A stretch of DNA of 64,000 nucleotides from Aequorivita todarodis (lineage in GTDB: Bacteria > Bacteroidota > Bacteroidia > Flavobacteriales > Flavobacteriaceae), in NCBI RefSeq assembly GCF_028561335.1, contig NZ_JAQQTG010000015.1:127433-191432 (forward strand). Direction: 5' to 3'. The position numbers were made by a program, and so were the translations under genes. A model generated the notes under the pieces. That model saw only the letters and a list, made by a program, of their open reading frames with translations, was not told the origin of the DNA and did no database searches. Below, one piece after another: positions 1-64,000 of this stretch. Every line of letters begins with the position of its first letter. Within the stretch, counting starts at the first letter, position 1.

Positions 1-391
1 TGCCTTCCTTTCTGTGCTTGGCCAGGTTTTCAAAGACCTGTTTTTTAATGTCGAGACGCTCCACTACCACTTCGATTATCCAATCGGCAGTTTTTACTTT
101 TGAAATATCATCTTCCAAATTTCCCGTGGAGATGCGCTTTGCAAAATCCTTGTGATAGAGTGGGGCGGGATTGCTTTTTATGGCTTTCTGCAAATCGTTG
201 TTCACAATTCGGTTGCGGACTGCCTTGTCTTCAAGAGTGAGGCCTTTTTTCTTTTCATCGTCCGTAAGCTCGCGCGGTACTATGTCCAGCAAAAGCACTT
301 CCACGCCAATGTTGGCAAAATGGCAGGCTATGCCGCTTCCCATAATTCCGGAACCGATTACCGCTACTTTGTTAATTCTTCTTTTTGACAT
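1..391 (-). CDS. 3-hydroxyacyl-CoA dehydrogenase, N-terminal part (cut by window edge)
   Basis: The first 130 codons of a minus-strand gene that runs off the left edge. The start at 391 reads MSKRRINKVAVIGSGIMGSG, a Rossmann NAD-binding loop (GSGIMGSG, residues 13-20) typical of 3-hydroxyacyl-CoA dehydrogenase, followed by the usual HFANIGVEVLLLD strand and a region ending in DWIIEVVVERLDIKKQVF. The family oxidises 3-hydroxyacyl-CoA in beta-oxidation and in Bacteroidota is often fused to an enoyl-CoA hydratase domain, which cannot be checked here. The MarR gene and the acyl-CoA ligase upstream fit a fatty-acid degradation locus. Confidence 0.9.
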   Translation of the reverse strand, partial: MSKRRINKVAVIGSGIMGSGIACHFANIGVEVLLLDIVPRELTDDEKKKGLTLEDKAVRNRIVNNDLQKAIKSNPAPLYHKDFAKRISTGNLEDDISKVKTADWIIEVVVERLDIKKQVFENLAKHRKEG

Positions 392-402
392 ATTTTTTTA
401 AA

Positions 403-430
403 GTTATTGGTTAATAGTTATTAGTTATTT
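403..430. repeat. Short heptad array (gttatta-like units)
   Basis: Four consecutive 7-bp units: gttattg, gttaata, gttatta, gttattt. It lies in the gap between the dehydrogenase and the MarR gene, just before a longer heptad array with a different unit. Confidence 0.6.
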
Positions 431-451
431 GTCAGTTCGAAATAACTATTT

Positions 452-524
452 TTCCTAATTCCTAATTCCTAATTCCTAATTCCTAATTCCTAATTCCTAA
501 TTCCTAATTCCTAATTCCTAATTC
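452..524. repeat. Heptanucleotide tandem array (ttcctaa)n
   Basis: About ten perfect head-to-tail copies of ttcctaa fill the gap between the dehydrogenase start and the MarR gene end. This is a short tandemly repeated sequence with a 7-bp period, one of many in this window. No reading frame uses it. Confidence 0.95.
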
Positions 525-547
525 TGAAGTGTTATTTTCTCTACTCT

Positions 548-1000
548 CTACTCTGAATTATATATTTTCTTTGAATTTATCAACTCGTTAATTGTGTTTG
601 CCACTTTTCGAAAGATTTGTAATTCTTCTGCGGGAACATTTTTTTTCACCGCTTCGTCAAAGCCCAGAACCACTCCTTTTGAAAAATCGCGCATTTCCTT
701 TCCGAAAGGCGTTAAATGGATCAACACTCCGCGACCGTCCTCTGGGTTGGGTCTTCTTTCTATCAAACCTTTTTCTTCCATAGCTTTCAAGGTGCGGGAA
801 AGGCTTGTGGCTTCCATCCCCATTTTCGGCCCGAGCGCGGTTGAGGGCGTTCCATCTTCGGGATCAATGCTTATTAAAGCAAAACCGGTTGCCATCGTAC
901 TTCCCTTTTTGCCGGCTTCTTCGTTGTACATTTTTATGACGCTCATCCAAGTGGAGCGCAATATGTAGTCTATGGTCTTCTCTTTAATTTTCTCTTGCAT
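548..1000 (-). CDS. MarR-family transcriptional regulator
   Basis: A 150-residue winged-helix regulator. The middle contains a typical MarR DNA-binding region (TALGPKMGMEATSLSRTLKAME) followed by the wing EKGLIERRPNPEDGRGVLIHLT. I chose the ATG at 1000 (MQEKIKEKTIDYIL) over the longer frame opening at 1051 because a TAnnTTTG box (TATCTTTG, minus strand, 1033-1026) lies between the two, so the longer form would begin upstream of transcription, and because family members begin with a KEKTIDY-like segment. It sits upstream of the 3-hydroxyacyl-CoA dehydrogenase and probably controls the fatty-acid genes; the ligand, perhaps an acyl-CoA, is inferred. Confidence 0.88.
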   Translation of the reverse strand: MQEKIKEKTIDYILRSTWMSVIKMYNEEAGKKGSTMATGFALISIDPEDGTPSTALGPKMGMEATSLSRTLKAMEEKGLIERRPNPEDGRGVLIHLTPFGKEMRDFSKGVVLGFDEAVKKNVPAEELQIFRKVANTINELINSKKIYNSE

Positions 1001-1025
1001 TGAAGATTTTGAAAAAGTGGAATCC

Positions 1026-1033
1026 CAAAGATA
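1026..1033 (-). promoter_or_regulatory. Bacteroidota -7 box for the MarR gene
   Basis: TATCTTTG on the minus strand matches the TAnnTTTG consensus, 25 bp upstream of the chosen start codon. No clear TTG was seen at the -33 position. Confidence 0.5.
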
Positions 1034-1178
1034 CGAAATTTTATTATGCACGCATAGTATATTATGGAGTTTTTTGGACTTAGGATTTAATGACGTAGGA
1101 CTGGTTGATGTAAGAAGTAGGCCTTATAGAAATCACGTCCTTCCAATTATTAAATTACGGCACGAACAGTAGTTTAAG

Positions 1179-1243
1179 GTCTTACGTCCTACGTCTTACC
1201 GTCTTACGTCTTACCGTCTTACGTCCTATGTCTTACCGTCTTA
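1179..1243. repeat. Heptad array (gtcttac)n
   Basis: Nine units of gtcttac or gtcctac, some with an extra c, run directly into the 3' end of the DUF488 gene; the last unit supplies its stop codon on the minus strand. It belongs to the same 7-bp-period class as the array at 452-524 but has an unrelated unit. Confidence 0.9.
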
Positions 1244-1768
1244 AATCTCTTTAGAATAATCCAACTCCCCGTCCACTATTTTTGCGGGAGCAGTATAGGG
1301 ATGTTCCGTCGCTTTATTTTCGGCCATAATGTGCATTACGGTCCAACCATCCACTTTTAGAATATCCGCTATAAGCGAGCGGTGGCAACTCCACCAAACA
1401 GCTTCCGCACACATTATGGCAGTCCGTTTTTTTGAGGCGTTTTCTTTTAGAATTTTTAAGGAATGCTGAAACTGTTCAGTTTCCATATAATCTGCATACC
1501 CTTTAAAGGAATCGAGCCGCCACGCATCGTTTTTTGAATTTGGCTCTGGTTTTCTGCGGCCGCCCAAATCTACGAGATGGGTATATTCGATTCCGTTTTC
1601 GGGCAGTGTTGTTTCCAAATTGTCCTTATTGTACTGCGGAAATTTTCGGGAACCGGGATAATGGCGTACATCGGCGAGCATTTTTATATTGAAGGAATTC
1701 AGCAATTTTAAAAATTCGTCAAATGTTCTGGTTGAATGACCGATAGTCCAAATGGTCTTCATTTTCAA
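1241..1768 (-). CDS. DUF488 family protein
   Basis: A 175-residue protein with the DUF488 hallmarks: an N-terminal TIWTIGHSTRTFDEF, then LADVRHYPGSRKFPQ, and a C-terminal AIMCAEAVWWSCHRSLIAD segment holding the conserved Cys and His. The biochemical role of the family is not settled. A start at the second methionine (1762) is equally possible. The gene stands alone between an SMR exporter and a heptad array whose last unit forms the stop codon. Confidence 0.88.
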   Translation of the reverse strand: MKMKTIWTIGHSTRTFDEFLKLLNSFNIKMLADVRHYPGSRKFPQYNKDNLETTLPENGIEYTHLVDLGGRRKPEPNSKNDAWRLDSFKGYADYMETEQFQHSLKILKENASKKRTAIMCAEAVWWSCHRSLIADILKVDGWTVMHIMAENKATEHPYTAPAKIVDGELDYSKEI

Positions 1769-1840
1769 ATGAAAAAATTATCCTTAAAGGTAAGAAATCG
1801 GGAAGGCTCTATGAAGGATTATGGGTGGTTTAACGCAACT

Positions 1841-2167
1841 TTAATTGGTTACAAATTTTAAGCCCACTATTGAAATTATCAGGGTTGAAAGAAAAAGGAC
1901 ACGCCAAAAGGTGGCGGGTTCGTTAAAATAGAAAATTCCTATCAATACCGTTCCCACAGCCCCAATGCCAGTCCAAACCGCATAGGCGGTACCGATTGGA
2001 AGCGTTTTTGAAGCTTTTATTAAGAGAAACATACTTATTGCCAAGCATACCAGAAATCCGAAGAACCACAGTTTTGATTCCAAACCAGAAGTTTCCTTTA
2101 CTTTACCAAGGCAAGCTGCGAAACCAACCTCAAAGAGGCCGCCGATAATGAGGAGGAGCCAGTTCAT
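1841..2167 (-). CDS. Small multidrug resistance (SMR) transporter, Gdx/SugE-like
   Basis: A 108-residue inner-membrane protein with four hydrophobic segments. It has the conserved membrane glutamate at residue 13 (GGLFEVGFA) and the SMR motif LPIGTAYAVWTGIGAVGTV around residues 57-75. That motif with the GLFEVG start resembles the SugE/Gdx branch, whose studied members export guanidinium in exchange for protons; assigning guanidinium here is an inference. The protein acts as a dimer, but no second SMR gene is adjacent, so a homodimer is likely. It starts 6 bp after the acyl-CoA ligase stop, suggesting co-transcription. Confidence 0.9.
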   Translation of the reverse strand: MNWLLLIIGGLFEVGFAACLGKVKETSGLESKLWFFGFLVCLAISMFLLIKASKTLPIGTAYAVWTGIGAVGTVLIGIFYFNEPATFWRVLFLSTLIISIVGLKFVTN

Positions 2168-2173
2168 GATTTT

Positions 2174-3955
2174 TTAGGAGGTATGCCCATAAATCCGATC
2201 ATACAAATCCTTATACTGTTCCTTAATCACTTTCCGTTTCATCTTCATAGTAGGCGTAAGTTGTCCTCCTTCAATACTCCAAACATCTGGGGTTAATTCA
2301 AACTTTTTCACCTTTTCCCAATGTCCGAATTTCTCATTGTAATGATCTACTTCCTCTTGTATGCGGGCAATTACTTCTTGGTTCTTCACCAATTCCTTTG
2401 GGTCGGAAGGTAGGTTGTGGTTTTTAAGTTCTCCCCATTCCTTAATAAACTCAAAATCAGGTTGGATAAGGGCCGCTGGCATTTTTTCGCCTTCGCCAAT
2501 AACCATTATCTGTTCTATAAAACGGGATTGTTTCATCACGTTTTCAATTACTTGTGGAGCTATATATTTACCGCCGCTGGTCTTGAACATTTCTTTTTTG
2601 CGGTCGGTGATCTTTAAAAAACCTTCGCTATCAATCTCACCAATATCGCCAGTATGGAAATAGCCGTCTTTTATAACTTCGTCTGTCTGTTCTTGGTTTT
2701 TGTAATAGCCAACCATTACTTGTGGGCCTTTTACCAAAATTTCGCCATCTTCAGCAATTTTCACCTCGGTTTCGCGCAACGGTTTTCCCACGGTTCCAAT
2801 CTTAAATCCGTGGTTGCGCATATCGTTCACCGAAACTACTGGTGAGGTTTCCGTGAGCCCATATCCTTCCATCACCGGGATTTGTGCAGCGTTAAAAACG
2901 CGTGCCAAACGGGGCTGTAGCGGGGCGCTACCGGAGGCAATGGCTTTTAGGTTGTTGCCCAGGGCCTCGCGCCATTTGCTGAAAATTAGCTTATTGGCAA
3001 GTTTCAACTGCATTTCATACCACCAGCCGTTTTCGCCATAGGGTTCGTATTTTAGCCCTAAGTCTATGGCCCAAAAGAACAGCTTCTTCTTTATACCGGA
3101 AAGTTCTCCACCCTTGGCATATATTTTATCGTAAACTTTTTCGAGTACCCGCGGCACTGCGGTCATCACTTCGGGTTTTACTTCCTTGAGGTTATCGCTG
3201 ATCGTCTCAAGAGATTCTGCAAAATAGAGTTCCACTCCGCAATATTGGTACATATAATGCAACATCCGTTCGTAAACGTGACATACGGGCAGGAAGCTCA
3301 GCGCTGACGATTTGCCGAGTTCAATGGGTAATCTTTCCGCGCTGTATTTCGCGTTGCTGGCAATGTTTTTATGCGAGAGCATCACGCCTTTTGGTTTTCC
3401 TGTGGTTCCAGAGGTGTATATTAAGGTGGCCACATCATCTTCATTTGTGGCTTCTTTTCTTTTGTCCAGTTCGTTTTGATTGCTTTCGTCCTTTCCTTTT
3501 TCCAGAACTTCGCTCCAGTTTTTGGCCCCTTCTATTTCATCAAAAGTGAAAACCTCTTTCAGGGAGGGAACGTTCGCTTTAATGGCCATCACTTTGTCAT
3601 AAACCTCTTTGTCTGAAACAAAGCAATAGATGGATTCGCTGTGGTTTAAAACGTATTCGTATTCTTCCTCCGAAATGGTTGGGTAAATGGGCACGTCCTG
3701 TGCGCCGGTCTGCATAATGCCTATGTCGCAAATGTTCCATTCAGATCGGTTGGTCGTGGATATGAGGGCCACTTTATCGTTGGGTTTTACGCCCATCTGT
3801 ATCAAGGCCCTGCTTATGGCATTTGCCTTGTCTATATATTCCTGGGTGGAAGTGGCGACCCACCTACCGTTGTATTTGGTAACGAGCGCTTTTTCCTGAG
3901 GGTATTTTTCAAGTTGATAGTATGGGAAATCGAAGAGTCTTTTTGGATCTGTCAT
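2174..3955 (-). CDS. Long-chain acyl-CoA synthetase (AMP-forming)
   Basis: A 593-residue AMP-binding enzyme of the FAA1/FadD type, which activates fatty acids with ATP and CoA. Visible motifs are the phosphate-binding loop TSGTTGKPKG (residues 181-190), the adenine motif EGYGLTETSP, and HTGDIGEIDSEGFLKITDRKKE followed by FKTSGGKYIAP near the hinge. The length matches bacterial long-chain ligases of about 600 residues. It is soluble or membrane-associated, with no signal peptide. The neighbouring MarR regulator and 3-hydroxyacyl-CoA dehydrogenase support a role at entry to beta-oxidation. Confidence 0.94.
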   Translation of the reverse strand: MTDPKRLFDFPYYQLEKYPQEKALVTKYNGRWVATSTQEYIDKANAISRALIQMGVKPNDKVALISTTNRSEWNICDIGIMQTGAQDVPIYPTISEEEYEYVLNHSESIYCFVSDKEVYDKVMAIKANVPSLKEVFTFDEIEGAKNWSEVLEKGKDESNQNELDKRKEATNEDDVATLIYTSGTTGKPKGVMLSHKNIASNAKYSAERLPIELGKSSALSFLPVCHVYERMLHYMYQYCGVELYFAESLETISDNLKEVKPEVMTAVPRVLEKVYDKIYAKGGELSGIKKKLFFWAIDLGLKYEPYGENGWWYEMQLKLANKLIFSKWREALGNNLKAIASGSAPLQPRLARVFNAAQIPVMEGYGLTETSPVVSVNDMRNHGFKIGTVGKPLRETEVKIAEDGEILVKGPQVMVGYYKNQEQTDEVIKDGYFHTGDIGEIDSEGFLKITDRKKEMFKTSGGKYIAPQVIENVMKQSRFIEQIMVIGEGEKMPAALIQPDFEFIKEWGELKNHNLPSDPKELVKNQEVIARIQEEVDHYNEKFGHWEKVKKFELTPDVWSIEGGQLTPTMKMKRKVIKEQYKDLYDRIYGHTS

Positions 3956-4002
3956 GATAGTATTATTAAGAAAGTGAAAATAGCAAAATTATTTCAGTTT
4001 TT

Positions 4003-4042
4003 CCCAGAAAAGAAAAAGGAATGACCCATGGAGCCATTCCTT
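4003..4042 (-). terminator. Rho-independent terminator, probably the ancestral purL terminator
   Basis: On the minus strand the arms aaggaatg and cattcctt (4042-4035 and 4023-4016) form a stem with a GC-rich loop, followed by a T-rich run (plus-strand A-rich 4003-4017). It lies downstream of the purL tail remnant, not of the intact purL end. Confidence 0.7.
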
Positions 4043-4089
4043 AAATATACTGTTTTTAAATGAAAATTTTTTAGAAAAAATACAAAAGA

Positions 4090-4135
4090 CTATTTTTTCT
4101 GTTGAAGCCACTCCCGGGCATTCACAAGCGCCTGC
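4090..4135 (-). pseudogene. Remnant of the purL 3' end
   Basis: Read on the minus strand, this stretch encodes QALVNAREWLQQKK and a TAG stop, nearly the same as the real PurL C-terminus (QALVNAREWIEKK, 4979-5024). At the DNA level 4108-4135 matches 4994-5021 at 27 of 28 positions. The copy has no upstream coding sequence. A terminator in the same orientation follows it at once. It looks like the former end of purL, displaced when about 0.9 kb carrying the DUF4199 gene entered. Confidence 0.85.
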
Positions 4136-4292
4136 CCCGCAACTGCTCATAGCCGAGATGTTAGTGGCAAAGGTCCCATACCGCTACGCCAAAGCTTGAT
4201 TTTTTGATACTTGAAGGGCATCAAATAGATACCTTTATACACCTTGTAACAAATTAAGCCTGAATCTCGACTTATCGGGAAATAATAATTCC

Positions 4293-4820
4293 ATGTTACA
4301 AAACAAAAATCTCCCAATTAAAATTGGAACGGTGCTAGGCACAACCTTAGGCATAGTGGTGGTCTGCATTGGCATCATACGATATAAAACAGGTATGATT
4401 GTTCGAAACGAACAAACACTAAACTATGTATATTGGACCATATTTGCGTTTTCTGTATTTTTTGCCGTGTCCCGATATAGAAAACTTGACCCTTCCTCTT
4501 TTTCATTGCGTCAAACAGTGAAAATTGGCCTTTTGGCCGGACTCTTGAGTGGGGCATTATATACAATCTATATTATCATCCTTAACAATTATATTGTTCC
4601 AGACCTTTCTTCCCAAGTAGTCGAGTATTATAAACAGGAGCTTGCCTCAAATAGCTCCGAATTATCTAAGGAAGACATTATAGATTCAATAGCTGTAACA
4701 GAATTAAACCCAGCCATTAGGGGCTTTATCTACATTTTTGTGTGTATGGTTTTCGGAACCTTATATTCTATATTGAGTACCATTGTACTGAAGCGATTCC
4801 ATATATTCCATATTAAATAA
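4293..4820 (+). CDS. DUF4199 domain membrane protein
   Basis: A 175-residue protein with four predicted membrane segments (about residues 12-32, 42-62, 75-100 and 143-167) and a polar loop between the third and fourth, the layout of the DUF4199 family, which is common in Bacteroidota and has no known function. It is the only plus-strand gene in this part of the window and sits between the two copies of the purL 3' end, so it may be cargo of a small insertion. No partner gene is adjacent. Confidence 0.75.
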   Translation: MLQNKNLPIKIGTVLGTTLGIVVVCIGIIRYKTGMIVRNEQTLNYVYWTIFAFSVFFAVSRYRKLDPSSFSLRQTVKIGLLAGLLSGALYTIYIIILNNYIVPDLSSQVVEYYKQELASNSSELSKEDIIDSIAVTELNPAIRGFIYIFVCMVFGTLYSILSTIVLKRFHIFHIK

Positions 4821-4891
4821 AATTTAAAACCACTGTCATAAACCCCGGTAACCGTCGCACAACCCCATAATTTCTTAAAGACCAATCCCCA

Positions 4892-4926
4892 AGCTGGCGC
4901 GCGTTTGCAACGCGGGCCCTAGCTGG
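4892..4926. repeat. Intergenic palindromic repeat (gcgcgtttgcaacgcg core)
   Basis: The inverted repeat agctggcgcgcg tttgcaa cgcgggccctagct resembles a second site at 14487-14537 (gggcacgagttgcaaactcgcgccagc). Both share a TTGCAA centre flanked by complementary GC-rich arms and an AGCTGGC or GCCAGC edge. It lies just downstream of purL. Confidence 0.6.
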
Positions 4927-4978
4927 AAGTCCCACCCGTGACCCTTAAAAATTTCCTTAAAAAAACTAAACGAAAATA

Positions 4979-7900
4979 TTACTTCTTCTCAATCCACTCC
5001 CGGGCATTTACAAGCGCCTGCACCCAAGGCGAAACCTCATCATTTTTTCTATCCTTTGGGTAATACGCCCAGTTCCACGGAAAGGTGGAGCGCTCCAAAT
5101 GCGGCATCATCACTAAGTGTCTTCCTGTTTTATCAGTCATCATCGCCGTGTTGAAATCGCTGCCGTTGGGATTGGCTGGTAGGGCATCGTAGCCGTATTT
5201 TGCTACAATATTATAATGGCTTTCCGCCTTTGGAAAACTGAATTTCCCTTCCCCATGTGCAGACCAGATTCCCAAAGTGCTTCCCGCCATTGAAGATAGC
5301 ATCACGGAATTGTTCTCCTGAATTTTCACTGAAGTAAACACACATTCAAACTTGCCGGTATCGTTATGGAGCATTTTCGGCTTTTCATCATCTTCGGGAT
5401 TTAAAAGGCCGAGTTCCACAAAAAGCTGGCAACCGTTACAAACGCCCAGTGAAAGGGTATCATCCTTTGCAAAGAAATTCTTTAGGGCCGTGTTCGCTTT
5501 TTCGTTGTACAAAAACGAGCCCGCCCAACCTTTTGCGCTACCCAAAACGTCGCTATTGCTGAAACCGCCAACGGCCACCAATAGTTTTATGTCTTCCAAA
5601 TCCTCCCGGCCTTCAATCAGGTCGGTCATATGCACATCCTTTACATCAAAACCTGCGAGGTGCATCATATAAGCCATTTCGCGCTCACTGTTACTTCCTT
5701 TTTCGCGGATAACTGCGGCTTTGGGTCGGCCTCCCCCGACCCCTCCGAAGGAGGGGAGTTTACCATTGAAATTTTTTGGAAACACAAACTTCAGCGGTTG
5801 GTTCTTATAATTATCAAAACGCGCTTTTGCCTGTCTTTCGCCACTTTGGTTTTTGTCCAATAAATACGAAGTATTGTACCAAGCATCGCGCATTTCAGAA
5901 ATAGAAAATTCTAGTTCTTTATTATTATTTTTTATTGAAAGGGAAGCACTTTCTGAAACAGTTCCAATCTTTTGGAAATCGATTTTATTGTCAGAAAGCA
6001 TTTTTTCAACCGAAGTATCTTCCGAAGCTTGAATCACAACACAACAGTTTTCCGCAAATAATACTTTCACCAAATCGTTTTCACCCAAATTTGAAAGATC
6101 CAAATCCGCTCCCAAATCCACATCGGCAAAACACATTTCAAGCAAAGTGGTAATCAATCCACCCGAAGCCACATCGTGCCCGGCAAGGATTTTTTCCTCG
6201 CGAATCAATTCCTGCAGCGTATTGAAAACGGTTTTTACATATTCCGCACTTTTCACTGTTGGCGCGTCATTTCCTATGGCATTCAAAATCTGCCCGAATG
6301 AGGAACCGCCCAGTTTAAAATCGTCCTGCGAAATGTCTATGTAATAAATAGAACCTCCGTTTCTCTGCAGAACTGGTTCCACAACCTTTTGAATGTCGTT
6401 GCAATTTCCCGCTGCTGAAATAATCACGGTTCCGGGAGAAATTACTTCGCCATCCTTGTATTTCTGCTTCATGGAAAGCGAATCCTTTCCAGTGGGAACG
6501 TTGATTCCCAAATCAATCGCAAAGTCTGAAACGGCTTTTACGGCGGCATAAAGTCTGGCATCTTCGCCTTCGTTATTGCAGGGCCACATCCAGTTTGCGG
6601 AAAGGGACACACTTTTCAATCCGTCCTTTAACGGCGCCCAAACAATGTTGGTAAGCGATTCTGTAATGGCATTGCGCGAACCGGCAGCAGGGTCAATTAA
6701 AGCCGTTAATGGCGAATGTCCGATACTCGTAGCAACACCTTCCTTTCCGTGGAAATCCAGCGCCATGACGCCGCAGTTGTTTAATGGAAGTTGTAACGGC
6801 CCTGCGGTTTGCTGTTTGGCAACACGGCCCGTAACACAACGGTCCACTTTGTTGGTAAGCCAGTCCTTACAGGCCACGGCTTCCAATTGGAGCACTTGCT
6901 CCAAATATTCTTTTATACGGGAAACTTCGTAAGCAGCATTTTTATAATTTCTGTTTACGGTTTTGTCTTTCATTATAGTTTTTGGCGAACTGCCGAACAT
7001 ATCTTCCAAAGCGAAATCCATTGGCTTTTCACCTTTTTCATTTTCAAAACAGAAACGTCTGTCGCCGGTAACGTGGCCTACTTCATACATGGGTGAGCGC
7101 TCTCTGTCTGCTACTTTTTGAAGTTTTTGGATATTCTCTTCGCCAATAATCAAGCCCATGCGTTCCTGGCTTTCGTTGCCCATAATTTCCTTCGCGGAAA
7201 GGGTAGGGTCGCCAATGGGGAGTTTGTCCAATTCAATACGTCCGCCAGTATCCTCTACCAATTCGCTCAAGCAATTTAAATGCCCGCCAGCGCCGTGATC
7301 GTGAATGGAAACGATTGGGTTTTCATCACTTTCAACCATTGCGCGGATGGCGTTTGCTGCACGTTTCTGCATTTCGGGATTGCTTCGTTGGATTGCGTTC
7401 AATTCAATTCCGCTGTGGAATTCCCCCGTATCTGCCGAAGAAACCGCGGCACCGCCCATCCCGATACGGTAATTGTCACCGCCTAAAACTACAATTTTAT
7501 CGCCTTCCTCCGGTTTGCCCTTAATGGCCTGGCTTGCTTTTCCGTAACCGATTCCGCCAGCCAGCATAATCACTTTATCATATCCTAACTTGCGAGCGTC
7601 ATGCTCTCCCCCTTCGGGGGAGCCGGAGGGGGCATCCTCTTCGTGTTCAAACGTTAGCACAGAACCTGCAATCAAGGGTTGTCCGAATTTATTTCCAAAA
7701 TCGGAAGCGCCATTACTGGCTTTTATCAAAATATCGAGGGGCGTTTGGTAGAGCCAATCGCGCTCTTTCATACTTTTTTCCCAGGGACGCTCTTCGTTTA
7801 AGCGAGAATATGAAGTCATATAAACCGCAGTTCCCGCCAATGGCAACGAACCTTTACCGCCAGCCAAGCGGTCGCGGATTTCCCCACCGCTTCCGGTTGC

Positions 7901-8695
7901 CGCGCCGTTAAAGGGCTCCACGGTTGTTGGGAAGTTGTGGGTTTCCGCTTTAAGCGAAATTACACTTTCAAAATCCTTTTCTTCATACCAATCGGGCTTG
8001 TCGCCACTTTTTGGGGCCCATTGTTTCACATTTGGGCCTTTTACGAAAGCAACGTTATCCTTGTATGCCGAAACAATATCGTTTGGGTTTTCGGCAGAGG
8101 TTTTTTTAATTAATTTGAATAGGGAAGTAGGCATTTCCTTGCCGTCTATTTCAAAAGTTCCGTTGAAGATTTTGTGGCGGCAATGCTCGCTGTTCACTTG
8201 GCTAAAGCCGAAAACTTCGCTGTCGGTAAGTTTTCGTCCTAGTTTTTTGGAAAGATTTTCAAGATATTCAACCTCTTCGGCATTCAGTGCGAGCCCTTCT
8301 TTTTGGTTGTATTCCGAAATATTGTCAATCTTCAGAATCCCTTCCGGCTTAATGTGGATGTCGAAAATATCTTGGTCCAACTGCTTATATTTTTGCGAAA
8401 GCATTGGGTCAAAAATTTCCTTTTCAACTTTACTATTGTGAAATTCCTCGATGCGGATGATGCCATCAATGCCCATATTTTGGGTTATTTCCACGGCATT
8501 GGTACTCCACGGAGTAATCATCGCGGCACGGGGGCCAATAAAAAAATCCGTCGCGTTTGGGTGCAGGACGGATTGCTTTATTTTAGGTTGGTTGCCGAAA
8601 AGCCACTCCAACTTTTTAGTGTTTTCTTCTGAAATAGTTCCGTGGGCCTGGACTGCAAAAACGGTGTTTTCAACGTTCCCAAAAAAGTGAATCAT
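4979..8695 (-). CDS. purL: Phosphoribosylformylglycinamidine synthase (large single-chain form)
   Basis: A 1238-residue cytosolic enzyme converting FGAR, glutamine and ATP to FGAM in purine synthesis. The order is N-terminal PurS-like region, linker, two FGAM-synthase domains (motifs SEVFGFSQVNSEHCRHKIF, LKAETHNFPTTVEPFNGAATG and a second half from about 610) and a C-terminal glutamine amidotransferase. In the latter, the nucleophile in GVCNGCQ is about Cys1086, with His1199 and Glu1201 in PHLERS. Two GC-rich palindromic elements lie in frame inside the gene (residues about 351-365 and 979-991) without breaking it. A TACCTTTG box lies upstream (8768-8761). The stop is at 4979, and a copy of the last 14 codons lies 0.9 kb downstream. 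Confidence 0.97.
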   Translation of the reverse strand: MIHFFGNVENTVFAVQAHGTISEENTKKLEWLFGNQPKIKQSVLHPNATDFFIGPRAAMITPWSTNAVEITQNMGIDGIIRIEEFHNSKVEKEIFDPMLSQKYKQLDQDIFDIHIKPEGILKIDNISEYNQKEGLALNAEEVEYLENLSKKLGRKLTDSEVFGFSQVNSEHCRHKIFNGTFEIDGKEMPTSLFKLIKKTSAENPNDIVSAYKDNVAFVKGPNVKQWAPKSGDKPDWYEEKDFESVISLKAETHNFPTTVEPFNGAATGSGGEIRDRLAGGKGSLPLAGTAVYMTSYSRLNEERPWEKSMKERDWLYQTPLDILIKASNGASDFGNKFGQPLIAGSVLTFEHEEDAPSGSPEGGEHDARKLGYDKVIMLAGGIGYGKASQAIKGKPEEGDKIVVLGGDNYRIGMGGAAVSSADTGEFHSGIELNAIQRSNPEMQKRAANAIRAMVESDENPIVSIHDHGAGGHLNCLSELVEDTGGRIELDKLPIGDPTLSAKEIMGNESQERMGLIIGEENIQKLQKVADRERSPMYEVGHVTGDRRFCFENEKGEKPMDFALEDMFGSSPKTIMKDKTVNRNYKNAAYEVSRIKEYLEQVLQLEAVACKDWLTNKVDRCVTGRVAKQQTAGPLQLPLNNCGVMALDFHGKEGVATSIGHSPLTALIDPAAGSRNAITESLTNIVWAPLKDGLKSVSLSANWMWPCNNEGEDARLYAAVKAVSDFAIDLGINVPTGKDSLSMKQKYKDGEVISPGTVIISAAGNCNDIQKVVEPVLQRNGGSIYYIDISQDDFKLGGSSFGQILNAIGNDAPTVKSAEYVKTVFNTLQELIREEKILAGHDVASGGLITTLLEMCFADVDLGADLDLSNLGENDLVKVLFAENCCVVIQASEDTSVEKMLSDNKIDFQKIGTVSESASLSIKNNNKELEFSISEMRDAWYNTSYLLDKNQSGERQAKARFDNYKNQPLKFVFPKNFNGKLPSFGGVGGGRPKAAVIREKGSNSEREMAYMMHLAGFDVKDVHMTDLIEGREDLEDIKLLVAVGGFSNSDVLGSAKGWAGSFLYNEKANTALKNFFAKDDTLSLGVCNGCQLFVELGLLNPEDDEKPKMLHNDTGKFECVFTSVKIQENNSVMLSSMAGSTLGIWSAHGEGKFSFPKAESHYNIVAKYGYDALPANPNGSDFNTAMMTDKTGRHLVMMPHLERSTFPWNWAYYPKDRKNDEVSPWVQALVNAREWIEKK
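5723..5757. repeat. GC-rich double-hairpin element inside purL
   Basis: Two overlapping inverted repeats: gggtcgg (5723-5729) with ccgaccc (5736-5742), and cccctcc (5740-5746) with ggagggg (5750-5756). In the purL frame it encodes LPSFGGVGGGRP, low-complexity sequence in the linker before the amidotransferase domain. It looks like an inserted repeat of the same family as 7604-7633. Confidence 0.75.
7604..7633. repeat. GC-rich hairpin element inside purL
   Basis: The perfect arms ctccccc (7606-7612) and gggggag (7616-7622) are followed by ccggagggggc. In the purL frame it gives DAPSGSPEGGEHD, a glycine- and serine-rich loop between TFEHEE and RKLGYDKVIMLAGG. It is of the same family as the 5723-5757 element. 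Confidence 0.75.
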
Positions 8696-8760
8696 TTGTT
8701 TAAATGTATTTGTTCATTTTCAAAGGCTCACCTTCGCCAAAGCTTCGGTGAACAAAGGTG

Positions 8761-8768
8761 CAAAGGTA
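8761..8768 (-). promoter_or_regulatory. -7 box upstream of purL
   Basis: The minus strand reads TACCTTTG (TAnnTTTG consensus), giving a leader of about 60 nt before the purL ATG at 8695. No TTG at the expected -33 spacing was found. Confidence 0.45.
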
Positions 8769-8909
8769 ACCAAATTTGAAGAAATTTAAAGCATCTGAAA
8801 ATATGGATTTATGTTTCTTTTCTTTGTTTTAAACTTGTGGGTTTGGATTAATAAAAATTAAATTTTATCGAGTATCTTGGTCTGGTTCAAAAACTTAAAA
8901 AAACAAACC

Positions 8910-11828
8910 ATGAAATTCAAAAAACTACTATTTGCAAGTTTTCTCTTATTCGGGGTTGGGGTCTATGCCCAGCAAACTTTCCCACCAGATGAGGTTATCA
9001 TCGGAACTTTTATAGGAAAAACCATTCCTTTACGTGATTACGCCATTCAGGAAGAGAATCACGATCAGAGTATTAAGGAAGTCAAGGTGGTCGCCAACAG
9101 ATCACGGTACAATCCTCAGGTAAATGCAAACGCATTGCCAAATGGCATTGAACAAAACGTCCAAAAGGAGTTTGGTGAAATCCAAACTCGCGCCATTGAA
9201 CAGAATTTTATCGGGGCTTCTTCCTCTGAATCTGGCTTTGTACCACCTGATCCTACAGGTGCTGCAGGACCAAATCATTACGTACATTCTGTAAATTCCA
9301 TTGTGAAAATTTTCAGTAAAACAGGAGCTTTATTAGTAGGCCCGGTGTCTTTGGGAACCTTCTTGGGAATCGGTTCAAATTCCGGAGACCCGATAGTTAT
9401 GTATGACCAACTTGCAGACCGCTGGTTTGTTAGTGAATTTGGCTCCTTGAACAATTCATTGGCGATTGGCGTTTCTGAAACCGGTGATCCAACAGGAGCT
9501 TATAATGTATATCAATATACCTTCGGAAGTTTTCCAGATTATCCGCATTACAGCGTTTGGCACGATGCGTATTATTTAACTGCAAATATTGGTACCACCA
9601 ATAAAGTTTATGCAGTGGAAAGAGACGTAATGCTTGCTGGTGGTGCTAATCCAAAAATAGTTGGATTTCCGCTTCCCGGAAGTACCCAAAATACAAATAC
9701 CGTTTTGAGCCCTGAACCTGCAAATCTTTTGGGAACAAATTTTCCGGCAAATGCGCCCGGTTATGTTACCTATCTTCAGGACGACGGATGGTCGGGCGTG
9801 AGCTTTGATCATTTAAAAGTATGGGAAATAGACTTGGACTGGAACAATACAGGAAACTCAACAATTTCCGCACCTTTGGAAATCCCTACAGATCCCTTCA
9901 ATTCCGTTTTTGCTCCATTTGGAACAGGCGATGTTGCACAACCGGGGGTCAATCAAAAAATTGATATGATTGGCGGGGTAATTTCCTACGCCGCAAACTA
10001 CCGCAGTTTTGCGGGCCACAATAGTTGGCTCATCACTTTTAATACAGATATTGACAATAACGATACCTCAGGGATCCGTTGGATTGAATTGCGAAACGAT
10101 GCCTCCAATCCGTGGTCCATATTTCAGGAAGGAACCTATGCACCCGCTGACGGGCACAGCCGTTTTATGGGAAGTGCCGGAATAGATGCCGCAGGGAATA
10201 TAGGGTTGGCTTTTAATATTGCCAGTGGATCGCTTAAAGCATCCATTCGTTATACAGGAAGGTTTGATGGAGATCCTTTGGGCCAAATGACAGTTGCCGA
10301 AACTGAAATAATTCCCGGTGCAGGGGTGCAGACATTTACAAATAGATTTGGAGATTATTCACATCTTACCATGGATCCTGACAACTTCACTTTTTGGCAT
10401 ACTGCGGAATATTTTTCTTCTGATAACAATTGGCGAACACAGATCGCAGCTTTCACACTTTCAGGAGGTTTTGCAAAAGATGTTGGGGTCAACGCCTTGA
10501 TTCAGCCCGTAAACGGCCTTTTGACGAATGCAGAAACCGTAGAGGTAAGCATCCGGAACTTTGGAACCGACCCTCAGAGCAATATTCCCTTGGAGCTTCG
10601 TGTGGACGGAAACTTAGTGGCTTCTGAAACTTTTGCAGGTACTGTTGCAGCTAACTCAACAGCGACTTATACATTTGCGCAAACGGTTGATTTATCTAAT
10701 TCTGGACAAACCTATTCCATTGAAATTAGAACAAATTTAGCTGGAGATGAATTTCCTGCAAACGATCCTTTTACAAAAGATATTACAAATCTTTTAGCGA
10801 ACGACGTGGGCGCAACAGAAATTACGGCGCCTATTTCTGGCTCCGGTCTCGGCAACGAAACCATTACGGCTACAATTAAAAACTTCGGTGCTGCTTCACA
10901 ATCAAATTTTAATGTTCAGTATGTAATTGATGGCGGAACACCTGTGGTTGAAACATTCACTGGACCAATAGCTTCCGAGCAGGAAATGACCTATAGTTTT
11001 ACCCAAACTGCAGACTTTTCTGCCTTGGGAACATATAATGTTACCGTTTCAACCTCTTTGGGAGGAGATGGCAATGCCTCCAATGATGCAGTAACCGCGG
11101 TAATTGAAAATATACTTTGCCAACCTACAAGTAATTGTGAATTAGGTGACGGGCTTCGATTGTTTTCAATAGCAGAGATCAATAATCCATCCAGTTGTGA
11201 GGGATACGCCGATTTCACAAATCTTGTAGCAAATTTAGCTCCAGATAGTACGAATGATTTGACCGTTACTACAAACTATGGAAGCCAATACATTAAAGTA
11301 TGGATCGATTACAACGACGATTCTAATTTTACTGCAAATGAAGTTGTTGTAAACAATTATCAAATTGCTCCGGGCCAAGGGAGTGGAACCTATACTGAAA
11401 CCATGGATTTAGTGGTGCCAGCAGGTGCTGCATTAGGCCCACACCGTATGCGCGCAAAAACCAACTGGAACAGCCCCGTGCCAAATGATGCCTGTGAAGA
11501 AACCACATATGGCGAAACAGAAGACTACACAGCAAATATTGGTACCCTTGGCGTAGATGATTTTTCTGTTAGAAATGGTAATTTGATAATCACGACTGAA
11601 GGAAACAAACAATATGAAGTTTCACTCACAACTGCTTATGACGGCGCCGCTTATTTGGCAATTTACAATATGTTAGGCCAGCAACTTAAAGTGAAAATGA
11701 TCAACAAGTCGGGCGATTCCTATAAAGCCAGACTCGATATGAGTGAAGCCGCGAGCGGTGTTTATATTGTAAAAGTTGGAGGAAAGGACACCAAATCCTT
11801 CAAAACAGGAAGGATTATTGTTGAATAA
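8910..11828 (+). CDS. Secreted protein with CARDB-like repeats, GEVED domain and T9SS sorting tail
   Basis: A 972-residue exported protein. The ATG at 8910 opens a clear signal peptide (MKFKKLLFASFLLFGVGVYA, then QQTF); the frame is open upstream to 8877 but lacks a better start. Residues about 50-510 form an uncharacterised domain rich in Trp, Gly and Asp. Two CARDB-like repeats (DVGVNALIQP, DVGATEITAP) follow at about 520-720. A GEVED-type domain follows (KVWIDYNDDSNF, then ACEETTYGETEDYT). A C-terminal type A T9SS signal of about 80 residues ends SGVYIVKVGGKDTKSFKTGRIIVE. It should cross the outer membrane through the type IX system and be anchored at the surface or released. The substrate is unknown; an adhesive or enzymatic role is possible. 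Confidence 0.9.
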   Translation: MKFKKLLFASFLLFGVGVYAQQTFPPDEVIIGTFIGKTIPLRDYAIQEENHDQSIKEVKVVANRSRYNPQVNANALPNGIEQNVQKEFGEIQTRAIEQNFIGASSSESGFVPPDPTGAAGPNHYVHSVNSIVKIFSKTGALLVGPVSLGTFLGIGSNSGDPIVMYDQLADRWFVSEFGSLNNSLAIGVSETGDPTGAYNVYQYTFGSFPDYPHYSVWHDAYYLTANIGTTNKVYAVERDVMLAGGANPKIVGFPLPGSTQNTNTVLSPEPANLLGTNFPANAPGYVTYLQDDGWSGVSFDHLKVWEIDLDWNNTGNSTISAPLEIPTDPFNSVFAPFGTGDVAQPGVNQKIDMIGGVISYAANYRSFAGHNSWLITFNTDIDNNDTSGIRWIELRNDASNPWSIFQEGTYAPADGHSRFMGSAGIDAAGNIGLAFNIASGSLKASIRYTGRFDGDPLGQMTVAETEIIPGAGVQTFTNRFGDYSHLTMDPDNFTFWHTAEYFSSDNNWRTQIAAFTLSGGFAKDVGVNALIQPVNGLLTNAETVEVSIRNFGTDPQSNIPLELRVDGNLVASETFAGTVAANSTATYTFAQTVDLSNSGQTYSIEIRTNLAGDEFPANDPFTKDITNLLANDVGATEITAPISGSGLGNETITATIKNFGAASQSNFNVQYVIDGGTPVVETFTGPIASEQEMTYSFTQTADFSALGTYNVTVSTSLGGDGNASNDAVTAVIENILCQPTSNCELGDGLRLFSIAEINNPSSCEGYADFTNLVANLAPDSTNDLTVTTNYGSQYIKVWIDYNDDSNFTANEVVVNNYQIAPGQGSGTYTETMDLVVPAGAALGPHRMRAKTNWNSPVPNDACEETTYGETEDYTANIGTLGVDDFSVRNGNLIITTEGNKQYEVSLTTAYDGAAYLAIYNMLGQQLKVKMINKSGDSYKARLDMSEAASGVYIVKVGGKDTKSFKTGRIIVE

Positions 11829-11855
11829 ATTCTTCAGCTGAAATATTTAAACTAA

Positions 11856-11887
11856 AAAAGAGCGGGTAAATAAATATCCGCTCTTTT
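11856..11887. terminator. Bidirectional terminator
   Basis: The perfect 10-bp arms aaaagagcgg (11856-11865) and ccgctctttt (11878-11887) have A/T runs on both sides. The hairpin lies between the convergent T9SS protein gene and rsmB-like gene and can end both. Confidence 0.9.
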
Positions 11888-11906
11888 CTATTTTCTACTG
11901 AAGCAA

Positions 11907-13118
11907 TTACTGTTTTTTCTGTAGCAGAGAAATATAAAATCCATCAAATCCGCTTTTGCTGGGCATTATTTTTTCTTCACTTAACAGGGTAAAATCCTTT
12001 CCGGCTTCACGGGCCAAGAAATCCTTTACCTGCAATTCGTTTTCCGAAGGAAGAATGGAGCAAGTGGCGTAAACCAACTGGCCGCCCGGTTTTACCATTC
12101 GGGAGTAGCTGTCCAGCAATTCTTTTTGGGTAGCGCGGATATTATCCAAAAACTCGGGCTGCAATTTCCACTTCGCATCCGGATTTCTTCTTAAAACGCC
12201 CAGACCGGAGCAAGGGGCGTCGATCAACACTTTATCGGCTTTATCAATCAGCTTTTTTATCACTTTCGTGGAGTCGATCACGCGGGTTTCAATATTGAAA
12301 ATATCGTTTCGACGGGCGCGGCGTTTCAGCTCGTTCAACTTGTTTTCATAAATGTCCATGGCGATCAATTGGCCTTTGTTCTCCATCATCGTGGCAATGT
12401 GAAGGCTTTTTCCACCCGCTCCGGCACACGCATCTATTACGCGCATTCCGGGTTTTGGGTCGAGGATTTCCGCAACTTTCTGTGAAGAGGCATCCTGCAC
12501 TTCAAACAGCCCATTCTTAAAAGCATCGGTTGTGAACACGTTTGCGCGCTCCTTCAACTTCAACGCATCGGGATAACCTTTTAAAATTTCGGTTTCTATT
12601 TCAAGGTCGGCCAATTCATTTTGAAGTTTTTCAACCGTGGTTTTTAAGGTGTTTACTCGTAGCACCACGTCTGCCTGTTGGTTTAGCGCGGCAATTTCCC
12701 TGTCCCACTTTTTGCCCAGTTCCTTCTGTCCCAATTCATCCAACCAATCGGGGATGGACTCGCGGTATTTTCTGATTTTTGAGAGTTCGTCAAATTTTCC
12801 TTTTATGCGGCGGGTTGGCGTGTCCTCAAACTGTTTCCATTCTGGGATGGCAATTCCGTTCAGAGTGGCCCAAACCGTGAACAACCTGAAAAGATTGGGA
12901 CGGTCAAAGGGTTCGCGCACTTCGGCAATCTCGGCATAGAGCCGTTTCCAGCGTACAATGTCGTAGGTGGTTTCGGCTATAAAGGCACGATCGCGGGCGC
13001 CCCAACGCTTGTCGCGCTTTAAGGTATTTTTTAGCACCTTGTCCGCTTGCTTGTTTTCGTTAAAAATCAAGTGAAGGGAATCTATGGTTGCGAATACGAG
13101 GTTTCGGTGTAGTTTCAT
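11907..13118 (-). CDS. RsmB/NOP-family rRNA cytosine methyltransferase
   Basis: A 403-residue SAM-dependent methyltransferase of the RsmB/Nop2/Sun family. An N-terminal NusB-like RNA-binding part (residues 1-130) precedes a catalytic domain with the SAM motif VIDACAGAGGKSLHIA and the two cysteines of m5C enzymes, DAPCSGLG (about residue 300) and YATCSILPSENE (about 350). The start MKLHRNLVFATIDSL at 13118 is chosen; the frame is open much further upstream but that part is translated tandem repeat and not family sequence. A TACCTTTG box on the minus strand at 13223-13216 fits this start with a leader of about 95 nt. Confidence 0.93.
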   Translation of the reverse strand: MKLHRNLVFATIDSLHLIFNENKQADKVLKNTLKRDKRWGARDRAFIAETTYDIVRWKRLYAEIAEVREPFDRPNLFRLFTVWATLNGIAIPEWKQFEDTPTRRIKGKFDELSKIRKYRESIPDWLDELGQKELGKKWDREIAALNQQADVVLRVNTLKTTVEKLQNELADLEIETEILKGYPDALKLKERANVFTTDAFKNGLFEVQDASSQKVAEILDPKPGMRVIDACAGAGGKSLHIATMMENKGQLIAMDIYENKLNELKRRARRNDIFNIETRVIDSTKVIKKLIDKADKVLIDAPCSGLGVLRRNPDAKWKLQPEFLDNIRATQKELLDSYSRMVKPGGQLVYATCSILPSENELQVKDFLAREAGKDFTLLSEEKIMPSKSGFDGFYISLLQKKQ

Positions 13119-13134
13119 TTGTATATCTTTTCTG

Positions 13135-13171
13135 CCACGGATTTCCGAATGTTTTTTATAATTATTCGTGG
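13135..13171. repeat. Hairpin repeat of the ccacgaattcacgaat family (degenerate)
   Basis: ccacggatttccgaat on the left and attattcgtgg on the right can pair around an AT-rich loop. It is a diverged member of the family best seen at 30059-30104. Confidence 0.55.
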
Positions 13172-13248
13172 TTACCTTTTTTGACTTCAATTTATTTTGA
13201 AATCTTTTGCGATTGCAAAGGTATCTTTTTAAACTTAGATTTTTGAAA

Positions 13249-13306
13249 TACGAAATACGAAATACGAAATACGAAATCGAAATCGAAATCGAAATCGAAA
13301 TGGAAA
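13249..13306. repeat. Tandem array, tacgaaa (7 bp) changing to tcgaaa (6 bp)
   Basis: Four perfect copies of tacgaaa are followed by four of tcgaaa and one tggaaa. The array lies in the roughly 300-bp gap between the divergent rsmB-like and Ycf48-like genes; this gap also holds the 13317-13380 array, a hairpin repeat and the rsmB -7 box. I see no gene in the gap. Confidence 0.95.
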
Positions 13307-13316
13307 TAACCTTTAA

Positions 13317-13380
13317 GTAACTCAGTAACTCAATAACCCAATAACCCAATAACCCAATAACCCAACAACCCAAAAACCCA
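13317..13380. repeat. Octamer tandem array (ataaccca)n
   Basis: Eight consecutive 8-bp units: gtaactca twice, ataaccca four times, then acaaccca and aaaaccca. It ends about 40 bp before the start of the Ycf48-like gene. Confidence 0.95.
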
Positions 13381-13422
13381 TTTGAAATTTTAGAATCACT
13401 ACTTTTACCAAAAATTGAATCT

Positions 13423-14466
13423 ATGCGCTTTGCCATTGCCACGTTTATCGTCCTTTTTCTTGTTTCCTGTGAAAAGAAAACTGAAATTGAAATCAACTCC
13501 GTTGAAATTACGCCTGTATTTATAGATAGTCTGAGCATTCGTGCCATCCAGCCGTTGGATGAAAACAGGGTTTGGTTTGCCGCGGACAAAGGAAAGGTAG
13601 GATTGATTGACGGCGATACGCCAAAGCTCGCAATCATAAAATACGGCGATTCGTTGCTGCATTTTCGTTCCATCGCCGCCACTAAGGAAGCGGTGTTTGT
13701 TTTGAGTATTTCCAATCCGGCAGTGCTGTACAAAATTGGTTTTAACGGCACCGAAGCGACCAATATTGAAGAAGTCTATAACGAAAAAGGCGAAAAGGTT
13801 TTCTACGATTCCATGAAATTTTGGAACGAAAACGAAGGCATTGCCATTGGCGACCCCGTGGAAGATTGTATGTCCATAATCATCACTCGCGACGGCGGAA
13901 ACACTTGGGAAAAACTGCCGTGCGATAATTTGCCGAAAGTGGAAAGAGGCGAAGCAGCTTTTGCGGCCAGCAATAGCAACATCGCTATTTTTGGCGACAA
14001 TGCTTGGGTAGCTACCGGCGGAAGAAAATCGCGGGTAATGCACACGGGCGACAAAGGAAAAACTTGGGAAGTTTTTGATACGCCAATTGTTCAGGGAAAG
14101 GCGATGACGGGTATTTACAGTATTGACTTTAGGGATGAACAGCATGGAATCATTTTCGGTGGCAATTGGGAGGACAAACCTTTTAACGAAGGTAATAAGG
14201 CCATCACCAAAAACGGCGGTAAGACTTGGAAACTGATTGCCAACGGCAAAGAACCCGGGTATCGTTCGTCAGTAAAATATATTCCGGGAACGGAAGGGCA
14301 GGGGATAGTGGCCATCGGCTCGCCCGGTATTTCCTTTAGCGGCGACGGCGGCAAAAACTGGAAACTTCTTTCAAAGGAAGGCTTTTTCGCAATTGAATTT
14401 GTGAATGATAGCCTTGCTTTCGCTTCGGGGAATAATCGTATTTCAAAATTGATTTTTAGGAAATAA
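13423..14466 (+). CDS. Ycf48/BNR-repeat-like lipoprotein
   Basis: A 347-residue protein with a lipoprotein signal (MRFAIATFIVLFLVSCEKK, lipobox Cys16), so probably anchored to a membrane on the periplasmic side. It contains at least four Asp-box motifs of the S/T-x-D-x-G-x-T/N-W type: TRDGGNTWEKL, TGDKGKTWEVF, TKNGGKTWKLI and SGDGGKNWKLL, as in seven-bladed beta-propellers related to plant Ycf48 and to sialidases. Flavobacterial databases usually call it oxidoreductase, without biochemical support. No sialidase active site is evident. It may be a scaffold or assembly factor. Confidence 0.82.
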   Translation: MRFAIATFIVLFLVSCEKKTEIEINSVEITPVFIDSLSIRAIQPLDENRVWFAADKGKVGLIDGDTPKLAIIKYGDSLLHFRSIAATKEAVFVLSISNPAVLYKIGFNGTEATNIEEVYNEKGEKVFYDSMKFWNENEGIAIGDPVEDCMSIIITRDGGNTWEKLPCDNLPKVERGEAAFAASNSNIAIFGDNAWVATGGRKSRVMHTGDKGKTWEVFDTPIVQGKAMTGIYSIDFRDEQHGIIFGGNWEDKPFNEGNKAITKNGGKTWKLIANGKEPGYRSSVKYIPGTEGQGIVAIGSPGISFSGDGGKNWKLLSKEGFFAIEFVNDSLAFASGNNRISKLIFRK

Positions 14467-14486
14467 AATAAGGATTCTCTTTTGGA

Positions 14487-14537
14487 GTGGGCACGAGTTG
14501 CAAACTCGCGCCAGCAAAGTTGCAGACTCGCCAGCCC
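14487..14537. repeat. Intergenic palindromic repeat (gagttgcaaactcg core)
   Basis: gggcacgagttgcaaactcgcgcc is an inverted repeat around TTGCAA, followed by a second partial copy (gcaaagttgcagactcgccagccc). It is related to the element at 4892-4926 and lies just after the Ycf48-like gene. Confidence 0.65.
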
Positions 14538-14547
14538 AACTTTTTTA

Positions 14548-14593
14548 CCACGAATACACGAATATTTTCGCATAATTATTCGTGAATTCGTGG
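14548..14593. terminator. Hairpin repeat acting as bidirectional terminator
   Basis: The arms ccacgaatacacgaat and attcgtgaattcgtgg pair nearly perfectly, with a T-run before and after (ttttttaccac and gattttttat). It lies between the convergent Ycf48-like and symporter genes. It is of the same family as 30059-30104. Confidence 0.75.
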
Positions 14594-14601
14594 CTGATTT
14601 T

Positions 14602-16308
14602 TTATGTTTCTTCTGAAAGGATTATTTCAGCATCATTTTTCTTCGGGAAAAATAGCTGTAATAAAATAGCAATTCCCATAACAATTGCGCAACCCACCAA
14701 ATTCAGCCACAGATAGGGCATAAGGTCTATATACCAAAAATAGATAATGATAATTTGGGTGATAAGCGCTGCGATAAAAACTGCTTTGCTGCGCACGTAT
14801 TTTATAAAAAACGCGAGAAGAAATATACCCAGAACATTTCCGTAGAAAATGGAGCCAATGATATTTACAAGTTGGATCAGGTTGTCGAATAAATGGGCGG
14901 TACAGGCTACCAAAATCGCTATAATTCCCCATAAAAGTGTGAACCCGCGCGACGCCGCTACATAATGTCTTTCGCGCTTGCCGGGGACATTGCGTTTATA
15001 AAGGTCGATGGTTGTCGTGCTTCCCAACGCATTCAGTTCTGACGCGGTAGATGACATGGCCGCGCTCAAAATCACCGCCAGCAGCAACCCGATTAACCCG
15101 CGTGGAAGATTGTTGAGGATAAAGTGGATAAAAACGTAATCCTTATCGTTGGTCTCCGCATTTGGATTTGCCTTTTTGATTACGGCCACGGATTGTTCGC
15201 GTAACTGTTTTTCAGTATTGTTGAGTTGCTCAATTTCGTTGGCCAAGGTTTGTTTGGCGGCATCGCTTTCCGCTTTGGAGTAACTTATTTGCGTGGCCGC
15301 CAATTCTTGGTCGATTGCTTCCTTTTGAACTTCCAAAGCCTTGTATTCACCCGCATATTCCGATTTTTTTACGTCTTTTACCGCAGCAGGGTTAAAGTGC
15401 AAAGGCGAACTGTTGAACTGATAAAAAACAAAGACCATAACCCCCACGAGCAATATGAAAAACTGCATTGGTACTTTCAGCAAGCCGTTCATAATTAGAC
15501 CCATCTGGCTTTGTTTCACGCTTCTGCCCGAAAGATAGCGTTGCACTTGGCTTTGGTCGGTCCCGAAGTAGGAGAGGGCTAAAAAAGTTCCGCCAATAAT
15601 TCCGCTCCAAAAAGTATAACGGTTGTCAAAGTCAAAGGAGAAATCGAGGATGTCCATTTTGCCATTGGCCCCGGCAATTTCAAGCGCTTTGGAAAAAGAA
15701 ATATCAAGCGGAAGATAGTTCAGTATCAAAAGAAAGGCTATCAGCATCCCGAAAAAGATGACCGCCATTTGTTGTTTCTGCGTAACGCTCACAGCCTTTG
15801 TACCGCCGCTAACGGTGTAGATAATTACAAGTACGCCGATGATGATATTCAGATAAATCAAATTCCAGCCCAAAACTGCCGAAAGAATGATGGAAGGCGC
15901 AAAAATGGTGATGCCGCAGGCCAAACCGCGTTGGATTAGAAATAATATTGCAGTAAGCGTCCGGGTTTTTTTATCGAAACGGCTTTCCAGATATTCGTAG
16001 GCCGTATAAACGTTGAGTTTGTGATAGATGGGGATAAAGACCAAACAGATAATTACCATCGCAATGGGCAGCCCAAAATAGAACTGCACAAAGCCCATCC
16101 CATCGTGAAAGGCCTGTCCGGGAGTGGAGAGGAAGGTAATGGCACTGGCCTGGGTAGCCATAACGCTAAGCCCAATAGTCCACCAATGCGCGGTGCTTCC
16201 ACCTTTTAAATAATCGCCCACATCGCGCTGCTGCCGCGATTTCCAAGTGCCGTAAAGCACGATAAAAAGAAGGGTCCCAATTAAAACAATCCAATCAATC
16301 TGCTGCAT
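14602..16308 (-). CDS. Sodium:solute symporter (SSS family)
   Basis: A 568-residue inner-membrane transporter with about 13 hydrophobic segments and the SSS start DYLKGGSTAHWWTIGLSVMATQASAITFLSTPGQAF. A long charged, coiled-coil-like loop (about residues 320-375, rich in Glu, Lys and Gln) separates the core from the later helices, which contain SAAMSSTASELNALGSTTTIDLYKR. It should import a sugar, sialic acid or similar solute with sodium; the substrate cannot be read. Its ATG follows the TAA of a 36-residue membrane ORF with no gap, pointing to translational coupling. Confidence 0.92.
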   Translation of the reverse strand: MQQIDWIVLIGTLLFIVLYGTWKSRQQRDVGDYLKGGSTAHWWTIGLSVMATQASAITFLSTPGQAFHDGMGFVQFYFGLPIAMVIICLVFIPIYHKLNVYTAYEYLESRFDKKTRTLTAILFLIQRGLACGITIFAPSIILSAVLGWNLIYLNIIIGVLVIIYTVSGGTKAVSVTQKQQMAVIFFGMLIAFLLILNYLPLDISFSKALEIAGANGKMDILDFSFDFDNRYTFWSGIIGGTFLALSYFGTDQSQVQRYLSGRSVKQSQMGLIMNGLLKVPMQFFILLVGVMVFVFYQFNSSPLHFNPAAVKDVKKSEYAGEYKALEVQKEAIDQELAATQISYSKAESDAAKQTLANEIEQLNNTEKQLREQSVAVIKKANPNAETNDKDYVFIHFILNNLPRGLIGLLLAVILSAAMSSTASELNALGSTTTIDLYKRNVPGKRERHYVAASRGFTLLWGIIAILVACTAHLFDNLIQLVNIIGSIFYGNVLGIFLLAFFIKYVRSKAVFIAALITQIIIIYFWYIDLMPYLWLNLVGCAIVMGIAILLQLFFPKKNDAEIILSEET

Positions 16309-16419
16309 TTAGGCGAAGTTTTGCATTAGTAAATAAAACAGATAGATGTAAACGGCATTGAATAGGAGCACTAAGGTGTAGCTCCATTTCCAGGTGAATT
16401 TTTGGGATTGGTTTTTCAT
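16309..16419 (-). CDS. 36-residue single-pass membrane protein next to the symporter
   Basis: Below usual gene-calling length. It reads MKNQSQKFTWKWSYTLVLLF followed by a hydrophobic stretch and ends LLMQNFA. One membrane helix (about residues 13-33) follows a basic, Trp-containing N-terminus. Its ATG directly follows the TAA of the PIN-toxin gene, and its own TAA directly precedes the symporter ATG, with no spacer on either side. This arrangement and a clean start and stop support a real gene. It may be an accessory subunit of the symporter, as some SSS carriers have a small partner; that is inference. Confidence 0.72.
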   Translation of the reverse strand: MKNQSQKFTWKWSYTLVLLFNAVYIYLFYLLMQNFA

Positions 16420-16833
16420 TTATTGTTTTTCCATTTCGGCCACAAACTCAGAATAGGTGCGGATTTTTGTATTTTCAACTTTTTTGAGAATCAGCAAATC
16501 CTTGTCGCCGGTTATTAAATAATCTGCCTTGCCATCCACGGCTAAATTTAAAAGAAAATTATCTTTACCGTCGCGGCAAATTTTTAAATCGGAGGTCGGT
16601 TCTATCCAAGTACCATAAAATTTAAAGATGGCGAACAGAATTTGAACCTCTTCAATGGGAAATAACTGCTGAAGATGTGTTCTTTGGGAGACATCCCAAA
16701 ATTCTCCAACGGATTGTGAAGAGAATAGTAGCGTTATGTTTTTGGATATTATAAGATTTTTAAAGGCTTGATATTTTCTGGTGATCAAAAAACTGATCCA
16801 CAAATTGGTATCAACGATTATTCTCTTGCTCAT
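16420..16833 (-). CDS. PIN-domain toxin, VapC-like (type II toxin-antitoxin)
   Basis: A 137-residue PIN-fold nuclease. The acidic residues expected in the active site are visible: Asp near the start (IIVDTNLWISF), Glu in SVGEFWD, Asp in CRDGKDNF, and Asp in YLITGDKDLLIL. This is the 'putative toxin-antitoxin system toxin component, PIN family' type, which cuts RNA when free of its antitoxin. Its start overlaps the antitoxin gene by 23 bp, and its TAA abuts the next ATG. The pair lies inside a PIG-L/symporter gene run. Confidence 0.85.
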   Translation of the reverse strand: MSKRIIVDTNLWISFLITRKYQAFKNLIISKNITLLFSSQSVGEFWDVSQRTHLQQLFPIEEVQILFAIFKFYGTWIEPTSDLKICRDGKDNFLLNLAVDGKADYLITGDKDLLILKKVENTKIRTYSEFVAEMEKQ

Positions 16834-17032
16834 ATCTCGCTTTTCTCACTATTTCTACTTCTTTCGTGATTTCTTCGAGTGAGGGAGCCTTGTCGGCCTT
16901 ACTTCTTAGACGTTCCAAAAGCTCCAAAAATTCTTTCTCGGGATTTGTAATCTCAATCAAATCTCTGTCGGCCAAATCCTTCAAAAGTTTTTCCGCCTTA
17001 GGATTCAATATTTTTATTCTCAAAGTGTCCAT
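16811..17032 (-). CDS. Antitoxin paired with the PIN toxin
   Basis: A 73-residue charged, helix-rich protein (MDTLRIKILNPKAEKLLKDL and onward, ending ARYEQENNR). It lies directly upstream of and overlaps the PIN toxin by 23 bp, the usual order antitoxin then toxin. The N-terminal half is probably DNA-binding or dimerising and the C-terminal half (KAPSLEEITKEVEIVRKARYE) would wrap the toxin. I do not see a definite ribbon-helix-helix or AbrB motif. Assignment rests mainly on context. Confidence 0.75.
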   Translation of the reverse strand: MDTLRIKILNPKAEKLLKDLADRDLIEITNPEKEFLELLERLRSKADKAPSLEEITKEVEIVRKARYEQENNR

Positions 17033-17115
17033 ATTACCAACATTTTCTTCGAAATTACGATAATTTTTTTAGACCTTCTTTTTTCGGGAAGATTTAAACA
17101 CGTTCTTTTTTAACC

Positions 17116-19608
17116 CTATTTTCCGATTGACAGCATATTCGCAAACAATCGATAAGCCCCGGGAACGCCGGCGGGCAGTTCGCGGAAAAAACTCAACCCC
17201 GTATAAATATAATACCCTTTTCCGTATTTGGCCACCAGCAGCGAGCCTTTTGTCATTTTCTCGCCTTTGTCGCGCATTCCGAGGATTGGCGTAAACTCCT
17301 TGGCCCATTCATCGGGAAAGTACAGGCCGCGTTCCTGTACCCAACCCTCAAAATCTTTTTGGGTGATTTTATTTGGGGTGTTTAAGATAGGGTTTTCGGG
17401 GGCAAGTATTTTTACTTCTGAAAATTCATCGGTTACGCGGTCGCGCGATAGTTTCAGTTCATAGGGCGCCAGGTTTTCGGTAACCAAACCGCGACTGGTA
17501 TTGTACTGCACGATGAGCGTTCCGCCATTTTCAACATATTTATTTAGAGCGGGCTGCGCAAAGGCGAGCTCGGGGACGGTGTTGTACGCACGGATACCGA
17601 CAACAATGGCATCAAAATTTTGAAGGTTTTCTGCGGAAATATTTGAAGGGTCAATGGTTGTAACCGAATAGCCAATCTGCTTCAGACTTTCGGGAATGGC
17701 ATCGCCCGCGCCGTTTATGTAGCCAATTTTTTGGCCTTTTTTCTGAATGTCGATTTTTGCAACTTTCGCTTCGGAAGGCAATAACACACTTTGATACGGA
17801 ATGTGCTCGTAATCGATGGTTACCAATTCCCTGTCGAAAATTCTTCCCTCAGCATTTACAATTGGTTTTAAAAAACCTTCACTTTGTCCGCTTGGTGGCG
17901 TTACCGTAAAAGTAAAGGTTTTGGTTTCGCCATTTCTGTCAAGCTGAAATGTTTGCTGCGAAGGCGCTACTTGCCAACCTTCGGGATGTTGAAGGCTTAT
18001 GGTTCCGGAAATGCTATCCTTTCCCGCGCGCACGATTACCGAAACAGTTTCAGCTTCATTGTTGGCAAAAATCAAGACTTTTTCGGGGATGGAAGCGGTA
18101 ACTTCGGGCAAAACCTCCAACGGACGATAGACTTCGCCTTTGACGGGGTCGTTGAATTTGTAAATTATATCTTTCGTAAAAGGAATGGTAACGTTCCCGA
18201 ATTGCAGTTCAAAAGTAAGTTGTTCCAAAGCGGGCGTTTCGGGCAATCCAATCAAGGCTTCCGGCGCGACGTACATACCGACGCTTCCCTTTTCGTTCAG
18301 CCAATAGGGCGAAGAATACTTGGGGTTGTGAACCCCCGAATTGACCGTTATCTCCAGTTTTTTATCTTCATTAAAGGGAAGGACTGTAGATTCATTCCAA
18401 AGCATTTTATCTTCCGAATTTTTTACCGATTGCAAAACCACATCGGCATTGCCGCGATTGACGGCTTCAACGGTTACTTTGAAATTTTCGTTCGGATTGA
18501 TTGAATTTGCTTCGGAAACGGCTTCAATAAAAATACCGCCGCAATCCAAAATGAGTTGTTTCAATTGTTTGAGCTTTATTTTTCGCCAATGGGTATCTTT
18601 CAAATTTGCGACCAAGGGATACGCCTTCAATAGCTGCGGCAACATTTCCGAAGGATTTTTAAAGTTGAAATTCGCTTCCAAAGGATTCAAAATCGCCCCG
18701 ATTTCCTTTCCGCCTTCCAGTCTGGACCAAGTTGTGTTTATGCCTTCAAAAAGGTTGTTGTCCGACGGTTTGTTTCCTTTTAATAATTCCAGATATTCCG
18801 TTTCGCTGCCACGGGAGCCCGTGCTGCCAAAGCCCTGCGATTTGTGCATACTCCTGCTCAACGAAGCTATTTCGCCATTGGAAAGCCCGAGCGCCGGAAA
18901 GTAGTTGCCCGTTTCAACCGAGACCATTTGCGATTTATCGGCTTTTTCGAATTTTTCCTGGCTGCCGTAAAACCACCACGAAGTATTGAAAAATAGGCGC
19001 TGCGGTTTCCAAACGCCATATTCGGCAGCCGATTTTGGAAATTTGGAAGCGTCGTCAGCCATATCAAAAGCCTCCAAGCTCAACATGGCCGAGGCCGTGT
19101 GGTGGCCGTGCGTGCTGCCCGGGCTGCGATGGTCAAAACGGTTTACGATAATATCTGGCCTGAATTTGCGAATCGTCATCACGACATCGCCCAGCACCTC
19201 ATTTTTTGTCCAAAACTCAAAAGTTTCCTCCGGGTTTTTGCTGTAACCGAAATCGTTCGCGCGGGTAAAAAACTGGTGTCCGCCGTCAATTTTTCGTGCT
19301 TCCAGCAATTCCTGGGTGCGGATTACGCCCAAAAGTTCGCGGAGTTCGGGACCGACAAGGTTTTGTCCGCCATCGCCACGGGTTATGGAAAGATAGGCCG
19401 TATTTGCGTGCACATCGTTCACCAAATAGGAGATGAGCCGCGTGTTTTCATCATCGGGATGTGCGGCAATATACAATGCGGAACCTACAAAATTCAACTT
19501 TTGCAGGTCGTGATATATTTCGGAAGCGGTAGGTTTTTTGGGAGCTTGCGCGACGGCGACTATCGAAAAAAATAAAAATAGAAGTCGGAAAAAAAACGGT
19601 TTGTGCAT
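17116..19608 (-). CDS. PIG-L family deacetylase with C-terminal ThuA-like region
   Basis: An 830-residue exported protein. The start is MHKPFFFRLLFLFFSIVAVA at 19608; a TATCTTTG box at 19649-19642 overlaps the longer frame's start and favours the shorter one. The signal peptide ends near AQAPKKP. Residues about 30-280 are a zinc-dependent LmbE/PIG-L domain with the AHPDDE motif (YIAAHPDDENTRL), and HxxH-like residues in RSPGSTHGHHTAS. A beta-sandwich middle and a C-terminal amidotransferase-like fold (KIGYINGAGDAIPESL onward) follow. The family removes acetyl groups from N-acetyl-sugars, so import of a deacetylated product by the downstream symporter is conceivable. Confidence 0.87.
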   Translation of the reverse strand: MHKPFFFRLLFLFFSIVAVAQAPKKPTASEIYHDLQKLNFVGSALYIAAHPDDENTRLISYLVNDVHANTAYLSITRGDGGQNLVGPELRELLGVIRTQELLEARKIDGGHQFFTRANDFGYSKNPEETFEFWTKNEVLGDVVMTIRKFRPDIIVNRFDHRSPGSTHGHHTASAMLSLEAFDMADDASKFPKSAAEYGVWKPQRLFFNTSWWFYGSQEKFEKADKSQMVSVETGNYFPALGLSNGEIASLSRSMHKSQGFGSTGSRGSETEYLELLKGNKPSDNNLFEGINTTWSRLEGGKEIGAILNPLEANFNFKNPSEMLPQLLKAYPLVANLKDTHWRKIKLKQLKQLILDCGGIFIEAVSEANSINPNENFKVTVEAVNRGNADVVLQSVKNSEDKMLWNESTVLPFNEDKKLEITVNSGVHNPKYSSPYWLNEKGSVGMYVAPEALIGLPETPALEQLTFELQFGNVTIPFTKDIIYKFNDPVKGEVYRPLEVLPEVTASIPEKVLIFANNEAETVSVIVRAGKDSISGTISLQHPEGWQVAPSQQTFQLDRNGETKTFTFTVTPPSGQSEGFLKPIVNAEGRIFDRELVTIDYEHIPYQSVLLPSEAKVAKIDIQKKGQKIGYINGAGDAIPESLKQIGYSVTTIDPSNISAENLQNFDAIVVGIRAYNTVPELAFAQPALNKYVENGGTLIVQYNTSRGLVTENLAPYELKLSRDRVTDEFSEVKILAPENPILNTPNKITQKDFEGWVQERGLYFPDEWAKEFTPILGMRDKGEKMTKGSLLVAKYGKGYYIYTGLSFFRELPAGVPGAYRLFANMLSIGK

Positions 19609-19641
19609 AAATTGTAAGTGCTGATTTATTCGAAAACCCTT

Positions 19642-19649
19642 CAAAGATA
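19642..19649 (-). promoter_or_regulatory. -7 box for the PIG-L gene
   Basis: The minus strand reads TATCTTTG (TAnnTTTG), 33 bp upstream of the ATG at 19608. It decides the start, because the longer frame would begin inside it. The -33 element is not clear. Confidence 0.5.
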
Positions 19650-19663
19650 CTTATTTGAGAAAA

Positions 19664-20224
19664 TTATTCGTGGGGAAGCCCTTCCTTATTTTTGTCGAGC
19701 TCGTGCTGCTGTTCGTAAAATTCCTCCACATTTACAATGCTTACGCCCTTTTGGAGCATCATACTGTTGGGGTAGGTTACAATTTCATTGTCCTTTGTAT
19801 GGAGAATGATATGGAAAGTTTTTATATCCTCGATAATGCCTTCCAAAGGCATTTCCTTGTCGTGAATTTTTATGTAATCGCCTATTTTATAGGGGAAAGT
19901 GAAGAACATGATTACACCGCTCGTAACATTGCTCAAAATGGACCATTGGGCAAAAAAAGCAATCCCGATAACCGCAAAAACGGAAGACATGGCGAGCCCC
20001 AGATTTCTAAAATCCACGCCCCATATAAGTATGAGACCCAAAACCATAAAAAAGAAAATACCAAAATCCACATGTTTCATTATAAGCCCTGTGCGGTGCT
20101 CCAGCCTTTCTATTTTTTTGGCGAAATTGCGGACGGTTCTTTTGAGCATGACCCGGATAAATAGCAATACCAGAATCAATACGGCTGACTCTATAAGTTG
20201 AAGGGTGTGTTCTTGAATGTTCAT
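19664..20224 (-). CDS. Mechanosensitive ion channel (MscS family)
   Basis: A 186-residue membrane protein with an N-terminal hydrophobic helix, two further segments (VDFGIFFFMVLGLILIWGV, AMSSVFAVIGIAFFAQWSIL) and the MscS pore and beta domain (SNVTSGVIMFFTFPYKIGDYIKIHDKE, then GIIEDIKTFHIILHTKDNEIVTYPNSMML). It is a short member lacking the large C-terminal vestibule domain, which is common in Bacteroidota. It would release solutes under osmotic downshock. It starts 5 bp after the upstream lipoprotein gene. Confidence 0.9.
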   Translation of the reverse strand: MNIQEHTLQLIESAVLILVLLFIRVMLKRTVRNFAKKIERLEHRTGLIMKHVDFGIFFFMVLGLILIWGVDFRNLGLAMSSVFAVIGIAFFAQWSILSNVTSGVIMFFTFPYKIGDYIKIHDKEMPLEGIIEDIKTFHIILHTKDNEIVTYPNSMMLQKGVSIVNVEEFYEQQHELDKNKEGLPHE

Positions 20225-20229
20225 ATTTT

Positions 20230-21165
20230 CTATTTCAGTTGAAGCGAATCGCGCAGGTTGAGGTTTTCATTTCTGTTTTTGGTCCAATAATCACTTTTTA
20301 TCCTTTTCAGTTTGGTAGCCGTGGTTTTCAATCGCAGTGTGTCGTTTTGGTCGGCGGCGTTTACCTCTTCCCATTTTTCAATTTCATACGGAAAGGTGCT
20401 GCTGAAAAAAAGCATCAACTGCCGCTGTAAATCGGGATAATTCAAAGTATAAATGGTTATGGAATCGCCCTGTTTCAAACTGGCAAAAGCATTGTGTTCC
20501 CTTATTTCCTTGTGCCGAAGCCGTAAATATTCAAACGAAGGGATAATCATCACATCGCCTGTGGGCAGTTCTTCTGGATTGATTCTTATAAGGTTCCAAA
20601 GTTCGTTTTCCAAATAGGTTTTTGGCAAAGAGAGTTTTTGGTCTGCCTCGCCCTGAAAATAGGAGTGGCTCTCAATTTCAAAATTCTCCCGGTTGTTGAG
20701 CTGCATATAAACCTGGCCGCACCATTCCTGCACGCTGTTGGTGATTTTTAACGGATGCTCTTTCGTTGCAATCGGACTGAAAGTACTAGTCATTATGGAA
20801 TACGGATAAATTCCGGTATTGAAATTCTTCATTTGGTTCAGTTTCATGACCGAAATATTTTCTTCGGAAGCATTGTTTGCTTTTACCTGTGCATCCGTTA
20901 AAAAATCTTCCGTAACAAAGATGTTGACCGCTGTTCCTTCGCGAATCTCCCCATACCGCTCCTGCATCAGGCTATACGAGGTTATTTCGGCAGTTCCGCT
21001 GTACCAATATTCTTTAAATTCCTTTGAAATGGTCCGTGGGGTCGCAGTTATGGCAGCTTTCTTTTTGGATGAAATTTTTTGTGAATCACTTTTTTCTTCG
21101 GAAGAATTGCAACCGCTCAGCAACATTAAAAAAACGAGAAGAGGAAAGAATCTGAAATAGTCCAT
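20230..21165 (-). CDS. Predicted lipoprotein of unknown function
   Basis: A 311-residue protein. The start at 21165 (MDYFRFFPLLVFLMLLSGCN) gives a classic lipobox (LSGC). A promoter (TTG, 19 bp, TATTTTTG at 21213-21184) lies upstream, and this rules out the longer frame from 21213. The mature part begins NSSEEKSDSQKISSKKKA and contains the segment WYSGTAEITSYSLMQERYGE. I do not recognise a domain. It sits between maf and mscS, and some databases give such neighbours the name Maf by proximity only. Confidence 0.75.
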   Translation of the reverse strand: MDYFRFFPLLVFLMLLSGCNSSEEKSDSQKISSKKKAAITATPRTISKEFKEYWYSGTAEITSYSLMQERYGEIREGTAVNIFVTEDFLTDAQVKANNASEENISVMKLNQMKNFNTGIYPYSIMTSTFSPIATKEHPLKITNSVQEWCGQVYMQLNNRENFEIESHSYFQGEADQKLSLPKTYLENELWNLIRINPEELPTGDVMIIPSFEYLRLRHKEIREHNAFASLKQGDSITIYTLNYPDLQRQLMLFFSSTFPYEIEKWEEVNAADQNDTLRLKTTATKLKRIKSDYWTKNRNENLNLRDSLQLK

Positions 21166-21183
21166 TATTCGAAGAATTTTGCT

Positions 21184-21213
21184 CAAAAATACCACAAATT
21201 CAATGGTTGGCAA
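21184..21213 (-). promoter_or_regulatory. Promoter of the 21165 lipoprotein gene
   Basis: On the minus strand TTG (21213-21211), a 19-bp spacer and TATTTTTG (21191-21184) match the Bacteroidota housekeeping consensus closely. It lies inside the 3' end of maf. Confidence 0.65.
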
Positions 21214-21787
21214 TCTCGGTTAACGTTTTATAAACAAGTCGCGTGGGCAACCCCATCACATTAAAATAGCAGCCTTCAATTTTTGCAATGCCAATATAGC
21301 CAATCCACTCCTGAATGCCGTAACTTCCAGCTTTATCAAATGGTTTATAGTTTTTTATGTAGAAGTCAATTTCTTCTTCGGAAAGATTTTTAAACCAAAC
21401 CTTTGTAACATCATTCACTGTTTTCTGAAACTCTTTTGAAGTAAAACACACCGAAGTAATAACTTCGTGCATTTGCCCGCTTAAATTTTTAAGCATCTCT
21501 TTGGCCTCGCCAAAATCTTTCGGTTTGCCGAGGGCTTTTTCGTCTTTCCAAACAATCGTATCGCTGGTAATAAGAATGTCATTTTCGCCTAAATCGACAA
21601 GAACGGATGCTTTAAGTTGGGAAAGGTAATCGGTTATTTCTGAACGTGTTAAATTATTCGGATAAGTTTCATCAACAGCCTTTACCTGAATGGTAAAATC
21701 CAAATTCAATTCCTTGAAAAAAGCCTGTCTGCGCGGTGAGCCGGAAGCGAGGATGATGTTGTGGTTTTTTAATTTTTCGCGAAGCAT
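21200..21787 (-). CDS. maf: Maf-family nucleotide pyrophosphatase
   Basis: A 195-residue protein with the Maf signature ASGSPRRQAFFKEL (residues 15-28), followed by VDETYPN, the central DILITSDTIVWKDEKALGKPKD and the C-terminal FDKAGSYGIQEWIGYIGIAKIEGCYFNVMGLP. Maf proteins hydrolyse dTTP, UTP or modified nucleotides. The length matches the family. It is the fourth gene of a minus-strand run that begins with DUF2520 and KdsC-like genes, with a short heptad array just upstream. Confidence 0.93.
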   Translation of the reverse strand: MLREKLKNHNIILASGSPRRQAFFKELNLDFTIQVKAVDETYPNNLTRSEITDYLSQLKASVLVDLGENDILITSDTIVWKDEKALGKPKDFGEAKEMLKNLSGQMHEVITSVCFTSKEFQKTVNDVTKVWFKNLSEEEIDFYIKNYKPFDKAGSYGIQEWIGYIGIAKIEGCYFNVMGLPTRLVYKTLTEIANH

Positions 21788-21797
21788 TTTTTGAGAT

Positions 21798-21825
21798 TTC
21801 AGGTTTCAGGTTCAAGTTTCAAGAT
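21798..21825. repeat. Short heptad array (ttcaggt-like)
   Basis: Four heptamers (ttcaggt, ttcaggt, tcaagtt, tcaagat) in the 53-bp gap between the UbiA-type gene and maf. Confidence 0.6.
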
Positions 21826-21840
21826 TAGGTTTTGGGTAAA

Positions 21841-22755
21841 TTATTTCAAAATTACAAATTGATACAGCGGAATGGAGCATATTCCCAAAAACATAATGAT
21901 TTTCAACAGTTTTGAAAGGAAGGCATATTCCTTTGGCGAGTCGGCATCCCAAGATTTTATGCAGAAATAGAGCAGCGGCGCAACAATGGCAAACAGAAAA
22001 TAAAGCAGCAAGGTTTGTTGGTTGTATAAATTTTCATACATATAATAAACAACGCCTAAAGTCATAAACACACCCAAAAGGAACACTATCGAAATGGTTC
22101 TTTTTCGCCCCAAAGCAATGGGCAATGTGTTCATGCCTCCTTTTTTGTCGCCGTTGATGTCCTGTAAATCCTTTACAATTTCACGTATGAAATTTATGAA
22201 TAACGCAAAGAGCGCATACTGCAACACAATTTTAAAAACGGCCGATTGTGTAGCTTGGTTTTGTGGCGTAATTGCAGGGAATAAATCAAAAAGCACTACA
22301 ATTATTAGGCTCATCGCTACCAAGGCTGAAACCAGGAGATTGCCGATGAGCAATATTCCTTTTAAATAGGAAGCATACAAATAAAGCAAGGCCGAAAAAA
22401 CGATAAACAGCGCAGCAAAACTCGGCTTGCCGATGCTGTTGGCAAGATAAAAACCTATCGCCACACCTACAATGTTGAAAAGTACAAAAAGCCTGTTCGC
22501 ATTGCGTTCCGAAATCCTTTTGCCGATTAAAACCTTATTCGGTTTGTTGACTTTGTCAATTTCCACATCGTAAATATCGTTGATGATATTTCCCGCAGCG
22601 GCTATGCAGATTGTGGCTATTACGAGCAAGGCAAAACTGTAATTGGTCAAGGCCGTATCTACCCCAAAAGGCTGAAACAGGCCGTATTTTATGAAAACCT
22701 GCGCTAAGGCAATAAAAAACAGGTTTTGGTAACGGATGAGGTTTAGGTAGTTCAA
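21841..22755 (-). CDS. UbiA-type prenyltransferase, geranylgeranylglycerol-phosphate geranylgeranyltransferase-like
   Basis: A 304-residue inner-membrane protein with about nine hydrophobic segments. The first Asp-rich motif of the UbiA superfamily is NDIYDVEIDKVNKPNKVLIG (about residues 73-92) and the second is REIVKDLQDINGDKKGGMNTLP (about 192-213). Flavobacterial members of this branch are annotated as geranylgeranylglycerol-phosphate geranylgeranyltransferases, related to archaeal DGGGP synthase. The true acceptor in this organism is uncertain. The gene lies between KdsC-like and maf genes, as is usual in the class. Confidence 0.88.
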   Translation of the reverse strand: MNYLNLIRYQNLFFIALAQVFIKYGLFQPFGVDTALTNYSFALLVIATICIAAAGNIINDIYDVEIDKVNKPNKVLIGKRISERNANRLFVLFNIVGVAIGFYLANSIGKPSFAALFIVFSALLYLYASYLKGILLIGNLLVSALVAMSLIIVVLFDLFPAITPQNQATQSAVFKIVLQYALFALFINFIREIVKDLQDINGDKKGGMNTLPIALGRKRTISIVFLLGVFMTLGVVYYMYENLYNQQTLLLYFLFAIVAPLLYFCIKSWDADSPKEYAFLSKLLKIIMFLGICSIPLYQFVILK

Positions 22756-22800
22756 GGTTTAATTTTGAAAGTTTTATATTCTATGAATGCTTTTCAGATA

Positions 22801-22835
22801 ACAAATGACAAATGACAGATGACAGATGACGGATG
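22801..22835. repeat. Heptad array (acagatg)n
   Basis: Five consecutive 7-bp units: acaaatg twice, acagatg twice, acggatg. It lies between the UbiA-type and KdsC-like genes. Confidence 0.85.
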
Positions 22836-22853
22836 AAGTTTGGCAGATTTCAT

Positions 22854-22888
22854 CCAGCACCCCGCACCCAGCACCCCGCACCCCGCTC
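22854..22888. repeat. GC-rich heptad array (cccgcac)n
   Basis: Five consecutive heptamers: ccagcac, cccgcac, ccagcac, cccgcac, cccgctc. It runs into the stop codon of the KdsC-like gene and is GC-rich, unlike the surrounding DNA, yet keeps the 7-bp period. Confidence 0.85.
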
Positions 22889-23414
22889 AATCATACTTTG
22901 CGCTCACGCCCTCCGTAACCTTCCATTTTCCCTGTACTTTCAGCACTTGTTCAATCACATCGCGAACACAGCCTTTGCCGCCTTTTTTATGGGATACGTA
23001 TTTTGAAATCGCTTTGATTTCGGGAACAGCGTCTTGCGGACACGTAGGCAGGCCCACTTCCTGCATAATTTCATAATCGGGAAGGTCATCGCCCATAAAT
23101 AGCGTGTTTTCGCGCTCTATGTTGTTGGTTTTTAAATAGTCTTCCAGAATTTTGGTTTTGTGGTGGGCGCCCAAAAAGATGTCCTTCACGCCCAAATTTT
23201 GCAGCCGCACGCGCACGCCTTCATTGGAACCACCTGAGATAACGCAAACATTATAACCTTGGTCAACCGCTGTTTTTAGTCCGTAACCATCTTTAATGTT
23301 CATCGTCCGGAACATCTCACCCTCGGTGTTTACTTGGATTGTACCATCGGTCAAAACGCCGTCCACATCAAAAATGAAGGTGGTTATGTGTTTTAAATAT
23401 TCTTTATAGCTCAT
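22887..23414 (-). CDS. KdsC-like HAD phosphatase (KDO-8-phosphate phosphatase family)
   Basis: A 175-residue HAD hydrolase of the YrbI/KdsC type with no cap domain. The catalytic DxD is in FIFDVDGVLTDG (Asp16, Asp18); VISGGSNEGVRVRLQNLG gives motif II, and FMGDDLPDYEIMQEVGLPTCP the metal-binding motif IV. Such enzymes release phosphate from KDO-8-phosphate for lipopolysaccharide core synthesis and work as tetramers. It starts 15 bp after the DUF2520 gene, so the two are likely co-transcribed. Confidence 0.92.
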   Translation of the reverse strand: MSYKEYLKHITTFIFDVDGVLTDGTIQVNTEGEMFRTMNIKDGYGLKTAVDQGYNVCVISGGSNEGVRVRLQNLGVKDIFLGAHHKTKILEDYLKTNNIERENTLFMGDDLPDYEIMQEVGLPTCPQDAVPEIKAISKYVSHKKGGKGCVRDVIEQVLKVQGKWKVTEGVSAKYD

Positions 23415-23429
23415 AAATGTGGTGTTTTT

Positions 23430-24179
23430 TTAGTCTTTCTTCAGCGCTTTTGTAAACATTTCATAAAAATCTCTGTAAGCGCTATTTTCCAACAAATGTA
23501 AATGTTTTTCAATGGTTTTTTTGTCGTTCCGTTTTGCCGGGCCGGTCTGCGCTTCTTCGGGTGAAAGGGTTTTAATCTTTGAAGCGGTTTCGGCAATCAG
23601 TGGTTTCAGCAAATGGAACGGCAACTTTTCGTCCTTTAAAATTTCACTGCCAATGCCGTATAAGTGATTCACGAAATTGTTTACGAACACCGCGGCAAGA
23701 TGCAGCTTGGCTCTTTTTTCCGAAGAAATTTCAACCACATTTTCTGAAATGGTCTCGCCTAATTTTCGCAGCAGTTCCAAATCTTCGGTATTTTCAGCTT
23801 CTATGCAAATAGGAATCTCCTTAAAGGCAACTTTCCGTTGCTTGGAAAAAGTCTGCAACGGATAGAAGACACCGCGTCGGTTTTTAGCGGCAAGTGCGTT
23901 CATTGAAGCGCCGCCGGAAGTGTGAACTACCAATTTATTTTGAAATGAAAGCGACTCGGAAAAGCTTGAAATGGCATCATCGGGAATCCCGATTATGTAA
24001 ATATCGGCATCGGCAATTTTAGAAATATCATCGGTAAAAGGAATCTTTTCAAAAGGAGAAATCATTTTGATAAAATTTCTGTTAAAAACCTGTATTACAG
24101 AAACTTTCGAATTATTATGTAAAGCATTGAGTAAATGGCTATTTACATTTCCGAAGCCTAATAAAACTACCTTTATCAT
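23430..24179 (-). CDS. Rossmann-like and DUF2520 domain protein
   Basis: A 249-residue protein. The N-terminal Rossmann domain has the dinucleotide loop VVLLGFGNVNSHL and strands ADIYIIGIPDDAISSF and KLVVHTSGGASMNAL, as in ProC-like dehydrogenases. The C-terminal helical DUF2520 domain begins near SEKRAKLHLAAVFVNNFVNHLY. The family resembles NADP-dependent oxidoreductases, but the substrate is unknown. It is the first gene of the maf/UbiA/KdsC run. Confidence 0.88.
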   Translation of the reverse strand: MIKVVLLGFGNVNSHLLNALHNNSKVSVIQVFNRNFIKMISPFEKIPFTDDISKIADADIYIIGIPDDAISSFSESLSFQNKLVVHTSGGASMNALAAKNRRGVFYPLQTFSKQRKVAFKEIPICIEAENTEDLELLRKLGETISENVVEISSEKRAKLHLAAVFVNNFVNHLYGIGSEILKDEKLPFHLLKPLIAETASKIKTLSPEEAQTGPAKRNDKKTIEKHLHLLENSAYRDFYEMFTKALKKD

Positions 24180-24313
24180 AGTGCGAAGTTAGCGGTTTTT
24201 AGAAAAAAGGAATAGAGAAAAAAAGAATAAAGAATAAAGAAAGATGTAATCCAAAATTCCTGTTGTAATATAGACTCGTCTTTCCTCTTTCCTCTTTGCG
24301 CTGCCAAAAATTT

Positions 24314-24901
24314 TCAACGGAATACTTTGTGCTTTATCAATTTTATCTCGCCGTCCTGTTCCAGTTGCTTGATGGCGCGAATTACGGTTTCCACGCGCTG
24401 CCCGGTCAAGTCGGCAATTTGTTGACGGGTCAGTTCTACTTGAAAAAGTTCTTCGGAACCGTATTTTCGTTTTAAAAAATCTATCAAGGTCAAGATGCGA
24501 TGTTCGGGCGGATGTACTGAAATTTCCTTTAAAATGGTGGCTTTGTAATAGAGCCGTTTTGCCAGGGCTTTGGTAAATTTTAGGTTTATTTCAGGGTTTT
24601 CGGTAAGCAATTCAAACAATTTTGTTTTGCTCAATTTGTACAGCTGCGTTTGTTTTACGGCCGAAGCGGAAGCGGGATATTTAAAATCGCCCAGCAATGG
24701 CGGCTCGCCAAAACTTTCCCCGTCGTAAAAGATGCCCTGTACAAATTCCTTTCCCTGTTCGTTGATGTTGAACATTTTTACCTCGCCGGTCTTTATCTGA
24801 AAATAGAAATCTGCCCGCTTTTTTTCGTGAAGAATTATTTCCGAAGCCTTAATATTTTCAAGGGTTGCGCCGTAGTTCAACAGTAAATTTTCTGGAATCA
24901 T
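24314..24901 (-). CDS. Crp/Fnr-family transcriptional regulator
   Basis: A 195-residue protein with an N-terminal cyclic-nucleotide-binding-like beta barrel (YFQIKTGEVKMFNINEQGKE, then FYDGESFGEPPLLGDF) and a C-terminal winged helix (ELTRQQIADLTGQRVETVIRAIKQLEQDGEI, about residues 153-185). I see no cysteine cluster for an Fnr iron-sulfur centre, so it is not a classical oxygen sensor. It is divergent from a small membrane protein, a truncated hemoglobin and ccsBA, which suggests a respiratory or nitric-oxide link. The palindrome at 24943-24954 lies in the shared control region. Confidence 0.9.
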   Translation of the reverse strand: MIPENLLLNYGATLENIKASEIILHEKKRADFYFQIKTGEVKMFNINEQGKEFVQGIFYDGESFGEPPLLGDFKYPASASAVKQTQLYKLSKTKLFELLTENPEINLKFTKALAKRLYYKATILKEISVHPPEHRILTLIDFLKRKYGSEELFQVELTRQQIADLTGQRVETVIRAIKQLEQDGEIKLIKHKVFR

Positions 24902-24942
24902 GCGTTTATGATTTGCCTCATAAAATAAGGCCTGTTCTGCAT

Positions 24943-24954
24943 TGTAAATTTACA
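24943..24954. promoter_or_regulatory. Candidate operator TGTAAATTTACA
   Basis: A perfect 12-bp palindrome in the 81-bp region between the divergent Crp/Fnr gene and the 24983 gene. Crp/Fnr proteins bind twofold-symmetric sites of this kind, so autoregulation together with control of the globin operon is plausible. Confidence 0.45.
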
Positions 24955-24982
24955 CCTTAAAAATCAAAACCCTATTTATATT

Positions 24983-25270
24983 ATGAAAACCCTTTCCCTT
25001 AAAAAAATGCAGGACGAATTTGTGTACGATTATTATATGTACGTTCCATTAACAATTATTTTGAACAGTTGTATTGGTTCTATTGCTGCCATGACTATTT
25101 TGGCACAGGGCACATCCTTGCTTTCCGGTATTGAACTGACGCTGTGTGTTTCACTTTGCATGGGCTACAATGCAGCTTTGCTTGCTGGTTCAAACAGAAA
25201 GTTTGCTTTTTGGCTATTGCTAGTAAGTTTAGCAGTAAATATGTTATTGATTTTAATAACTTTGCTATAA
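24983..25270 (+). CDS. Small membrane protein of unknown function upstream of the globin gene
   Basis: A 95-residue protein with a polar N-terminus (MKTLSLKKMQDEFVYDYYMY) and three hydrophobic segments (about residues 22-45, 48-65 and 72-94). I do not recognise the family. It ends 3 bp before the truncated hemoglobin gene, so the two are surely co-transcribed. Its position between a Crp/Fnr regulator and a globin suggests a role in respiration or in the response to oxygen or nitric oxide, by context only. Confidence 0.7.
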   Translation: MKTLSLKKMQDEFVYDYYMYVPLTIILNSCIGSIAAMTILAQGTSLLSGIELTLCVSLCMGYNAALLAGSNRKFAFWLLLVSLAVNMLLILITLL

Positions 25271-25273
25271 AAA

Positions 25274-25681
25274 ATGGCAAAAAAGAAAATTGAATCCCGC
25301 GAAGATGTGTCTTTGCTCGTAAATACATTCTATGGAAAAGTGAGGAAAGACGCACTTCTCGGGCCTATTTTCAATGGAATCATAACCGATTGGGACACCC
25401 ACCTTGAACTCCTTACCGATTTTTGGGAGACCAATCTTTTCTTTAAACGAAAATACTTCGGAAACCCGATGCACGCACACATTGAGGTTGATAAAAAAGT
25501 GGGGGGAACCATCAACGAACTTCACTTTGGCACGTGGATTAACCTATGGCACCAAACCATCGACGAACTTTTTGAGGGCGAAACCGCCAATATCGCAAAA
25601 AACCGGGCGAGAAATATGGGAACCTTCATTCACCTGAACATTTTTAATGCCCGAAATGAGACTTCAAAAAAGGCTGAATAG
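25274..25681 (+). CDS. Group III truncated hemoglobin
   Basis: A 135-residue globin of the 2-on-2 fold, the usual length for group III. Family features are VSLLVNTFYGKVRKDALLGPIFN at the A-B helices, LLTDFWETNLFFK, and the region with the probable proximal histidine followed by HFGTWINLWHQTIDELFEGE. The heme-binding protein may handle oxygen or nitric oxide; in other bacteria this group is linked to microaerobic growth. It lies in the plus-strand run with the small membrane protein and ccsBA, opposite the Crp/Fnr regulator. Confidence 0.9.
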   Translation: MAKKKIESREDVSLLVNTFYGKVRKDALLGPIFNGIITDWDTHLELLTDFWETNLFFKRKYFGNPMHAHIEVDKKVGGTINELHFGTWINLWHQTIDELFEGETANIAKNRARNMGTFIHLNIFNARNETSKKAE

Positions 25682-25743
25682 TTAACAGATTTAAGTAGTC
25701 TAAATGGGCGTAATTCCTTATTTTTGCGCCAAAATTTCCTGTA

Positions 25744-28700
25744 ATGCAAAAAAAGATTGCTTCCGTTCTTTTCTCCACCCGTTTAACCGCCGTTTTATTT
25801 ATCGTTTTTGCAGTCGCCATGGCCGCAGGAACCTTTATGGACGCCGACTCCCAAAGTCCGCCAACGCCCTACACGCGCGAACTTATCTACAACGCGTGGT
25901 GGTTTGAGGCAATCATGTTGCTTTTTGTAATAAATTTTGTCGGTAATATTTTTAGATATAACCTCCACAAACGCGAAATGTGGGCTTCGTTGATGTTGCA
26001 CTTGGCTTTTATTTTGGTAATTATAGGCGCTTTTGTTACACGCTATATTGGTTTTGAGGGCGTAATGCACATTCGCGAAGGGCAGACCGAAAATACGATC
26101 CTTTCAGAACAAACCTATCTCGATGTCTTTATTGATGGCGATTATATGATTGATGGCGTTGCGCAGCGCAGAAAACTAAAGCCGAAGAAACTCCGGCTTT
26201 CTGAAAAGCTTAACAATAATTTCAGCATAAACACAGATTACAACGGCCAGCCCGTAACTATCAAATTTAAAGATTTTATTAGTGGTGCCACGGAAGGGTT
26301 GACACCAGATGAAAATGGCGAGGAATACCTTAAAATAGTGGAATCCGGTGATGGAGAGCGCCACGACCATTGGGTAAAGGTAGGGGAGGTTTCCAATATC
26401 CATAATATTCTTTTCGCAATAAACAAACCAACGGAGGGGGCCATAAATATCAGCTATTCCGAAGATGGCAACTATACCATTTCCAGCCCTTTTGAAGGCA
26501 ACTTTATGAGAATGGCAGACCAAATGCAGGGAGAAGTAGCAGCAGATAGCGTTCAAACATTTAATCTGCGTTCGCTATACCGAATGGGCGGTATTTCTTT
26601 TGTAGTGCCAGAGCCTATAACCAAAGGAAACTTCGGTATTGTGAAAGCGGCGCCCGGTGAACCCGCCAACCAAGACGCACTTATCCTTGAAATATCATCA
26701 GGCAATGAAACAAAAACCGTTTCCATGCTAGGCGGAAAGGGGACTGCGCCGAATCCCGTGGAAACCGAAATTGCAGGCTTAAAGGTTTATACGAGTTACG
26801 GTTCTAACGAGATCGACCTTCCTTTCAGCATAACCTTAAACGATTTTATCGCGGAAAAATATCCCGGTACCGAAAAGGGATATTCTTCCTTCAAAAGTAA
26901 AGTTACCGTCATAGATGCGGACAAAACCCATTTTGATGCGGACATTTTCATGAACAACGTTTTGGACCATCATGGCTACCGTTTTTTCCAGTCCGGTTTC
27001 GACCCGGATGAGGGAGGAACCATCCTCTCCGTAAACCACGACTGGTGGGGCACATGGATTACATACATAGGTTATTTTTTCCTATATATAGGGTTAATGG
27101 GAATTCTATTCTTTAAGGGAAGCCGTTTTAAGAATTTGGAAAAAATTCTCAATCGCATCAAGAAAAAGAAAGCAAAAATGACCATGTTGCTGGTGTTTTT
27201 CGTTTCGCTTTCGGGAATGGCGCAAGTGGCAAAGGAACCTGCACACACCACCGTTCCCAAACAGCAGATAGATTCGTTGATAAAGGCGAATGCAGTGAGC
27301 AAAGAACACGCGGCAAAGTTTGGACATTTGATAATCCAGGACAATGGGCGGATGAAGCCTATCAATACTTTTGCAAGTGAATTGTTGCGGAAAATAAGCC
27401 GTGATGACCATTACGAAGGTTTGGATGCCAACCAGGTTTTTATCTCAATGACAGAGTTTCCAAGACTTTGGGTTGAAGTACCTTTAATATATCTAAAACG
27501 CGGCAACGACAGTATCCGCCACGTGGCCGGCGTGCCCGAGGGCCAAAAGGATATTGCCCTGCTCGATCTTTTTGATGAAAAAGGAAACTATAAACTGGAG
27601 CCTTATTTGGAAGCGGCTACGCGAACCACAAATCCGAATCAGTTTCAAAAGGATTTTATTAAGGCCCACGAAAACTTTTCACTTTTAAATGCTGCTTTGA
27701 GCGGAAGTATCTTAAAAATATTCCCAATTCCCGAAGATCCGGGCAACAAGTGGGTTTCCTATCCAGAATTGGGCGAAGCCAACTTAAAGGGAATGGATTC
27801 GCTGTATGCCAAAAACATTCTTCCGCTGTACTTTGACAGCTTGAAGAAAGCGCGCGAAACCGGCGATTATACACAGGCGAATGAATTTTTGGAAAGCATT
27901 ACCAATTTCCAAAAGAAATATGGAAAGGAAGTGATGCCTTCGGAAAACAAACTTCGGGCAGAGACTATTTATAACAAAGCCGACATTTTCAACCGACTCT
28001 ATAAATATTTTGCGGTTTTCGGTATTTTGATGTTCGTCTTTATCATCGCACAGCTTTTTAAGGATCGAAAGATATTGCGGGTGCTCATAAAAAGTTCAAA
28101 AGTACTGATGTGGGTTTTCTTTGGGTTAATGACACTCGGTTTGGCATTGCGTTGGTATGTAAGCGGCCACGCTCCTTGGAGTGATGCGTATGAATCTGTG
28201 GTATATGTGGCCTGGGCGACGGTTTTCTTCGGCCTCTCTTTTGGGCGTAAAAGTGATTTGACCGTGGCCTCAACAGCCTTTGTGGGCGCAATCATCCTTT
28301 GGGTGGCACACGAAAACTGGTTGGATCCATCCATTGCAAACCTACAGCCCGTTCTGGACAGCTATTGGTTGATGATCCACGTGGCAGTAATCGTAATGAG
28401 TTACGGCCCCTTTACCCTCGGAATGATTTTGGCGGTCACTTCGCTGTTCCTTATGATTTTTACCACCAAGAAGAATTATAAAAACATGGAGATCAACATC
28501 AGCGAACTGACCGTTGTTACCGAAATGGCATTGACCGCGGGCTTGGTACTGCTAACCATCGGAAACTTCTTGGGTGGCCAATGGGCCAATGAAAGTTGGG
28601 GCCGTTACTGGGGCTGGGACCCAAAAGAAACTTGGGCGCTGATCAGTATAATGGTATATGCCTTTGTAATCCACGCCAGATTGGTTCCCGGCTTACGCGG

Positions 28701-28938
28701 AAGATGGACGTTTAATGTCTTTGCGCTTTTTGCCTATGCCTCCATTATGATGACCTATTTTGGAGTAAATTTCTACCTGAGCGGCCTACATTCCTACGCA
28801 AGCGGCGATGCGCCTGCTACGCCAACCTTTGTTTGGTGGATAACCCTGTTTGCGGTAATTCTTAGTGTTGTATCGTATTTTAGGTATAAGAAATTTTACG
28901 GGAAGAAGAGGCCTCCTAACCCCCAAAAGGGGAATTGA
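25744..28938 (+). CDS. ccsBA: Cytochrome c biogenesis protein, fused CcsB-CcsA (system II)
   Basis: A 1064-residue polytopic protein fusing a ResB/CcsB part (residues about 1-470: early membrane helices, a large periplasmic domain, a helix near FFLYIGLMGILFF) to a CcsA part at about 740-1050. The heme-handling WWD motif of CcsA is present (WGRYWGWDPKETWALISIMVYA, about residues 952-973) with periplasmic histidines nearby. Between the two halves lies a periplasmic region after a second hydrophobic helix (MTMLLVFFVSLSGMAQ). It exports heme and attaches it to CXXCH apocytochromes. The last residues, RPPNPQKGN, are encoded by a repeat element (28911-28937). A TATTTTTG box lies at 25719-25726. Confidence 0.94.
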   Translation: MQKKIASVLFSTRLTAVLFIVFAVAMAAGTFMDADSQSPPTPYTRELIYNAWWFEAIMLLFVINFVGNIFRYNLHKREMWASLMLHLAFILVIIGAFVTRYIGFEGVMHIREGQTENTILSEQTYLDVFIDGDYMIDGVAQRRKLKPKKLRLSEKLNNNFSINTDYNGQPVTIKFKDFISGATEGLTPDENGEEYLKIVESGDGERHDHWVKVGEVSNIHNILFAINKPTEGAINISYSEDGNYTISSPFEGNFMRMADQMQGEVAADSVQTFNLRSLYRMGGISFVVPEPITKGNFGIVKAAPGEPANQDALILEISSGNETKTVSMLGGKGTAPNPVETEIAGLKVYTSYGSNEIDLPFSITLNDFIAEKYPGTEKGYSSFKSKVTVIDADKTHFDADIFMNNVLDHHGYRFFQSGFDPDEGGTILSVNHDWWGTWITYIGYFFLYIGLMGILFFKGSRFKNLEKILNRIKKKKAKMTMLLVFFVSLSGMAQVAKEPAHTTVPKQQIDSLIKANAVSKEHAAKFGHLIIQDNGRMKPINTFASELLRKISRDDHYEGLDANQVFISMTEFPRLWVEVPLIYLKRGNDSIRHVAGVPEGQKDIALLDLFDEKGNYKLEPYLEAATRTTNPNQFQKDFIKAHENFSLLNAALSGSILKIFPIPEDPGNKWVSYPELGEANLKGMDSLYAKNILPLYFDSLKKARETGDYTQANEFLESITNFQKKYGKEVMPSENKLRAETIYNKADIFNRLYKYFAVFGILMFVFIIAQLFKDRKILRVLIKSSKVLMWVFFGLMTLGLALRWYVSGHAPWSDAYESVVYVAWATVFFGLSFGRKSDLTVASTAFVGAIILWVAHENWLDPSIANLQPVLDSYWLMIHVAVIVMSYGPFTLGMILAVTSLFLMIFTTKKNYKNMEINISELTVVTEMALTAGLVLLTIGNFLGGQWANESWGRYWGWDPKETWALISIMVYAFVIHARLVPGLRGRWTFNVFALFAYASIMMTYFGVNFYLSGLHSYASGDAPATPTFVWWITLFAVILSVVSYFRYKKFYGKKRPPNPQKGN
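28911..28937. repeat. GC-rich hairpin element at the ccsBA 3' end
   Basis: gcctcctaacccccaaaaggggaattg contains cccc (28921-28924) and gggg (28929-28932). It resembles the purL elements and supplies the last codons of ccsBA. Confidence 0.55.
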
Positions 28939-28942
28939 AAAA

Positions 28943-28959
28943 CCACGAATTCACGAATT
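28943..28959. repeat. Single arm of the ccacgaattcacgaatt repeat
   Basis: Identical to the left arm of the 30059-30104 hairpin, but no second arm is present here. It follows the ccsBA stop. Confidence 0.7.
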
Positions 28960-29060
28960 TTTTAAAGCCTTAAAGATGATTGCTTCTTTCCTTGCACTAG
29001 TACGTCCCTTGCAGGAAATTCCTGAGTTCATGGAGAAGAAATAAAACTTAAAATCAATCA

Positions 29061-30038
29061 ATGTTTGTAATTAAGTCTATCCTGAGCATTAAAGTATTTT
29101 ATATGTTATTGTTTCTGTTCACTAATATTTGTATTGGACAGTCAGAATCCAGAAAAGCTTTTGTTCTGGCCTTAAATGTTCCAGACAATGAAAGAAATAG
29201 TAATTCAGCATTTAAAGAAATTGCTTCTGAAAATAATTTGAAAAGGCTTTCTTGCTTTCAGGATAACAAACTTCAGAGCGATTTATATTTTGATAAACTC
29301 GGAAACGTGATTCTAAATTTTGATACTTCAAACAGGATAATTTCTAAATCTGAATTTAAATATGATAGCAAAGATCGTCTTTCTGAAATTTCCTATTTTG
29401 ATTTAAATGGAGAATTTACAGATGGTTTCAGATATGAATACGACGGACTTTATAAAACAAAATTTGAAACGGGCAATGCAATTCCTATTGACAGGGAAGT
29501 TGAGTTAAAAGAAGAAAATATCAGAATTTATTCGCGATATACCTCAGATGGATGGGTTTTAAGCGGAATTTATATTAAAAATTCAAAAGGCGAATATGAA
29601 AGAGAATTAAATTACAATAATGACGGATTGTATAAGGAATTTCAACACTATTATGACTCTAAGCTGCTTAAAGGATTTACGAAGAAAATAACGTATTCTG
29701 GTGGATTGAAGATTTCTGAAAAAGATTATTCAGCCTATAAAACGGATGTAAGGGGTAATAAGATCGAAAGATATTCTGCTTATAGTAATGATACATTGCA
29801 ATTAGTCTCTACACATAAATTTAATGAACAAAATCAGGTTATAGAAAATGATTATCCATCATTTCTCGAAAATTTCGAATATTATCCAAATGGATTAATT
29901 AAATCTAAAACCACAAAGAACAGGAATGGAATTACAGTTTTGACATTTTTTTATCAAAATTTACTTCCCAAAAAAATAGTTAAAAATAATGGAGAGAATG
30001 AATCCACTTTTAGGTATGAATATGAGTTCTTTAAATAG
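29061..30038 (+). CDS. Secreted YD/MORN-like repeat protein of unknown function
   Basis: A 325-residue protein with a signal peptide (start MFVIKSILSIKVFYMLLFLF, ending near CIGQSESRKAF). The mature part is built of short beta-hairpin repeats such as FKYDSKDRLSEISYFD, YEYDGLYKTKF, LNYNNDGLYKEF and FEYYPNGLIKSK, with spacing like YD repeats or MORN-type toxin antitoxin modules. It is more AT-rich than its neighbours. It is flanked on both sides by copies of the ccacgaattcacgaat repeat and stands alone, so it may be a mobile or recently acquired gene. The function is unknown. Confidence 0.72.
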   Translation: MFVIKSILSIKVFYMLLFLFTNICIGQSESRKAFVLALNVPDNERNSNSAFKEIASENNLKRLSCFQDNKLQSDLYFDKLGNVILNFDTSNRIISKSEFKYDSKDRLSEISYFDLNGEFTDGFRYEYDGLYKTKFETGNAIPIDREVELKEENIRIYSRYTSDGWVLSGIYIKNSKGEYERELNYNNDGLYKEFQHYYDSKLLKGFTKKITYSGGLKISEKDYSAYKTDVRGNKIERYSAYSNDTLQLVSTHKFNEQNQVIENDYPSFLENFEYYPNGLIKSKTTKNRNGITVLTFFYQNLLPKKIVKNNGENESTFRYEYEFFK

Positions 30039-30058
30039 CAATTAAATTTCTAAAAAAA

Positions 30059-30104
30059 CCACGAATTCACGAATTATTATTTATAAAAATTCGTGAATTC
30101 GTGG
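30059..30104. terminator. Perfect hairpin repeat, bidirectional terminator
   Basis: The 17-bp arms ccacgaattcacgaatt and aattcgtgaattcgtgg pair perfectly around a short AT loop, with A/T runs on both sides. It lies between the convergent 29061 gene and fumC. It is the best copy of a family also at 13135, 14548 and 28943. Confidence 0.85.
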
Positions 30105-30147
30105 CCTAAAAAATCTACCGTCTAAAAACTACCGACTACCGACTTCT

Positions 30148-31533
30148 CTAAACCATATCCTCCGGCTTAACCCATTCATCAAACTCTTCGGCAGTTAAAT
30201 AGCCGAGATTTACAGCTTCTTCCTTTAGCGTTGTACCGTTTTTATGGGCGGTGTTTGCAATTTCCGCAGCTTTGTAATAACCTATCTTTGGATTGAGGGC
30301 AGTAACCAGCATCAAGCTGTTGTTCAATTGTCTTTTGATTACCTCGTAATTGGGCTCAATACCCTGTGCGCAGTGAATATCAAATGAAACACAGGCATCG
30401 CCAAGTAATTGGGCAGACTGAAGAAAGTTTGCAGCCATGACGGGTTTGAAAACGTTTAGCTCAAATTGTCCCTGCATTCCACCTACGGCAATAGCCATAT
30501 CGTTCCCGATTACCTGTGCGCAAACCATAGTGAGCGCTTCGCATTGGGTTGGGTTTACTTTTCCGGGCATAATGGAGGAGCCGGGTTCGTTTGCCGGAAT
30601 GTTTATTTCGCCAATTCCGCTTCTCGGGCCGCTGGCGAGCATCCGCACATCATTCGCTATTTTATTCAAGGAAACCGCTAATTGCTTCAAAGCGCCGTGG
30701 CTTTCCACCAAAGCATCGTGTGCGGCAAGGGCTTCAAATTTATTTTTAGCGGTTACGAAGGGAAGGTCGGTAAATTTCGCGATGTACGCCGCAACTTTTA
30801 CATCGTAGCCTTTTGGCGTGTTTAAACCAGTACCCACGGCGGTTCCGCCCAAAGCGAGTTCGGCCAAATGTGGCAGGGTGTTTTTTAAGGCTTTAATTCC
30901 GTGCTCAAGCTGTGCGGCGTACCCGCTAAATTCCTGCCCGAGGGTGAGGGGAGTGGCGTCCATAAAATGGGTGCGGCCTATTTTTACCACATCCTTGAAT
31001 TCCGATGCTTTTTTGGAAAGTGTTTTCTGAAGCTGCTCCACACCGGGAATGGTATTTTCAACCAATTTTTTGTAAGCCGCAATGTGCATACCCGTTGGGA
31101 AAGTATCGTTGGATGATTGCGATTTGTTCACATCGTCATTGGGTTGGAGGGTTTTCTCACCTTCGCCTATGGTTTTTCCCGCAAGTTGGTGGGCACGGTT
31201 GGCAATCACTTCGTTAACGTTCATATTGCTTTGGGTACCGCTTCCGGTTTGCCAGATTACCAACGGAAATTGGTCGTCGTGCTTTCCTTCCAAAATTTCA
31301 TCGCAAACCTTGGCAATCAAATCTCTTTTTTCTTCGGAAAGTACGCCGAGGTCGCAATTGGTATAGGCGGCTGCTTTCTTCAAATAAGCAAACCCGTAAA
31401 TAATTTCCATCGGCATGGAAGCACGCGGGCCGATTTTAAAATTTTCAAAAGAACGCTCGGTTTGCGCGCCCCAAAGTTTGTCGGCAGGTACTTTTACCTC
31501 GCCCATAGTGTCTTTTTCTATTCTATATTGCAT
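30148..31533 (-). CDS. fumC: Class II fumarate hydratase
   Basis: A 461-residue cytosolic enzyme of the TCA cycle (fumarate to L-malate), a homotetramer without iron-sulfur cluster. The superfamily signature [15 protein letters not shown] is present, as are [19 protein letters not shown] and [18 protein letters not shown]. The length matches FumC. It starts [29 protein letters not shown] good promoter lies upstream at 31624-31594. No neighbouring TCA genes are seen. Confidence 0.96.
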
Positions 31534-31593
31534 GGTGAAATGATTTATTTTGAATTAATTATTCGCTTTCAGCAAAGCTTCCGTATTTTAAGA

Positions 31594-31624
31594 CAAAGGT
31601 AGCGAAAAGCCAAAAGTTGTTCAA
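31594..31624 (-). promoter_or_regulatory. fumC promoter
   Basis: On the minus strand TTG (31624-31622), a 20-bp spacer and TACCTTTG (31601-31594) match the Bacteroidota consensus, with a leader of about 55 nt before the fumC ATG at 31533. Confidence 0.7.
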
Positions 31625-31671
31625 CCCGCACGGCTGTTTATTTGTTGTGAATAAATCAGCGGGTTTTGTTG

Positions 31672-31700
31672 TTGTTTTATAAAAAAACCTTTTATCTTTG
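31672..31700 (+). promoter_or_regulatory. Promoter of the 56-residue membrane protein gene
   Basis: TTG (31672-31674), 18 bp and TATCTTTG (31693-31700) fit the consensus; the ATG follows at 31727. Confidence 0.65.
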
Positions 31701-31726
31701 GGGCATCAATTTAAAACCGCTACACC

Positions 31727-31897
31727 ATGTTTACTTTTGAACAATATTTAGGATTTATCGCGATTATGTTAGTAGTAACCATCGGGTTTTGGCTAATGTT
31801 TTTTTTGGTGGGAATACTTCCTTACTGGATTGGCGGCTCGCTTTATGAAAACTGGAAAATGAAGCGTGAAGAGAAACGTAAAAAAGAATTGAAGTAA
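31727..31897 (+). CDS. 56-residue single-pass membrane protein
   Basis: A small gene that common length cut-offs would miss. It begins MFTFEQYLGFIAIMLVVTIG, continues as one or two hydrophobic stretches with a Pro break (VGILPYWIGGSLYENWK), and ends in a basic tail KMKREEKRKKELK. It has its own promoter (31672-31700) and a terminator (31920-31950), which strongly supports a real gene. I do not recognise the family. The positive tail should face the cytoplasm. Confidence 0.78.
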   Translation: MFTFEQYLGFIAIMLVVTIGFWLMFFLVGILPYWIGGSLYENWKMKREEKRKKELK

Positions 31898-31919
31898 TAA
31901 CTTCAAACTTATAGATATA

Positions 31920-31950
31920 AAAAAAGGGAGCCTGTTCGGTTCTCTTTTTT
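31920..31950. terminator. Terminator after the 56-residue gene
   Basis: aaaaaagggagcc and ggttctctttttt form a stem with G-U pairs and a T-run, between the small plus-strand gene and the convergent TonB-receptor gene. Confidence 0.7.
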
Positions 31951-31969
31951 GTGTTTCATTATAAAGTAT

Positions 31970-34486
31970 TTATCCTTCAAAGCCCCCATCGTCAAATCCG
32001 CCGCCTCTTTCCGGGCGTTGGCGCTGTTTCTTTTGGTTGAATCGATAGGTAAAGGTAAGCGTTACTTGGCGCTGTCTCCACTGGAATTCGCTTTCACTGG
32101 TAAAATAATCGGTGGTGGTAAGACTATTTCTTTTTCGGGTGTTGAAAAGATCGCTTACGTTCAAGGCCAAGGTTCCGTTATCGTCCATAATATCCTTGCT
32201 CATGGCCATATCTACGGAGAGGATGCCGTCTGTTTCAGTCTGTGAATTATTCGAAGGGCCTCTGTAAAAAGCATTGGTCTGCCATTCAATTTTCGCGGGA
32301 AGTTTTACTTTACTGCTGAAACGCCCAAAATAGCTTGTGTTTTTGGCGCCGTAATCAACATCATTATAAAATCCTTCGGTTTTAAACAGGAAGTAGTTAA
32401 AACTTCCGTTTAAATTAAGCCATTTTGTTGGGTTGTAAAGCAAACCTAACTCAAAGCCATAACGCTCGTTTGTTGAAAGGTTAATGGGAAGTGTACGGAT
32501 TACGGGAATGTCATTGCTGGTCAATTCGCCCGTTTCTTGTTGTACTCTTTCGAAAGCATCGGTTTCGTATTGATAGTAAAGTGAAGAGGTCAATGTTAAT
32601 TTTTTCCAACGTTTTAAATAGCCCAAATCAAAAGCGCTGGCATAGGCGGGATCCAAATCTGGATTTCCCTGAAATATGTTCGCTTCACTGGAGCGCGATG
32701 GGAACGGGTTTATAAACCAATGGCGCGGTCTGTTTATACGTCTGTTGTACCCGAGGGTAATGTTTTCGTTTTCCTTTAATTCATAGGTTAGGTTTACCGT
32801 GGGGAAGAGGCCGGTATAGTTTTTATGAAAGTTTAGATTGATGGGTGTTTCACCTACCACATTTTCGGCATCTACCTTTCCTTTTAGTTGGGTATTTTCT
32901 ACGCGCAGGCCGAGCAGAAAGGAGAACTTTCCAAATTTATTTCCATATTGCGAATAAAACGCATGCACGTTTTCGTTATAGGTAAAAATGTTTGAGATGC
33001 TATCATTTCTTACAAAGACGCCCGTGGTTCCAATTTCTTCCAGCAGCGTGTAGTCTGTAATGTTTTCTTCAAAATTGCCGCGGTATCCGGCTTCAAATTG
33101 TGCATTTTCCCCTATTGGCAGCACATAATCTGCCTGCGCTAAATATTCGGTCTGGTTTTGCTTTTGAATTATATCTTCAGAAGGCAATACCGCAATATTT
33201 GGAAATATTCGCCTTTCCGTAATAGTGGAACTTTCGGTTTCCTTGTCCTTTTCATACTGAAAATCAGCGGTCAATTTGTGGCCGTGATCGTTGAAATTAT
33301 TTGCGTAATTTAAGGCGAGCTGGTAGGTTTCATCGTCTTCGGCCTCGTTCTCAATTCTCGTAATGCGTTCCTTAACTTCACCAAAGTTATAATTTGAAGT
33401 ATTATTGGTAGTCTCGTCATTACCGTCTCCCTTTCTATAAAAAGCACTCGCCGTAATGGAAGATTTATCGGTAAGGAAATATTCAATCCCTAAATTGGTA
33501 TTGAAGCCTTTGCCCATACGGTCGTATTTTCGGTCTTCAATAACCTGATCAAATTTTGGATCGATTGTAATGGGCTCTCCCTCATCGTCCAGAATGGGCG
33601 CTCCATTTTCGTCCAAGAGCGGGCGGGAAAAGTAGTTGTTGTTGAAAAAGGCTTTTCCGGGGCCGCTTCTGTAATAAACGCCAGTAGTATTAAAAATATT
33701 GAATTTATCCGTACGGAGGTTTATGTTGGCCGTAGCATTGCTATTAAGGGGCACGCCAATACTGGTACTTAACGAACCGTTTAAACCGAGTGTTTTTTCC
33801 TTTTTCAGGATAATATTTAAAATTCCGGCAGTTCCTTCGGCATCGTACCGCGCGGAAGGGGAGGTGATTACTTCCACTCTTTCAATTGCTTCGGCCGGAA
33901 GTTGGCGCAAGGCATCGGTAGAGCCAAAGCCTGCAATGGCCGATGGTTTTCCGTTGATAAGTATCTTAACGTTGTCATTTCCGCGTAGCGCAATGGTGCC
34001 ATCTACATCCACAGTTACAGACGGAACGTTGTTTAGCGCATCGCTAACCGTGGCACCGCCCGCGGTAAGGTCTTTGCCAATATTGTATATCTTTTTGTCG
34101 AGCCTAACGTGTACCTCTGTGGTTTCGGCACGTACCACTACTTCGTCCAAACTGGCCGCATCCCAAGCTAATTTTACGGTTGGAAGGGTAGTGTTTTTAG
34201 TCAAGTTTTGGTTTGGGACCTCTTTGGCTTTATAGGAGATAAATTCATATTTAACAGTATAAACGCCTGCGGGTACCTCAATACTGAAATTGCCCTCCGT
34301 ATCTGTAATTCCCCCGGTAACAATTTTTCCTTGCTTGTTAATAAATGAAACCGTGGAGTATTCCAATGGATAATTTGTACCCTCTTCAAGGATGGTGCCT
34401 TTAACGGTAATTTGTTTTTTTTCAGGGTTTTGGGCCAATGTTAGGGTAGTGGCAAATAAGGACAGAATAGCAAGGATAATTTTCAT
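31970..34486 (-). CDS. TonB-dependent receptor (outer membrane beta-barrel family)
   Basis: An 838-residue outer-membrane protein. It begins with the signal peptide MKIILAILSLFATTLTLAQ and a carboxypeptidase-like regulatory domain (ITVKGTILEEGTNYPLEYSTV, residues 24-100). A plug domain follows (VSDALNNVPSVTVDVDGTIALRGNDNVKILINGKPSA). The long barrel belongs to the OMP_b-brl_3 group. It ends in a Gly-, Phe- and Asp-rich tail (PERGGGFDDGGFEG) instead of the usual terminal aromatic strand residue, common in this group. The substrate is unknown: no SusD-like partner is adjacent. Confidence 0.92.
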   Translation of the reverse strand: MKIILAILSLFATTLTLAQNPEKKQITVKGTILEEGTNYPLEYSTVSFINKQGKIVTGGITDTEGNFSIEVPAGVYTVKYEFISYKAKEVPNQNLTKNTTLPTVKLAWDAASLDEVVVRAETTEVHVRLDKKIYNIGKDLTAGGATVSDALNNVPSVTVDVDGTIALRGNDNVKILINGKPSAIAGFGSTDALRQLPAEAIERVEVITSPSARYDAEGTAGILNIILKKEKTLGLNGSLSTSIGVPLNSNATANINLRTDKFNIFNTTGVYYRSGPGKAFFNNNYFSRPLLDENGAPILDDEGEPITIDPKFDQVIEDRKYDRMGKGFNTNLGIEYFLTDKSSITASAFYRKGDGNDETTNNTSNYNFGEVKERITRIENEAEDDETYQLALNYANNFNDHGHKLTADFQYEKDKETESSTITERRIFPNIAVLPSEDIIQKQNQTEYLAQADYVLPIGENAQFEAGYRGNFEENITDYTLLEEIGTTGVFVRNDSISNIFTYNENVHAFYSQYGNKFGKFSFLLGLRVENTQLKGKVDAENVVGETPINLNFHKNYTGLFPTVNLTYELKENENITLGYNRRINRPRHWFINPFPSRSSEANIFQGNPDLDPAYASAFDLGYLKRWKKLTLTSSLYYQYETDAFERVQQETGELTSNDIPVIRTLPINLSTNERYGFELGLLYNPTKWLNLNGSFNYFLFKTEGFYNDVDYGAKNTSYFGRFSSKVKLPAKIEWQTNAFYRGPSNNSQTETDGILSVDMAMSKDIMDDNGTLALNVSDLFNTRKRNSLTTTDYFTSESEFQWRQRQVTLTFTYRFNQKKQRQRPERGGGFDDGGFEG

Positions 34487-34570
34487 GTAATTTTTAGCAA
34501 TTTTGACCCACGAAAATAACAGGGGTTTAATTGGAAACTGCTAAATTCTTGTTAAATAAAAATGTTCAAA

Positions 34571-34912
34571 CTATAAAATATCCAGCACTTTTTCTGGAGG
34601 TCTGCCCACCACGGCGTGCGTTCCCTTTATGGCTATGGGTCGTTCAATCAATTTGGGATGTTGGACCATAGCATCGATTATCTGTTTGTCGCTCAAATTT
34701 TTTCCTTTGAAATTTTCCTTCCACTCGGGTTCTTGGGTTCGAACAAGTGCTATGGGTTTAATGCCGAGCAGTTCAATAACTTGTTTCAGCTCTTGGTGCG
34801 TGGGCGGGTTTTCGAGATATTTTACAATTTCTATGGTTTCGCCTTCTTCTTCCAAAAGGTGAAGGGCTTCGCGCGATTTGCTGCAACGGGGGTTGTGGTA
34901 GAGGGTTGTCAT
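34571..34912 (-). CDS. ArsC-family arsenate reductase-like protein
   Basis: A 113-residue thioredoxin-fold protein. The active-site cysteine is in YHNPRCSKSREALHLLEE (Cys10), and the C-terminal signature LIERPIAIKGTHAVVGRPPEKVL matches the ArsC/YffB/YfgD group. Members either reduce arsenate with glutathione or glutaredoxin or have an unknown redox role (YfgD type). There is no arsenic operon around it (no ArsB, Acr3 or ArsR), so the arsenate role is not supported by context. It is co-directional with the 34928 gene, 15 bp away. Confidence 0.87.
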   Translation of the reverse strand: MTTLYHNPRCSKSREALHLLEEEGETIEIVKYLENPPTHQELKQVIELLGIKPIALVRTQEPEWKENFKGKNLSDKQIIDAMVQHPKLIERPIAIKGTHAVVGRPPEKVLDIL

Positions 34913-34927
34913 AATTTACATTAAATT

Positions 34928-35407
34928 TTACTTTTTTGATAATTCCTCCAGTTCCAAGTTATAATCATATTGCAAATCTTCGTGCAGAGTTTCTACTTTT
35001 TTTGAAATATAATCTATCTGCCGGTTGTATAGATTGGTAAGGGTTGCATTTCGTTTTATGGAGGGCTTGAAATCTTTCAGCTTTTCGCAAAAATACAGCA
35101 AAAGTTCCACTTCGGTCGTTTTGTTTTGCGAATAGCGGATGAATTTTTTCAGCTCCCTTAAAATTTTCCGAACGCTCTTTTTTATGTAGAAAAAGGTCTT
35201 GGTATTTATCATTTCAAAATCTGCATCCACCTTATCCTTTATGCTTTGAATGAACATTTCTTCATCCGCAGATTCAAACAACAGATAGGTAAGCAGTTCC
35301 TTGTTTTCCTTTTTGAATTTTGAAAGTCGAAGACAAAGCTCCAGCAATTCCTGGGTGGAACGGTGGTTGAGTTCGGTTTTTATTTCTTTTAAGGATGCGG
35401 CTTTCAT
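34928..35407 (-). CDS. Charged, helix-rich cytosolic protein of unknown function
   Basis: A 159-residue protein with no signal or membrane segment. It is rich in Lys, Glu and Leu and predicted mostly helical (SLKEIKTELNHRSTQELLEL, KKSVRKILRELKKFIRYS, and a final VETLHEDLQYDYNLELEELSKK that could form a coiled coil). I do not recognise the family. It ends 15 bp before the ArsC-like gene and probably shares its transcript. Confidence 0.72.
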   Translation of the reverse strand: MKAASLKEIKTELNHRSTQELLELCLRLSKFKKENKELLTYLLFESADEEMFIQSIKDKVDADFEMINTKTFFYIKKSVRKILRELKKFIRYSQNKTTEVELLLYFCEKLKDFKPSIKRNATLTNLYNRQIDYISKKVETLHEDLQYDYNLELEELSKK

Positions 35408-35550
35408 AAAATTTCGTTGGAAGTAAAAATACTATTGATATTTAAGAATCGATCGGGAATTATCGATAAAATATTTATTTGAAGCTTTAACATTTCAACT
35501 TTTCAAATGAGAAGCATTTTTATGTACTTTTAAATTCGCAAAAATTAAAA

Positions 35551-36285
35551 ATGGTATTCAAAAACACGCTTCTCCCTTTTTCGCTCTTTCTTCTCCTTGG
35601 AACCGGGGCGTTTTCCCAAACCAATTCCCAAAACAAAATATACGAAACCTATGACAATATCGTGGGGCTGGATAATACGGGCTTGTTCAACGGCACAGAG
35701 TTCACCGATCTATTTTTGAACACGGACGGAACGTACAGATATTTCAACGGCTATGATTATGCCGTGGGTTCGGTAACCTACAACGGTCAATATTATGTAA
35801 ACGTTTTTTTGAAATACGACCTTTTGGAAGACAATTTGTTAACGCGTTCTGATGACAATCTGAGTATTTTCAATGTGAAATTGATTCCAGAGTTCGTTGG
35901 GTCGTTTTCCATTTACGGCCGCAACTTTGTTAGCATGCCGGGCACTAATTTGGAAATCACGGGCAATGGATATTTTGAGGCGGCCTACCTTGGAAATAAA
36001 CTGGACCTTTACATAAAGCACACCAAAAAGAAAAAGGACAAACCATTGAAAAATGGCGTGCAATACAGGTTTTCCGAATATAATTTCTATGTTCTAAAAA
36101 ATAGTGGCAACTACACAATTATCAATTCGGAAAGGGAACTTCGGAAATTGCTTCCCGAAAAAGAAGACGAAATCCGAAATTTTTATAAAAGTTACAAAGC
36201 CCTTTATAAATCAGACCCAGACAGTTTTATGACAAAACTGGTAAAATATCTCGACGGGCTGGAAACAGAAAAAAACCAACAATAA
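35551..36285 (+). CDS. Secreted protein of unknown function, first gene of a TonB-receptor operon
   Basis: A 244-residue protein with a signal peptide (MVFKNTLLPFSLFLLLGTGAFSQ). The mature part is beta-rich and contains NKIYETYDNIVGLDNTGLFNG, and the C-terminus (EKEDEIRNFYKSYKALYKSDP) is helical. No known domain is recognised. It ends 17 bp before the TonB-dependent receptor gene and opens a four-gene plus-strand run, so a periplasmic or surface role in the same process is likely. Confidence 0.78.
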   Translation: MVFKNTLLPFSLFLLLGTGAFSQTNSQNKIYETYDNIVGLDNTGLFNGTEFTDLFLNTDGTYRYFNGYDYAVGSVTYNGQYYVNVFLKYDLLEDNLLTRSDDNLSIFNVKLIPEFVGSFSIYGRNFVSMPGTNLEITGNGYFEAAYLGNKLDLYIKHTKKKKDKPLKNGVQYRFSEYNFYVLKNSGNYTIINSERELRKLLPEKEDEIRNFYKSYKALYKSDPDSFMTKLVKYLDGLETEKNQQ

Positions 36286-36302
36286 TTTGATGTAATTTTT
36301 TT

Positions 36303-39065
36303 ATGCAAAATAAAGTTTTTGCCGTCGTTATATTTTTATTGATCTCTGTGGGACTGTTCGGGCAAACCGAGCAAAACATAACGGTATCATTCAATAATAC
36401 GCCTTTAAAGGAGGCTGTTTTAAAAGTGGAAACCCTTTCAGACAAAAAATTCTATTTTGAAGCATCTTGGCTGAAAGGTCATTTCGTAACCAAGACTTTT
36501 GAAAACGAATCTCTCAGAAAAGTGTTGGATGGAATTTTCAGCAATACAAACATCAATTTCATTTTGAACGACGGAAACGTAATTCTGTTGAACAATACCT
36601 ATGTTTATACGGAATTGCCTTCAGATTATTTTAACGAGGCAAAGCCCGATGAAAAGGTAATTGAGGAAAACAACAACGCCCCAATTTTTCAGGAAGAATA
36701 TGCCGAACGGCAAACGGTCCATCAACGAAAATTGGTAACCATTGGGAAACAGCGGCCTAATGCGGCGAATAAAACCTATGTGCTCTCGGGCGTTTTTAAA
36801 AATTCGAAAACGGGTGAGCCATTGCAAAACCTTTCCATTTCAACGGTTGATAGAACCAAATATGCCGTAACAGATTCTGAAGGGCGCTTCAGCATTCGTC
36901 TTCCGTATGGTTTGAATAAATTGGAAACGAACCTTTTGGGTTTTGAAAAGATCCGCCAGGACGTAATTATGTACGGTGATGGCTCGCTGAACATTGAGCT
37001 GCGCGAAAATACCGAATCTTTGGAAGAAGTGGTGGTTAAATCGAAAAAAGACGCCAATGTGCGCGATGCCGTGGTGGGCGTTACCAATATTGACATTGAA
37101 ACCATAAAAACAATTCCACTGGTTTTGGGCGAGCGCGATATTTTAAAAGTCGCCACAACCATGCCCGGAATAAAAACAACGGGTGAAGGCTCCAGCGGTT
37201 TTAACGTGCGTGGTGGCAGGGCGGACCAAAACCTTATTTTGTTGGACGATGCCGTGCTGTACAATCCATCACACTTTTTGGGTTTCTTTTCGGCAGTAAA
37301 CCCTTTTACTACGGGAAGTTTGGAAATCTACAAAGCGAGCATTCCCGCTGAATATGGCGGACGGCTTTCCTCGGTTTTTGATATAGAGACCAAATCGGGC
37401 GATATGGAAAAGTTTAAGGGCGAAGGTTCCGTAGGGCCCATAACCGCCAACCTTGCGGTGGAAGTTCCCGTAGTAAAGGAAAAAGCGTCTGTAATTGCGG
37501 GTTTTAGGGCTACTTATTCCGATTGGATTTTAAGAAGTCTGGATGAGGAAGAATTGAAAAACAGCGAGGCTTCATTTTATGATGGTATCGTAAAATACAA
37601 ACACATTATTGACGATAAAAATAATATTCAGGGTACATTTTATTATAGCAAAGACCGTTTCAGCATAACTTCCGATTCTATTTTTGATTATAACAACCGG
37701 TTAATTTCATTAAAATACGGTCATAATTTTAACGAAAAGAGCAGGGCGGAACTCATTTTGGTGAATAGTCAATATAAATACGGAATCAATTATGAAGCGG
37801 ACGCCAATGAAAATTTCGATTTTGGTTATGAACTGAACGAATATCAAGCAAAACTCAATTTCAATTATAAACTGAGCGGCAAGCACAAACTCAGTTACGG
37901 CCTCAGTAGCAAGCTGTACTCCATAGATCCCGGAAATATTGCGCCAATTGGAGCAAATTCTGATGTACAGGCAAAAACAATTGACCGCGAAAAAGGCTTG
38001 GAATCTGCGGTTTACCTCGCAGATTTATTTGAAGTGACGGATAAATTATTGCTCGACTTGGGCCTGCGTTACTCTTTTTATTCAGCACTTGGGCCTGCAA
38101 CCCAAAATGTATATAAAGATGGTGCTCCTAAAAGCGAAAGTTCCATAATAGAAGTAAGAGAGTACGGCAACAACGAATCCATCAAAACCTACGGTGGCCC
38201 GGAATACCGAATTTCCGGACGTTATTTATTGGGGAACGAATTTTCGGTAAAAGCCGGTTTTAACAGAACCATTCAATATTTGCATCTGCTCTCCACAAAC
38301 ACCACCCAATCGCCCACGGATATCTGGAAGCTTTCCGATTTGAACATTGCGCCGCAACGCGCCAATCAGTACAGTTTGGGTTTCTTTAAAAATCTTCCCG
38401 GGAAGGATGTGGAATTCAGCATTGAGGGGTATTACAAAACAATGGACGACCTTTTGGACTACAAAATCGGCGCCCAATTAATTTTGAACGACGATCTTGA
38501 AACCGAGCTTTTGCAAGGTGAGGGAAAAGCCTATGGCGTGGAATTTCTTGTGAAAAAGAATAGCGGCAGATTCAACGGCTATGTGGGTTACAGTTATTCG
38601 CGCGCCCAAATAAAATTGGACAGCCAAATTATGCAGGAACGCGTAAACAATGGTGAGTTTTTCCCCGCAAATTATGATAAACCGCACGATTTCTCGGTGG
38701 TCGCTAACTATAAACTTACCAAGCGTTTCAGCTTTTCGGGTAATTTCACCTACCAAACTGGGCGGCCGATTACATACCCTATAGGACGGTATGTTTTCGC
38801 TGGTGAGGAGCAGGTGCTTTACAGCGACCGCAACAAATTCCGTATTCCAGATTATTACCGTTTGGATTTGGGCGTAAACATTGAAGGAAACCACAAATTG
38901 AAAAAACTTGCACACAGTTTTATCAATATTTCAGTTTACAACGTTTTGGGAAGAAACAACCCGTACTCGGTATTTTTTGTAAATGAGGAAGGGCAGATAA
39001 AAGCCTATAAAACTTCCATCTTTTCGGTGCCGGTGCCAACGATAACATATAACTTTAAGTTTTAG
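36303..39065 (+). CDS. TonB-dependent receptor with STN-like and carboxypeptidase-like N-terminal domains
   Basis: A 920-residue outer-membrane receptor. The signal peptide (VFAVVIFLLISVGLFGQ) is followed by an STN-like secretin-type domain (NITVSFNNTPLKEAVLKVETL, residues 24-95), a linker, a CarboxypepD-like domain (YVLSGVFKNSKTGEPLQNLS, about 156-235), a plug (IPLVLGERDILKVATTMPGIKTTGEGSSGFNVRGG) and a barrel ending in an aromatic residue (PTITYNFKF). An STN domain often signals to an anti-sigma factor, but no FecR or sigma gene is adjacent. It is followed with 2 bp by a DUF4249 lipoprotein gene. Confidence 0.93.
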   Translation: MQNKVFAVVIFLLISVGLFGQTEQNITVSFNNTPLKEAVLKVETLSDKKFYFEASWLKGHFVTKTFENESLRKVLDGIFSNTNINFILNDGNVILLNNTYVYTELPSDYFNEAKPDEKVIEENNNAPIFQEEYAERQTVHQRKLVTIGKQRPNAANKTYVLSGVFKNSKTGEPLQNLSISTVDRTKYAVTDSEGRFSIRLPYGLNKLETNLLGFEKIRQDVIMYGDGSLNIELRENTESLEEVVVKSKKDANVRDAVVGVTNIDIETIKTIPLVLGERDILKVATTMPGIKTTGEGSSGFNVRGGRADQNLILLDDAVLYNPSHFLGFFSAVNPFTTGSLEIYKASIPAEYGGRLSSVFDIETKSGDMEKFKGEGSVGPITANLAVEVPVVKEKASVIAGFRATYSDWILRSLDEEELKNSEASFYDGIVKYKHIIDDKNNIQGTFYYSKDRFSITSDSIFDYNNRLISLKYGHNFNEKSRAELILVNSQYKYGINYEADANENFDFGYELNEYQAKLNFNYKLSGKHKLSYGLSSKLYSIDPGNIAPIGANSDVQAKTIDREKGLESAVYLADLFEVTDKLLLDLGLRYSFYSALGPATQNVYKDGAPKSESSIIEVREYGNNESIKTYGGPEYRISGRYLLGNEFSVKAGFNRTIQYLHLLSTNTTQSPTDIWKLSDLNIAPQRANQYSLGFFKNLPGKDVEFSIEGYYKTMDDLLDYKIGAQLILNDDLETELLQGEGKAYGVEFLVKKNSGRFNGYVGYSYSRAQIKLDSQIMQERVNNGEFFPANYDKPHDFSVVANYKLTKRFSFSGNFTYQTGRPITYPIGRYVFAGEEQVLYSDRNKFRIPDYYRLDLGVNIEGNHKLKKLAHSFINISVYNVLGRNNPYSVFFVNEEGQIKAYKTSIFSVPVPTITYNFKF

Positions 39066-39067
39066 GT

Positions 39068-40276
39068 ATGAAGACAAAAATTTTATATATAGCGTTCGTT
39101 TCAATTTTCTTTTTTCAAATGGGTTGCACAGAACCCTATGAAATAGAAACAGTTGACTATGAAAACGTTTTGGTGGTAGAAAGTACTATTACCGATGAAG
39201 TGAAGCCACAAATTGTAAAACTCAGCAGAACCTCTTCCCTTGAGAATACGGATGTTTTAACCGAAAACAATGCAACTGTAACCGTTGTTGGGGACAATGG
39301 CGACAATTATAGTTTTTCGCAGGATAGTGAAACGGGTTTTTATGTTTCAGATCAATCCTTCCGTGCCGTGCCAAATACCTCCTATACTTTAAATATTATT
39401 ACCCAAGATGGCAAACACTATAATTCTTCTGAAGTAACCTTGCCACCCACGGTGGAAATGGACGAAGTTTACACCGAGCGCATCGTTGACCCAACTAAAG
39501 ATAAAGACGGCGTACAGGTTCTGGTCAATACCGAAGACCCAACGGGCAATGCAAAATATTTTAGGTACGAATATGAGGAAACCTATAAAATTACGGCTCC
39601 ATATCCATCGCCATATACTGCCGAAATAATAAATTTTAATGGTGAGTTCTATACCTTCGATGTTATCCTTACGCCACGCGAACCTGAAATAATCTGTTAT
39701 ACAACCGAATATTCCACAGGGATCGACCAAACCTCTACTACAGAACTCAACGAAAATAGGGTAGTGCGGTTCCCTGTAAAATATCTCTCAAAACTGGATG
39801 CCAAAATGCAGACCCGTTATAGTATTTTGGTAAAACAATACGTGCAGAGCGTGGAAGCATACACCTTTTATAAAATAGTGAACGAACTTGGAAGTGTGGG
39901 AAGCTTGCTATCCCAAGGCCAACCGGGCTATGTGGCCGGAAATATGGTTTCTGAAGCGAATCCGGGCGAAAAGGTTCTGGGCTTCTTTGAAGCTTCTTCC
40001 ATGACCTCAAAGCGGATTTATTTCAATTATGAAGATTTTGGATTGGAAAAACCTCCATACTTTGTGGATTGCGATGTGCTTGTTCTGGATTATCGCGATA
40101 ATACCGTTTTGGATAACGATCCAAACGACCGGGAATCAATTTATACTTATCTCAAGTATTTTGGATACCAAGTGGTACAGCACGGCCCATGGTTCCAATA
40201 TACTATTGCCAAACAGGAATGCGCAGTGTGCACCTCTTTTTCATCAAACATAAGACCCGATTTTTGGGAAGATTGA
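39068..40276 (+). CDS. DUF4249 lipoprotein
   Basis: A 402-residue lipoprotein (MKTKILYIAFVSIFFFQMGC, lipobox ending QMGC). It has the DUF4249 pattern: YENVLVVESTITDEVKPQIVKLSRT, then a beta-sandwich ATVTVVGDNGDNYSF, and a later cysteine-containing C-terminus (QECAVCTSFSSNIRPDFW). DUF4249 proteins usually sit beside TonB-dependent receptors in Bacteroidota and are thought to work with them at the outer surface, like SusD; this pairing is seen here with a 2-bp spacing. The substrate is unknown. Confidence 0.9.
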   Translation: MKTKILYIAFVSIFFFQMGCTEPYEIETVDYENVLVVESTITDEVKPQIVKLSRTSSLENTDVLTENNATVTVVGDNGDNYSFSQDSETGFYVSDQSFRAVPNTSYTLNIITQDGKHYNSSEVTLPPTVEMDEVYTERIVDPTKDKDGVQVLVNTEDPTGNAKYFRYEYEETYKITAPYPSPYTAEIINFNGEFYTFDVILTPREPEIICYTTEYSTGIDQTSTTELNENRVVRFPVKYLSKLDAKMQTRYSILVKQYVQSVEAYTFYKIVNELGSVGSLLSQGQPGYVAGNMVSEANPGEKVLGFFEASSMTSKRIYFNYEDFGLEKPPYFVDCDVLVLDYRDNTVLDNDPNDRESIYTYLKYFGYQVVQHGPWFQYTIAKQECAVCTSFSSNIRPDFWED

Positions 40277-40278
40277 TT

Positions 40279-42009
40279 ATGACAAAAAAGCTATTCTTCA
40301 TATTGTTTATTGGTGTCGTTTTTGCGGCGAAAGCACAAATTCCGAAGCAGGATGTATCGGTAGATACAGCTGTTTTCCCCAAGGAAAAAGTTACGCTCGC
40401 CATTAACTCCAACGTATTGCTGGCAGGGGAATTGCTTCAATATAAGGCCTTCAATCTCAATGTCGCAAACAAGCCGAGCGAACTCAGCAAAATTCTTTAC
40501 GTTTCCCTGCGAAATGAAAACGATTCAGTGGTTTTTAGCCATAAACTGAAAGTTGAAAACGGAGCGGCAAACGGAGATTTCTTTATTCCTTCCACCTTAA
40601 AAACAGGTGTTTACAATCTTATTGGCTATACCAATTTCTCAAGGAATAACGTTCAGGATGCCTATTTTCAAAAAAACATTTACGTTATAAATACCTTTAT
40701 AAAGCCAACTGGCACAAAGAAAACAGCCGATACCGTTAAAGTGGACTTCGCCGCCAAGCCCATTTCAGATTTTTCTGAAAAAATAAGCAATGCGGAAACG
40801 ATCCAAATCACCACAAACAAACAATCTTTTGGCTTTCGCGAAAAAGTAAGCTTGAGAATTGAAAACGGTTCGGGCAATAGTGAAGGGAATTATGTTCTTT
40901 CAGTGAGAAAAATAAGCCCCATTGAAATTTCCGGCAATGTTTCACCAAAACCAAAAGATATAACTTCGGGAATATTCTATGTTCCTGAACTGAGAGGCGA
41001 ACTGATTTCAGGAGTTGTGCTTTCTAATGATGATGGCGCACCCGTGGCAAACAAAGAAGTTTCACTCACCATCCCCGGAAAGGATTTTATATTCAAAATG
41101 GCGAAAACCGATGCCAACGGAAGGTTTTTCTTTTCGGTAACTGAAGGATATGATGCGGGGGAGAGCATCGTTCAATTGAATGAATCTGATAGAAAATCAA
41201 GCGATTACAAGCTGATTTTGGACAAAAAGAATTTTGACTTGGGCGAAACTGAAGCAAAAGAATTGAAGTTGGATCCAAATTTAAAAGACTGGCTGCAAGA
41301 GCGAAGTGTACAAGTTCAGGTAGAGAACGCTTATTTTGACGTTAAAAAGGACAGTATTTTGAACCACAAAATAAATCCCCCATTTTACGATAATTTGGGA
41401 ACGGTTTTTTTATTGGATGACTACACCCGTTTCCCCTCCGTTCGGGAAACCTTTATAGAAGTTGTTACCCTGGCCGCGCTTCGGGGTTCGGGGGAGAACA
41501 GCAGGTTTTCGGTCAACAATGCCTACGATCCAAATGGAATTGCAAAATTTAATGATATTGCACCTTTGGTGCTCATGGATGGCATGCAGGTTCAGAACAA
41601 TGATGACCTGATAAACTACAATGCGCGTGAAATTAAAAGCATCCGTGTTATTACCCAGCCTTATCGTTATGGCCCTAAGATATACAGCGGTATTATTTCT
41701 GTTGAAACCAAAAAGGGCGATTTTGTACCTACTCTATCAAACTACGTTAAAGCACTAAATCTGCCGCCAGCCGTTAAGAAAAAGGCACCGTACCACGCAG
41801 ATTATGCAAATAAAACTACACTTTCAAGAATTCCAGATTTTAGGGTGCAACTGCTTTGGCAGCCTGATTTAACGTTTGAAGAAGCTGCATATTCAACTTT
41901 CTTTTATACATCGGATGTTTCTGGAGTTTTTGAAATTACCTTGGAAGGCTATTCCGTGGATGGTACAATTATTTCAGCCAAAAATTACTTCACGGTAAGT
42001 GACAATTAA
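40279..42009 (+). CDS. Exported protein with macroglobulin-like and TonB-plug-like domains
   Basis: A 576-residue protein. The start is MTKKLFFILFIGVVFAAKAQ at 40279, 2 bp after the DUF4249 stop; the frame is open 90 bp upstream but overlaps the DUF4249 gene. The N-terminal half is beta-sandwich material of the MG2 or carboxypeptidase-like type (KVTLAINSNVLLAGELLQYKAF). At about residues 425-480 there is a plug-like motif (PLVLMDGMQVQNNDDLINYN, then SIRVITQPYRYGPKIYSGIISVET), as in TonB receptors, but no barrel follows. It is probably periplasmic or at the outer surface and works with the receptor in the same operon. Confidence 0.83.
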   Translation: MTKKLFFILFIGVVFAAKAQIPKQDVSVDTAVFPKEKVTLAINSNVLLAGELLQYKAFNLNVANKPSELSKILYVSLRNENDSVVFSHKLKVENGAANGDFFIPSTLKTGVYNLIGYTNFSRNNVQDAYFQKNIYVINTFIKPTGTKKTADTVKVDFAAKPISDFSEKISNAETIQITTNKQSFGFREKVSLRIENGSGNSEGNYVLSVRKISPIEISGNVSPKPKDITSGIFYVPELRGELISGVVLSNDDGAPVANKEVSLTIPGKDFIFKMAKTDANGRFFFSVTEGYDAGESIVQLNESDRKSSDYKLILDKKNFDLGETEAKELKLDPNLKDWLQERSVQVQVENAYFDVKKDSILNHKINPPFYDNLGTVFLLDDYTRFPSVRETFIEVVTLAALRGSGENSRFSVNNAYDPNGIAKFNDIAPLVLMDGMQVQNNDDLINYNAREIKSIRVITQPYRYGPKIYSGIISVETKKGDFVPTLSNYVKALNLPPAVKKKAPYHADYANKTTLSRIPDFRVQLLWQPDLTFEEAAYSTFFYTSDVSGVFEITLEGYSVDGTIISAKNYFTVSDN

Positions 42010-42107
42010 CATTTTGTGTTAAAATTGTTCGTTATTTTGTTAAAATTTAAAGAAAAATGTTTTAACTTTAGTTCCGTTTATTCAACAACCTGACCAATTT
42101 TACCCTT

Positions 42108-42278
42108 ATGCTTCATTGGAAGGCAATATATATAATTTTAGCCATAGTCTTTGGAGTCGTTGGTTTTATCGGTATTGGTGATGGAGGGCTGCAGCCGGCC
42201 AAATATATTTGCGGGATATTTGTAATCGTATTGTTGACGTTCTGGGCCACGGATATTCTGTGCAGAAAGCGCGGATAA
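42108..42278 (+). CDS. 56-residue membrane protein, DUF1328-like (tentative)
   Basis: A small gene below common length limits. It begins MLHWKAIYIILAIVFGVVGF, followed by IGIGDGGLQPAKYICGIFVI, and ends DILCRKRG. Two membrane helices flank a Gly-rich loop; this layout resembles the DUF1328/YtjA group (M-L-x-W start, GF-x-GI motif), but I cannot confirm it. It ends about 70 bp before the TPP riboswitch on the same strand. Confidence 0.7.
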   Translation: MLHWKAIYIILAIVFGVVGFIGIGDGGLQPAKYICGIFVIVLLTFWATDILCRKRG

Positions 42279-42303
42279 AAAATTAGATGTTAAAGTTTTG
42301 ATA

Positions 42304-42331
42304 TTGAGTCAATCCAATTCGATATTTTTTG
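42304..42331 (+). promoter_or_regulatory. Possible promoter of the TPP riboswitch RNA
   Basis: TTG (42304-42306) is followed about 16 bp later by TATTTTTTG (42323-42331), a near match to TAnnTTTG with one extra base. Transcription would start just before the riboswitch P1 stem. Confidence 0.35.
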
Positions 42332-42346
42332 TATTTTTATCAAACT

Positions 42347-42431
42347 ATCATATCGGGGTGCTTAAGTTTAAACAGCTGAGAATATACCCGTAAAACTTCG
42401 AAACGGATAATGCCAGCAGAAGGAATATGAT
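42347..42431 (+). promoter_or_regulatory. TPP riboswitch (thi-box), without a downstream thiamine gene
   Basis: All conserved parts of the TPP aptamer are present. P1 is atcatat (42347-42353) with atatgat (42425-42431), fully paired. P2 is cgggg (42354) with cccg (42387). The CTGAGA box is at 42376-42381. The pyrophosphate sensor GGATAATGCCAG is at 42405-42416, and a P4 stem is cttc (42396) with gaag (42419). The RNA binds thiamine pyrophosphate. A terminator follows within 5 nt, and the next gene (prfB) is on the opposite strand, so no target gene is visible. Confidence 0.93.
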
Positions 42432-42435
42432 TTGC

Positions 42436-42480
42436 AAAGGGAACGAAGATTTTTTCAAATCTTGTTCCCTTTGTTTCTTT
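42436..42480 (+). terminator. Terminator directly after the TPP riboswitch
   Basis: aaagggaacgaagattt (42436-42452) and aaatcttgttcccttt (42457-42472) pair with one bulged base and a four-base loop, followed by gtttcttt. It points in the plus direction and could also slow prfB transcripts coming from the other side, though that side lacks a U-run. Confidence 0.88.
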
Positions 42481-42518
42481 CCACCTGTCAACTGTGACTG
42501 AAAACTGAAAACCTATTT

Positions 42519-43626
42519 TCAAAGTTCATCCGTTTTCTCCTTCTGCCCAGTCATCATCAAATACGCTTTCAAAAATTCATCAATCTCGCCATCAAGCATA
42601 GCGTCAGTGTTTCCCGTTTCGTGGCCCGTACGGACGTCTTTTACCAATTTATAGGGGTGCAAAACATAATTGCGTATCTGCGAGCCCCACTCAATGGCTA
42701 ACTTGCTGTCCTCAATTTCGGCCCGCTGTGCCAGTTGTTTGCGCAACTCAATTTCATAGAGCTGCGATTTCAACATTTGCATCGCCTTTTCGCGATTGTC
42801 CAGCTGGCTGCGGGTTTCGCTATTGTGGATAATGATTCCGGTAGGGTGGTGGGTAAGGATGGCCTTCGTTTCCACCTTGTTTACGTTTTGGCCACCAGCG
42901 CCGCTGCTTCGGGCAAAATCCCACGAAATATCGGCAGGGTTTATTTCAATCTCGATGGTATCATCCACCAAAGGATATACATACACACTTGCAAAGCTGG
43001 TGTGCCGTTTCGCATTGCTGTCAAACGGGGAAATGCGCACCAAGCGATGAACGCCGTTCTCGCTTTTTAGCCACCCAAAGGCGTATTCGCCCTCAATTTC
43101 CAGTGTTACGGTTTTCACGCCGGCAACATCGCCTGCCTGAAAGTTGAGTTCCTTTACTTTGTAATCGTTTTTCTGCGCCCACATGAGGTACATGCGCATC
43201 AGCATTTGTGCCCAATCGCAGCTTTCGGTACCGCCGGCGCCGGCAGTAATCTGTAGTACGGCGCTCATATCGTCGCCCTCTTCGCCAAGCATGTTGCGGA
43301 ACTCCAGTGCTTCAATCGCATTTTCCGCCTTTTCAAAAGCAGCGTTTACACTTTCTGCTTTTCCTTCGCCTTCCTTGTAAAATTCGAGCAGTATTTCTGC
43401 CTCTTCGGTAAGGTTTTTCGCAGTTTCATAATCGGTGACCCATTTCTTTTTGGTCCGAAGCGTTTTCATAAACGCTTCCGCTTCGCGCGGGTTGTTCCAA
43501 AAATTGGGGTCAAAGGTTTTTTCTTCGTCGTTGGTAATCTCTATGCTTTTGCCAGCAATGTCAAAGATAGCGCCTCAAGGCATCTAGCCGCACCTTAAGG
43601 TCTTTTATTTGGTCTGTTGTGGTCAT
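42519..43626 (-). CDS. prfB: Peptide chain release factor 2 with programmed +1 frameshift
   Basis: The gene is in two frames. Frame 1 starts at 43626 (MTTTDQIKDLKVRLDALRRY) and reaches CTT at 43566-43564, followed by an in-frame TGA (43563-43561). Slipping by one base at CTTTGAC continues as DIAGKSIEITNDEEKTF and joins the long frame through EAFMKTLRTKKKW to 42519, giving 368 residues. The stop is the UGA that RF2 itself recognises, so RF2 autoregulates. The GGQ motif of peptide release is present (RSSGAGGQNVNKVETK). An upstream ATG at 43632 is also possible. A plain frame-based gene call would begin too late, at 43469. Confidence 0.95.
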
Positions 43627-43632
43627 ACTCAT

Positions 43633-43950
43633 GTCCGCGAAAGCGGGTATCTTTTCAATACAAGTTAATTTTAGTATTTTGAATACGATATTTCAAAATC
43701 TTTCGGTAGCAAAAATACTATTAACTTGATGAGCTAAACGAATTTTTCGGCTAATTTTATGCTTTCTTAGAAATAGATTATTTTTTATGCAATGATATCT
43801 TTGATACAGCCAATTATGTCGAAATTTAAAAACTACTTTAGTAAAAATGAAGATTTCTATGTTTTCCCTTTACGGTGAGGGCAAAAAATCATGGTAATCT
43901 AAATTCCCAAAATATTTATAAACAGTATTATTCCATTCAAAATTCCCCTT
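43633..43950. other. Intergenic gap between prfB and the 43951 gene
   Basis: 318 bp, AT-rich, with no convincing gene. It holds a small hairpin (ccgcgaaagcggg, 43633-43646), a TATCTTTG box on the plus strand (43796-43803), and a 20-codon open frame from 43817 that I do not regard as a gene. The box could serve the 43951 gene with a leader of about 140 nt. Confidence 0.5.
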
Positions 43951-44580
43951 ATGAAAAAAACACTGCTCTTTTTCGCATTCATAATTACGAGTGTTATTTC
44001 CGCCCAAAACGATGAGGCCTTTGTCGATGCACTGGTTGCCCAAAAAATGGCAGTGCTGGAAATGCAACAAAACCCTGAATATTTTTTAAGAAAGGATTAT
44101 TGTGATGGAAATATCCAGATCTTTATCTTGCCAGACGGAAGTACTTGCGCGTCAAAGTCAACCTATTACTCGGTCTATGTTTTTTGGAAAGAAGGCGAAG
44201 ATGTTATGAAGGTCCAGAAATTTGATAATTGTGGAAGTTTTATGTCTTTTCCCGTAGCGATCACCAAAAACATAAGGAAAGCGCTGAAGGACAAGCAAGC
44301 TCTAAAAACCGAAGAGGTAAAACCGTATAAAGCCGAAAAGATAGACAACGATGCCTATGGAAATATGCCCGTACAGTCCTGCCACAAAGAATATAAATTT
44401 GTTTTTGGGGGCGACGTTTTTGAAAAAAAATTTAAGGAATTTGATTTGACCAATGACTCCAAATACAAAAATGTAAATGCATCCCACAACAAATCGTTGG
44501 TACTGATAAAGTTAGATGAAGAAATTTCGGAAATGATAAAGCATTTTGAAGAAAGCGGAAAATTTTTCCGGGAAAATTAA
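43951..44580 (+). CDS. Secreted protein of unknown function
   Basis: A 209-residue protein with a signal peptide (MKKTLLFFAFIITSVISAQ). The mature part is rich in Lys, Glu and aromatic residues and has Cys in KDYCDGNIQIFILPDGSTCAS, KFDNCGSF and VQSCHKEYKFVF, so disulfides in the periplasm or outside are possible. I do not recognise the family. It ends 4 bp before the threonine aldolase start, so the two may be co-transcribed, although a functional link is not evident. Confidence 0.75.
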   Translation: MKKTLLFFAFIITSVISAQNDEAFVDALVAQKMAVLEMQQNPEYFLRKDYCDGNIQIFILPDGSTCASKSTYYSVYVFWKEGEDVMKVQKFDNCGSFMSFPVAITKNIRKALKDKQALKTEEVKPYKAEKIDNDAYGNMPVQSCHKEYKFVFGGDVFEKKFKEFDLTNDSKYKNVNASHNKSLVLIKLDEEISEMIKHFEESGKFFREN

Positions 44581-44584
44581 AGAT

Positions 44585-45610
44585 ATGATCATAGATTTAA
44601 GAAGCGATACCGTAACCCGGCCCACACCGGGGATGATGCAAGCAATCATGAATGCCGAAGTAGGCGACGATGTTTACAAAGAAGATCCCACGGCCAACAA
44701 ACTGGAACAAAAACTGGCAGCCATGTTCGGAATGGACGAAGCGCTTTACTTCCCCACCGGCAGCATGGCCAACCAAGCCGCGATAAAAATGCACACCCAG
44801 CCCGGCGAGCAGTTGATAGCCGATAAATGGGCGCATATTTACAATTACGAAGGCGGCGGCATTTCTTTCAACAGCGGAGTTTCCTGTAAGTTGATCGATG
44901 GCAACCGCGGAATGATTACCGCTTCGCAAGTGGAGGAGAGCATCAATCCGCCAGATTTTTACCACAGTCCATTAACGAGTCTCGTTTGTTTGGAAAACAC
45001 TACAAACAAGGGTGGCGGCGCCTGTTATGATTTTTCAGAAATTGAAAAAATCCGCAAGGTTTGCGATAGCCACGGTTTGGGTTTTCATTTGGATGGCGCG
45101 CGAATTTGGAATGCATTGGTTGCCCAAAGACAAAACCCAAAAGACTATGGGAGGATTTTCGATACTATTTCGGTTTGCCTGAGTAAAGGTTTGGGCGCGC
45201 CAATGGGAAGTGTGCTGATTGGCAAAAAAGAAATAATGAAAAAAGCCATGCGCGTCCGTAAAGTGCTGGGGGGCGGAATGCGGCAGATAGGCTTTATGGC
45301 TGCTGCTGGAATTTACGCTTTGGATAATCAATTGGAACGCCTGGCCGAAGACCATAAAAAGGCTTTGGAGATTTCGACAATGCTTGCAAAACAAGCTTAC
45401 ATCAAAAAAGTGGAGCCAACCGAAACGAATATTGTAATCTTCTATCTCGCTGAAGCTGTTTCCGAAGAAAAATTCACGAACGATTTGTTTCAGAAAAATA
45501 TAAAAATCAGCTCGATGGGGCAGGGTAAGCTACGGATAGTGACGCATTTGGATTATACAGATGAAATGCACGCAAAATTTCTGAAAATCCTAAACGAATA
45601 CACAATTTAG
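44585..45610 (+). CDS. Low-specificity L-threonine aldolase
   Basis: A 341-residue PLP enzyme splitting L-threonine or allo-threonine to glycine and acetaldehyde. The start MIIDLRSDTVTRPTPGMMQA at 44585 is chosen because the longer frame from 44546 overlaps the upstream gene and lacks family sequence. Family motifs are GDDVYKEDPTANKLEQKLA, the His-containing QLIADKWAHIYNYEGG, HLDGARIWNALVA and the PLP lysine in SVCLSKGLGAPMGSVL (about residue 200). It is cytosolic and probably a homotetramer. Confidence 0.93.
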   Translation: MIIDLRSDTVTRPTPGMMQAIMNAEVGDDVYKEDPTANKLEQKLAAMFGMDEALYFPTGSMANQAAIKMHTQPGEQLIADKWAHIYNYEGGGISFNSGVSCKLIDGNRGMITASQVEESINPPDFYHSPLTSLVCLENTTNKGGGACYDFSEIEKIRKVCDSHGLGFHLDGARIWNALVAQRQNPKDYGRIFDTISVCLSKGLGAPMGSVLIGKKEIMKKAMRVRKVLGGGMRQIGFMAAAGIYALDNQLERLAEDHKKALEISTMLAKQAYIKKVEPTETNIVIFYLAEAVSEEKFTNDLFQKNIKISSMGQGKLRIVTHLDYTDEMHAKFLKILNEYTI

Positions 45611-45675
45611 ATTTTCCGCTTTTCTTTTATAATTGGTTTCTTTAATTTTAAGAAATATTTACAAAACTTAAGAAT

Positions 45676-45915
45676 ATGTCTGAACAAGTTCAATTAATTC
45701 CCGGAAATTCCCTTATTACCAAAACCCCTGAGGAAGGCCGTCAATTGGCCGTAAAAATGGCCCGGCTCAATATTAAATTCACCCAGCCAGATGCTGCAGT
45801 TCGGGAAAAACTACGGCCTATTTACGCCGAAGATGCGGCAATGCTGATTGCAATCGGGCAAGTGGTAGCCACTGAATTCGCAACCATTGCCGCTGCCAAC
45901 AATTACTGGAAATAA
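45676..45915 (+). CDS. Small protein of unknown function (79 residues)
   Basis: It begins MSEQVQLIPGNSLITKTPEE and is predicted mostly helical, without signal or membrane segment. The stretch REKLRPIYAEDAAMLIAIGQ may form amphipathic helices. I do not recognise the family. It stands alone, 65 bp after the threonine aldolase, and converges with the long barrel-protein gene. The good codon pattern makes it likely to be real. Confidence 0.65.
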   Translation: MSEQVQLIPGNSLITKTPEEGRQLAVKMARLNIKFTQPDAAVREKLRPIYAEDAAMLIAIGQVVATEFATIAAANNYWK

Positions 45916-45951
45916 AGCGGTGCCGCAGGGTTCACGAAAGTGAAACTTCAA

Positions 45952-48765
45952 TCAATACCATCTTCGAGTAAACAATCCCAAAAGTGTTTTCGGGCTTAAG
46001 GTTACGATGAACCGAACTTTTTCATCGTAATGGGGCAAGTTTGGCTCAAAGCCCAAGCTGGAATACACGGGGAAATAAAGCTCAAAATAATCGGCAACCA
46101 AACTGAGGCGGATCCCACTGTCAAAAACAGCATTCGTGCCGCGCGCCTTATTGTGAACGAGCCCTACGTCGCCATAGGCATAAATCCATTTCCAAATATT
46201 GGTACTTGCGTTCACGGTCGTTATCCAACTGTTTGCAAAGGCCGGTTCTAATTGCGATTTGAATCCTCCTTCGGCAATAATCAACTGCTGGCTGAAGAGT
46301 CCCGAGTCTTCACTGCGGCCATAATAGTTGTAATCAAAAAGATAATCATTGGGACGATCCAAAGCGAAACTGAAGAAATCCTCATTTTCACGGGTATCGT
46401 TAAATAGAAAAGCTCCCGCAAAAAACCGAAGGTTCAATTGGCGATTGCTCAAAAAGAGCTTGCGGTATTCCAGATTCACGGAGAGTTTGCTGAATTTTGA
46501 TGAAATTTCATAATCTACCACGCTTCTAAAATAATTGATCAGGTTTGGGTTGGAATACACATACTGCAGGTTAAAAACACTGTAATTCGGCTCCTGTTCC
46601 AGGTTGTTTGGGTCCTCATCTTGATATACGTTTACATTGCGGATATTGATATACTGCTTTTCATTATTCCGCAAATCATCATTCCTAAAGGCAAAAGTGA
46701 TGTAGGGCGTAAAACGTTTGTAGAACAATCCGCGATCGTAGGAGTAGTAATTTCCAGAAAAACCATAGCGCATCGCGTAAAGATTGCCTTCATCTATTTT
46801 TTGGGTATAGCTTACCGATGCCCGGCCCACGAGTGTTTTGGAGCGAAACCCGAACTGTGGTTCCAAACTGTAATGTACCGCTTTTGGCAGCGCTGTTTTG
46901 TTGTAAAGTCGGAGTCCTGCCGAAACCCCATCATATAGGTTGTATTCAAAGATGGGCATAAAGAAGAACTGTGTATAAGTTGGATCCTCCACGTCTTGGA
47001 AAAGACGGAACTGCAAGGGTTTGTTCAACAGACCATTTATGGACTTGAAGTTATTTCTACGGTTGTATTCCGGAATTTCTCCTTCGTAATTCAATGCCAA
47101 CTTCCTGATATTTGCTGATGGGATGGTAATGGAGGCAATACTGTCAATGGGCTTTGTCCAGGTTTTGAAAACGATTTCGTCTTTGTTCAGGCCATACAAT
47201 GAAACGGGAAGCTCCGTTTTCCTGTTGTTTTTGATGAAGACTTCCAAAGAATCTCCCTTTTTTTCAACCTTTTTTATTTTGAAATCTATCGTTGTCCGAG
47301 TGTCTGCAAAGTCTTCAAAAAACCAATTGATGGGGAGATTTGTGCGCTCCGATAGAAATGCTTCAAAATCTGAGGATTTAATCGGTTTCAGCCTATTTTC
47401 GGAATAGAATTCCTTTATGCTTTTATTTAAAACGTCATCACCTAAATAATCATTCAAATATCTTAAGCCGCTTGCGCCGTAATATCCTGTGGAAATATTC
47501 ATATTAAACTTCAACAAAGCGTCCTTCGGGGTTGTCAACGATTGGTGGATGTTGCCGCGGGCCATATTCATATAAAGCATTGGATACTGGTCATTGAATT
47601 CAAGATCTGCCAAATGTGCCCAACGGATGACCCACCAATTACTCAAATTGCCGATCATCTTCATTTTTGGATAATACGTATCCACATATTCCATCATCAA
47701 ATAAATCTGCAACGCATCCTGCAACCAGTAATCATCACGCGAATTCAGTATCAAGGTATTGTCGATATAATGGCGGGATATGGTTTTCAATTGCTCCATA
47801 TCGTACTCAAACCCATCTGGAAACGGACTGATAAAGCTTGGCAACTGGTTAAGCCCATAAACGGGATTGGTTTTATAGTCCGTTTCACTGATGACCATTT
47901 TTTCAAATGGATAAGGACCAAGTTTGGAGTCCAAAAACCGAACGACCCGATCTATCATCAAAGCCTGTACAGGCGGATTTACTTTGCTGTTTTGAAGATT
48001 GGTTACTATTTTTAACTTATCGGTTTCAACGGTTTCGAAGGTTGTGTTTTTTTCAAGATATAAAACCGCATTTGTACGATTGTTTCCGTAAAGCTCTGTG
48101 GTTTTTGTGTTTTCAGAAACGCTTTCCGAAACCACATCAAAATCTGAGATAACGGAATAATGCTTTGGCAGATGGAGCGAAATGGAAAACTCCATGGGTG
48201 TCAAAAATAGGTCGTCGGTGTTTTTATTGCTGAAAACTTGCCATTCACCATTGTAAACGGCTGGCACGATATACCAATAGCGCAGTTTGTAATCATTGAC
48301 TTTATTTACCCCGAAACGCGTATAACGGTCATCAGGAACTTTTACGCTGTATTCCAGATTAAAGGTGTAACTATCTCCGGGTTTTAAAGGAATTTCAGGA
48401 ATAATTCTTAGAATATCAACGGCATTGCCCCTTTGCCACTGTAATGGAACAGCGGAGTTGTTATAAATTTTTTTAATATCCGTTCTTCCTCTATCCTTGT
48501 CTTTTTCAAAGTGAAATGCGCTTTCATAATTTTCGGCAAAACGCTTGGCCAGCGGTGTGGTTTTGGATGAAAAACTATTTGCCCAGTCGAAAAGATAGAT
48601 TTCCTTTAAGGTATCTTCGGAAGTGTTTTTGTACGTAATTTGCTGTTTAATGGAAAGCGTTTTTTGCGATGGGTTCAACGTGGCATCAATATTCAGGGTG
48701 TGCTGTGCCATTGCTTGAAACGTCAAACAAAAAAGGATGCTGTATAAAAGGTTTCGGATTATCAA
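45952..48765 (-). CDS. M1-peptidase-like protein without zinc motif, fused to an outer-membrane barrel
   Basis: A 937-residue exported protein (signal peptide ending FQAMAQHTL). Residues about 25-500 resemble M1 aminopeptidases: an N-terminal beta domain, then SETDYKTNPVYGLNQLPSFI, and the region where HEXXH should lie reads ISRHYIDNTLILNSRDDYWLQDA. The first His and the Glu are missing, and the second zinc-site WLNEG becomes WLQDA, so zinc catalysis looks lost. From about residue 600 there are alternating beta strands ending in RRWY, an outer-membrane barrel signature. It may be a scaffold or a binding protein at the outer membrane. The gene follows the LOG gene with a 16-bp gap. Confidence 0.83.
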   Translation of the reverse strand: MIIRNLLYSILFCLTFQAMAQHTLNIDATLNPSQKTLSIKQQITYKNTSEDTLKEIYLFDWANSFSSKTTPLAKRFAENYESAFHFEKDKDRGRTDIKKIYNNSAVPLQWQRGNAVDILRIIPEIPLKPGDSYTFNLEYSVKVPDDRYTRFGVNKVNDYKLRYWYIVPAVYNGEWQVFSNKNTDDLFLTPMEFSISLHLPKHYSVISDFDVVSESVSENTKTTELYGNNRTNAVLYLEKNTTFETVETDKLKIVTNLQNSKVNPPVQALMIDRVVRFLDSKLGPYPFEKMVISETDYKTNPVYGLNQLPSFISPFPDGFEYDMEQLKTISRHYIDNTLILNSRDDYWLQDALQIYLMMEYVDTYYPKMKMIGNLSNWWVIRWAHLADLEFNDQYPMLYMNMARGNIHQSLTTPKDALLKFNMNISTGYYGASGLRYLNDYLGDDVLNKSIKEFYSENRLKPIKSSDFEAFLSERTNLPINWFFEDFADTRTTIDFKIKKVEKKGDSLEVFIKNNRKTELPVSLYGLNKDEIVFKTWTKPIDSIASITIPSANIRKLALNYEGEIPEYNRRNNFKSINGLLNKPLQFRLFQDVEDPTYTQFFFMPIFEYNLYDGVSAGLRLYNKTALPKAVHYSLEPQFGFRSKTLVGRASVSYTQKIDEGNLYAMRYGFSGNYYSYDRGLFYKRFTPYITFAFRNDDLRNNEKQYINIRNVNVYQDEDPNNLEQEPNYSVFNLQYVYSNPNLINYFRSVVDYEISSKFSKLSVNLEYRKLFLSNRQLNLRFFAGAFLFNDTRENEDFFSFALDRPNDYLFDYNYYGRSEDSGLFSQQLIIAEGGFKSQLEPAFANSWITTVNASTNIWKWIYAYGDVGLVHNKARGTNAVFDSGIRLSLVADYFELYFPVYSSLGFEPNLPHYDEKVRFIVTLSPKTLLGLFTRRWY

Positions 48766-48781
48766 AAAGTTTTGGGGAATT

Positions 48782-49471
48782 TTAAAAGTTCGGGCTCAGA
48801 TTGTATTCGTTGTAAAAATCATTCAATATTTGAAGCACTTCGTCTTCTGTGTCCACTATATGCACCAAGTCCAAATCTTCCGCACTTATGTTGTTATTGG
48901 CTTCCAAAAGCGTTGTTTTAATCCATTCAAAAAGGCCTCCCCAAAATTCGGTGCCTACAAGTATTAACGGGAACTTATCAATTTTGTGGGTTTGGATCAG
49001 GGTCAAGGCTTCAAAGAACTCATCAAGCGTTCCAAAACCTCCGGGCATTACCACAAAACCTTGGGAATATTTTACAAACATAACCTTTCGCACGAAGAAG
49101 TAATCAAAATCGATGCTTTTATCGCTGTCTATATACGGATTGTCGTGCTGCTCAAAAGGCAATGTAATATTAAGCCCCACGGAAGTCCCGCCAGCCAAAT
49201 GGGCGCCTTTGTTGCCCGCTTCCATAATTCCCGGTCCGCCGCCTGTGATAACACCGTAGCCGTTTTCGGTAATTTTTTTGGCAATGTTTTCTGCCAGTTT
49301 GTAATATTTATGGTCCGGTTTGGTGCGGGCAGAGCCAAAAATTGAAACACAGGGGCCTATTCGGCTCATTTTTTCATATCCACCCACAAATTCTCCCATA
49401 ATCTTAAAAATGGCCCAGGAGTCGTTGGTTTTTACTTGATTCCAGTTTTTAGGTATTTGTTCGTCTCTCAT
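48782..49471 (-). CDS. LOG-family protein (TIGR00730 Rossmann fold)
   Basis: A 229-residue protein with the lysine decarboxylase-like motif PGGFGTLDEFFE (residues 143-154) and GGGPGIMEAGNKGA (77-90). Proteins with PGGxGTxxE are cytokinin riboside monophosphate phosphoribohydrolases in plants and pathogens; in other bacteria they cleave nucleoside monophosphates to base and ribose phosphate. The name lysine decarboxylase is misleading. It is probably co-transcribed with the barrel-protein gene downstream. Confidence 0.9.
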   Translation of the reverse strand: MRDEQIPKNWNQVKTNDSWAIFKIMGEFVGGYEKMSRIGPCVSIFGSARTKPDHKYYKLAENIAKKITENGYGVITGGGPGIMEAGNKGAHLAGGTSVGLNITLPFEQHDNPYIDSDKSIDFDYFFVRKVMFVKYSQGFVVMPGGFGTLDEFFEALTLIQTHKIDKFPLILVGTEFWGGLFEWIKTTLLEANNNISAEDLDLVHIVDTEDEVLQILNDFYNEYNLSPNF

Positions 49472-49488
49472 TTATTTCAGTGTTCGAT

Positions 49489-49579
49489 GTTATGAGTTAA
49501 GTGTTATGCGTTAAGTGTTATGCGTTAAGTGTTATGCGTTATGCGTTATGCGTTATGCGTTATGAGTTAAGTGTTACTC
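49489..49579. repeat. Heptad array (gttatgc/gttaagt)n
   Basis: Thirteen heptamers in exact register from 49489: gttatga, gttaagt, gttatgc, gttaagt, gttatgc, gttaagt, gttatgc four times, gttatga, gttaagt, gttactc. The 7-bp phase continues less well as gtccctc, gtcattc, gtgcctc to about 49600, close to the uvrA stop. It lies between the LOG gene and uvrA. Confidence 0.95.
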
Positions 49580-49598
49580 GTCCCTCGTCATTCGTGCC

Positions 49599-52433
49599 TC
49601 ACGAATGTAATTCTTTTTTTAGGAATCGGGCGGTATAACTCTTTTTGTCTTCGGCTACTTCTTCCGGGGTTCCCAGGGCCATAATTTTTCCGCCCTGTTT
49701 GCCGCCTTCGGGGCCAATATCTATAATATAATCAACGGTTTTAATAACGTCCAGATTGTGTTCAATAATTAGTACCGTGTTTCCTTTGTCAACCAGTTTA
49801 TTCAGCACTATCATCAAAACGCGAATGTCCTCAAAATGGAGTCCCGTTGTGGGTTCGTCCAAAATGTAAAAGGTGTTTCCCGTATCGCGTTTGGAGAGTT
49901 CGGTAGCCAGTTTAATCCTCTGTGCTTCCCCGCCCGAAAGTGTTGTAGATTGTTGACCTAACGTAATATAACCGAGACCAACATCCTTTATGGTTTTAAT
50001 TTTTCGGTGGATTTTTGGAATGTTTTCGAAGAAACCATCCGCTTCATTAATCGTCATTTCCAAAACGTCATAAATGGATTTCCCTTTATAGCGAATCTCC
50101 AAAGTTTCACGGTTAAAACGTTTGCCTTGGCAGGTTTCGCATTCCACATAGACATCGGGCAGGAAGTTCATTTCAATAACGCGCAGACCGGCACCTTTAC
50201 AGGATTCACAACGGCCGCCGGCAACGTTGAAGCTAAAACGCCCAGGTTTGTACCCGCGAATCATCGCTTCAGGAGTTTTGGCGAAAAGATTGCGTATTTC
50301 AGAAAAAACACCCGTATAGGTCGCTGGGTTGCTTCGTGGCGTGCGGCCGATGGGCGATTGGTTTATATCGATTACTTTGTCAATATTTTCAAGCCCTTCA
50401 ATTTTTTTGTAGGGCATCGGTTTTTTTACGCCATTAAAAAAATGTGCGTTGAGAATAGGGTAGAGGGTCTCGTTGATAAGTGTACTCTTTCCGCTGCCGG
50501 AAACGCCCGTTACACCAATCATTTTTCCCAAGGGAAATTCCACTGAAATGTTTTTCAAGTTATTTCCCGAAGCCCCTTTCAACGTTAGCGTTTTGCCGTT
50601 TCCTTTTCTTCGCTTTTTTGGGACTTCAATTTTCTTCTTACCGCTTAAATAATCTGCGGTGAGTGTGTTGTGTTTTTCTATTTCTTTTGGAGTTCCTTCG
50701 GAAACAATCTCGCCACCGTGCCTTCCCGCTGCCGGCCCAATGTCAATCACATAATCGGCGCTTTCTATCATTTCTTTGTCGTGCTCCACGACTATAACGG
50801 AATTGCCTATATCCTTCAATTGCTTCAGGGAAAAAATCAATCGCTCATTATCGCGTTGGTGCAGGCCAATACTGGGCTCGTCCAAAATATAGAGCACGCC
50901 CACCAACTGCGAGCCAATCTGCGTTGCAAGTCGGATGCGTTGCGCCTCCCCGCCCGAAAGTGATTTTGAGCTGCGGTCCAGAGCCAAATACGTCAACCCC
51001 ACATCCACCAAAAACTGAAGCCTTGAACGCACTTCCTTTATAATTTCCGAAGCGATTTTAAGCTGCGTTTCCGAAAGGTTGTTTTCGAGGTTTGCAAACC
51101 ATTCCGCCAATTCCACCACGTCCATATTGGCGAGTTCGGCGATGTTTTTTCCGTTCACTTTGAAGTAAAGCGATTCCTTCCGAAGCCGTGTGCCGTTGCA
51201 CTCCGGGCAGGGAATTTTGTCCATATATTCCTTTGCCCAGCGTTTTAGGGAAGTGGTCTCGTTGGCGTCGAAAGTATTTTGGATAAAAGTGGCAACTCCT
51301 TCAAAGTCTATTTTGTAGCTGCGGGTGATGCCGAGTTCCTTTGATGCAACTTCAAACTTTTCATTTCCGCCGAAAAAGATAACATTCTTGGCTTCTTGCG
51401 GAATACTTTCAAACGGATCACTCAACTTAAATTTGAAGCGTTCCGCAATCAATTCAAGTTGCTTAAAAACCCAATTGTTCTTTTGGGGCCCGTGCGCGGC
51501 CAAGGCGCCCTGCTTGATGGATAGTTTTGGATTCGGAACGAGCTTGTTCAAATTTACCTCGTAGAGTTTCCCCAACCCTTTACAATTAGGGCACATCCCT
51601 TTTGGCGAATTGAAGGAAAAATTGTTTGGCTCCGGATTTGGGTATGAAATTCCCGAGGACGGACACATCAGCGAACGGCTGAAATAGCGGGCTTCGTTTG
51701 TGTCGTTGTCCAAAACCATCAACACATCATCGCCGTGGTACATTGCGGTGTTTATGGTTTCGAAAAGGCGCTTGTTGTTATCGCTTTCGGCGGAAACCTT
51801 TAAACGGTCAATAACTATTTCAATGTCGTGGGTTTTGTAGCGGTCCACTTTCATACCCTTCACAATATCGCGCACTTCGCCGTCCACGCGCACTTTTAGG
51901 AAACCTTGTTTGGCAATCTGTTCAAAAAGTTCGCGGTAATGCCCTTTCCGGGAACGGATTACGGGAGCGAGAATACTTACTTTTTTATCGGCGAAATCTT
52001 CAAGGATAAGCTGTTTTATCTGCTCATCACTATAGCTGACCATTTTTTGCCCTGTGTTGTAACTATAAGCATCACTGGCGCGGGCGTAAAAAAGACGGAG
52101 GAAATCATAAATTTCAGTAATGGTGCCAACGGTGGAACGCGGACTTTTACTGGTGGTTTTTTGCTCAATGGCAATTACTGGGGAAAGGCCTTCAATTTTA
52201 TCTACATCGGGGCGTTCCAGACTGCCTAAAAACTGGCGTGCGTAGGCGGAAAATGTTTCAATATAACGGCGCTGCCCTTCAGCATAAATGGTATCAAACG
52301 CCAAAGAGGATTTTCCGCTGCCGGAAAGCCCTGTAATTACTACTAATTTTTCTCTTGGAATGCGAACGTCAATGTTCTTTAAGTTGTGGACGCGGGCGCC
52401 CAAAACTTCAATAAAATCCTCATTTTTCAGCAT
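49599..52433 (-). CDS. uvrA: Excinuclease ABC subunit A
   Basis: A 944-residue dimeric ATPase that finds bulky DNA lesions and loads UvrB in nucleotide excision repair. Two ABC modules are visible, with the first Walker A GLSGSGKSSLAF and the second GVSGSGKSTLIN. Signature loops are LSGGEAQRIRLATQIG and LSGGEAQRIKLATELS. Zinc-binding cysteines lie in CPNCKGLGKLYE, CPECNGTRLRKE and CESCKGAGLRV with CETCQGKRF. I chose the ATG at 52433 (MLKNEDFIEVLGARVHNLKN); the frame is open from 52442, but a TACCTTTG box ends at 52440, only 7 bp from this ATG. Confidence 0.96.
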   Translation of the reverse strand: MLKNEDFIEVLGARVHNLKNIDVRIPREKLVVITGLSGSGKSSLAFDTIYAEGQRRYIETFSAYARQFLGSLERPDVDKIEGLSPVIAIEQKTTSKSPRSTVGTITEIYDFLRLFYARASDAYSYNTGQKMVSYSDEQIKQLILEDFADKKVSILAPVIRSRKGHYRELFEQIAKQGFLKVRVDGEVRDIVKGMKVDRYKTHDIEIVIDRLKVSAESDNNKRLFETINTAMYHGDDVLMVLDNDTNEARYFSRSLMCPSSGISYPNPEPNNFSFNSPKGMCPNCKGLGKLYEVNLNKLVPNPKLSIKQGALAAHGPQKNNWVFKQLELIAERFKFKLSDPFESIPQEAKNVIFFGGNEKFEVASKELGITRSYKIDFEGVATFIQNTFDANETTSLKRWAKEYMDKIPCPECNGTRLRKESLYFKVNGKNIAELANMDVVELAEWFANLENNLSETQLKIASEIIKEVRSRLQFLVDVGLTYLALDRSSKSLSGGEAQRIRLATQIGSQLVGVLYILDEPSIGLHQRDNERLIFSLKQLKDIGNSVIVVEHDKEMIESADYVIDIGPAAGRHGGEIVSEGTPKEIEKHNTLTADYLSGKKKIEVPKKRRKGNGKTLTLKGASGNNLKNISVEFPLGKMIGVTGVSGSGKSTLINETLYPILNAHFFNGVKKPMPYKKIEGLENIDKVIDINQSPIGRTPRSNPATYTGVFSEIRNLFAKTPEAMIRGYKPGRFSFNVAGGRCESCKGAGLRVIEMNFLPDVYVECETCQGKRFNRETLEIRYKGKSIYDVLEMTINEADGFFENIPKIHRKIKTIKDVGLGYITLGQQSTTLSGGEAQRIKLATELSKRDTGNTFYILDEPTTGLHFEDIRVLMIVLNKLVDKGNTVLIIEHNLDVIKTVDYIIDIGPEGGKQGGKIMALGTPEEVAEDKKSYTARFLKKELHS

Positions 52434-52439
52434 AGCTGG

Positions 52440-52447
52440 CAAAGGTA
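52440..52447 (-). promoter_or_regulatory. -7 box directly upstream of uvrA
   Basis: The minus strand reads TACCTTTG. Transcription would begin within a few bases of the ATG at 52433, giving a very short or absent leader. The -33 element is not obvious. Confidence 0.5.
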
Positions 52448-52522
52448 CTCAATAGATTGGAAAATAAAGAATGCATGGCAATGGCGCGGTGTTAATTTTT
52501 GATAAAAAATCGGAAGCCTTAT

Positions 52523-53536
52523 TTAACGGTTTACTTCCTTTGAAAGGAAAATATGAAAAGTAATGGCAACGTAAAATATGGTGCTTATTACGATGGAATA
52601 GCTTACAATGATCGCTAGAACTGAAAAGCTGAGCATCAAGTAGGTAAGGGGGAGTAATACGCCAAATACCATTAACAGTAAAAAAACGATGTACAGATAA
52701 TAGATCAATCGCGGTGTTTTCCTGTCTAAATGGCTTTGGAATTGGGAGAGTTTGGGCAGTACATCTTTCGTTAGATATTCCCAGAGTTTTGAGAAAAAGA
52801 AATCGTTAAAAGAGGAATTTTCAAACACGTCATTGTCTATTGTGTTGGCAAGGGTTAGGATTTTTTCTCTATGGCGTTCAAAAATGGAATCTAAATTGAG
52901 AGATTCCTTGTAATTTCCATATTTATAACCAAAAACATACCACAAACCGGAACCACTTTTGTGTTCTACCCATTTCTCTATGATATTGTTGCTATAAAAA
53001 ATAGGATAATCTATGGTTTCGGGAATTTGTTTTTCTTTAGGGTCTGTCATCAATAGCGATTTCAGTTCCAAATACAGGTTTTCGGTCTCGCCGAAATGAT
53101 GCGTTTCCTGAAGAAATTCAATGGCCAATTTCGACTTCCCTTTATAAAACTCCTTTACATCAAAATAGCTCAGATTTGCGTAATCTTTTTCCATATAATC
53201 CTTGAGTCCGGGGAGCCAGATATTTGAGTTGAAGATGATTTCCGCAATCGTTCGGAAATTGTGCATCTTTTGTGTTGTCTTGCTTATTTTGTGGATGATT
53301 TTGGCCTTGTAGGATTTATGGTTCATGGCCGAAGCAGCCAAAAAAACCATTAAAATTGCGGCTAAAAAACCGCTGATGCCTATATAGATTGAAGTAAGTT
53401 TCTTTAAATTTTCCTCAAAGCCCAGGGTGTTCTGATGTTTGTCGTAAAGCAAAAAAATAAGCCCTGCGCAGATTGCCCCACTTATCGCAAAAGCGACAAT
53501 GGAATACAAATCCTTGGACAAAGATTTATTTTTCAT
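52523..53536 (-). CDS. Membrane protein of unknown function
   Basis: A 337-residue protein with two N-terminal membrane helices (about residues 8-30 and 48-68), a large soluble middle part (about 70-275) rich in Lys, Glu and aromatic residues, and two or three C-terminal helices (about 278-332). The middle contains KIIHKISKTTQKMHNFRT and SIFERHREKILTLANTIDND. I do not recognise a domain. The first and last helices would make the middle cytosolic or periplasmic. It stands alone, after uvrA on the same strand. Two flanking gaps (52448-52522, 53537-53814) show nothing else. Confidence 0.7.
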   Translation of the reverse strand: MKNKSLSKDLYSIVAFAISGAICAGLIFLLYDKHQNTLGFEENLKKLTSIYIGISGFLAAILMVFLAASAMNHKSYKAKIIHKISKTTQKMHNFRTIAEIIFNSNIWLPGLKDYMEKDYANLSYFDVKEFYKGKSKLAIEFLQETHHFGETENLYLELKSLLMTDPKEKQIPETIDYPIFYSNNIIEKWVEHKSGSGLWYVFGYKYGNYKESLNLDSIFERHREKILTLANTIDNDVFENSSFNDFFFSKLWEYLTKDVLPKLSQFQSHLDRKTPRLIYYLYIVFLLLMVFGVLLPLTYLMLSFSVLAIIVSYSIVISTIFYVAITFHIFLSKEVNR

Positions 53537-53814
53537 AGACTAAACGGCAACCAATGGTTCATAGAAATAATCAAAAAAGATTTTTGGGGAGGAGAAATTT
53601 ATTGGTAATTCTTTCGTGAAAGGATGCTCTCTTAAAACTGGATATATAAGTCTCCGATAAGGTGGAATTGAAAAGCCTCCTTAAAAAATCACAAGCTGAA
53701 ATTTCTAAAAATCCTTGATTAATTGCCTCAAATCTAACCTTTTTTACTGCCCAAAGGGGCACCTTTCGATATAATGCAGAAGATTTCGTTTAATAGCGCA
53801 AAAGGCCTAAAAAT

Positions 53815-55527
53815 TCAATAGCCTATGGCAGTATCATCGCCACGGCTGTCGGCACCTCCTTGAAGTTTGCCGTTCGGGAGTTTTAGGATAGCGTCCACCT
53901 TTCCGATAACCGGGTCGGTTTCGGTATTTTCGGGATAGCCTTTTTGTTTCAACGTTTCAATCAGATCTTCGGGAAATCGATCAAATTCATACCTGATGGC
54001 ATCGGGCAACCACTGGTGATGAAATCTGGGCGCATCCACGGCTTGTTGCATATCCATATTAAATTCATACACATTCAAGATAGTTTGCGCTACTGAAGTG
54101 ATAATCGTTGCCCCGCCGGGAGTACCCACGACCATCCAAAGTTTGCCGTCCTTTTCTACTATGGTCGGCGTCATCGAGCTGAGCATTCTTTTTTGGGGCG
54201 CAATGGCATTTGCCTGTCCGCCAACCAGACCATACACATTCGGCTCGCCCGGCTTGGCGCTGAAATCGTCCATTTCATTGTTTAAGAAGAAACCGAGTTC
54301 GTTGACGAATAGCAAGGAGCCGAAGGTTGAATTGAGCGTTGTGGTAACCGAAACCGCATTCCCAAAGGAATCAACGATTGAAAAGTGAGTGGTTTCAGGA
54401 CTTTCGTACCCCATAATTACACCGGGCTTAATTTCTGCTGAAGTAGTGGCCGCGTTGAAGGAAAAATTTTCCATTCTTCGGGAAAGATAGGCTTCGGAAA
54501 GCAAGGAATCGGTCGGGATATTCACAAAATCCGGGTCGCCCAAATAATAACTTCTGTCGGCGTAGGCGCGGCGTTCCGCTTCGGCCAAAACTTGAATGTA
54601 TTTTTCTGAATTGTGGCCATATTCCGAAAGGGGAAAAGGTTCCACCATCTTTAAAATCTGCACCAAACAGATGCCGCCGCTGGATGGTGGCGCCATGGAA
54701 ATCACTTTTAAATCCTTATACGTAAAAACAATCGGTTCGCGCCATTGGGCCTCGTAGGCTTCCAAATCTTTTAGGGTTATTATGCCGCCTTTTTCTTTCA
54801 AAAAGGAAAGGAGTTTTTGGCCCGTTTCGCCACCGTAAAACTCAGCCCGGCCATTTTTGGAGATACGTTCCAAAGTATTGGCCAGTGCTAAATTTTTCAA
54901 CGTATCGCCAGCTTTTAGATTTTCTGTATAAAGAATCGTTTCGCCATTTATTTCTTCAAAATAAGGAATATACATTTCCAATTCCTCTGCCTCCTTCTCA
55001 GTTATTATATATCCTTTTTTTGCCAGTTCAATCACGGGTTTTAAAATAACTTCCATCGGTAAACTTCCGAATTTTTCGTGGGCCGCAAACATGCCGGCAA
55101 CAGTCCCCGGAACGGCCACGGACATTGCGCCGATGGAGCTTTTGTTAGGAATAACGTTTCCATCCTTATCGAGGTACATATTTTTAGCGGCGGCCATCGG
55201 AGCTTTTTCGCGATAGTCCAACGAGCCTATTTCGCCGTATTGGGTTCTGTAAACCATAAAGCCGCCGCCGGCAAGATTGCCTGCGTTGGGATAGGTTAGG
55301 GCCAAAGCCATATTTGTGGCAATCATGGCATCAAAGGCGTTACCGCCCATTTTTAGGATTTCCGTGCCAATTTTTGAAGCCTCCGCCCGGGCCGAAACTA
55401 CCATCGCGCTGTCTGCAATAACAGCCTGTTTTGTTTCAACTTTAGGTGTTTCAACAACGGTTCGCGCTTCAGGTTTTTCCTTGCAGGCAAATATGAGAAG
55501 TATGATTAATAGGGGATAGATTTTCAT
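53815..55527 (-). CDS. ggt: Gamma-glutamyltransferase (lipoprotein)
   Basis: A 570-residue Ntn-hydrolase precursor that cleaves glutathione and other gamma-glutamyl compounds. The start at 55527 (MKIYPLLIILLIFACKEKPE) gives a lipobox (IFAC). The precursor cuts itself before the catalytic Thr in ESPETTHFSIVDSFGNAVSV (about Thr380), making large and small subunits. The small-subunit motif QKRMLSSMTPTIVEKDG and the large-subunit LAGGGFMVYR, REKAPMAAAKNMYLD are present. It acts in the periplasm, attached to a membrane. It stands alone. Confidence 0.94.
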   Translation of the reverse strand: MKIYPLLIILLIFACKEKPEARTVVETPKVETKQAVIADSAMVVSARAEASKIGTEILKMGGNAFDAMIATNMALALTYPNAGNLAGGGFMVYRTQYGEIGSLDYREKAPMAAAKNMYLDKDGNVIPNKSSIGAMSVAVPGTVAGMFAAHEKFGSLPMEVILKPVIELAKKGYIITEKEAEELEMYIPYFEEINGETILYTENLKAGDTLKNLALANTLERISKNGRAEFYGGETGQKLLSFLKEKGGIITLKDLEAYEAQWREPIVFTYKDLKVISMAPPSSGGICLVQILKMVEPFPLSEYGHNSEKYIQVLAEAERRAYADRSYYLGDPDFVNIPTDSLLSEAYLSRRMENFSFNAATTSAEIKPGVIMGYESPETTHFSIVDSFGNAVSVTTTLNSTFGSLLFVNELGFFLNNEMDDFSAKPGEPNVYGLVGGQANAIAPQKRMLSSMTPTIVEKDGKLWMVVGTPGGATIITSVAQTILNVYEFNMDMQQAVDAPRFHHQWLPDAIRYEFDRFPEDLIETLKQKGYPENTETDPVIGKVDAILKLPNGKLQGGADSRGDDTAIGY

Positions 55528-55554
55528 AATTATTATTTTCAAATTTAATTATTA

Positions 55555-55590
55555 GGGCGTAGAGACGCACGGCCGTGCGTCTCTACGCCC
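55555..55590. repeat. Perfect 36-bp palindrome
   Basis: The left arm gggcgtagagacgcacgg (55555-55572) is the exact reverse complement of the right arm ccgtgcgtctctacgccc (55573-55590). It lies in the gap between the ggt start and the AcpH-like stop. Similar gtagagacgcac palindromes occur in many bacteria as dispersed repeats. It can form a strong hairpin. Confidence 0.93.
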
Positions 55591-55599
55591 AATCCAATT

Positions 55600-56184
55600 T
55601 CATAATTCCTTTAATTTTTGATGGGAAAAAGCTATCAATTCATCAAAAAAGGAAGTGAATTCGGCTTCAAATTCATCATAATATGCTTCGAGCTCCGCCA
55701 CGGCGAGGTTCATTTTTGAAACGCCCTTGGTGCGCACATTCATCTGTGTCAAAATTTTGCTGATTCCCTCCACGGTGGCGTAGCTTAGCAGCCAGTTGTC
55801 GGCAATCATATAAGGCATCATTCGTTGGATACGGGCGGGCAGCATGGTAAAATTTTTCCGAAGCAATTTATAAAAATCCGCTACATATTCATCCAAAGGC
55901 ACTTCGGAATATTTGCTCCAATTTTTCGCCAAAAAATGGTCGTAGAGAATATCCACGATTACCCCGCTGTAATGTCCGTAATTTTTGTGGAGCCGCGCCG
56001 TGCTCTGGTGTACCGTTGGGTGGGCATCGGTAAAACTGTCGATTGCACGGTGCAGCAATATACCTTTCGCGATGGCCGGCGGGTATTTTAAATATCTTTT
56101 TCCCTTAATGCCGTCGGCGATAAAGTTGCCGATGATAACACTTTCGTCATTGCCGGAGAGATAGATGTGGGCCAAAAAATTCAT
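55600..56184 (-). CDS. ACP phosphodiesterase-like protein (AcpH/DUF479)
   Basis: A 194-residue HD-type protein with the family start MNFLAHIYLSGNDESVIIGN, then FIADGIKGKRYLKYPPAIAKG and LLHRAIDSFTDAHPTVHQS, which hold the metal-binding His and Asp residues. The C-terminal half includes YDHFLAKNWSKYSEVPLDEYV. AcpH releases the phosphopantetheine arm from acyl-carrier protein. The name is by family, and activity is likely but unproven. It is convergent with nothing and divergent from the acyltransferase gene. Confidence 0.88.
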   Translation of the reverse strand: MNFLAHIYLSGNDESVIIGNFIADGIKGKRYLKYPPAIAKGILLHRAIDSFTDAHPTVHQSTARLHKNYGHYSGVIVDILYDHFLAKNWSKYSEVPLDEYVADFYKLLRKNFTMLPARIQRMMPYMIADNWLLSYATVEGISKILTQMNVRTKGVSKMNLAVAELEAYYDEFEAEFTSFFDELIAFSHQKLKEL

Positions 56185-56224
56185 TCAATAAATATATGTA
56201 TTTTTGGGCTGTAAAAACTGAAAA

Positions 56225-57295
56225 TTGAACCGATTACCCAATTTGGACCCATTGCGGTTTTTCCTTGCCTCCCTCGTGTTGCTGTTTCACTTGCCCCAAC
56301 TTTCCGCCAACCAGGGATTGCCATATTTTGATGGGCTTCCCATTTATCATCGGGGTTTGGAGGCGGTTTATATGTTTTTTGTACTTAGTGGGTTTTTGAT
56401 TATTCGGCTTATTTATCGGGCAAAAATCAGGAACGCTTTCTCGATTAGGGATTTTTATATTCGAAGGATTCTGCGCATTTTCCCCCTGTACTACCTGGTT
56501 TTGGGCTTCGGTCTTCTTTTTTACAACGTGATTTTGCCATTTTTGAACATTCCTTTCCAAATAAACTATACTTGGAAGGAAGCTTTTTTTTACAACGTTT
56601 TCTTTCTTCCGAATGTCTTTGCCAAAATCTACGAACCCGGCGGTATAATTGAAATTCTGTGGTCCATTGGGATTGAGGAACAGTTCTATTTGATGATTGC
56701 GCCCTTGCTCTTTTTTATAAATGTGAAATGGGTACTGCGGATTTTGAGCCTTTTGTTGATTGGGTATTTTATCCTTTATTGGTCCGATATTTTTGAAGTG
56801 CTCCGTAAATACACCTTTGTGTTCTTCTACCTTTTTTCCGGCGGGGTGATTGCAATTCTCGAAGAAAAGAAAAAACTGGAATTCTTGAAACGTTTCCGGA
56901 TTTTTCCTTTGGTGGTCTGCGTTGCGACCCTTCTCTATTATAGTACCGATTGGTTTCTTTTGGAACCTTTGTGGTTGCGGTCGTTATTCACTTGTGTGTT
57001 GTTTGCCCTTTTCATACACACGCTCGCCTTCAACAACCGTGGCGTGGAAGTAAACAGTAGGATTTTAAACCATTTCGGAAATATTTCCTACGGAATTTAT
57101 ATGTTTCATGCCATTGTTTTAAATGCTGTTGTATTTTTGTTTTTGAAATTGGAAATGCTCCAAAATCTTAATGGAACTTTAACCATAATTTTATTGCACC
57201 TGCTTTCCTTCGCGGGAACGCTTTTGATAGCGCATTTGTCGTACACCTACTTTGAGCTTTACTTTTTAAAGTTGAAGAATAAATTCAGAAAATAA
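56225..57295 (+). CDS. Acyltransferase family 3 membrane protein (TTG start)
   Basis: A 356-residue protein of the OafA/acyltransferase-3 family with about ten membrane helices. The N-terminal motif reads NLDPLRFFLASLVLLFHLPQ (the catalytic His of the RxxH-type motif), and GIEEQFYLMIAPLLFF is also present. The only usable start near the family beginning is TTG at 56225, right after an in-frame TGA; no ATG lies close by. Such proteins acylate polysaccharides, lipid A or peptidoglycan at the inner membrane. The substrate is unknown. A phase-perfect heptad array follows before glmM. Confidence 0.86.
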   Translation: MNRLPNLDPLRFFLASLVLLFHLPQLSANQGLPYFDGLPIYHRGLEAVYMFFVLSGFLIIRLIYRAKIRNAFSIRDFYIRRILRIFPLYYLVLGFGLLFYNVILPFLNIPFQINYTWKEAFFYNVFFLPNVFAKIYEPGGIIEILWSIGIEEQFYLMIAPLLFFINVKWVLRILSLLLIGYFILYWSDIFEVLRKYTFVFFYLFSGGVIAILEEKKKLEFLKRFRIFPLVVCVATLLYYSTDWFLLEPLWLRSLFTCVLFALFIHTLAFNNRGVEVNSRILNHFGNISYGIYMFHAIVLNAVVFLFLKLEMLQNLNGTLTIILLHLLSFAGTLLIAHLSYTYFELYFLKLKNKFRK

Positions 57296-57304
57296 CTGAT
57301 GAGA

Positions 57305-57374
57305 TACGAAGTACAAAATACGAGGTACGAATTACGATCAACAATTAACAATTAACCCCTAACCCTTAACAACA
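57305..57374. repeat. Ten-heptad array with changing unit
   Basis: Exactly in register: tacgaag, tacaaaa, tacgagg, tacgaat, tacgatc, aacaatt, aacaatt, aacccct, aaccctt, aacaaca. The first five share tacgaN-, the last five share aac, without a break in the 7-bp phase. It fills the gap between the acyltransferase and glmM and ends 5 bp before the glmM ATG. Confidence 0.85.
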
Positions 57375-57379
57375 AAAAA

Positions 57380-58792
57380 ATGACTTTAATAAAATCCATT
57401 TCGGGCATCCGCGGGACCATTGGCGGCACGCAAGGCGAAAACTTAACTCCAATTGACGCCGTAAAATACGCGGCGGCCTACGGAAGCTGGGTAAAACAGC
57501 AGCGCAACAAGGAAAACTATAAAGTGGTCGTGGGACGCGATGCGCGGATTTCCGGCGAAATGATGCAGCAATTGGTAATGAATACGCTTGTTGGGATGGG
57601 AATTACCGTGATTGACTTAAACCTTTCAACCACGCCAACGGTTGAAATGGCTGTGGCATTGGAACACGCCGATGGCGGAATAATTTTAACCGCAAGCCAT
57701 AACCCAAAACAATGGAACGCCCTGAAATTGCTGAACAACAAAGGCGAATTTTTAAATGCCGAAGCCGGACAGCAAATCCTCGACATTGCCGAAAAGGGGA
57801 TTATTGAATTTGCCGAAGTTGACAATCTGGGCGAAATCCATAAAAATGATGCCTATATAGATTTGCATATCGACGAAATTTTGAATCTGCCTTTGGTAAA
57901 AACAGATGCCATAAAGCGCTCCAAATTTAAGGTGGTTGTTGATGCGGTGAATTCCACGGGAGGTATTGCGGTGCCCCTGCTTTTGGAAGCCTTGGGCGTG
58001 GAGCCCGTGAAATTGCACTGTACGCCAAATGGTGAATTTCCACACAATCCCGAACCGTTAAAGGAACATTTGGGCGATTTGATGGCAAGCGTTGTAAAAA
58101 ACCACGCCGACTTCGGAATTGTGGTTGACCCCGATGTGGACCGACTTGCCTTTGTTGACGAAAAAGGTGAAATGTTCGGCGAGGAATATACATTGGTAGC
58201 CGTTGCCGATTACGTTCTGCAAAACACGCCCGGAAATACGGTCTCAAACATGTCATCCTCACGGGCTTTGCGCGATGTTACCGAAAAGCACGGCGGCACA
58301 TACTTTGCCAGTGCCGTGGGCGAGGTAAACGTGGTAGAAAAAATGAAGGAAACCAACGCCGTGATTGGCGGAGAAGGCAATGGCGGCATTATCTATCCAG
58401 AACTGCACTACGGTCGCGATAGTTTGGTGGGGATTGCATTGTTTTTAAGTTTTTTGGCTGAGGAAAAAATTGCAGTGAGTGAACTTCGGAAGAAATACAC
58501 GGCTTATTTTATGAGCAAAAAGAAGATTGAATTAACCCCGCAGTTGGATGTGGATGCAATTTTAAAGGCGATGGAAGCAAAGTATGCTGCGGAAGAAATA
58601 AACACGATTGACGGCGTAAAAATAGATTTCCCGGAAAACTGGGTGCACCTTCGAAAATCGAACACGGAACCGATAATCAGGATTTATACCGAGGCAAAAA
58701 GCCAGGAAGAAGCAGATGCCTTGGCGGATAGGATTATTGGGGAAATAAAAGCGGTTGCGGGGATTTGTGGAAATTTGAACGATTGCGAATAA
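57380..58792 (+). CDS. glmM: Phosphoglucosamine mutase
   Basis: A 470-residue enzyme turning glucosamine-6-phosphate into glucosamine-1-phosphate for UDP-GlcNAc, hence peptidoglycan and LPS. The phosphoserine motif is TASHNPKQWN (Ser106). The metal-binding loop DPDVDRLAF and the sugar loop GEGNGGIIYPELHYGRD are present, and the C-terminal phosphate site is RKSNTEPIIRIYTEA. A true alpha-phosphohexomutase of the GlmM or PMM/PGM type is certain; calling it GlmM rests on the usual Bacteroidota assignment. Confidence 0.9.
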   Translation: MTLIKSISGIRGTIGGTQGENLTPIDAVKYAAAYGSWVKQQRNKENYKVVVGRDARISGEMMQQLVMNTLVGMGITVIDLNLSTTPTVEMAVALEHADGGIILTASHNPKQWNALKLLNNKGEFLNAEAGQQILDIAEKGIIEFAEVDNLGEIHKNDAYIDLHIDEILNLPLVKTDAIKRSKFKVVVDAVNSTGGIAVPLLLEALGVEPVKLHCTPNGEFPHNPEPLKEHLGDLMASVVKNHADFGIVVDPDVDRLAFVDEKGEMFGEEYTLVAVADYVLQNTPGNTVSNMSSSRALRDVTEKHGGTYFASAVGEVNVVEKMKETNAVIGGEGNGGIIYPELHYGRDSLVGIALFLSFLAEEKIAVSELRKKYTAYFMSKKKIELTPQLDVDAILKAMEAKYAAEEINTIDGVKIDFPENWVHLRKSNTEPIIRIYTEAKSQEEADALADRIIGEIKAVAGICGNLNDCE

Positions 58793-58833
58793 AAAACGCC
58801 TTCTTCCGTATTATTGGGAGAAGGCGTTTTTTT
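58791..58833. terminator. Bidirectional terminator after glmM
   Basis: aaaaaacgccttct (58791-58804) and agaaggcgttttttt (58819-58833) form a strong stem with A and T runs on either side, overlapping the glmM stop. It lies between the convergent glmM and higA-like genes. Confidence 0.93.
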
Positions 58834-58895
58834 CAATTATGGGTAGTCTTTTTGAATGTCATATTCGGCTGTTACGCCCTGTGGCTATGCGGTTT

Positions 58896-59222
58896 TTATG
58901 TTAAGTTCAGATTTTGGTTTAGCAATTCGACGTTAAAGTTGATTTTTGCGTTCAAGGCTCGAAACACTTTCAAAATGGTTTCAAATCGGGCATCGGTCAA
59001 ATTGTTCTCGATTTTTGAAATCTGCGCTTTTTGAACACCAACCAATTCGCCGAGTTGGGCTTGGGTCAAGTTCCTCTCTTTTCGGGCTTGTTTGATGGCT
59101 TGCCCAATCAGGTCAAGTCGCAACTCGCTCTCAAACTCGTCTCTTTCCGGCGTTCCGATTTTGCCGATATACTTGTCGGTAATCTCGTCCAGACTTTTGG
59201 TTTTTATTGCTTTCTTACTCAT
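58896..59222 (-). CDS. HTH antitoxin (HigA-like, XRE family)
   Basis: A 108-residue protein from the ATG at 59222 (MSKKAIKTKSLDEITDKYIG); the frame is open to 59243 but that overlaps the toxin stop region. The middle holds a Cro/C1-type helix-turn-helix (RKERNLTQAQLGELVGVQKAQISKIEN). The N-terminus (residues 1-40) is likely the toxin-binding arm. It lies 4 bp after the toxin gene, in toxin-then-antitoxin order as in higBA loci, and should repress the promoter at 59612-59582. Confidence 0.9.
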   Translation of the reverse strand: MSKKAIKTKSLDEITDKYIGKIGTPERDEFESELRLDLIGQAIKQARKERNLTQAQLGELVGVQKAQISKIENNLTDARFETILKVFRALNAKINFNVELLNQNLNLT

Positions 59223-59226
59223 AATT

Positions 59227-59565
59227 TTATTTTTTAGCGGCAAAATATTGTTTCATAATCCGCTCGGTCTTTGCGATTTCCTTTGGCGGTGTTTTAGGTG
59301 TTTTCTTTTCGATTCCGTGGGTGGAGATGACTACTGTTTCGGTTTTGTCCGTTTTATCCCAAAAAGCGAAAAGCCGGTAATAGGTCTTGTTGTGAAGGGT
59401 CCGAAACTCCCAAACGTTGTCGTTTAGCTTTTTGAAAAGTTCATTGTCATTGACAACTTGAGCTTTTCTAATGTTATAAATAATTTTCTTGCGCGCCTTA
59501 TCGCTCAAGCTATTGAGAAAATCATCAACTTCGTCCATCAATTCGACCTTAAATTTTTGTTTCAT
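59227..59565 (-). CDS. RelE/HigB-like toxin
   Basis: A 112-residue protein of the RelE/ParE superfamily (MKQKFKVELMDEVDDFLNSL, then ARKKIIYNIRKAQ and WEFRTLHNKTYYRLFAFWDK). It carries basic and aromatic residues typical of ribosome-dependent mRNA nucleases. It precedes the HTH antitoxin gene. It would slow growth when free of HigA. The pair is a type II toxin-antitoxin module beside a nuclease-like gene in a small accessory region. Confidence 0.88.
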   Translation of the reverse strand: MKQKFKVELMDEVDDFLNSLSDKARKKIIYNIRKAQVVNDNELFKKLNDNVWEFRTLHNKTYYRLFAFWDKTDKTETVVISTHGIEKKTPKTPPKEIAKTERIMKQYFAAKK

Positions 59566-59581
59566 TCAATCGAATGTTTTA

Positions 59582-59612
59582 CAAAGGTAGATGTTTCTTA
59601 ATTAGGAAACAA
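59582..59612 (-). promoter_or_regulatory. Promoter and probable operator of the higBA-like pair
   Basis: On the minus strand TTG (59612-59610), a 20-bp spacer and TACCTTTG (59589-59582) give a full Bacteroidota promoter. The spacer is itself an imperfect 20-bp palindrome (tgtttcttaattaggaaaca, 59592-59611). An HTH antitoxin bound there would block RNA polymerase, as in autoregulated toxin-antitoxin loci. Confidence 0.7.
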
Positions 59613-59764
59613 TTTTAATTTGAAGACGGATATTTCTGATATAATAAACATCGTTTTGTGTATATGAGTTGTGGTGTGTCTCGGCAAGAACCTCCCCAAA
59701 TAAAAACGGGCTTTGAAAAACCCTGCGGATATTCCAAGCGTGACTGACCAAGTCATAGCTTTTG

Positions 59765-60187
59765 CTATGATGTTCGTTTAATTACCCATTCTAATAATCC
59801 TGAATTAATTGTTAAATCGGCTATTTTATCTCCGAAATATAATATTGTTTCAGTTTCGTTGTCGTATTCGATCAAACTTTTTTTAGCACTATGAACTACA
59901 TAAAAGAATTTGTCATAATCGGTCATCGTAGCAAACTTATCTTGATAATATAAAAATTGTTTTAAGTCGGATTGAGATTTTATTTGCACGATTGCTCTTT
60001 CTCCAGTTACTGGTGCCAATAATTCCAAATCCAAGGTTTTTTGTGTTTTCCCAGTTTCACTTACCCTTTGCCAGCCAGCTTGTCTAAAAATCAAGTCGAT
60101 TAAAGTCTCAAAGTCTTTCCATTGCAAGTTTTTGATTAAAACGCTCAATCTTTCTTTGAGTTCGGTTATTGTTTTTTCAAGTTCCAC
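59765..60187 (-). pseudogene. C-terminal half of a split restriction-endonuclease-like protein
   Basis: A 140-residue frame that opens with GTG at 60187 (reading VELEKTITELKERLSVLIKN). It carries a nuclease fold: QWKDFETLIDLIFRQAGWQR, then a PD-(D/Q)xK-like core (LDLELLAPVTGERAIVQIKS) of the Mrr type with Asp and QxK. It is in the same frame as the 60218-60691 half and separated from it by one in-frame TAG (60218-60220). Homologs I know combine both parts in one chain of about 310 residues. Confidence 0.75.
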
Positions 60188-60217
60188 AACCTCTTTTAGT
60201 TGTTGATTATTGATTTT

Positions 60218-60691
60218 CTACAAAGCATATTTTTCTTCTGGGACTTTACAAATCGTTCCACGAAATCCTTGAGTTTTCAATAATTTTCCGCTCAAGTTTC
60301 CTGAAAGCAATAATTCTCCGTCTATATTTTTATCAGACCAGGTACCGATTACTGGCCTTGTTTTGGTTTTATCAGGCAGTAATGTAATTTCTGCCTCGGA
60401 AAAGCACCACCAAAGTTTATTATTAAAAAAAGTCAACCAAAGTGTTTGGTTGTCATTTTCATAAAATTGTTTAATTTGGTTTGTGTGACTTGTGGCAACT
60501 CCTTGTGTGGCATTTTCTACTTCAATAAAGTATTTGTGGACTAAATCCCATTTTCCGTTTACGCATAAATTGTGGTCAACATCTTTATATCCAAGTCTCA
60601 AAGTTTGGTTTATTACAATACAATCAGTTTCATATTCTCCGCCTTGTCCTAACTTTATAAAAAGTACTTTATCTGCTTTAATTCTGTTCAA
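60218..60691 (-). pseudogene. N-terminal half of a split restriction-endonuclease-like protein
   Basis: A 157-residue frame that ends at TAG (60218). It reads MNRIKADKVLFIKLGQGGEY and so on, with RLGYKDVDHNLCVNGKWDLV, VATSHTNQIKQFYENDNQTL and WLTFFNNKLWWCFSEAEITL. This N-terminal domain usually precedes the nuclease domain in the same protein. After the TAG the frame continues without a break (KINNQQLKEVVELEKTI) into the 59765-60187 part. Either a nonsense mutation has inactivated the gene, or two halves are made separately. Confidence 0.78.
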
Positions 60692-60843
60692 TCGCGGTTT
60701 TTTTAAATGTTTTACAATGTGTTGTATAGTAACTTTTATTACTGTTATCCATTAAATAGGACAGGATATGTCAACTTGTTATCATTATCCCGGAAAGATA
60801 AATCATTTAATCCAAAATTAAGAGGCCTTTAATTACGTTAGCC

Positions 60844-61716
60844 CTAAACATTTCTCAGCTTCCACCGTTTATGCGACCACAAATAATACTCCGGCTTTTC
60901 GCGAATCTGTGCTTCCAAAGCATCAAAAAACCTGCGGGTTATCTGAAAATCTGGGTATTCTTTTGGGTTGTCAACCAAGGGGACAAAAGTGGCGGTGTAA
61001 TAACCGCGTTTCACTTTTTCAACTTTTAGATAAAGTACGGCGAAGTCGAGTTTTTTTGCCAGTTCCTCGGTTCCGGTGAACATGGGCACATCTATGCCCA
61101 TAAAGGTATCGCGGTGTTTGAAAGCACCGAGTTTTGGGGTTTGGTCGGAGAGAATATAGGTTAGCGTTTTTATGCCTTTTTTCCACTTTCGGAAAAGCAC
61201 GCCCACAATTTTTTTATTGCTCACAATGATGCCTCCAAAGTGTTCCCGGGTCTTTTTAACCAATGCATCAAACTGTTTGTTGTCCAAAGGTTTGTAAACG
61301 GCGTGGGCTTGATGCTGCATCAATTTGTTGAGAATTCCGCTCCATTCCCAGTTGCCGTAGTGACCAGCCATTAGCAGGATGCTTCGGTCATTTTGGTAGT
61401 AATTGTCGAGGATTTCGGCATTGGTAACCACAAACCGTTTGCGAATTTCCTTTTCCGAAATGGTAAATGCCTTTATGGTTTCAAAAATAATATCGCAAAG
61501 ATGTTTAAAGAACTGCTGCGCGATATAGTCCCGTTCTTTTTGTGTTTTTTCGGGAAAAACCAGGGCCAGATTATCCTTCACCACTTTTTTGCGATACCCA
61601 ACTATATAATAGACCAAAATATACAGAGCGGTGGATTTTAGGTACAAAATGCGCATCGGCATAACGGAAAGTAGCCAAAGAATTGGATAAGCCAGGATAT
61701 AAAGCAATCTTTGCAT
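60844..61716 (-). CDS. Lipid A biosynthesis acyltransferase (LpxL/HtrB family)
   Basis: A 290-residue inner-membrane acyltransferase. The start MQRLLYILAYPILWLLSVMP at 61716 gives the N-terminal anchor; the frame is open to 61755. The catalytic HX4D/E motif is HYGNWE in MAGHYGNWEWSG, and SDQTPKLGAFKHRDTFMGIDVPMFTGTEEL matches the family. It would transfer a secondary acyl chain to lipid A. Single copy and unusual length within family limits. Confidence 0.9.
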   Translation of the reverse strand: MQRLLYILAYPILWLLSVMPMRILYLKSTALYILVYYIVGYRKKVVKDNLALVFPEKTQKERDYIAQQFFKHLCDIIFETIKAFTISEKEIRKRFVVTNAEILDNYYQNDRSILLMAGHYGNWEWSGILNKLMQHQAHAVYKPLDNKQFDALVKKTREHFGGIIVSNKKIVGVLFRKWKKGIKTLTYILSDQTPKLGAFKHRDTFMGIDVPMFTGTEELAKKLDFAVLYLKVEKVKRGYYTATFVPLVDNPKEYPDFQITRRFFDALEAQIREKPEYYLWSHKRWKLRNV

Positions 61717-61750
61717 AGCGAATGTTCGTGCAAAACTAATTAAATAAATG

Positions 61751-61785
61751 TTCAATATTCAACGTTCAATATTCAATATTCAGGT
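61751..61785. repeat. Heptad array (ttcaata)n
   Basis: Five heptamers in register: ttcaata, ttcaacg, ttcaata, ttcaata, ttcaggt. It lies between the divergent LpxL-like and rhomboid genes. Confidence 0.85.
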
Positions 61786-61835
61786 TAAGGCCACAATTAA
61801 CCGCTAACTTTTAACCATTAACTTTTCAATTCAAG

Positions 61836-62486
61836 ATGCAAAACTTACACATCGCAACCATCGTAATCATCGCTGCCAACGTAATCATTTCCATGAAAGG
61901 CTTCAACGATTTTTCCTTTTTTGAAAAATACAAGTTCAACATTGCCGGAATACGCCGCGGCGAGCATATTAGAATGTTCAGCTCGGCTTTTTTGCACGCC
62001 GATTTTTCACATTTGCTGTTCAATATGCTTACGCTTTACTTTTTTGCACCGGTCGTTATTATGAGCGTTGGGGTTACTTATTTTGTAATTATTTACGTAG
62101 CCAGCTTAATTGTGGGAAATTTACTTTCCTTCTATTTCCACAAAGATGAATATCACTACAGCGCAATAGGGGCGAGTGGTGCGGTAATGGGCGTGCTGTA
62201 TTCTGCCATTTTGTTTTTTCCGGATATGGGTCTTTTCTTGTTTTTTATCCCAATACCAATACCGGCGTGGCTTTTTGGGATGGCATATTTGTTGTACTCC
62301 ATCTACGGAATGAAAAAGAGATTGGGAAACATAGGCCATGACGCCCATATTGGCGGGGCCATTGGCGGTTATGCGTTAACACTGGTTTTTGCGCCTTATT
62401 TGTTTCAGACCAGTCTTTGGATTGCCGCCCTGTTGGCCGTTCCTCTGATTCTTTTGTTCGCCCTTCATAAATTAGGAAAAATTTAA
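61836..62486 (+). CDS. Rhomboid-family intramembrane serine protease
   Basis: A 216-residue protein with six membrane helices. The catalytic serine is in AIGASGAVMGVLYSA (Ser114) and the histidine in HDAHIGGAIGGYA (His171); the conserved His and Asn of the second helix are in HADFSHLLFNML (His54, His59, Asn63). All catalytic residues are present, so it should be active and cut within membrane helices of partner proteins. The substrate is unknown. It starts MQNLHIATIVIIAANVIISM. Confidence 0.94.
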   Translation: MQNLHIATIVIIAANVIISMKGFNDFSFFEKYKFNIAGIRRGEHIRMFSSAFLHADFSHLLFNMLTLYFFAPVVIMSVGVTYFVIIYVASLIVGNLLSFYFHKDEYHYSAIGASGAVMGVLYSAILFFPDMGLFLFFIPIPIPAWLFGMAYLLYSIYGMKKRLGNIGHDAHIGGAIGGYALTLVFAPYLFQTSLWIAALLAVPLILLFALHKLGKI

Positions 62487-62499
62487 AACAAGAAATTCT

Positions 62500-63189
62500 A
62501 TGAAAACAATTAAAATCCTTTTAATCTTAGCAATTACAACCACTACAGCGATGGCACAAAACACATTACCACCAAACACAATAGACGTTACCGGCGAGGG
62601 CATTGTCCGCGTGGTGCCCGATGAAGTAACCATCAACATTCGCGTTGAAAATACGGGAGAAAACACCAAAACGCTGAAAGAGCAAAACGATGCGACCATA
62701 AATGAAGTTTTAAAATTTCTGAAAAAAATGGACATTGCCGACAAGGATGTGCGCACCGAATATATGAACCTCAGCAAAAACTATGACTACAACAGCAAAA
62801 CCTATACTTTTGCTGCCAATCAGTCGCTTTCGGTGAAGCTGCGCGATTTAAAAAAATATGAACCCGTGATGAAAGGGCTCTTGGATACAGGCATCAACAG
62901 AATAGACGGCGTGTCATTTTCGTCCTCAAACAAAGAAGCCCTGGAAAGCCAAGCTCGTAAAAAAGCGGTAGAAAATGCCAAAATGAAGGCGGAAGAATAC
63001 GCTTCGGTTTTAAATCAAACTGTAGGGAAAGCTGTTTCAATAAGTGAATTCAGAAATAGTGTTGGGCCACAACCCATGATGTATAAAAGTTCAATGATGG
63101 CTGATGAAAGCGGTGGAAGCCAGCAGACCATTTCGCCCGGTGAGATGGAAGTTAGAACAACGGTAAACGTTAGTTTTCTTTTGAATTGA
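62500..63189 (+). CDS. SIMPL domain protein (DUF541)
   Basis: A 229-residue periplasmic protein with a signal peptide (MKTIKILLILAITTTTAMAQ). SIMPL motifs are IDVTGEGIVRVVPDEVTINI near the start, ALESQARKKAVENAKMKAEEYASVL in the middle, and MEVRTTVNVSFLLN at the C-terminus. Members are often linked to stress and form oligomers; the biochemical function is unclear. It starts 13 bp after the rhomboid stop, so the two are co-transcribed. Confidence 0.9.
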   Translation: MKTIKILLILAITTTTAMAQNTLPPNTIDVTGEGIVRVVPDEVTINIRVENTGENTKTLKEQNDATINEVLKFLKKMDIADKDVRTEYMNLSKNYDYNSKTYTFAANQSLSVKLRDLKKYEPVMKGLLDTGINRIDGVSFSSSNKEALESQARKKAVENAKMKAEEYASVLNQTVGKAVSISEFRNSVGPQPMMYKSSMMADESGGSQQTISPGEMEVRTTVNVSFLLN

Positions 63190-63207
63190 TAGGAATTCCA
63201 GCAACAT

Positions 63208-63244
63208 AAAAAAGCCTCGGCTTCCATTTGGAACCGAGGCTTTT
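63208..63244. terminator. Bidirectional terminator
   Basis: aaaaaagcctcgg (63208-63220) and ccgaggctttt (63234-63244) form a strong stem-loop between the convergent SIMPL and pruA genes, with A and T runs on both sides. Confidence 0.93.
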
Positions 63245-63262
63245 CATTTTTTCAAATTAAGA

Positions 63263-64000
63263 TTATCCCAAGAAAGGATATCTGTAATCCGTTGGCGAAA
63301 CGAAGGTTTCCTTTACCATTCTTGGTGAAATCCATCGGTAAAGGTTTTGCTTGCTTCCCGCTTTGTCGTTGGTTCCGCTGGCGCGTGCCCCACCAAAGGG
63401 TTGCTGGCCAACAACGGCTCCAGTAGGTTTGTCGTTGATGTAGAAATTACCCGCGGCGTTTTCAAGAATTTTAACGGCTTCTTCCAAAGCATATCTGTCT
63501 TCGCTGAAAACGGCTCCGGTTAAGGCATATTCACTGGTTTCGTCAACCAGATGCAAGGTTTCTTCCCACTTCTTATCGTCATAAACATACACGGTAAGTA
63601 CAGGCCCAAAAAGCTCAGTACACATAGTTGTATATTTTGGATCTTTGGTAACGATTACGGTAGGTTCTATAAAGTAGCCTTTGCTTTTGTCATAGTTTCC
63701 GCCAGCAATTATTTCAACGTTTTTATCTTTTTTGGCTTGGTCTATATAGCCTGCAAGTTTGTCGAAGGAGCTTTCGTTGATAACGGCATTTATAAAGTTG
63801 CCCATATCTTCTGGCGTTCCCATTTTAAAGGAGCGGATATCGTCAACCAAATATTTTTTAACGTCTTCCCAAATACTTTTTGAAATATAGCATCGGCTGG
63901 CAGCGCTACATTTTTGGCCTTGGTATTCAAAGGCGCCACGGGCCATTGCAGTTGCAACTTGTTTTGGGTTTGAGGTTTTGTGGGCAACGATAAAATCTTT
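63263..64000 (-). CDS. pruA: 1-pyrroline-5-carboxylate dehydrogenase, C-terminal part (cut by window edge)
   Basis: The last 245 codons of a minus-strand gene that continues past the right edge (begins KDFIVAHKTSNPKQVATAMA). The aldehyde-dehydrogenase cysteine is in EYQGQKCSAASRCYI. Further family sequence is FFEPTVIVTKDPKYTTM-like (YFIEPTVIVTKD), CTELFGPVLTVYVYDD and GQQPFGGARASGTNDKAG. The enzyme oxidises glutamate-gamma-semialdehyde to glutamate in proline breakdown. The last residues, DYRYPFLG, match the pruA end in Bacteroidota. Confidence 0.93.
   Translation of the reverse strand, partial: KDFIVAHKTSNPKQVATAMARGAFEYQGQKCSAASRCYISKSIWEDVKKYLVDDIRSFKMGTPEDMGNFINAVINESSFDKLAGYIDQAKKDKNVEIIAGGNYDKSKGYFIEPTVIVTKDPKYTTMCTELFGPVLTVYVYDDKKWEETLHLVDETSEYALTGAVFSEDRYALEEAVKILENAAGNFYINDKPTGAVVGQQPFGGARASGTNDKAGSKQNLYRWISPRMVKETFVSPTDYRYPFLG

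Follow-up and report, generated by a model that had tools for sequence, protein, structure and literature searches.

Riboswitches acting in trans are rare, according to PMC7266159. In Listeria, the SAM riboswitches SreA and SreB (Loh et al. 2009, as related in part of PMC8079631) consist of an aptamer and a terminator released as a small RNA able to pair with a distant mRNA, and the RNA described here resembles them in this layout; SreA, however, also controls a downstream operon in cis (same part of PMC8079631), whereas our RNA is without a cis gene, and no conserved same-strand downstream gene of the SreA kind was found at the 48 loci whose context was read. Rli55 (PMC8079631) is similar in carrying an aptamer in a non-coding transcript, as is an sRNA from DebRoy et al. 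2014, which PMC7266159 cites; the riboswitch of Rli55 decides whether a downstream protein-binding RNA body is made. At our locus, by contrast, the conserved stretch ends with the terminator, and no such body follows. The sRNA of DebRoy and colleagues, which is riboswitch-controlled, reportedly comes from Enterococcus. A convergent downstream gene is common to our element and to the antisense SAM-I riboswitch of C. acetobutylicum (part of PMC2258182), but our element shows no visible anti-terminator and has no conserved convergent partner. In the same part of PMC2258182, Barrick and Breaker report a handful of aptamers located away from cognate genes, and leave open whether these work in trans or were orphaned recently. 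With the TPP riboswitch itself (RF00059, THI element), the RNA shares the P1-P5 fold, the GGGGUGC and CUGAGA motifs, the UAAU of L5 and a P1 that closes the aptamer; it differs in that it was not found before a thiamine gene at the 48 loci, that G60 and G78 are mostly replaced, that the C58-G81 pair of P4 has become U58-A81, and that most of the relatives tested fall under the gathering score of the family. None of the literature searched here described a TPP aptamer RNA of the free-standing kind, a statement confined to that literature.

The element lies in the window, that is, the whole stretch of 64,000 nucleotides of Aequorivita todarodis DNA that was analysed, and its parts and neighbours are listed in Table 1. 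A preliminary description had credited it with every conserved part of a TPP aptamer. The match to RF00059 amounts to 50.3 bits, with E 7.6e-9 in a scan of 701 bases and 8.7e-9 against the whole 3.33-Mb genome; since this is less than the gathering score of 54.3 bits, a default Rfam scan of the window returns no entry; the covariance search that had been proposed gives a match below the cut-off. P1, CTGAGA and GGATAATGCC are in place, as is C77 (E. coli thiM numbering, used for the whole pocket), but P5 is reduced to two GG/CC pairs, P3 is a short bulged stem, and positions 60 and 78 are C and A, which leaves the claim of completeness only partly standing. The segment 42340-42480 (141 nt) folds at -36.1 kcal/mol (z -3.1), and none of 200 shuffles was equally stable. 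The terminator stem begins 2-3 nt past P1, and not 5 nt as had been described; the hairpin proper spans 42434-42474 and is followed by a T-rich tail up to 42480. Reading the element by eye, we saw no anti-terminator. A small ORF starting from the AUG directly after GAAGGAAU was also considered and rejected by eye: indels of 1-2 nt in the terminator loop shift its frame among Aequorivita, and the AUG is missing in several other genera.

Table 1. Positions, in the window, of the element, its predicted signals and the adjacent genes
Feature	Position	Strand	Evidence
Small membrane protein gene upstream, DUF1328-like, neighbour only	42108-42278	+	21.2 bits, under Pfam cut-off of 27
Upstream promoter motif TGTTAAA (predicted)	42288-42294	+	37 nt ahead of -7 box; GTTAA[AG] counts in relatives
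-7 box TATTTTTA, Bacteroidetes type TAnnTTTG; predicted start about 42345-42347	42332-42339	+	TAnnTTT[AGC] counts
TPP-type aptamer, P1-P5	42344-42441	+	RF00059, 50.3 bits; covariation over 59 relatives
P1, 5' strand	42347-42353	+	Partner 42425-42431; compensatory changes in 7/7 P1 pairs
J3-2 CUGAGA, pyrimidine-sensing T-loop	42376-42381	+	CTGAGA 54/58, CTGAAA 4/58
P4-L5-P5 arm, rebuilt: U58-A81 pair, C60, A78; L5 AUAAUG kept	42396-42422	+	Column tallies against 44 other TPP elements
GGATAATGCC	42405-42414	+	Conserved aptamer motif
P1, 3' strand	42425-42431	+	Fold and covariation
Terminator hairpin GCAAAGGGAAC...GUUCCCUUUGU and U-rich tail	42434-42480	+	Fold; 8 stem pairs near-invariant over 59 relatives
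prfB, convergent neighbour, not regulated in cis	42519-43469	-	Pfam PCRF and RF-1 domains

Upstream of the aptamer, the sequence has the layout of a promoter, and its proximal box resembles the Bacteroidetes -7 consensus TAnnTTTG (as given in part of PMC7366714). The combined pattern occupies 42288-42339. A TAnnTTT[AGC] box precedes 54 of 58 elements, and 53 of these boxes begin 18-24 nt before GGGTGC, compared to a mean of 17.3 and a maximum of 33 in shuffles. The distal motif GTTAA[AG], searched 60-95 nt before GGGTGC, is found at 19/21 loci of the genus and at 28/37 loci elsewhere; shuffled sequences gave on average 1.0 and 1.8 and at most 7 and 6, respectively. The transcript is predicted to start at P1 and, going by these motifs, the RNA would have both its own promoter and its own terminator. 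A similar TGTTAAA...TAnnTTTA layout is present at 42017-42070, ahead of the DUF1328-like gene. As a marker for a regulon, the strict promoter pattern gave no clear signal, with 3 sites in the organism's own genome and 3 with the reversed control.

Conservation was examined in a set of 28 Aequorivita genomes, where the RF00059 search found copies of the element together with other TPP elements. An intact copy is present in 21 of the 28. Mean pairwise identity among these 21 loci is 0.893 from P1 to the T-tail, compared to 0.48-0.49 at 21-110 nt upstream and 0.185 in the 40 nt past the tail. The promoter box together with the 8 nt that follow it reaches 0.60-0.69, and the sequence lying deeper in the prfB end 0.55. 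A covariance model built for the element, R1, matches 24/28 genomes, three of which (G020, G021 and G022) have no intact element. In G022 the aptamer and the -7 box are both degenerate as read by eye; in G021 the aptamer is gone and the hairpin alone is retained, so the hairpin may double as the terminator of the upstream gene; and in G020 (L082/L113) the 5' half is replaced by a foreign-looking, GC-rich coding sequence, the break being a probable assembly chimera. Two of these loci are the decayed copies recorded in Aequorivita: L112, where aptamer and -7 box are degenerate and by eye appear to have decayed together, and L114, where the aptamer is lost and the hairpin retained. R1 has no match in the remaining four genomes (G006, G016, G017, which is 87% complete, and G024), and the element is therefore dispensable. 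Of the genomes lacking an intact copy, G006, G016, G021, G022 and G024 are near-complete.

The element recurs in many marine flavobacteria. Across the family, R1 gave 35 matches of at least 60 bits in 33 of 397 genomes (an even draw from a larger group, with strict filters); three of the 33 are Aequorivita, and the carriers belong to 23 of the 237 genera sampled. In all 35 the hairpin stem comprises 10 pairs or more, and 31 fit AAAGRRAA...TTYYCTTT. The carriers identified by a pattern scan, 27 of whose 31 loci were confirmed by R1, include Aequorivita, Gelidibacter, Hanstruepera, Winogradskyella, Luteirhabdus, Arcticiflavibacter and Pukyongia. Two copies per genome were found at L068 (929-1066 and 3884-4020, 3 kb apart), in G235 and in G291. 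Among 20 relatives tested, 6 reach the Rfam gathering score and 14 are below it, as is the copy of the window; default annotation therefore overlooks most copies.

With a broader model, R2, run across the order and the class (395 genomes each), matches above 70 bits were confined to the element's own family. The AAAGGGAA hairpin was absent from the 43 weaker order and class loci that were read out, and these weaker matches look like ordinary cis riboswitches, with the exception of L115. This locus, in G057, carries a different free-standing TPP aptamer with G60 retained, another terminator sequence and a convergent gene, and is possibly an independent or an ancestral form. An R2 recount within the family gave 37/397 genomes at E 3e-8 or better, a figure that includes at least two non-members (G213, whose cis element exceeds the threshold and stands immediately before an ORF, and G057, of another type), as well as the candidate G330 (71.2 bits) and G249. 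A viral collection yielded two pattern matches, neither of them an element, and a phage collection yielded none.

Base pairing was then assessed on an alignment of 59 elements, which was fitted to the structure model and so leans its way. Of its cells, 97.1% pair, and compensatory changes occur in 27 of 38 pairs, distributed over P1, P2, P3, P4 and P5, the last with two modelled pairs. None of 500 shuffles, which ignore relatedness, attained any of the five measures used, and structures slid along the alignment were 41-54% paired. The aptamer pairing, whose loss in relatives would have spoken against a functional RNA, has thus been kept. The eight terminator pairs formed by AAAGGGAA with UUCCCUUU behave differently: they are near-invariant over the 59 relatives whereas P1 drifts, which argues that conservation of the hairpin extends to its sequence, beyond pairing alone.

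These data weigh on the reading of the element as a relic, that is, a cis riboswitch orphaned by rearrangement. The decayed copies L112 and L114 and the score under the Rfam cut-off would fit such a history; it is opposed by the 89% identity amid diverged flanks, by conserved promoter motifs, and by strong covariation over 23 genera. Covariation and conservation over so many genera are a strong argument against recent orphaning, and we hold a relic to be the least probable of the readings considered here. In particular, the idea that the element is the leftover of a thi operon lost in A. todarodis is contradicted by its phylogenetic spread, the decayed copies notwithstanding. The other half of the preliminary description, a free RNA that is no dead relic and possibly works in trans, is well supported by the promoter motifs, by the covarying aptamer and its terminator in 23 genera, and by neighbours that change and are unrelated; the search for this RNA in close relatives, which had been suggested as a check, returned it intact in the 21 Aequorivita genomes and gave the matches in 33 family genomes mentioned above.

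The hairpin itself is not unique to the RNA. The pattern AAAGGGAA-N6..34-TTCCCTTT occurs in 27/28 genomes of the genus, at 0-5 sites each, compared to 0-1 sites for the reversed pattern. A second palindromic hairpin, AAAGGGAACC..GGTTCCCTTT or a near form, exists in 20/28 Aequorivita genomes (for example at G002:C3:231200-231224 and G007:C1:2980110-2980134); it is not within the window, shares a contig with the RNA in 16 genomes, at a distance of 5-14 kb, and at the loci read is apparently a terminator between two other genes.

Genomic context was analysed at 48 loci (21 from Aequorivita and 27 others), using mechanically defined ORFs of at least 100 aa, which are not gene calls. The upstream ORF is on the same strand in 36/48 loci, on the opposite strand in 11, and missing in one short locus. 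In principle, the upstream gene could simply own the whole element as an elaborate terminator or 3' end, as the 36 same-strand loci, the hairpin kept without an aptamer in G021, and the resemblance of same-stem hairpins elsewhere in the genus to ordinary terminators would allow. At the 11 opposite-strand loci, however, read-through from the upstream ORF cannot make the RNA; moreover, a conserved promoter lies between upstream ORF and aptamer, and the aptamer is conserved in its own right. We therefore judge a plain 3' end very unlikely.

Downstream, the first ORF is convergent in 41/48 loci and on the same strand in 7. In the window it is prfB, as had been described. Nineteen of the 48 first ORFs were assigned to prfB by BLAST and 28 were run through Pfam, where 22 obtained a family and 6 had no match; the last one, at L017, is a BLAST relative of that of L011. 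The families include zinc-binding dehydrogenase, HisIE-type, M28 peptidase, fatty acid hydroxylase, GNAT, RecG and NAD(P)H-binding proteins, racemase, chloride channel, beta-lactamase-type, Usp, PIG-L, outer membrane efflux and GHL10, and surface proteins with bacterial Ig or sorting domains. No thiamine family was found by BLAST or Pfam among the first downstream ORFs of the 48 loci, so that the downstream thiamine gene looked for in relatives did not materialise. The downstream gene varies from genus to genus and is mostly convergent, and the element is therefore no cis regulator of any conserved gene. One lower-scoring member, L219 in G249, might be a cis-regulating one: a same-strand, non-thiamine ORF with MRJP/SGL domains starts about 30 nt past its hairpin, which is of the GGGGGAA type. 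For prfB, on the minus strand at 43560-43566, CTTTGAC contains a TGA that ends the short upstream frame MSMTTTDQIKDLKVRLDALRRYL, and a +1 shift enters the long frame; we take this arrangement to be the classical RF2 programmed frameshift motif.

The predominance of convergent neighbours raises the question of an antisense switch, in which ligand-controlled read-through would yield RNA antisense to whichever gene is convergent, in the window prfB. Such a mechanism has been proposed for the C. acetobutylicum SAM-I riboswitch (part of PMC2258182), and the 41 convergent loci would suit it. It is difficult to reconcile with a convergent gene that changes by genus (prfB, HisIE-type, RecG, chloride channel, outer membrane efflux and others), with the 7/48 loci having a same-strand next ORF, and with a strong terminator for which no anti-terminator was seen. 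We consider this reading unlikely.

If the RNA is free-standing, what it senses becomes the central question, and the pocket was therefore compared between 58 free-standing elements (the 59 minus the chimera L082) and 44 other TPP elements (47 minus L112-L114). The 44 were chosen by R2 match; they include the free-standing L115 and two thiC elements of the genus, exclude 27 elements of a receptor gene described below, and the remaining ones are presumed to stand before a gene. TPP riboswitches strongly conserve J3-2, U59, A80, G60, C77 and G78; of these, G60, C77 and G78 lie at the metal coordinating the pyrophosphate, and G78 makes direct contact (PMC3764141). The pyrimidine pocket of J3-2 (U39-A43) is kept, with CTGAGA in the window and in 54/58 elements; U59 is retained in 51/58 and A80 in 49/58. 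G60, on the other hand, is found in 7/58 free-standing elements compared to 42/44 others, and G78 in 5/58 compared to 33/44, while C77 is at 40/58 and 31/44. U58 and A81 are each present in 57/58 free-standing elements and in 4/44 of the others. A cruder text match gave a similar picture for G60 (10/55 compared to 43/43). Some divergent members, L215 for example, seem by eye to have a closed P4-P5 bulge. By these tallies, the pyrimidine half of the pocket is kept and the pyrophosphate half rebuilt. Since both G60 and G78 are mostly lost, TPP binding is doubtful; the claim that the RNA binds TPP is weakened by the replacement, in most members, of the two residues handling the pyrophosphate.

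The strongest rival to a ligand-responsive RNA comes from these same data. The aptamer architecture (T-loop and L5-P3 docking) may have been exapted as a stable fold with no sensing at all, the RNA then being a constitutive sRNA or a protein-binding RNA. The replacement of G60 and G78 across most of the set, the bulge seemingly closed by eye in the divergent L215, the lack of a visible expression platform and the conservation in sequence of the terminator stem are all in line with such a scaffold. The 54/58 elements that keep the pyrimidine-contacting CUGAGA, with U59 in 51/58 and A80 in 49/58, are not, and the cis elements of the receptor gene in the same genus are likewise without G78 (27/27). 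Loss of G78 therefore need not by itself abolish sensing and, taken alone, says little. On balance we regard a ligand-free scaffold as rather doubtful.

The absence of any thiamine gene, as initially described, holds for the neighbourhood of the element, but the genome does contain a TonB-type receptor gene, with an inferred role in uptake, preceded by a cis TPP element. This gene is present in 27/28 genomes of the genus and, by sequence motifs, a cis TPP aptamer lies upstream of it in 27/27 loci, the organism's own included; by sequence, G78 is lost in all 27, yet they fit a pattern requiring G60. An Rfam scan of ten of these elements gave 9 TPP matches at 23-35 bits, far under the cut-off, and none for L177. 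The low score is probably due to a long and variable P3: at L158-L184, P3 is in many Aequorivita a long, variable stem of short repeats, for example GAGTTATGAGTTATG and its complement. When 44 kb of the organism's own genome were scanned, its element reached 31.2 bits (E 0.024), and the genome-wide RF00059 search, which reported one TPP site, missed it (a false negative). That the receptor imports thiamine is suggested by its cis element and by the analogous Bacteroides system (part of PMC5613172). Besides the free-standing RNA, the organism thus appears equipped with a cis TPP switch of the ordinary kind. ThiC is encoded in 2/28 genomes of the genus, both with a TPP riboswitch upstream of thiC in addition to the free-standing element, and had no match in the organism's own genome. 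Thiamine pyrophosphokinase (PF04263) was found in 0/28 genomes, the organism's own included, the control being positive in 7/14. Duplexes computed with RNAduplex between the RNA and the leader of the TonB receptor gene in 20 genomes had z values scattered from -4.2 to +0.4 relative to letter shuffles, in a calculation that ignores internal structure and is dominated by full-length pairing.

Conservation, covariation, promoter and terminator motifs, a free-standing context and a changed pyrophosphate pocket are all direct results of the computation. We consider it fairly probable that the element is a dedicated non-coding RNA gene of about 135 nt, with its own promoter and terminator and a ligand-responsive TPP-type fold, that acts in trans. 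We infer that it would be transcribed from its own promoter, TGTTAAA standing about 37 nt ahead of a TAnnTTTA -7 box, and that the RNA would stop at its own terminator, leaving no gene under cis control. A thiamine-type ligand, held by the retained pyrimidine pocket, would most likely change the fold or the stability of the RNA, which would then affect distant targets in trans, either RNA or protein, perhaps making contact through the sequence-conserved terminator hairpin. A more specific history, which we put forward tentatively as one possibility, is that a TPP aptamer was freed from its genes before many Flavobacteriaceae genera radiated, that its pocket was rebuilt for thiamine, TMP or the HMP half, and that the RNA reports the level of this compound to distant targets.

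The RNA would be a riboswitch-type aptamer employed as a free RNA. It would also give studies of ligand specificity a naturally altered TPP pocket to work with, and the set of elements assembled in the family is large enough to bear on the question of Barrick and Breaker (PMC2258182).
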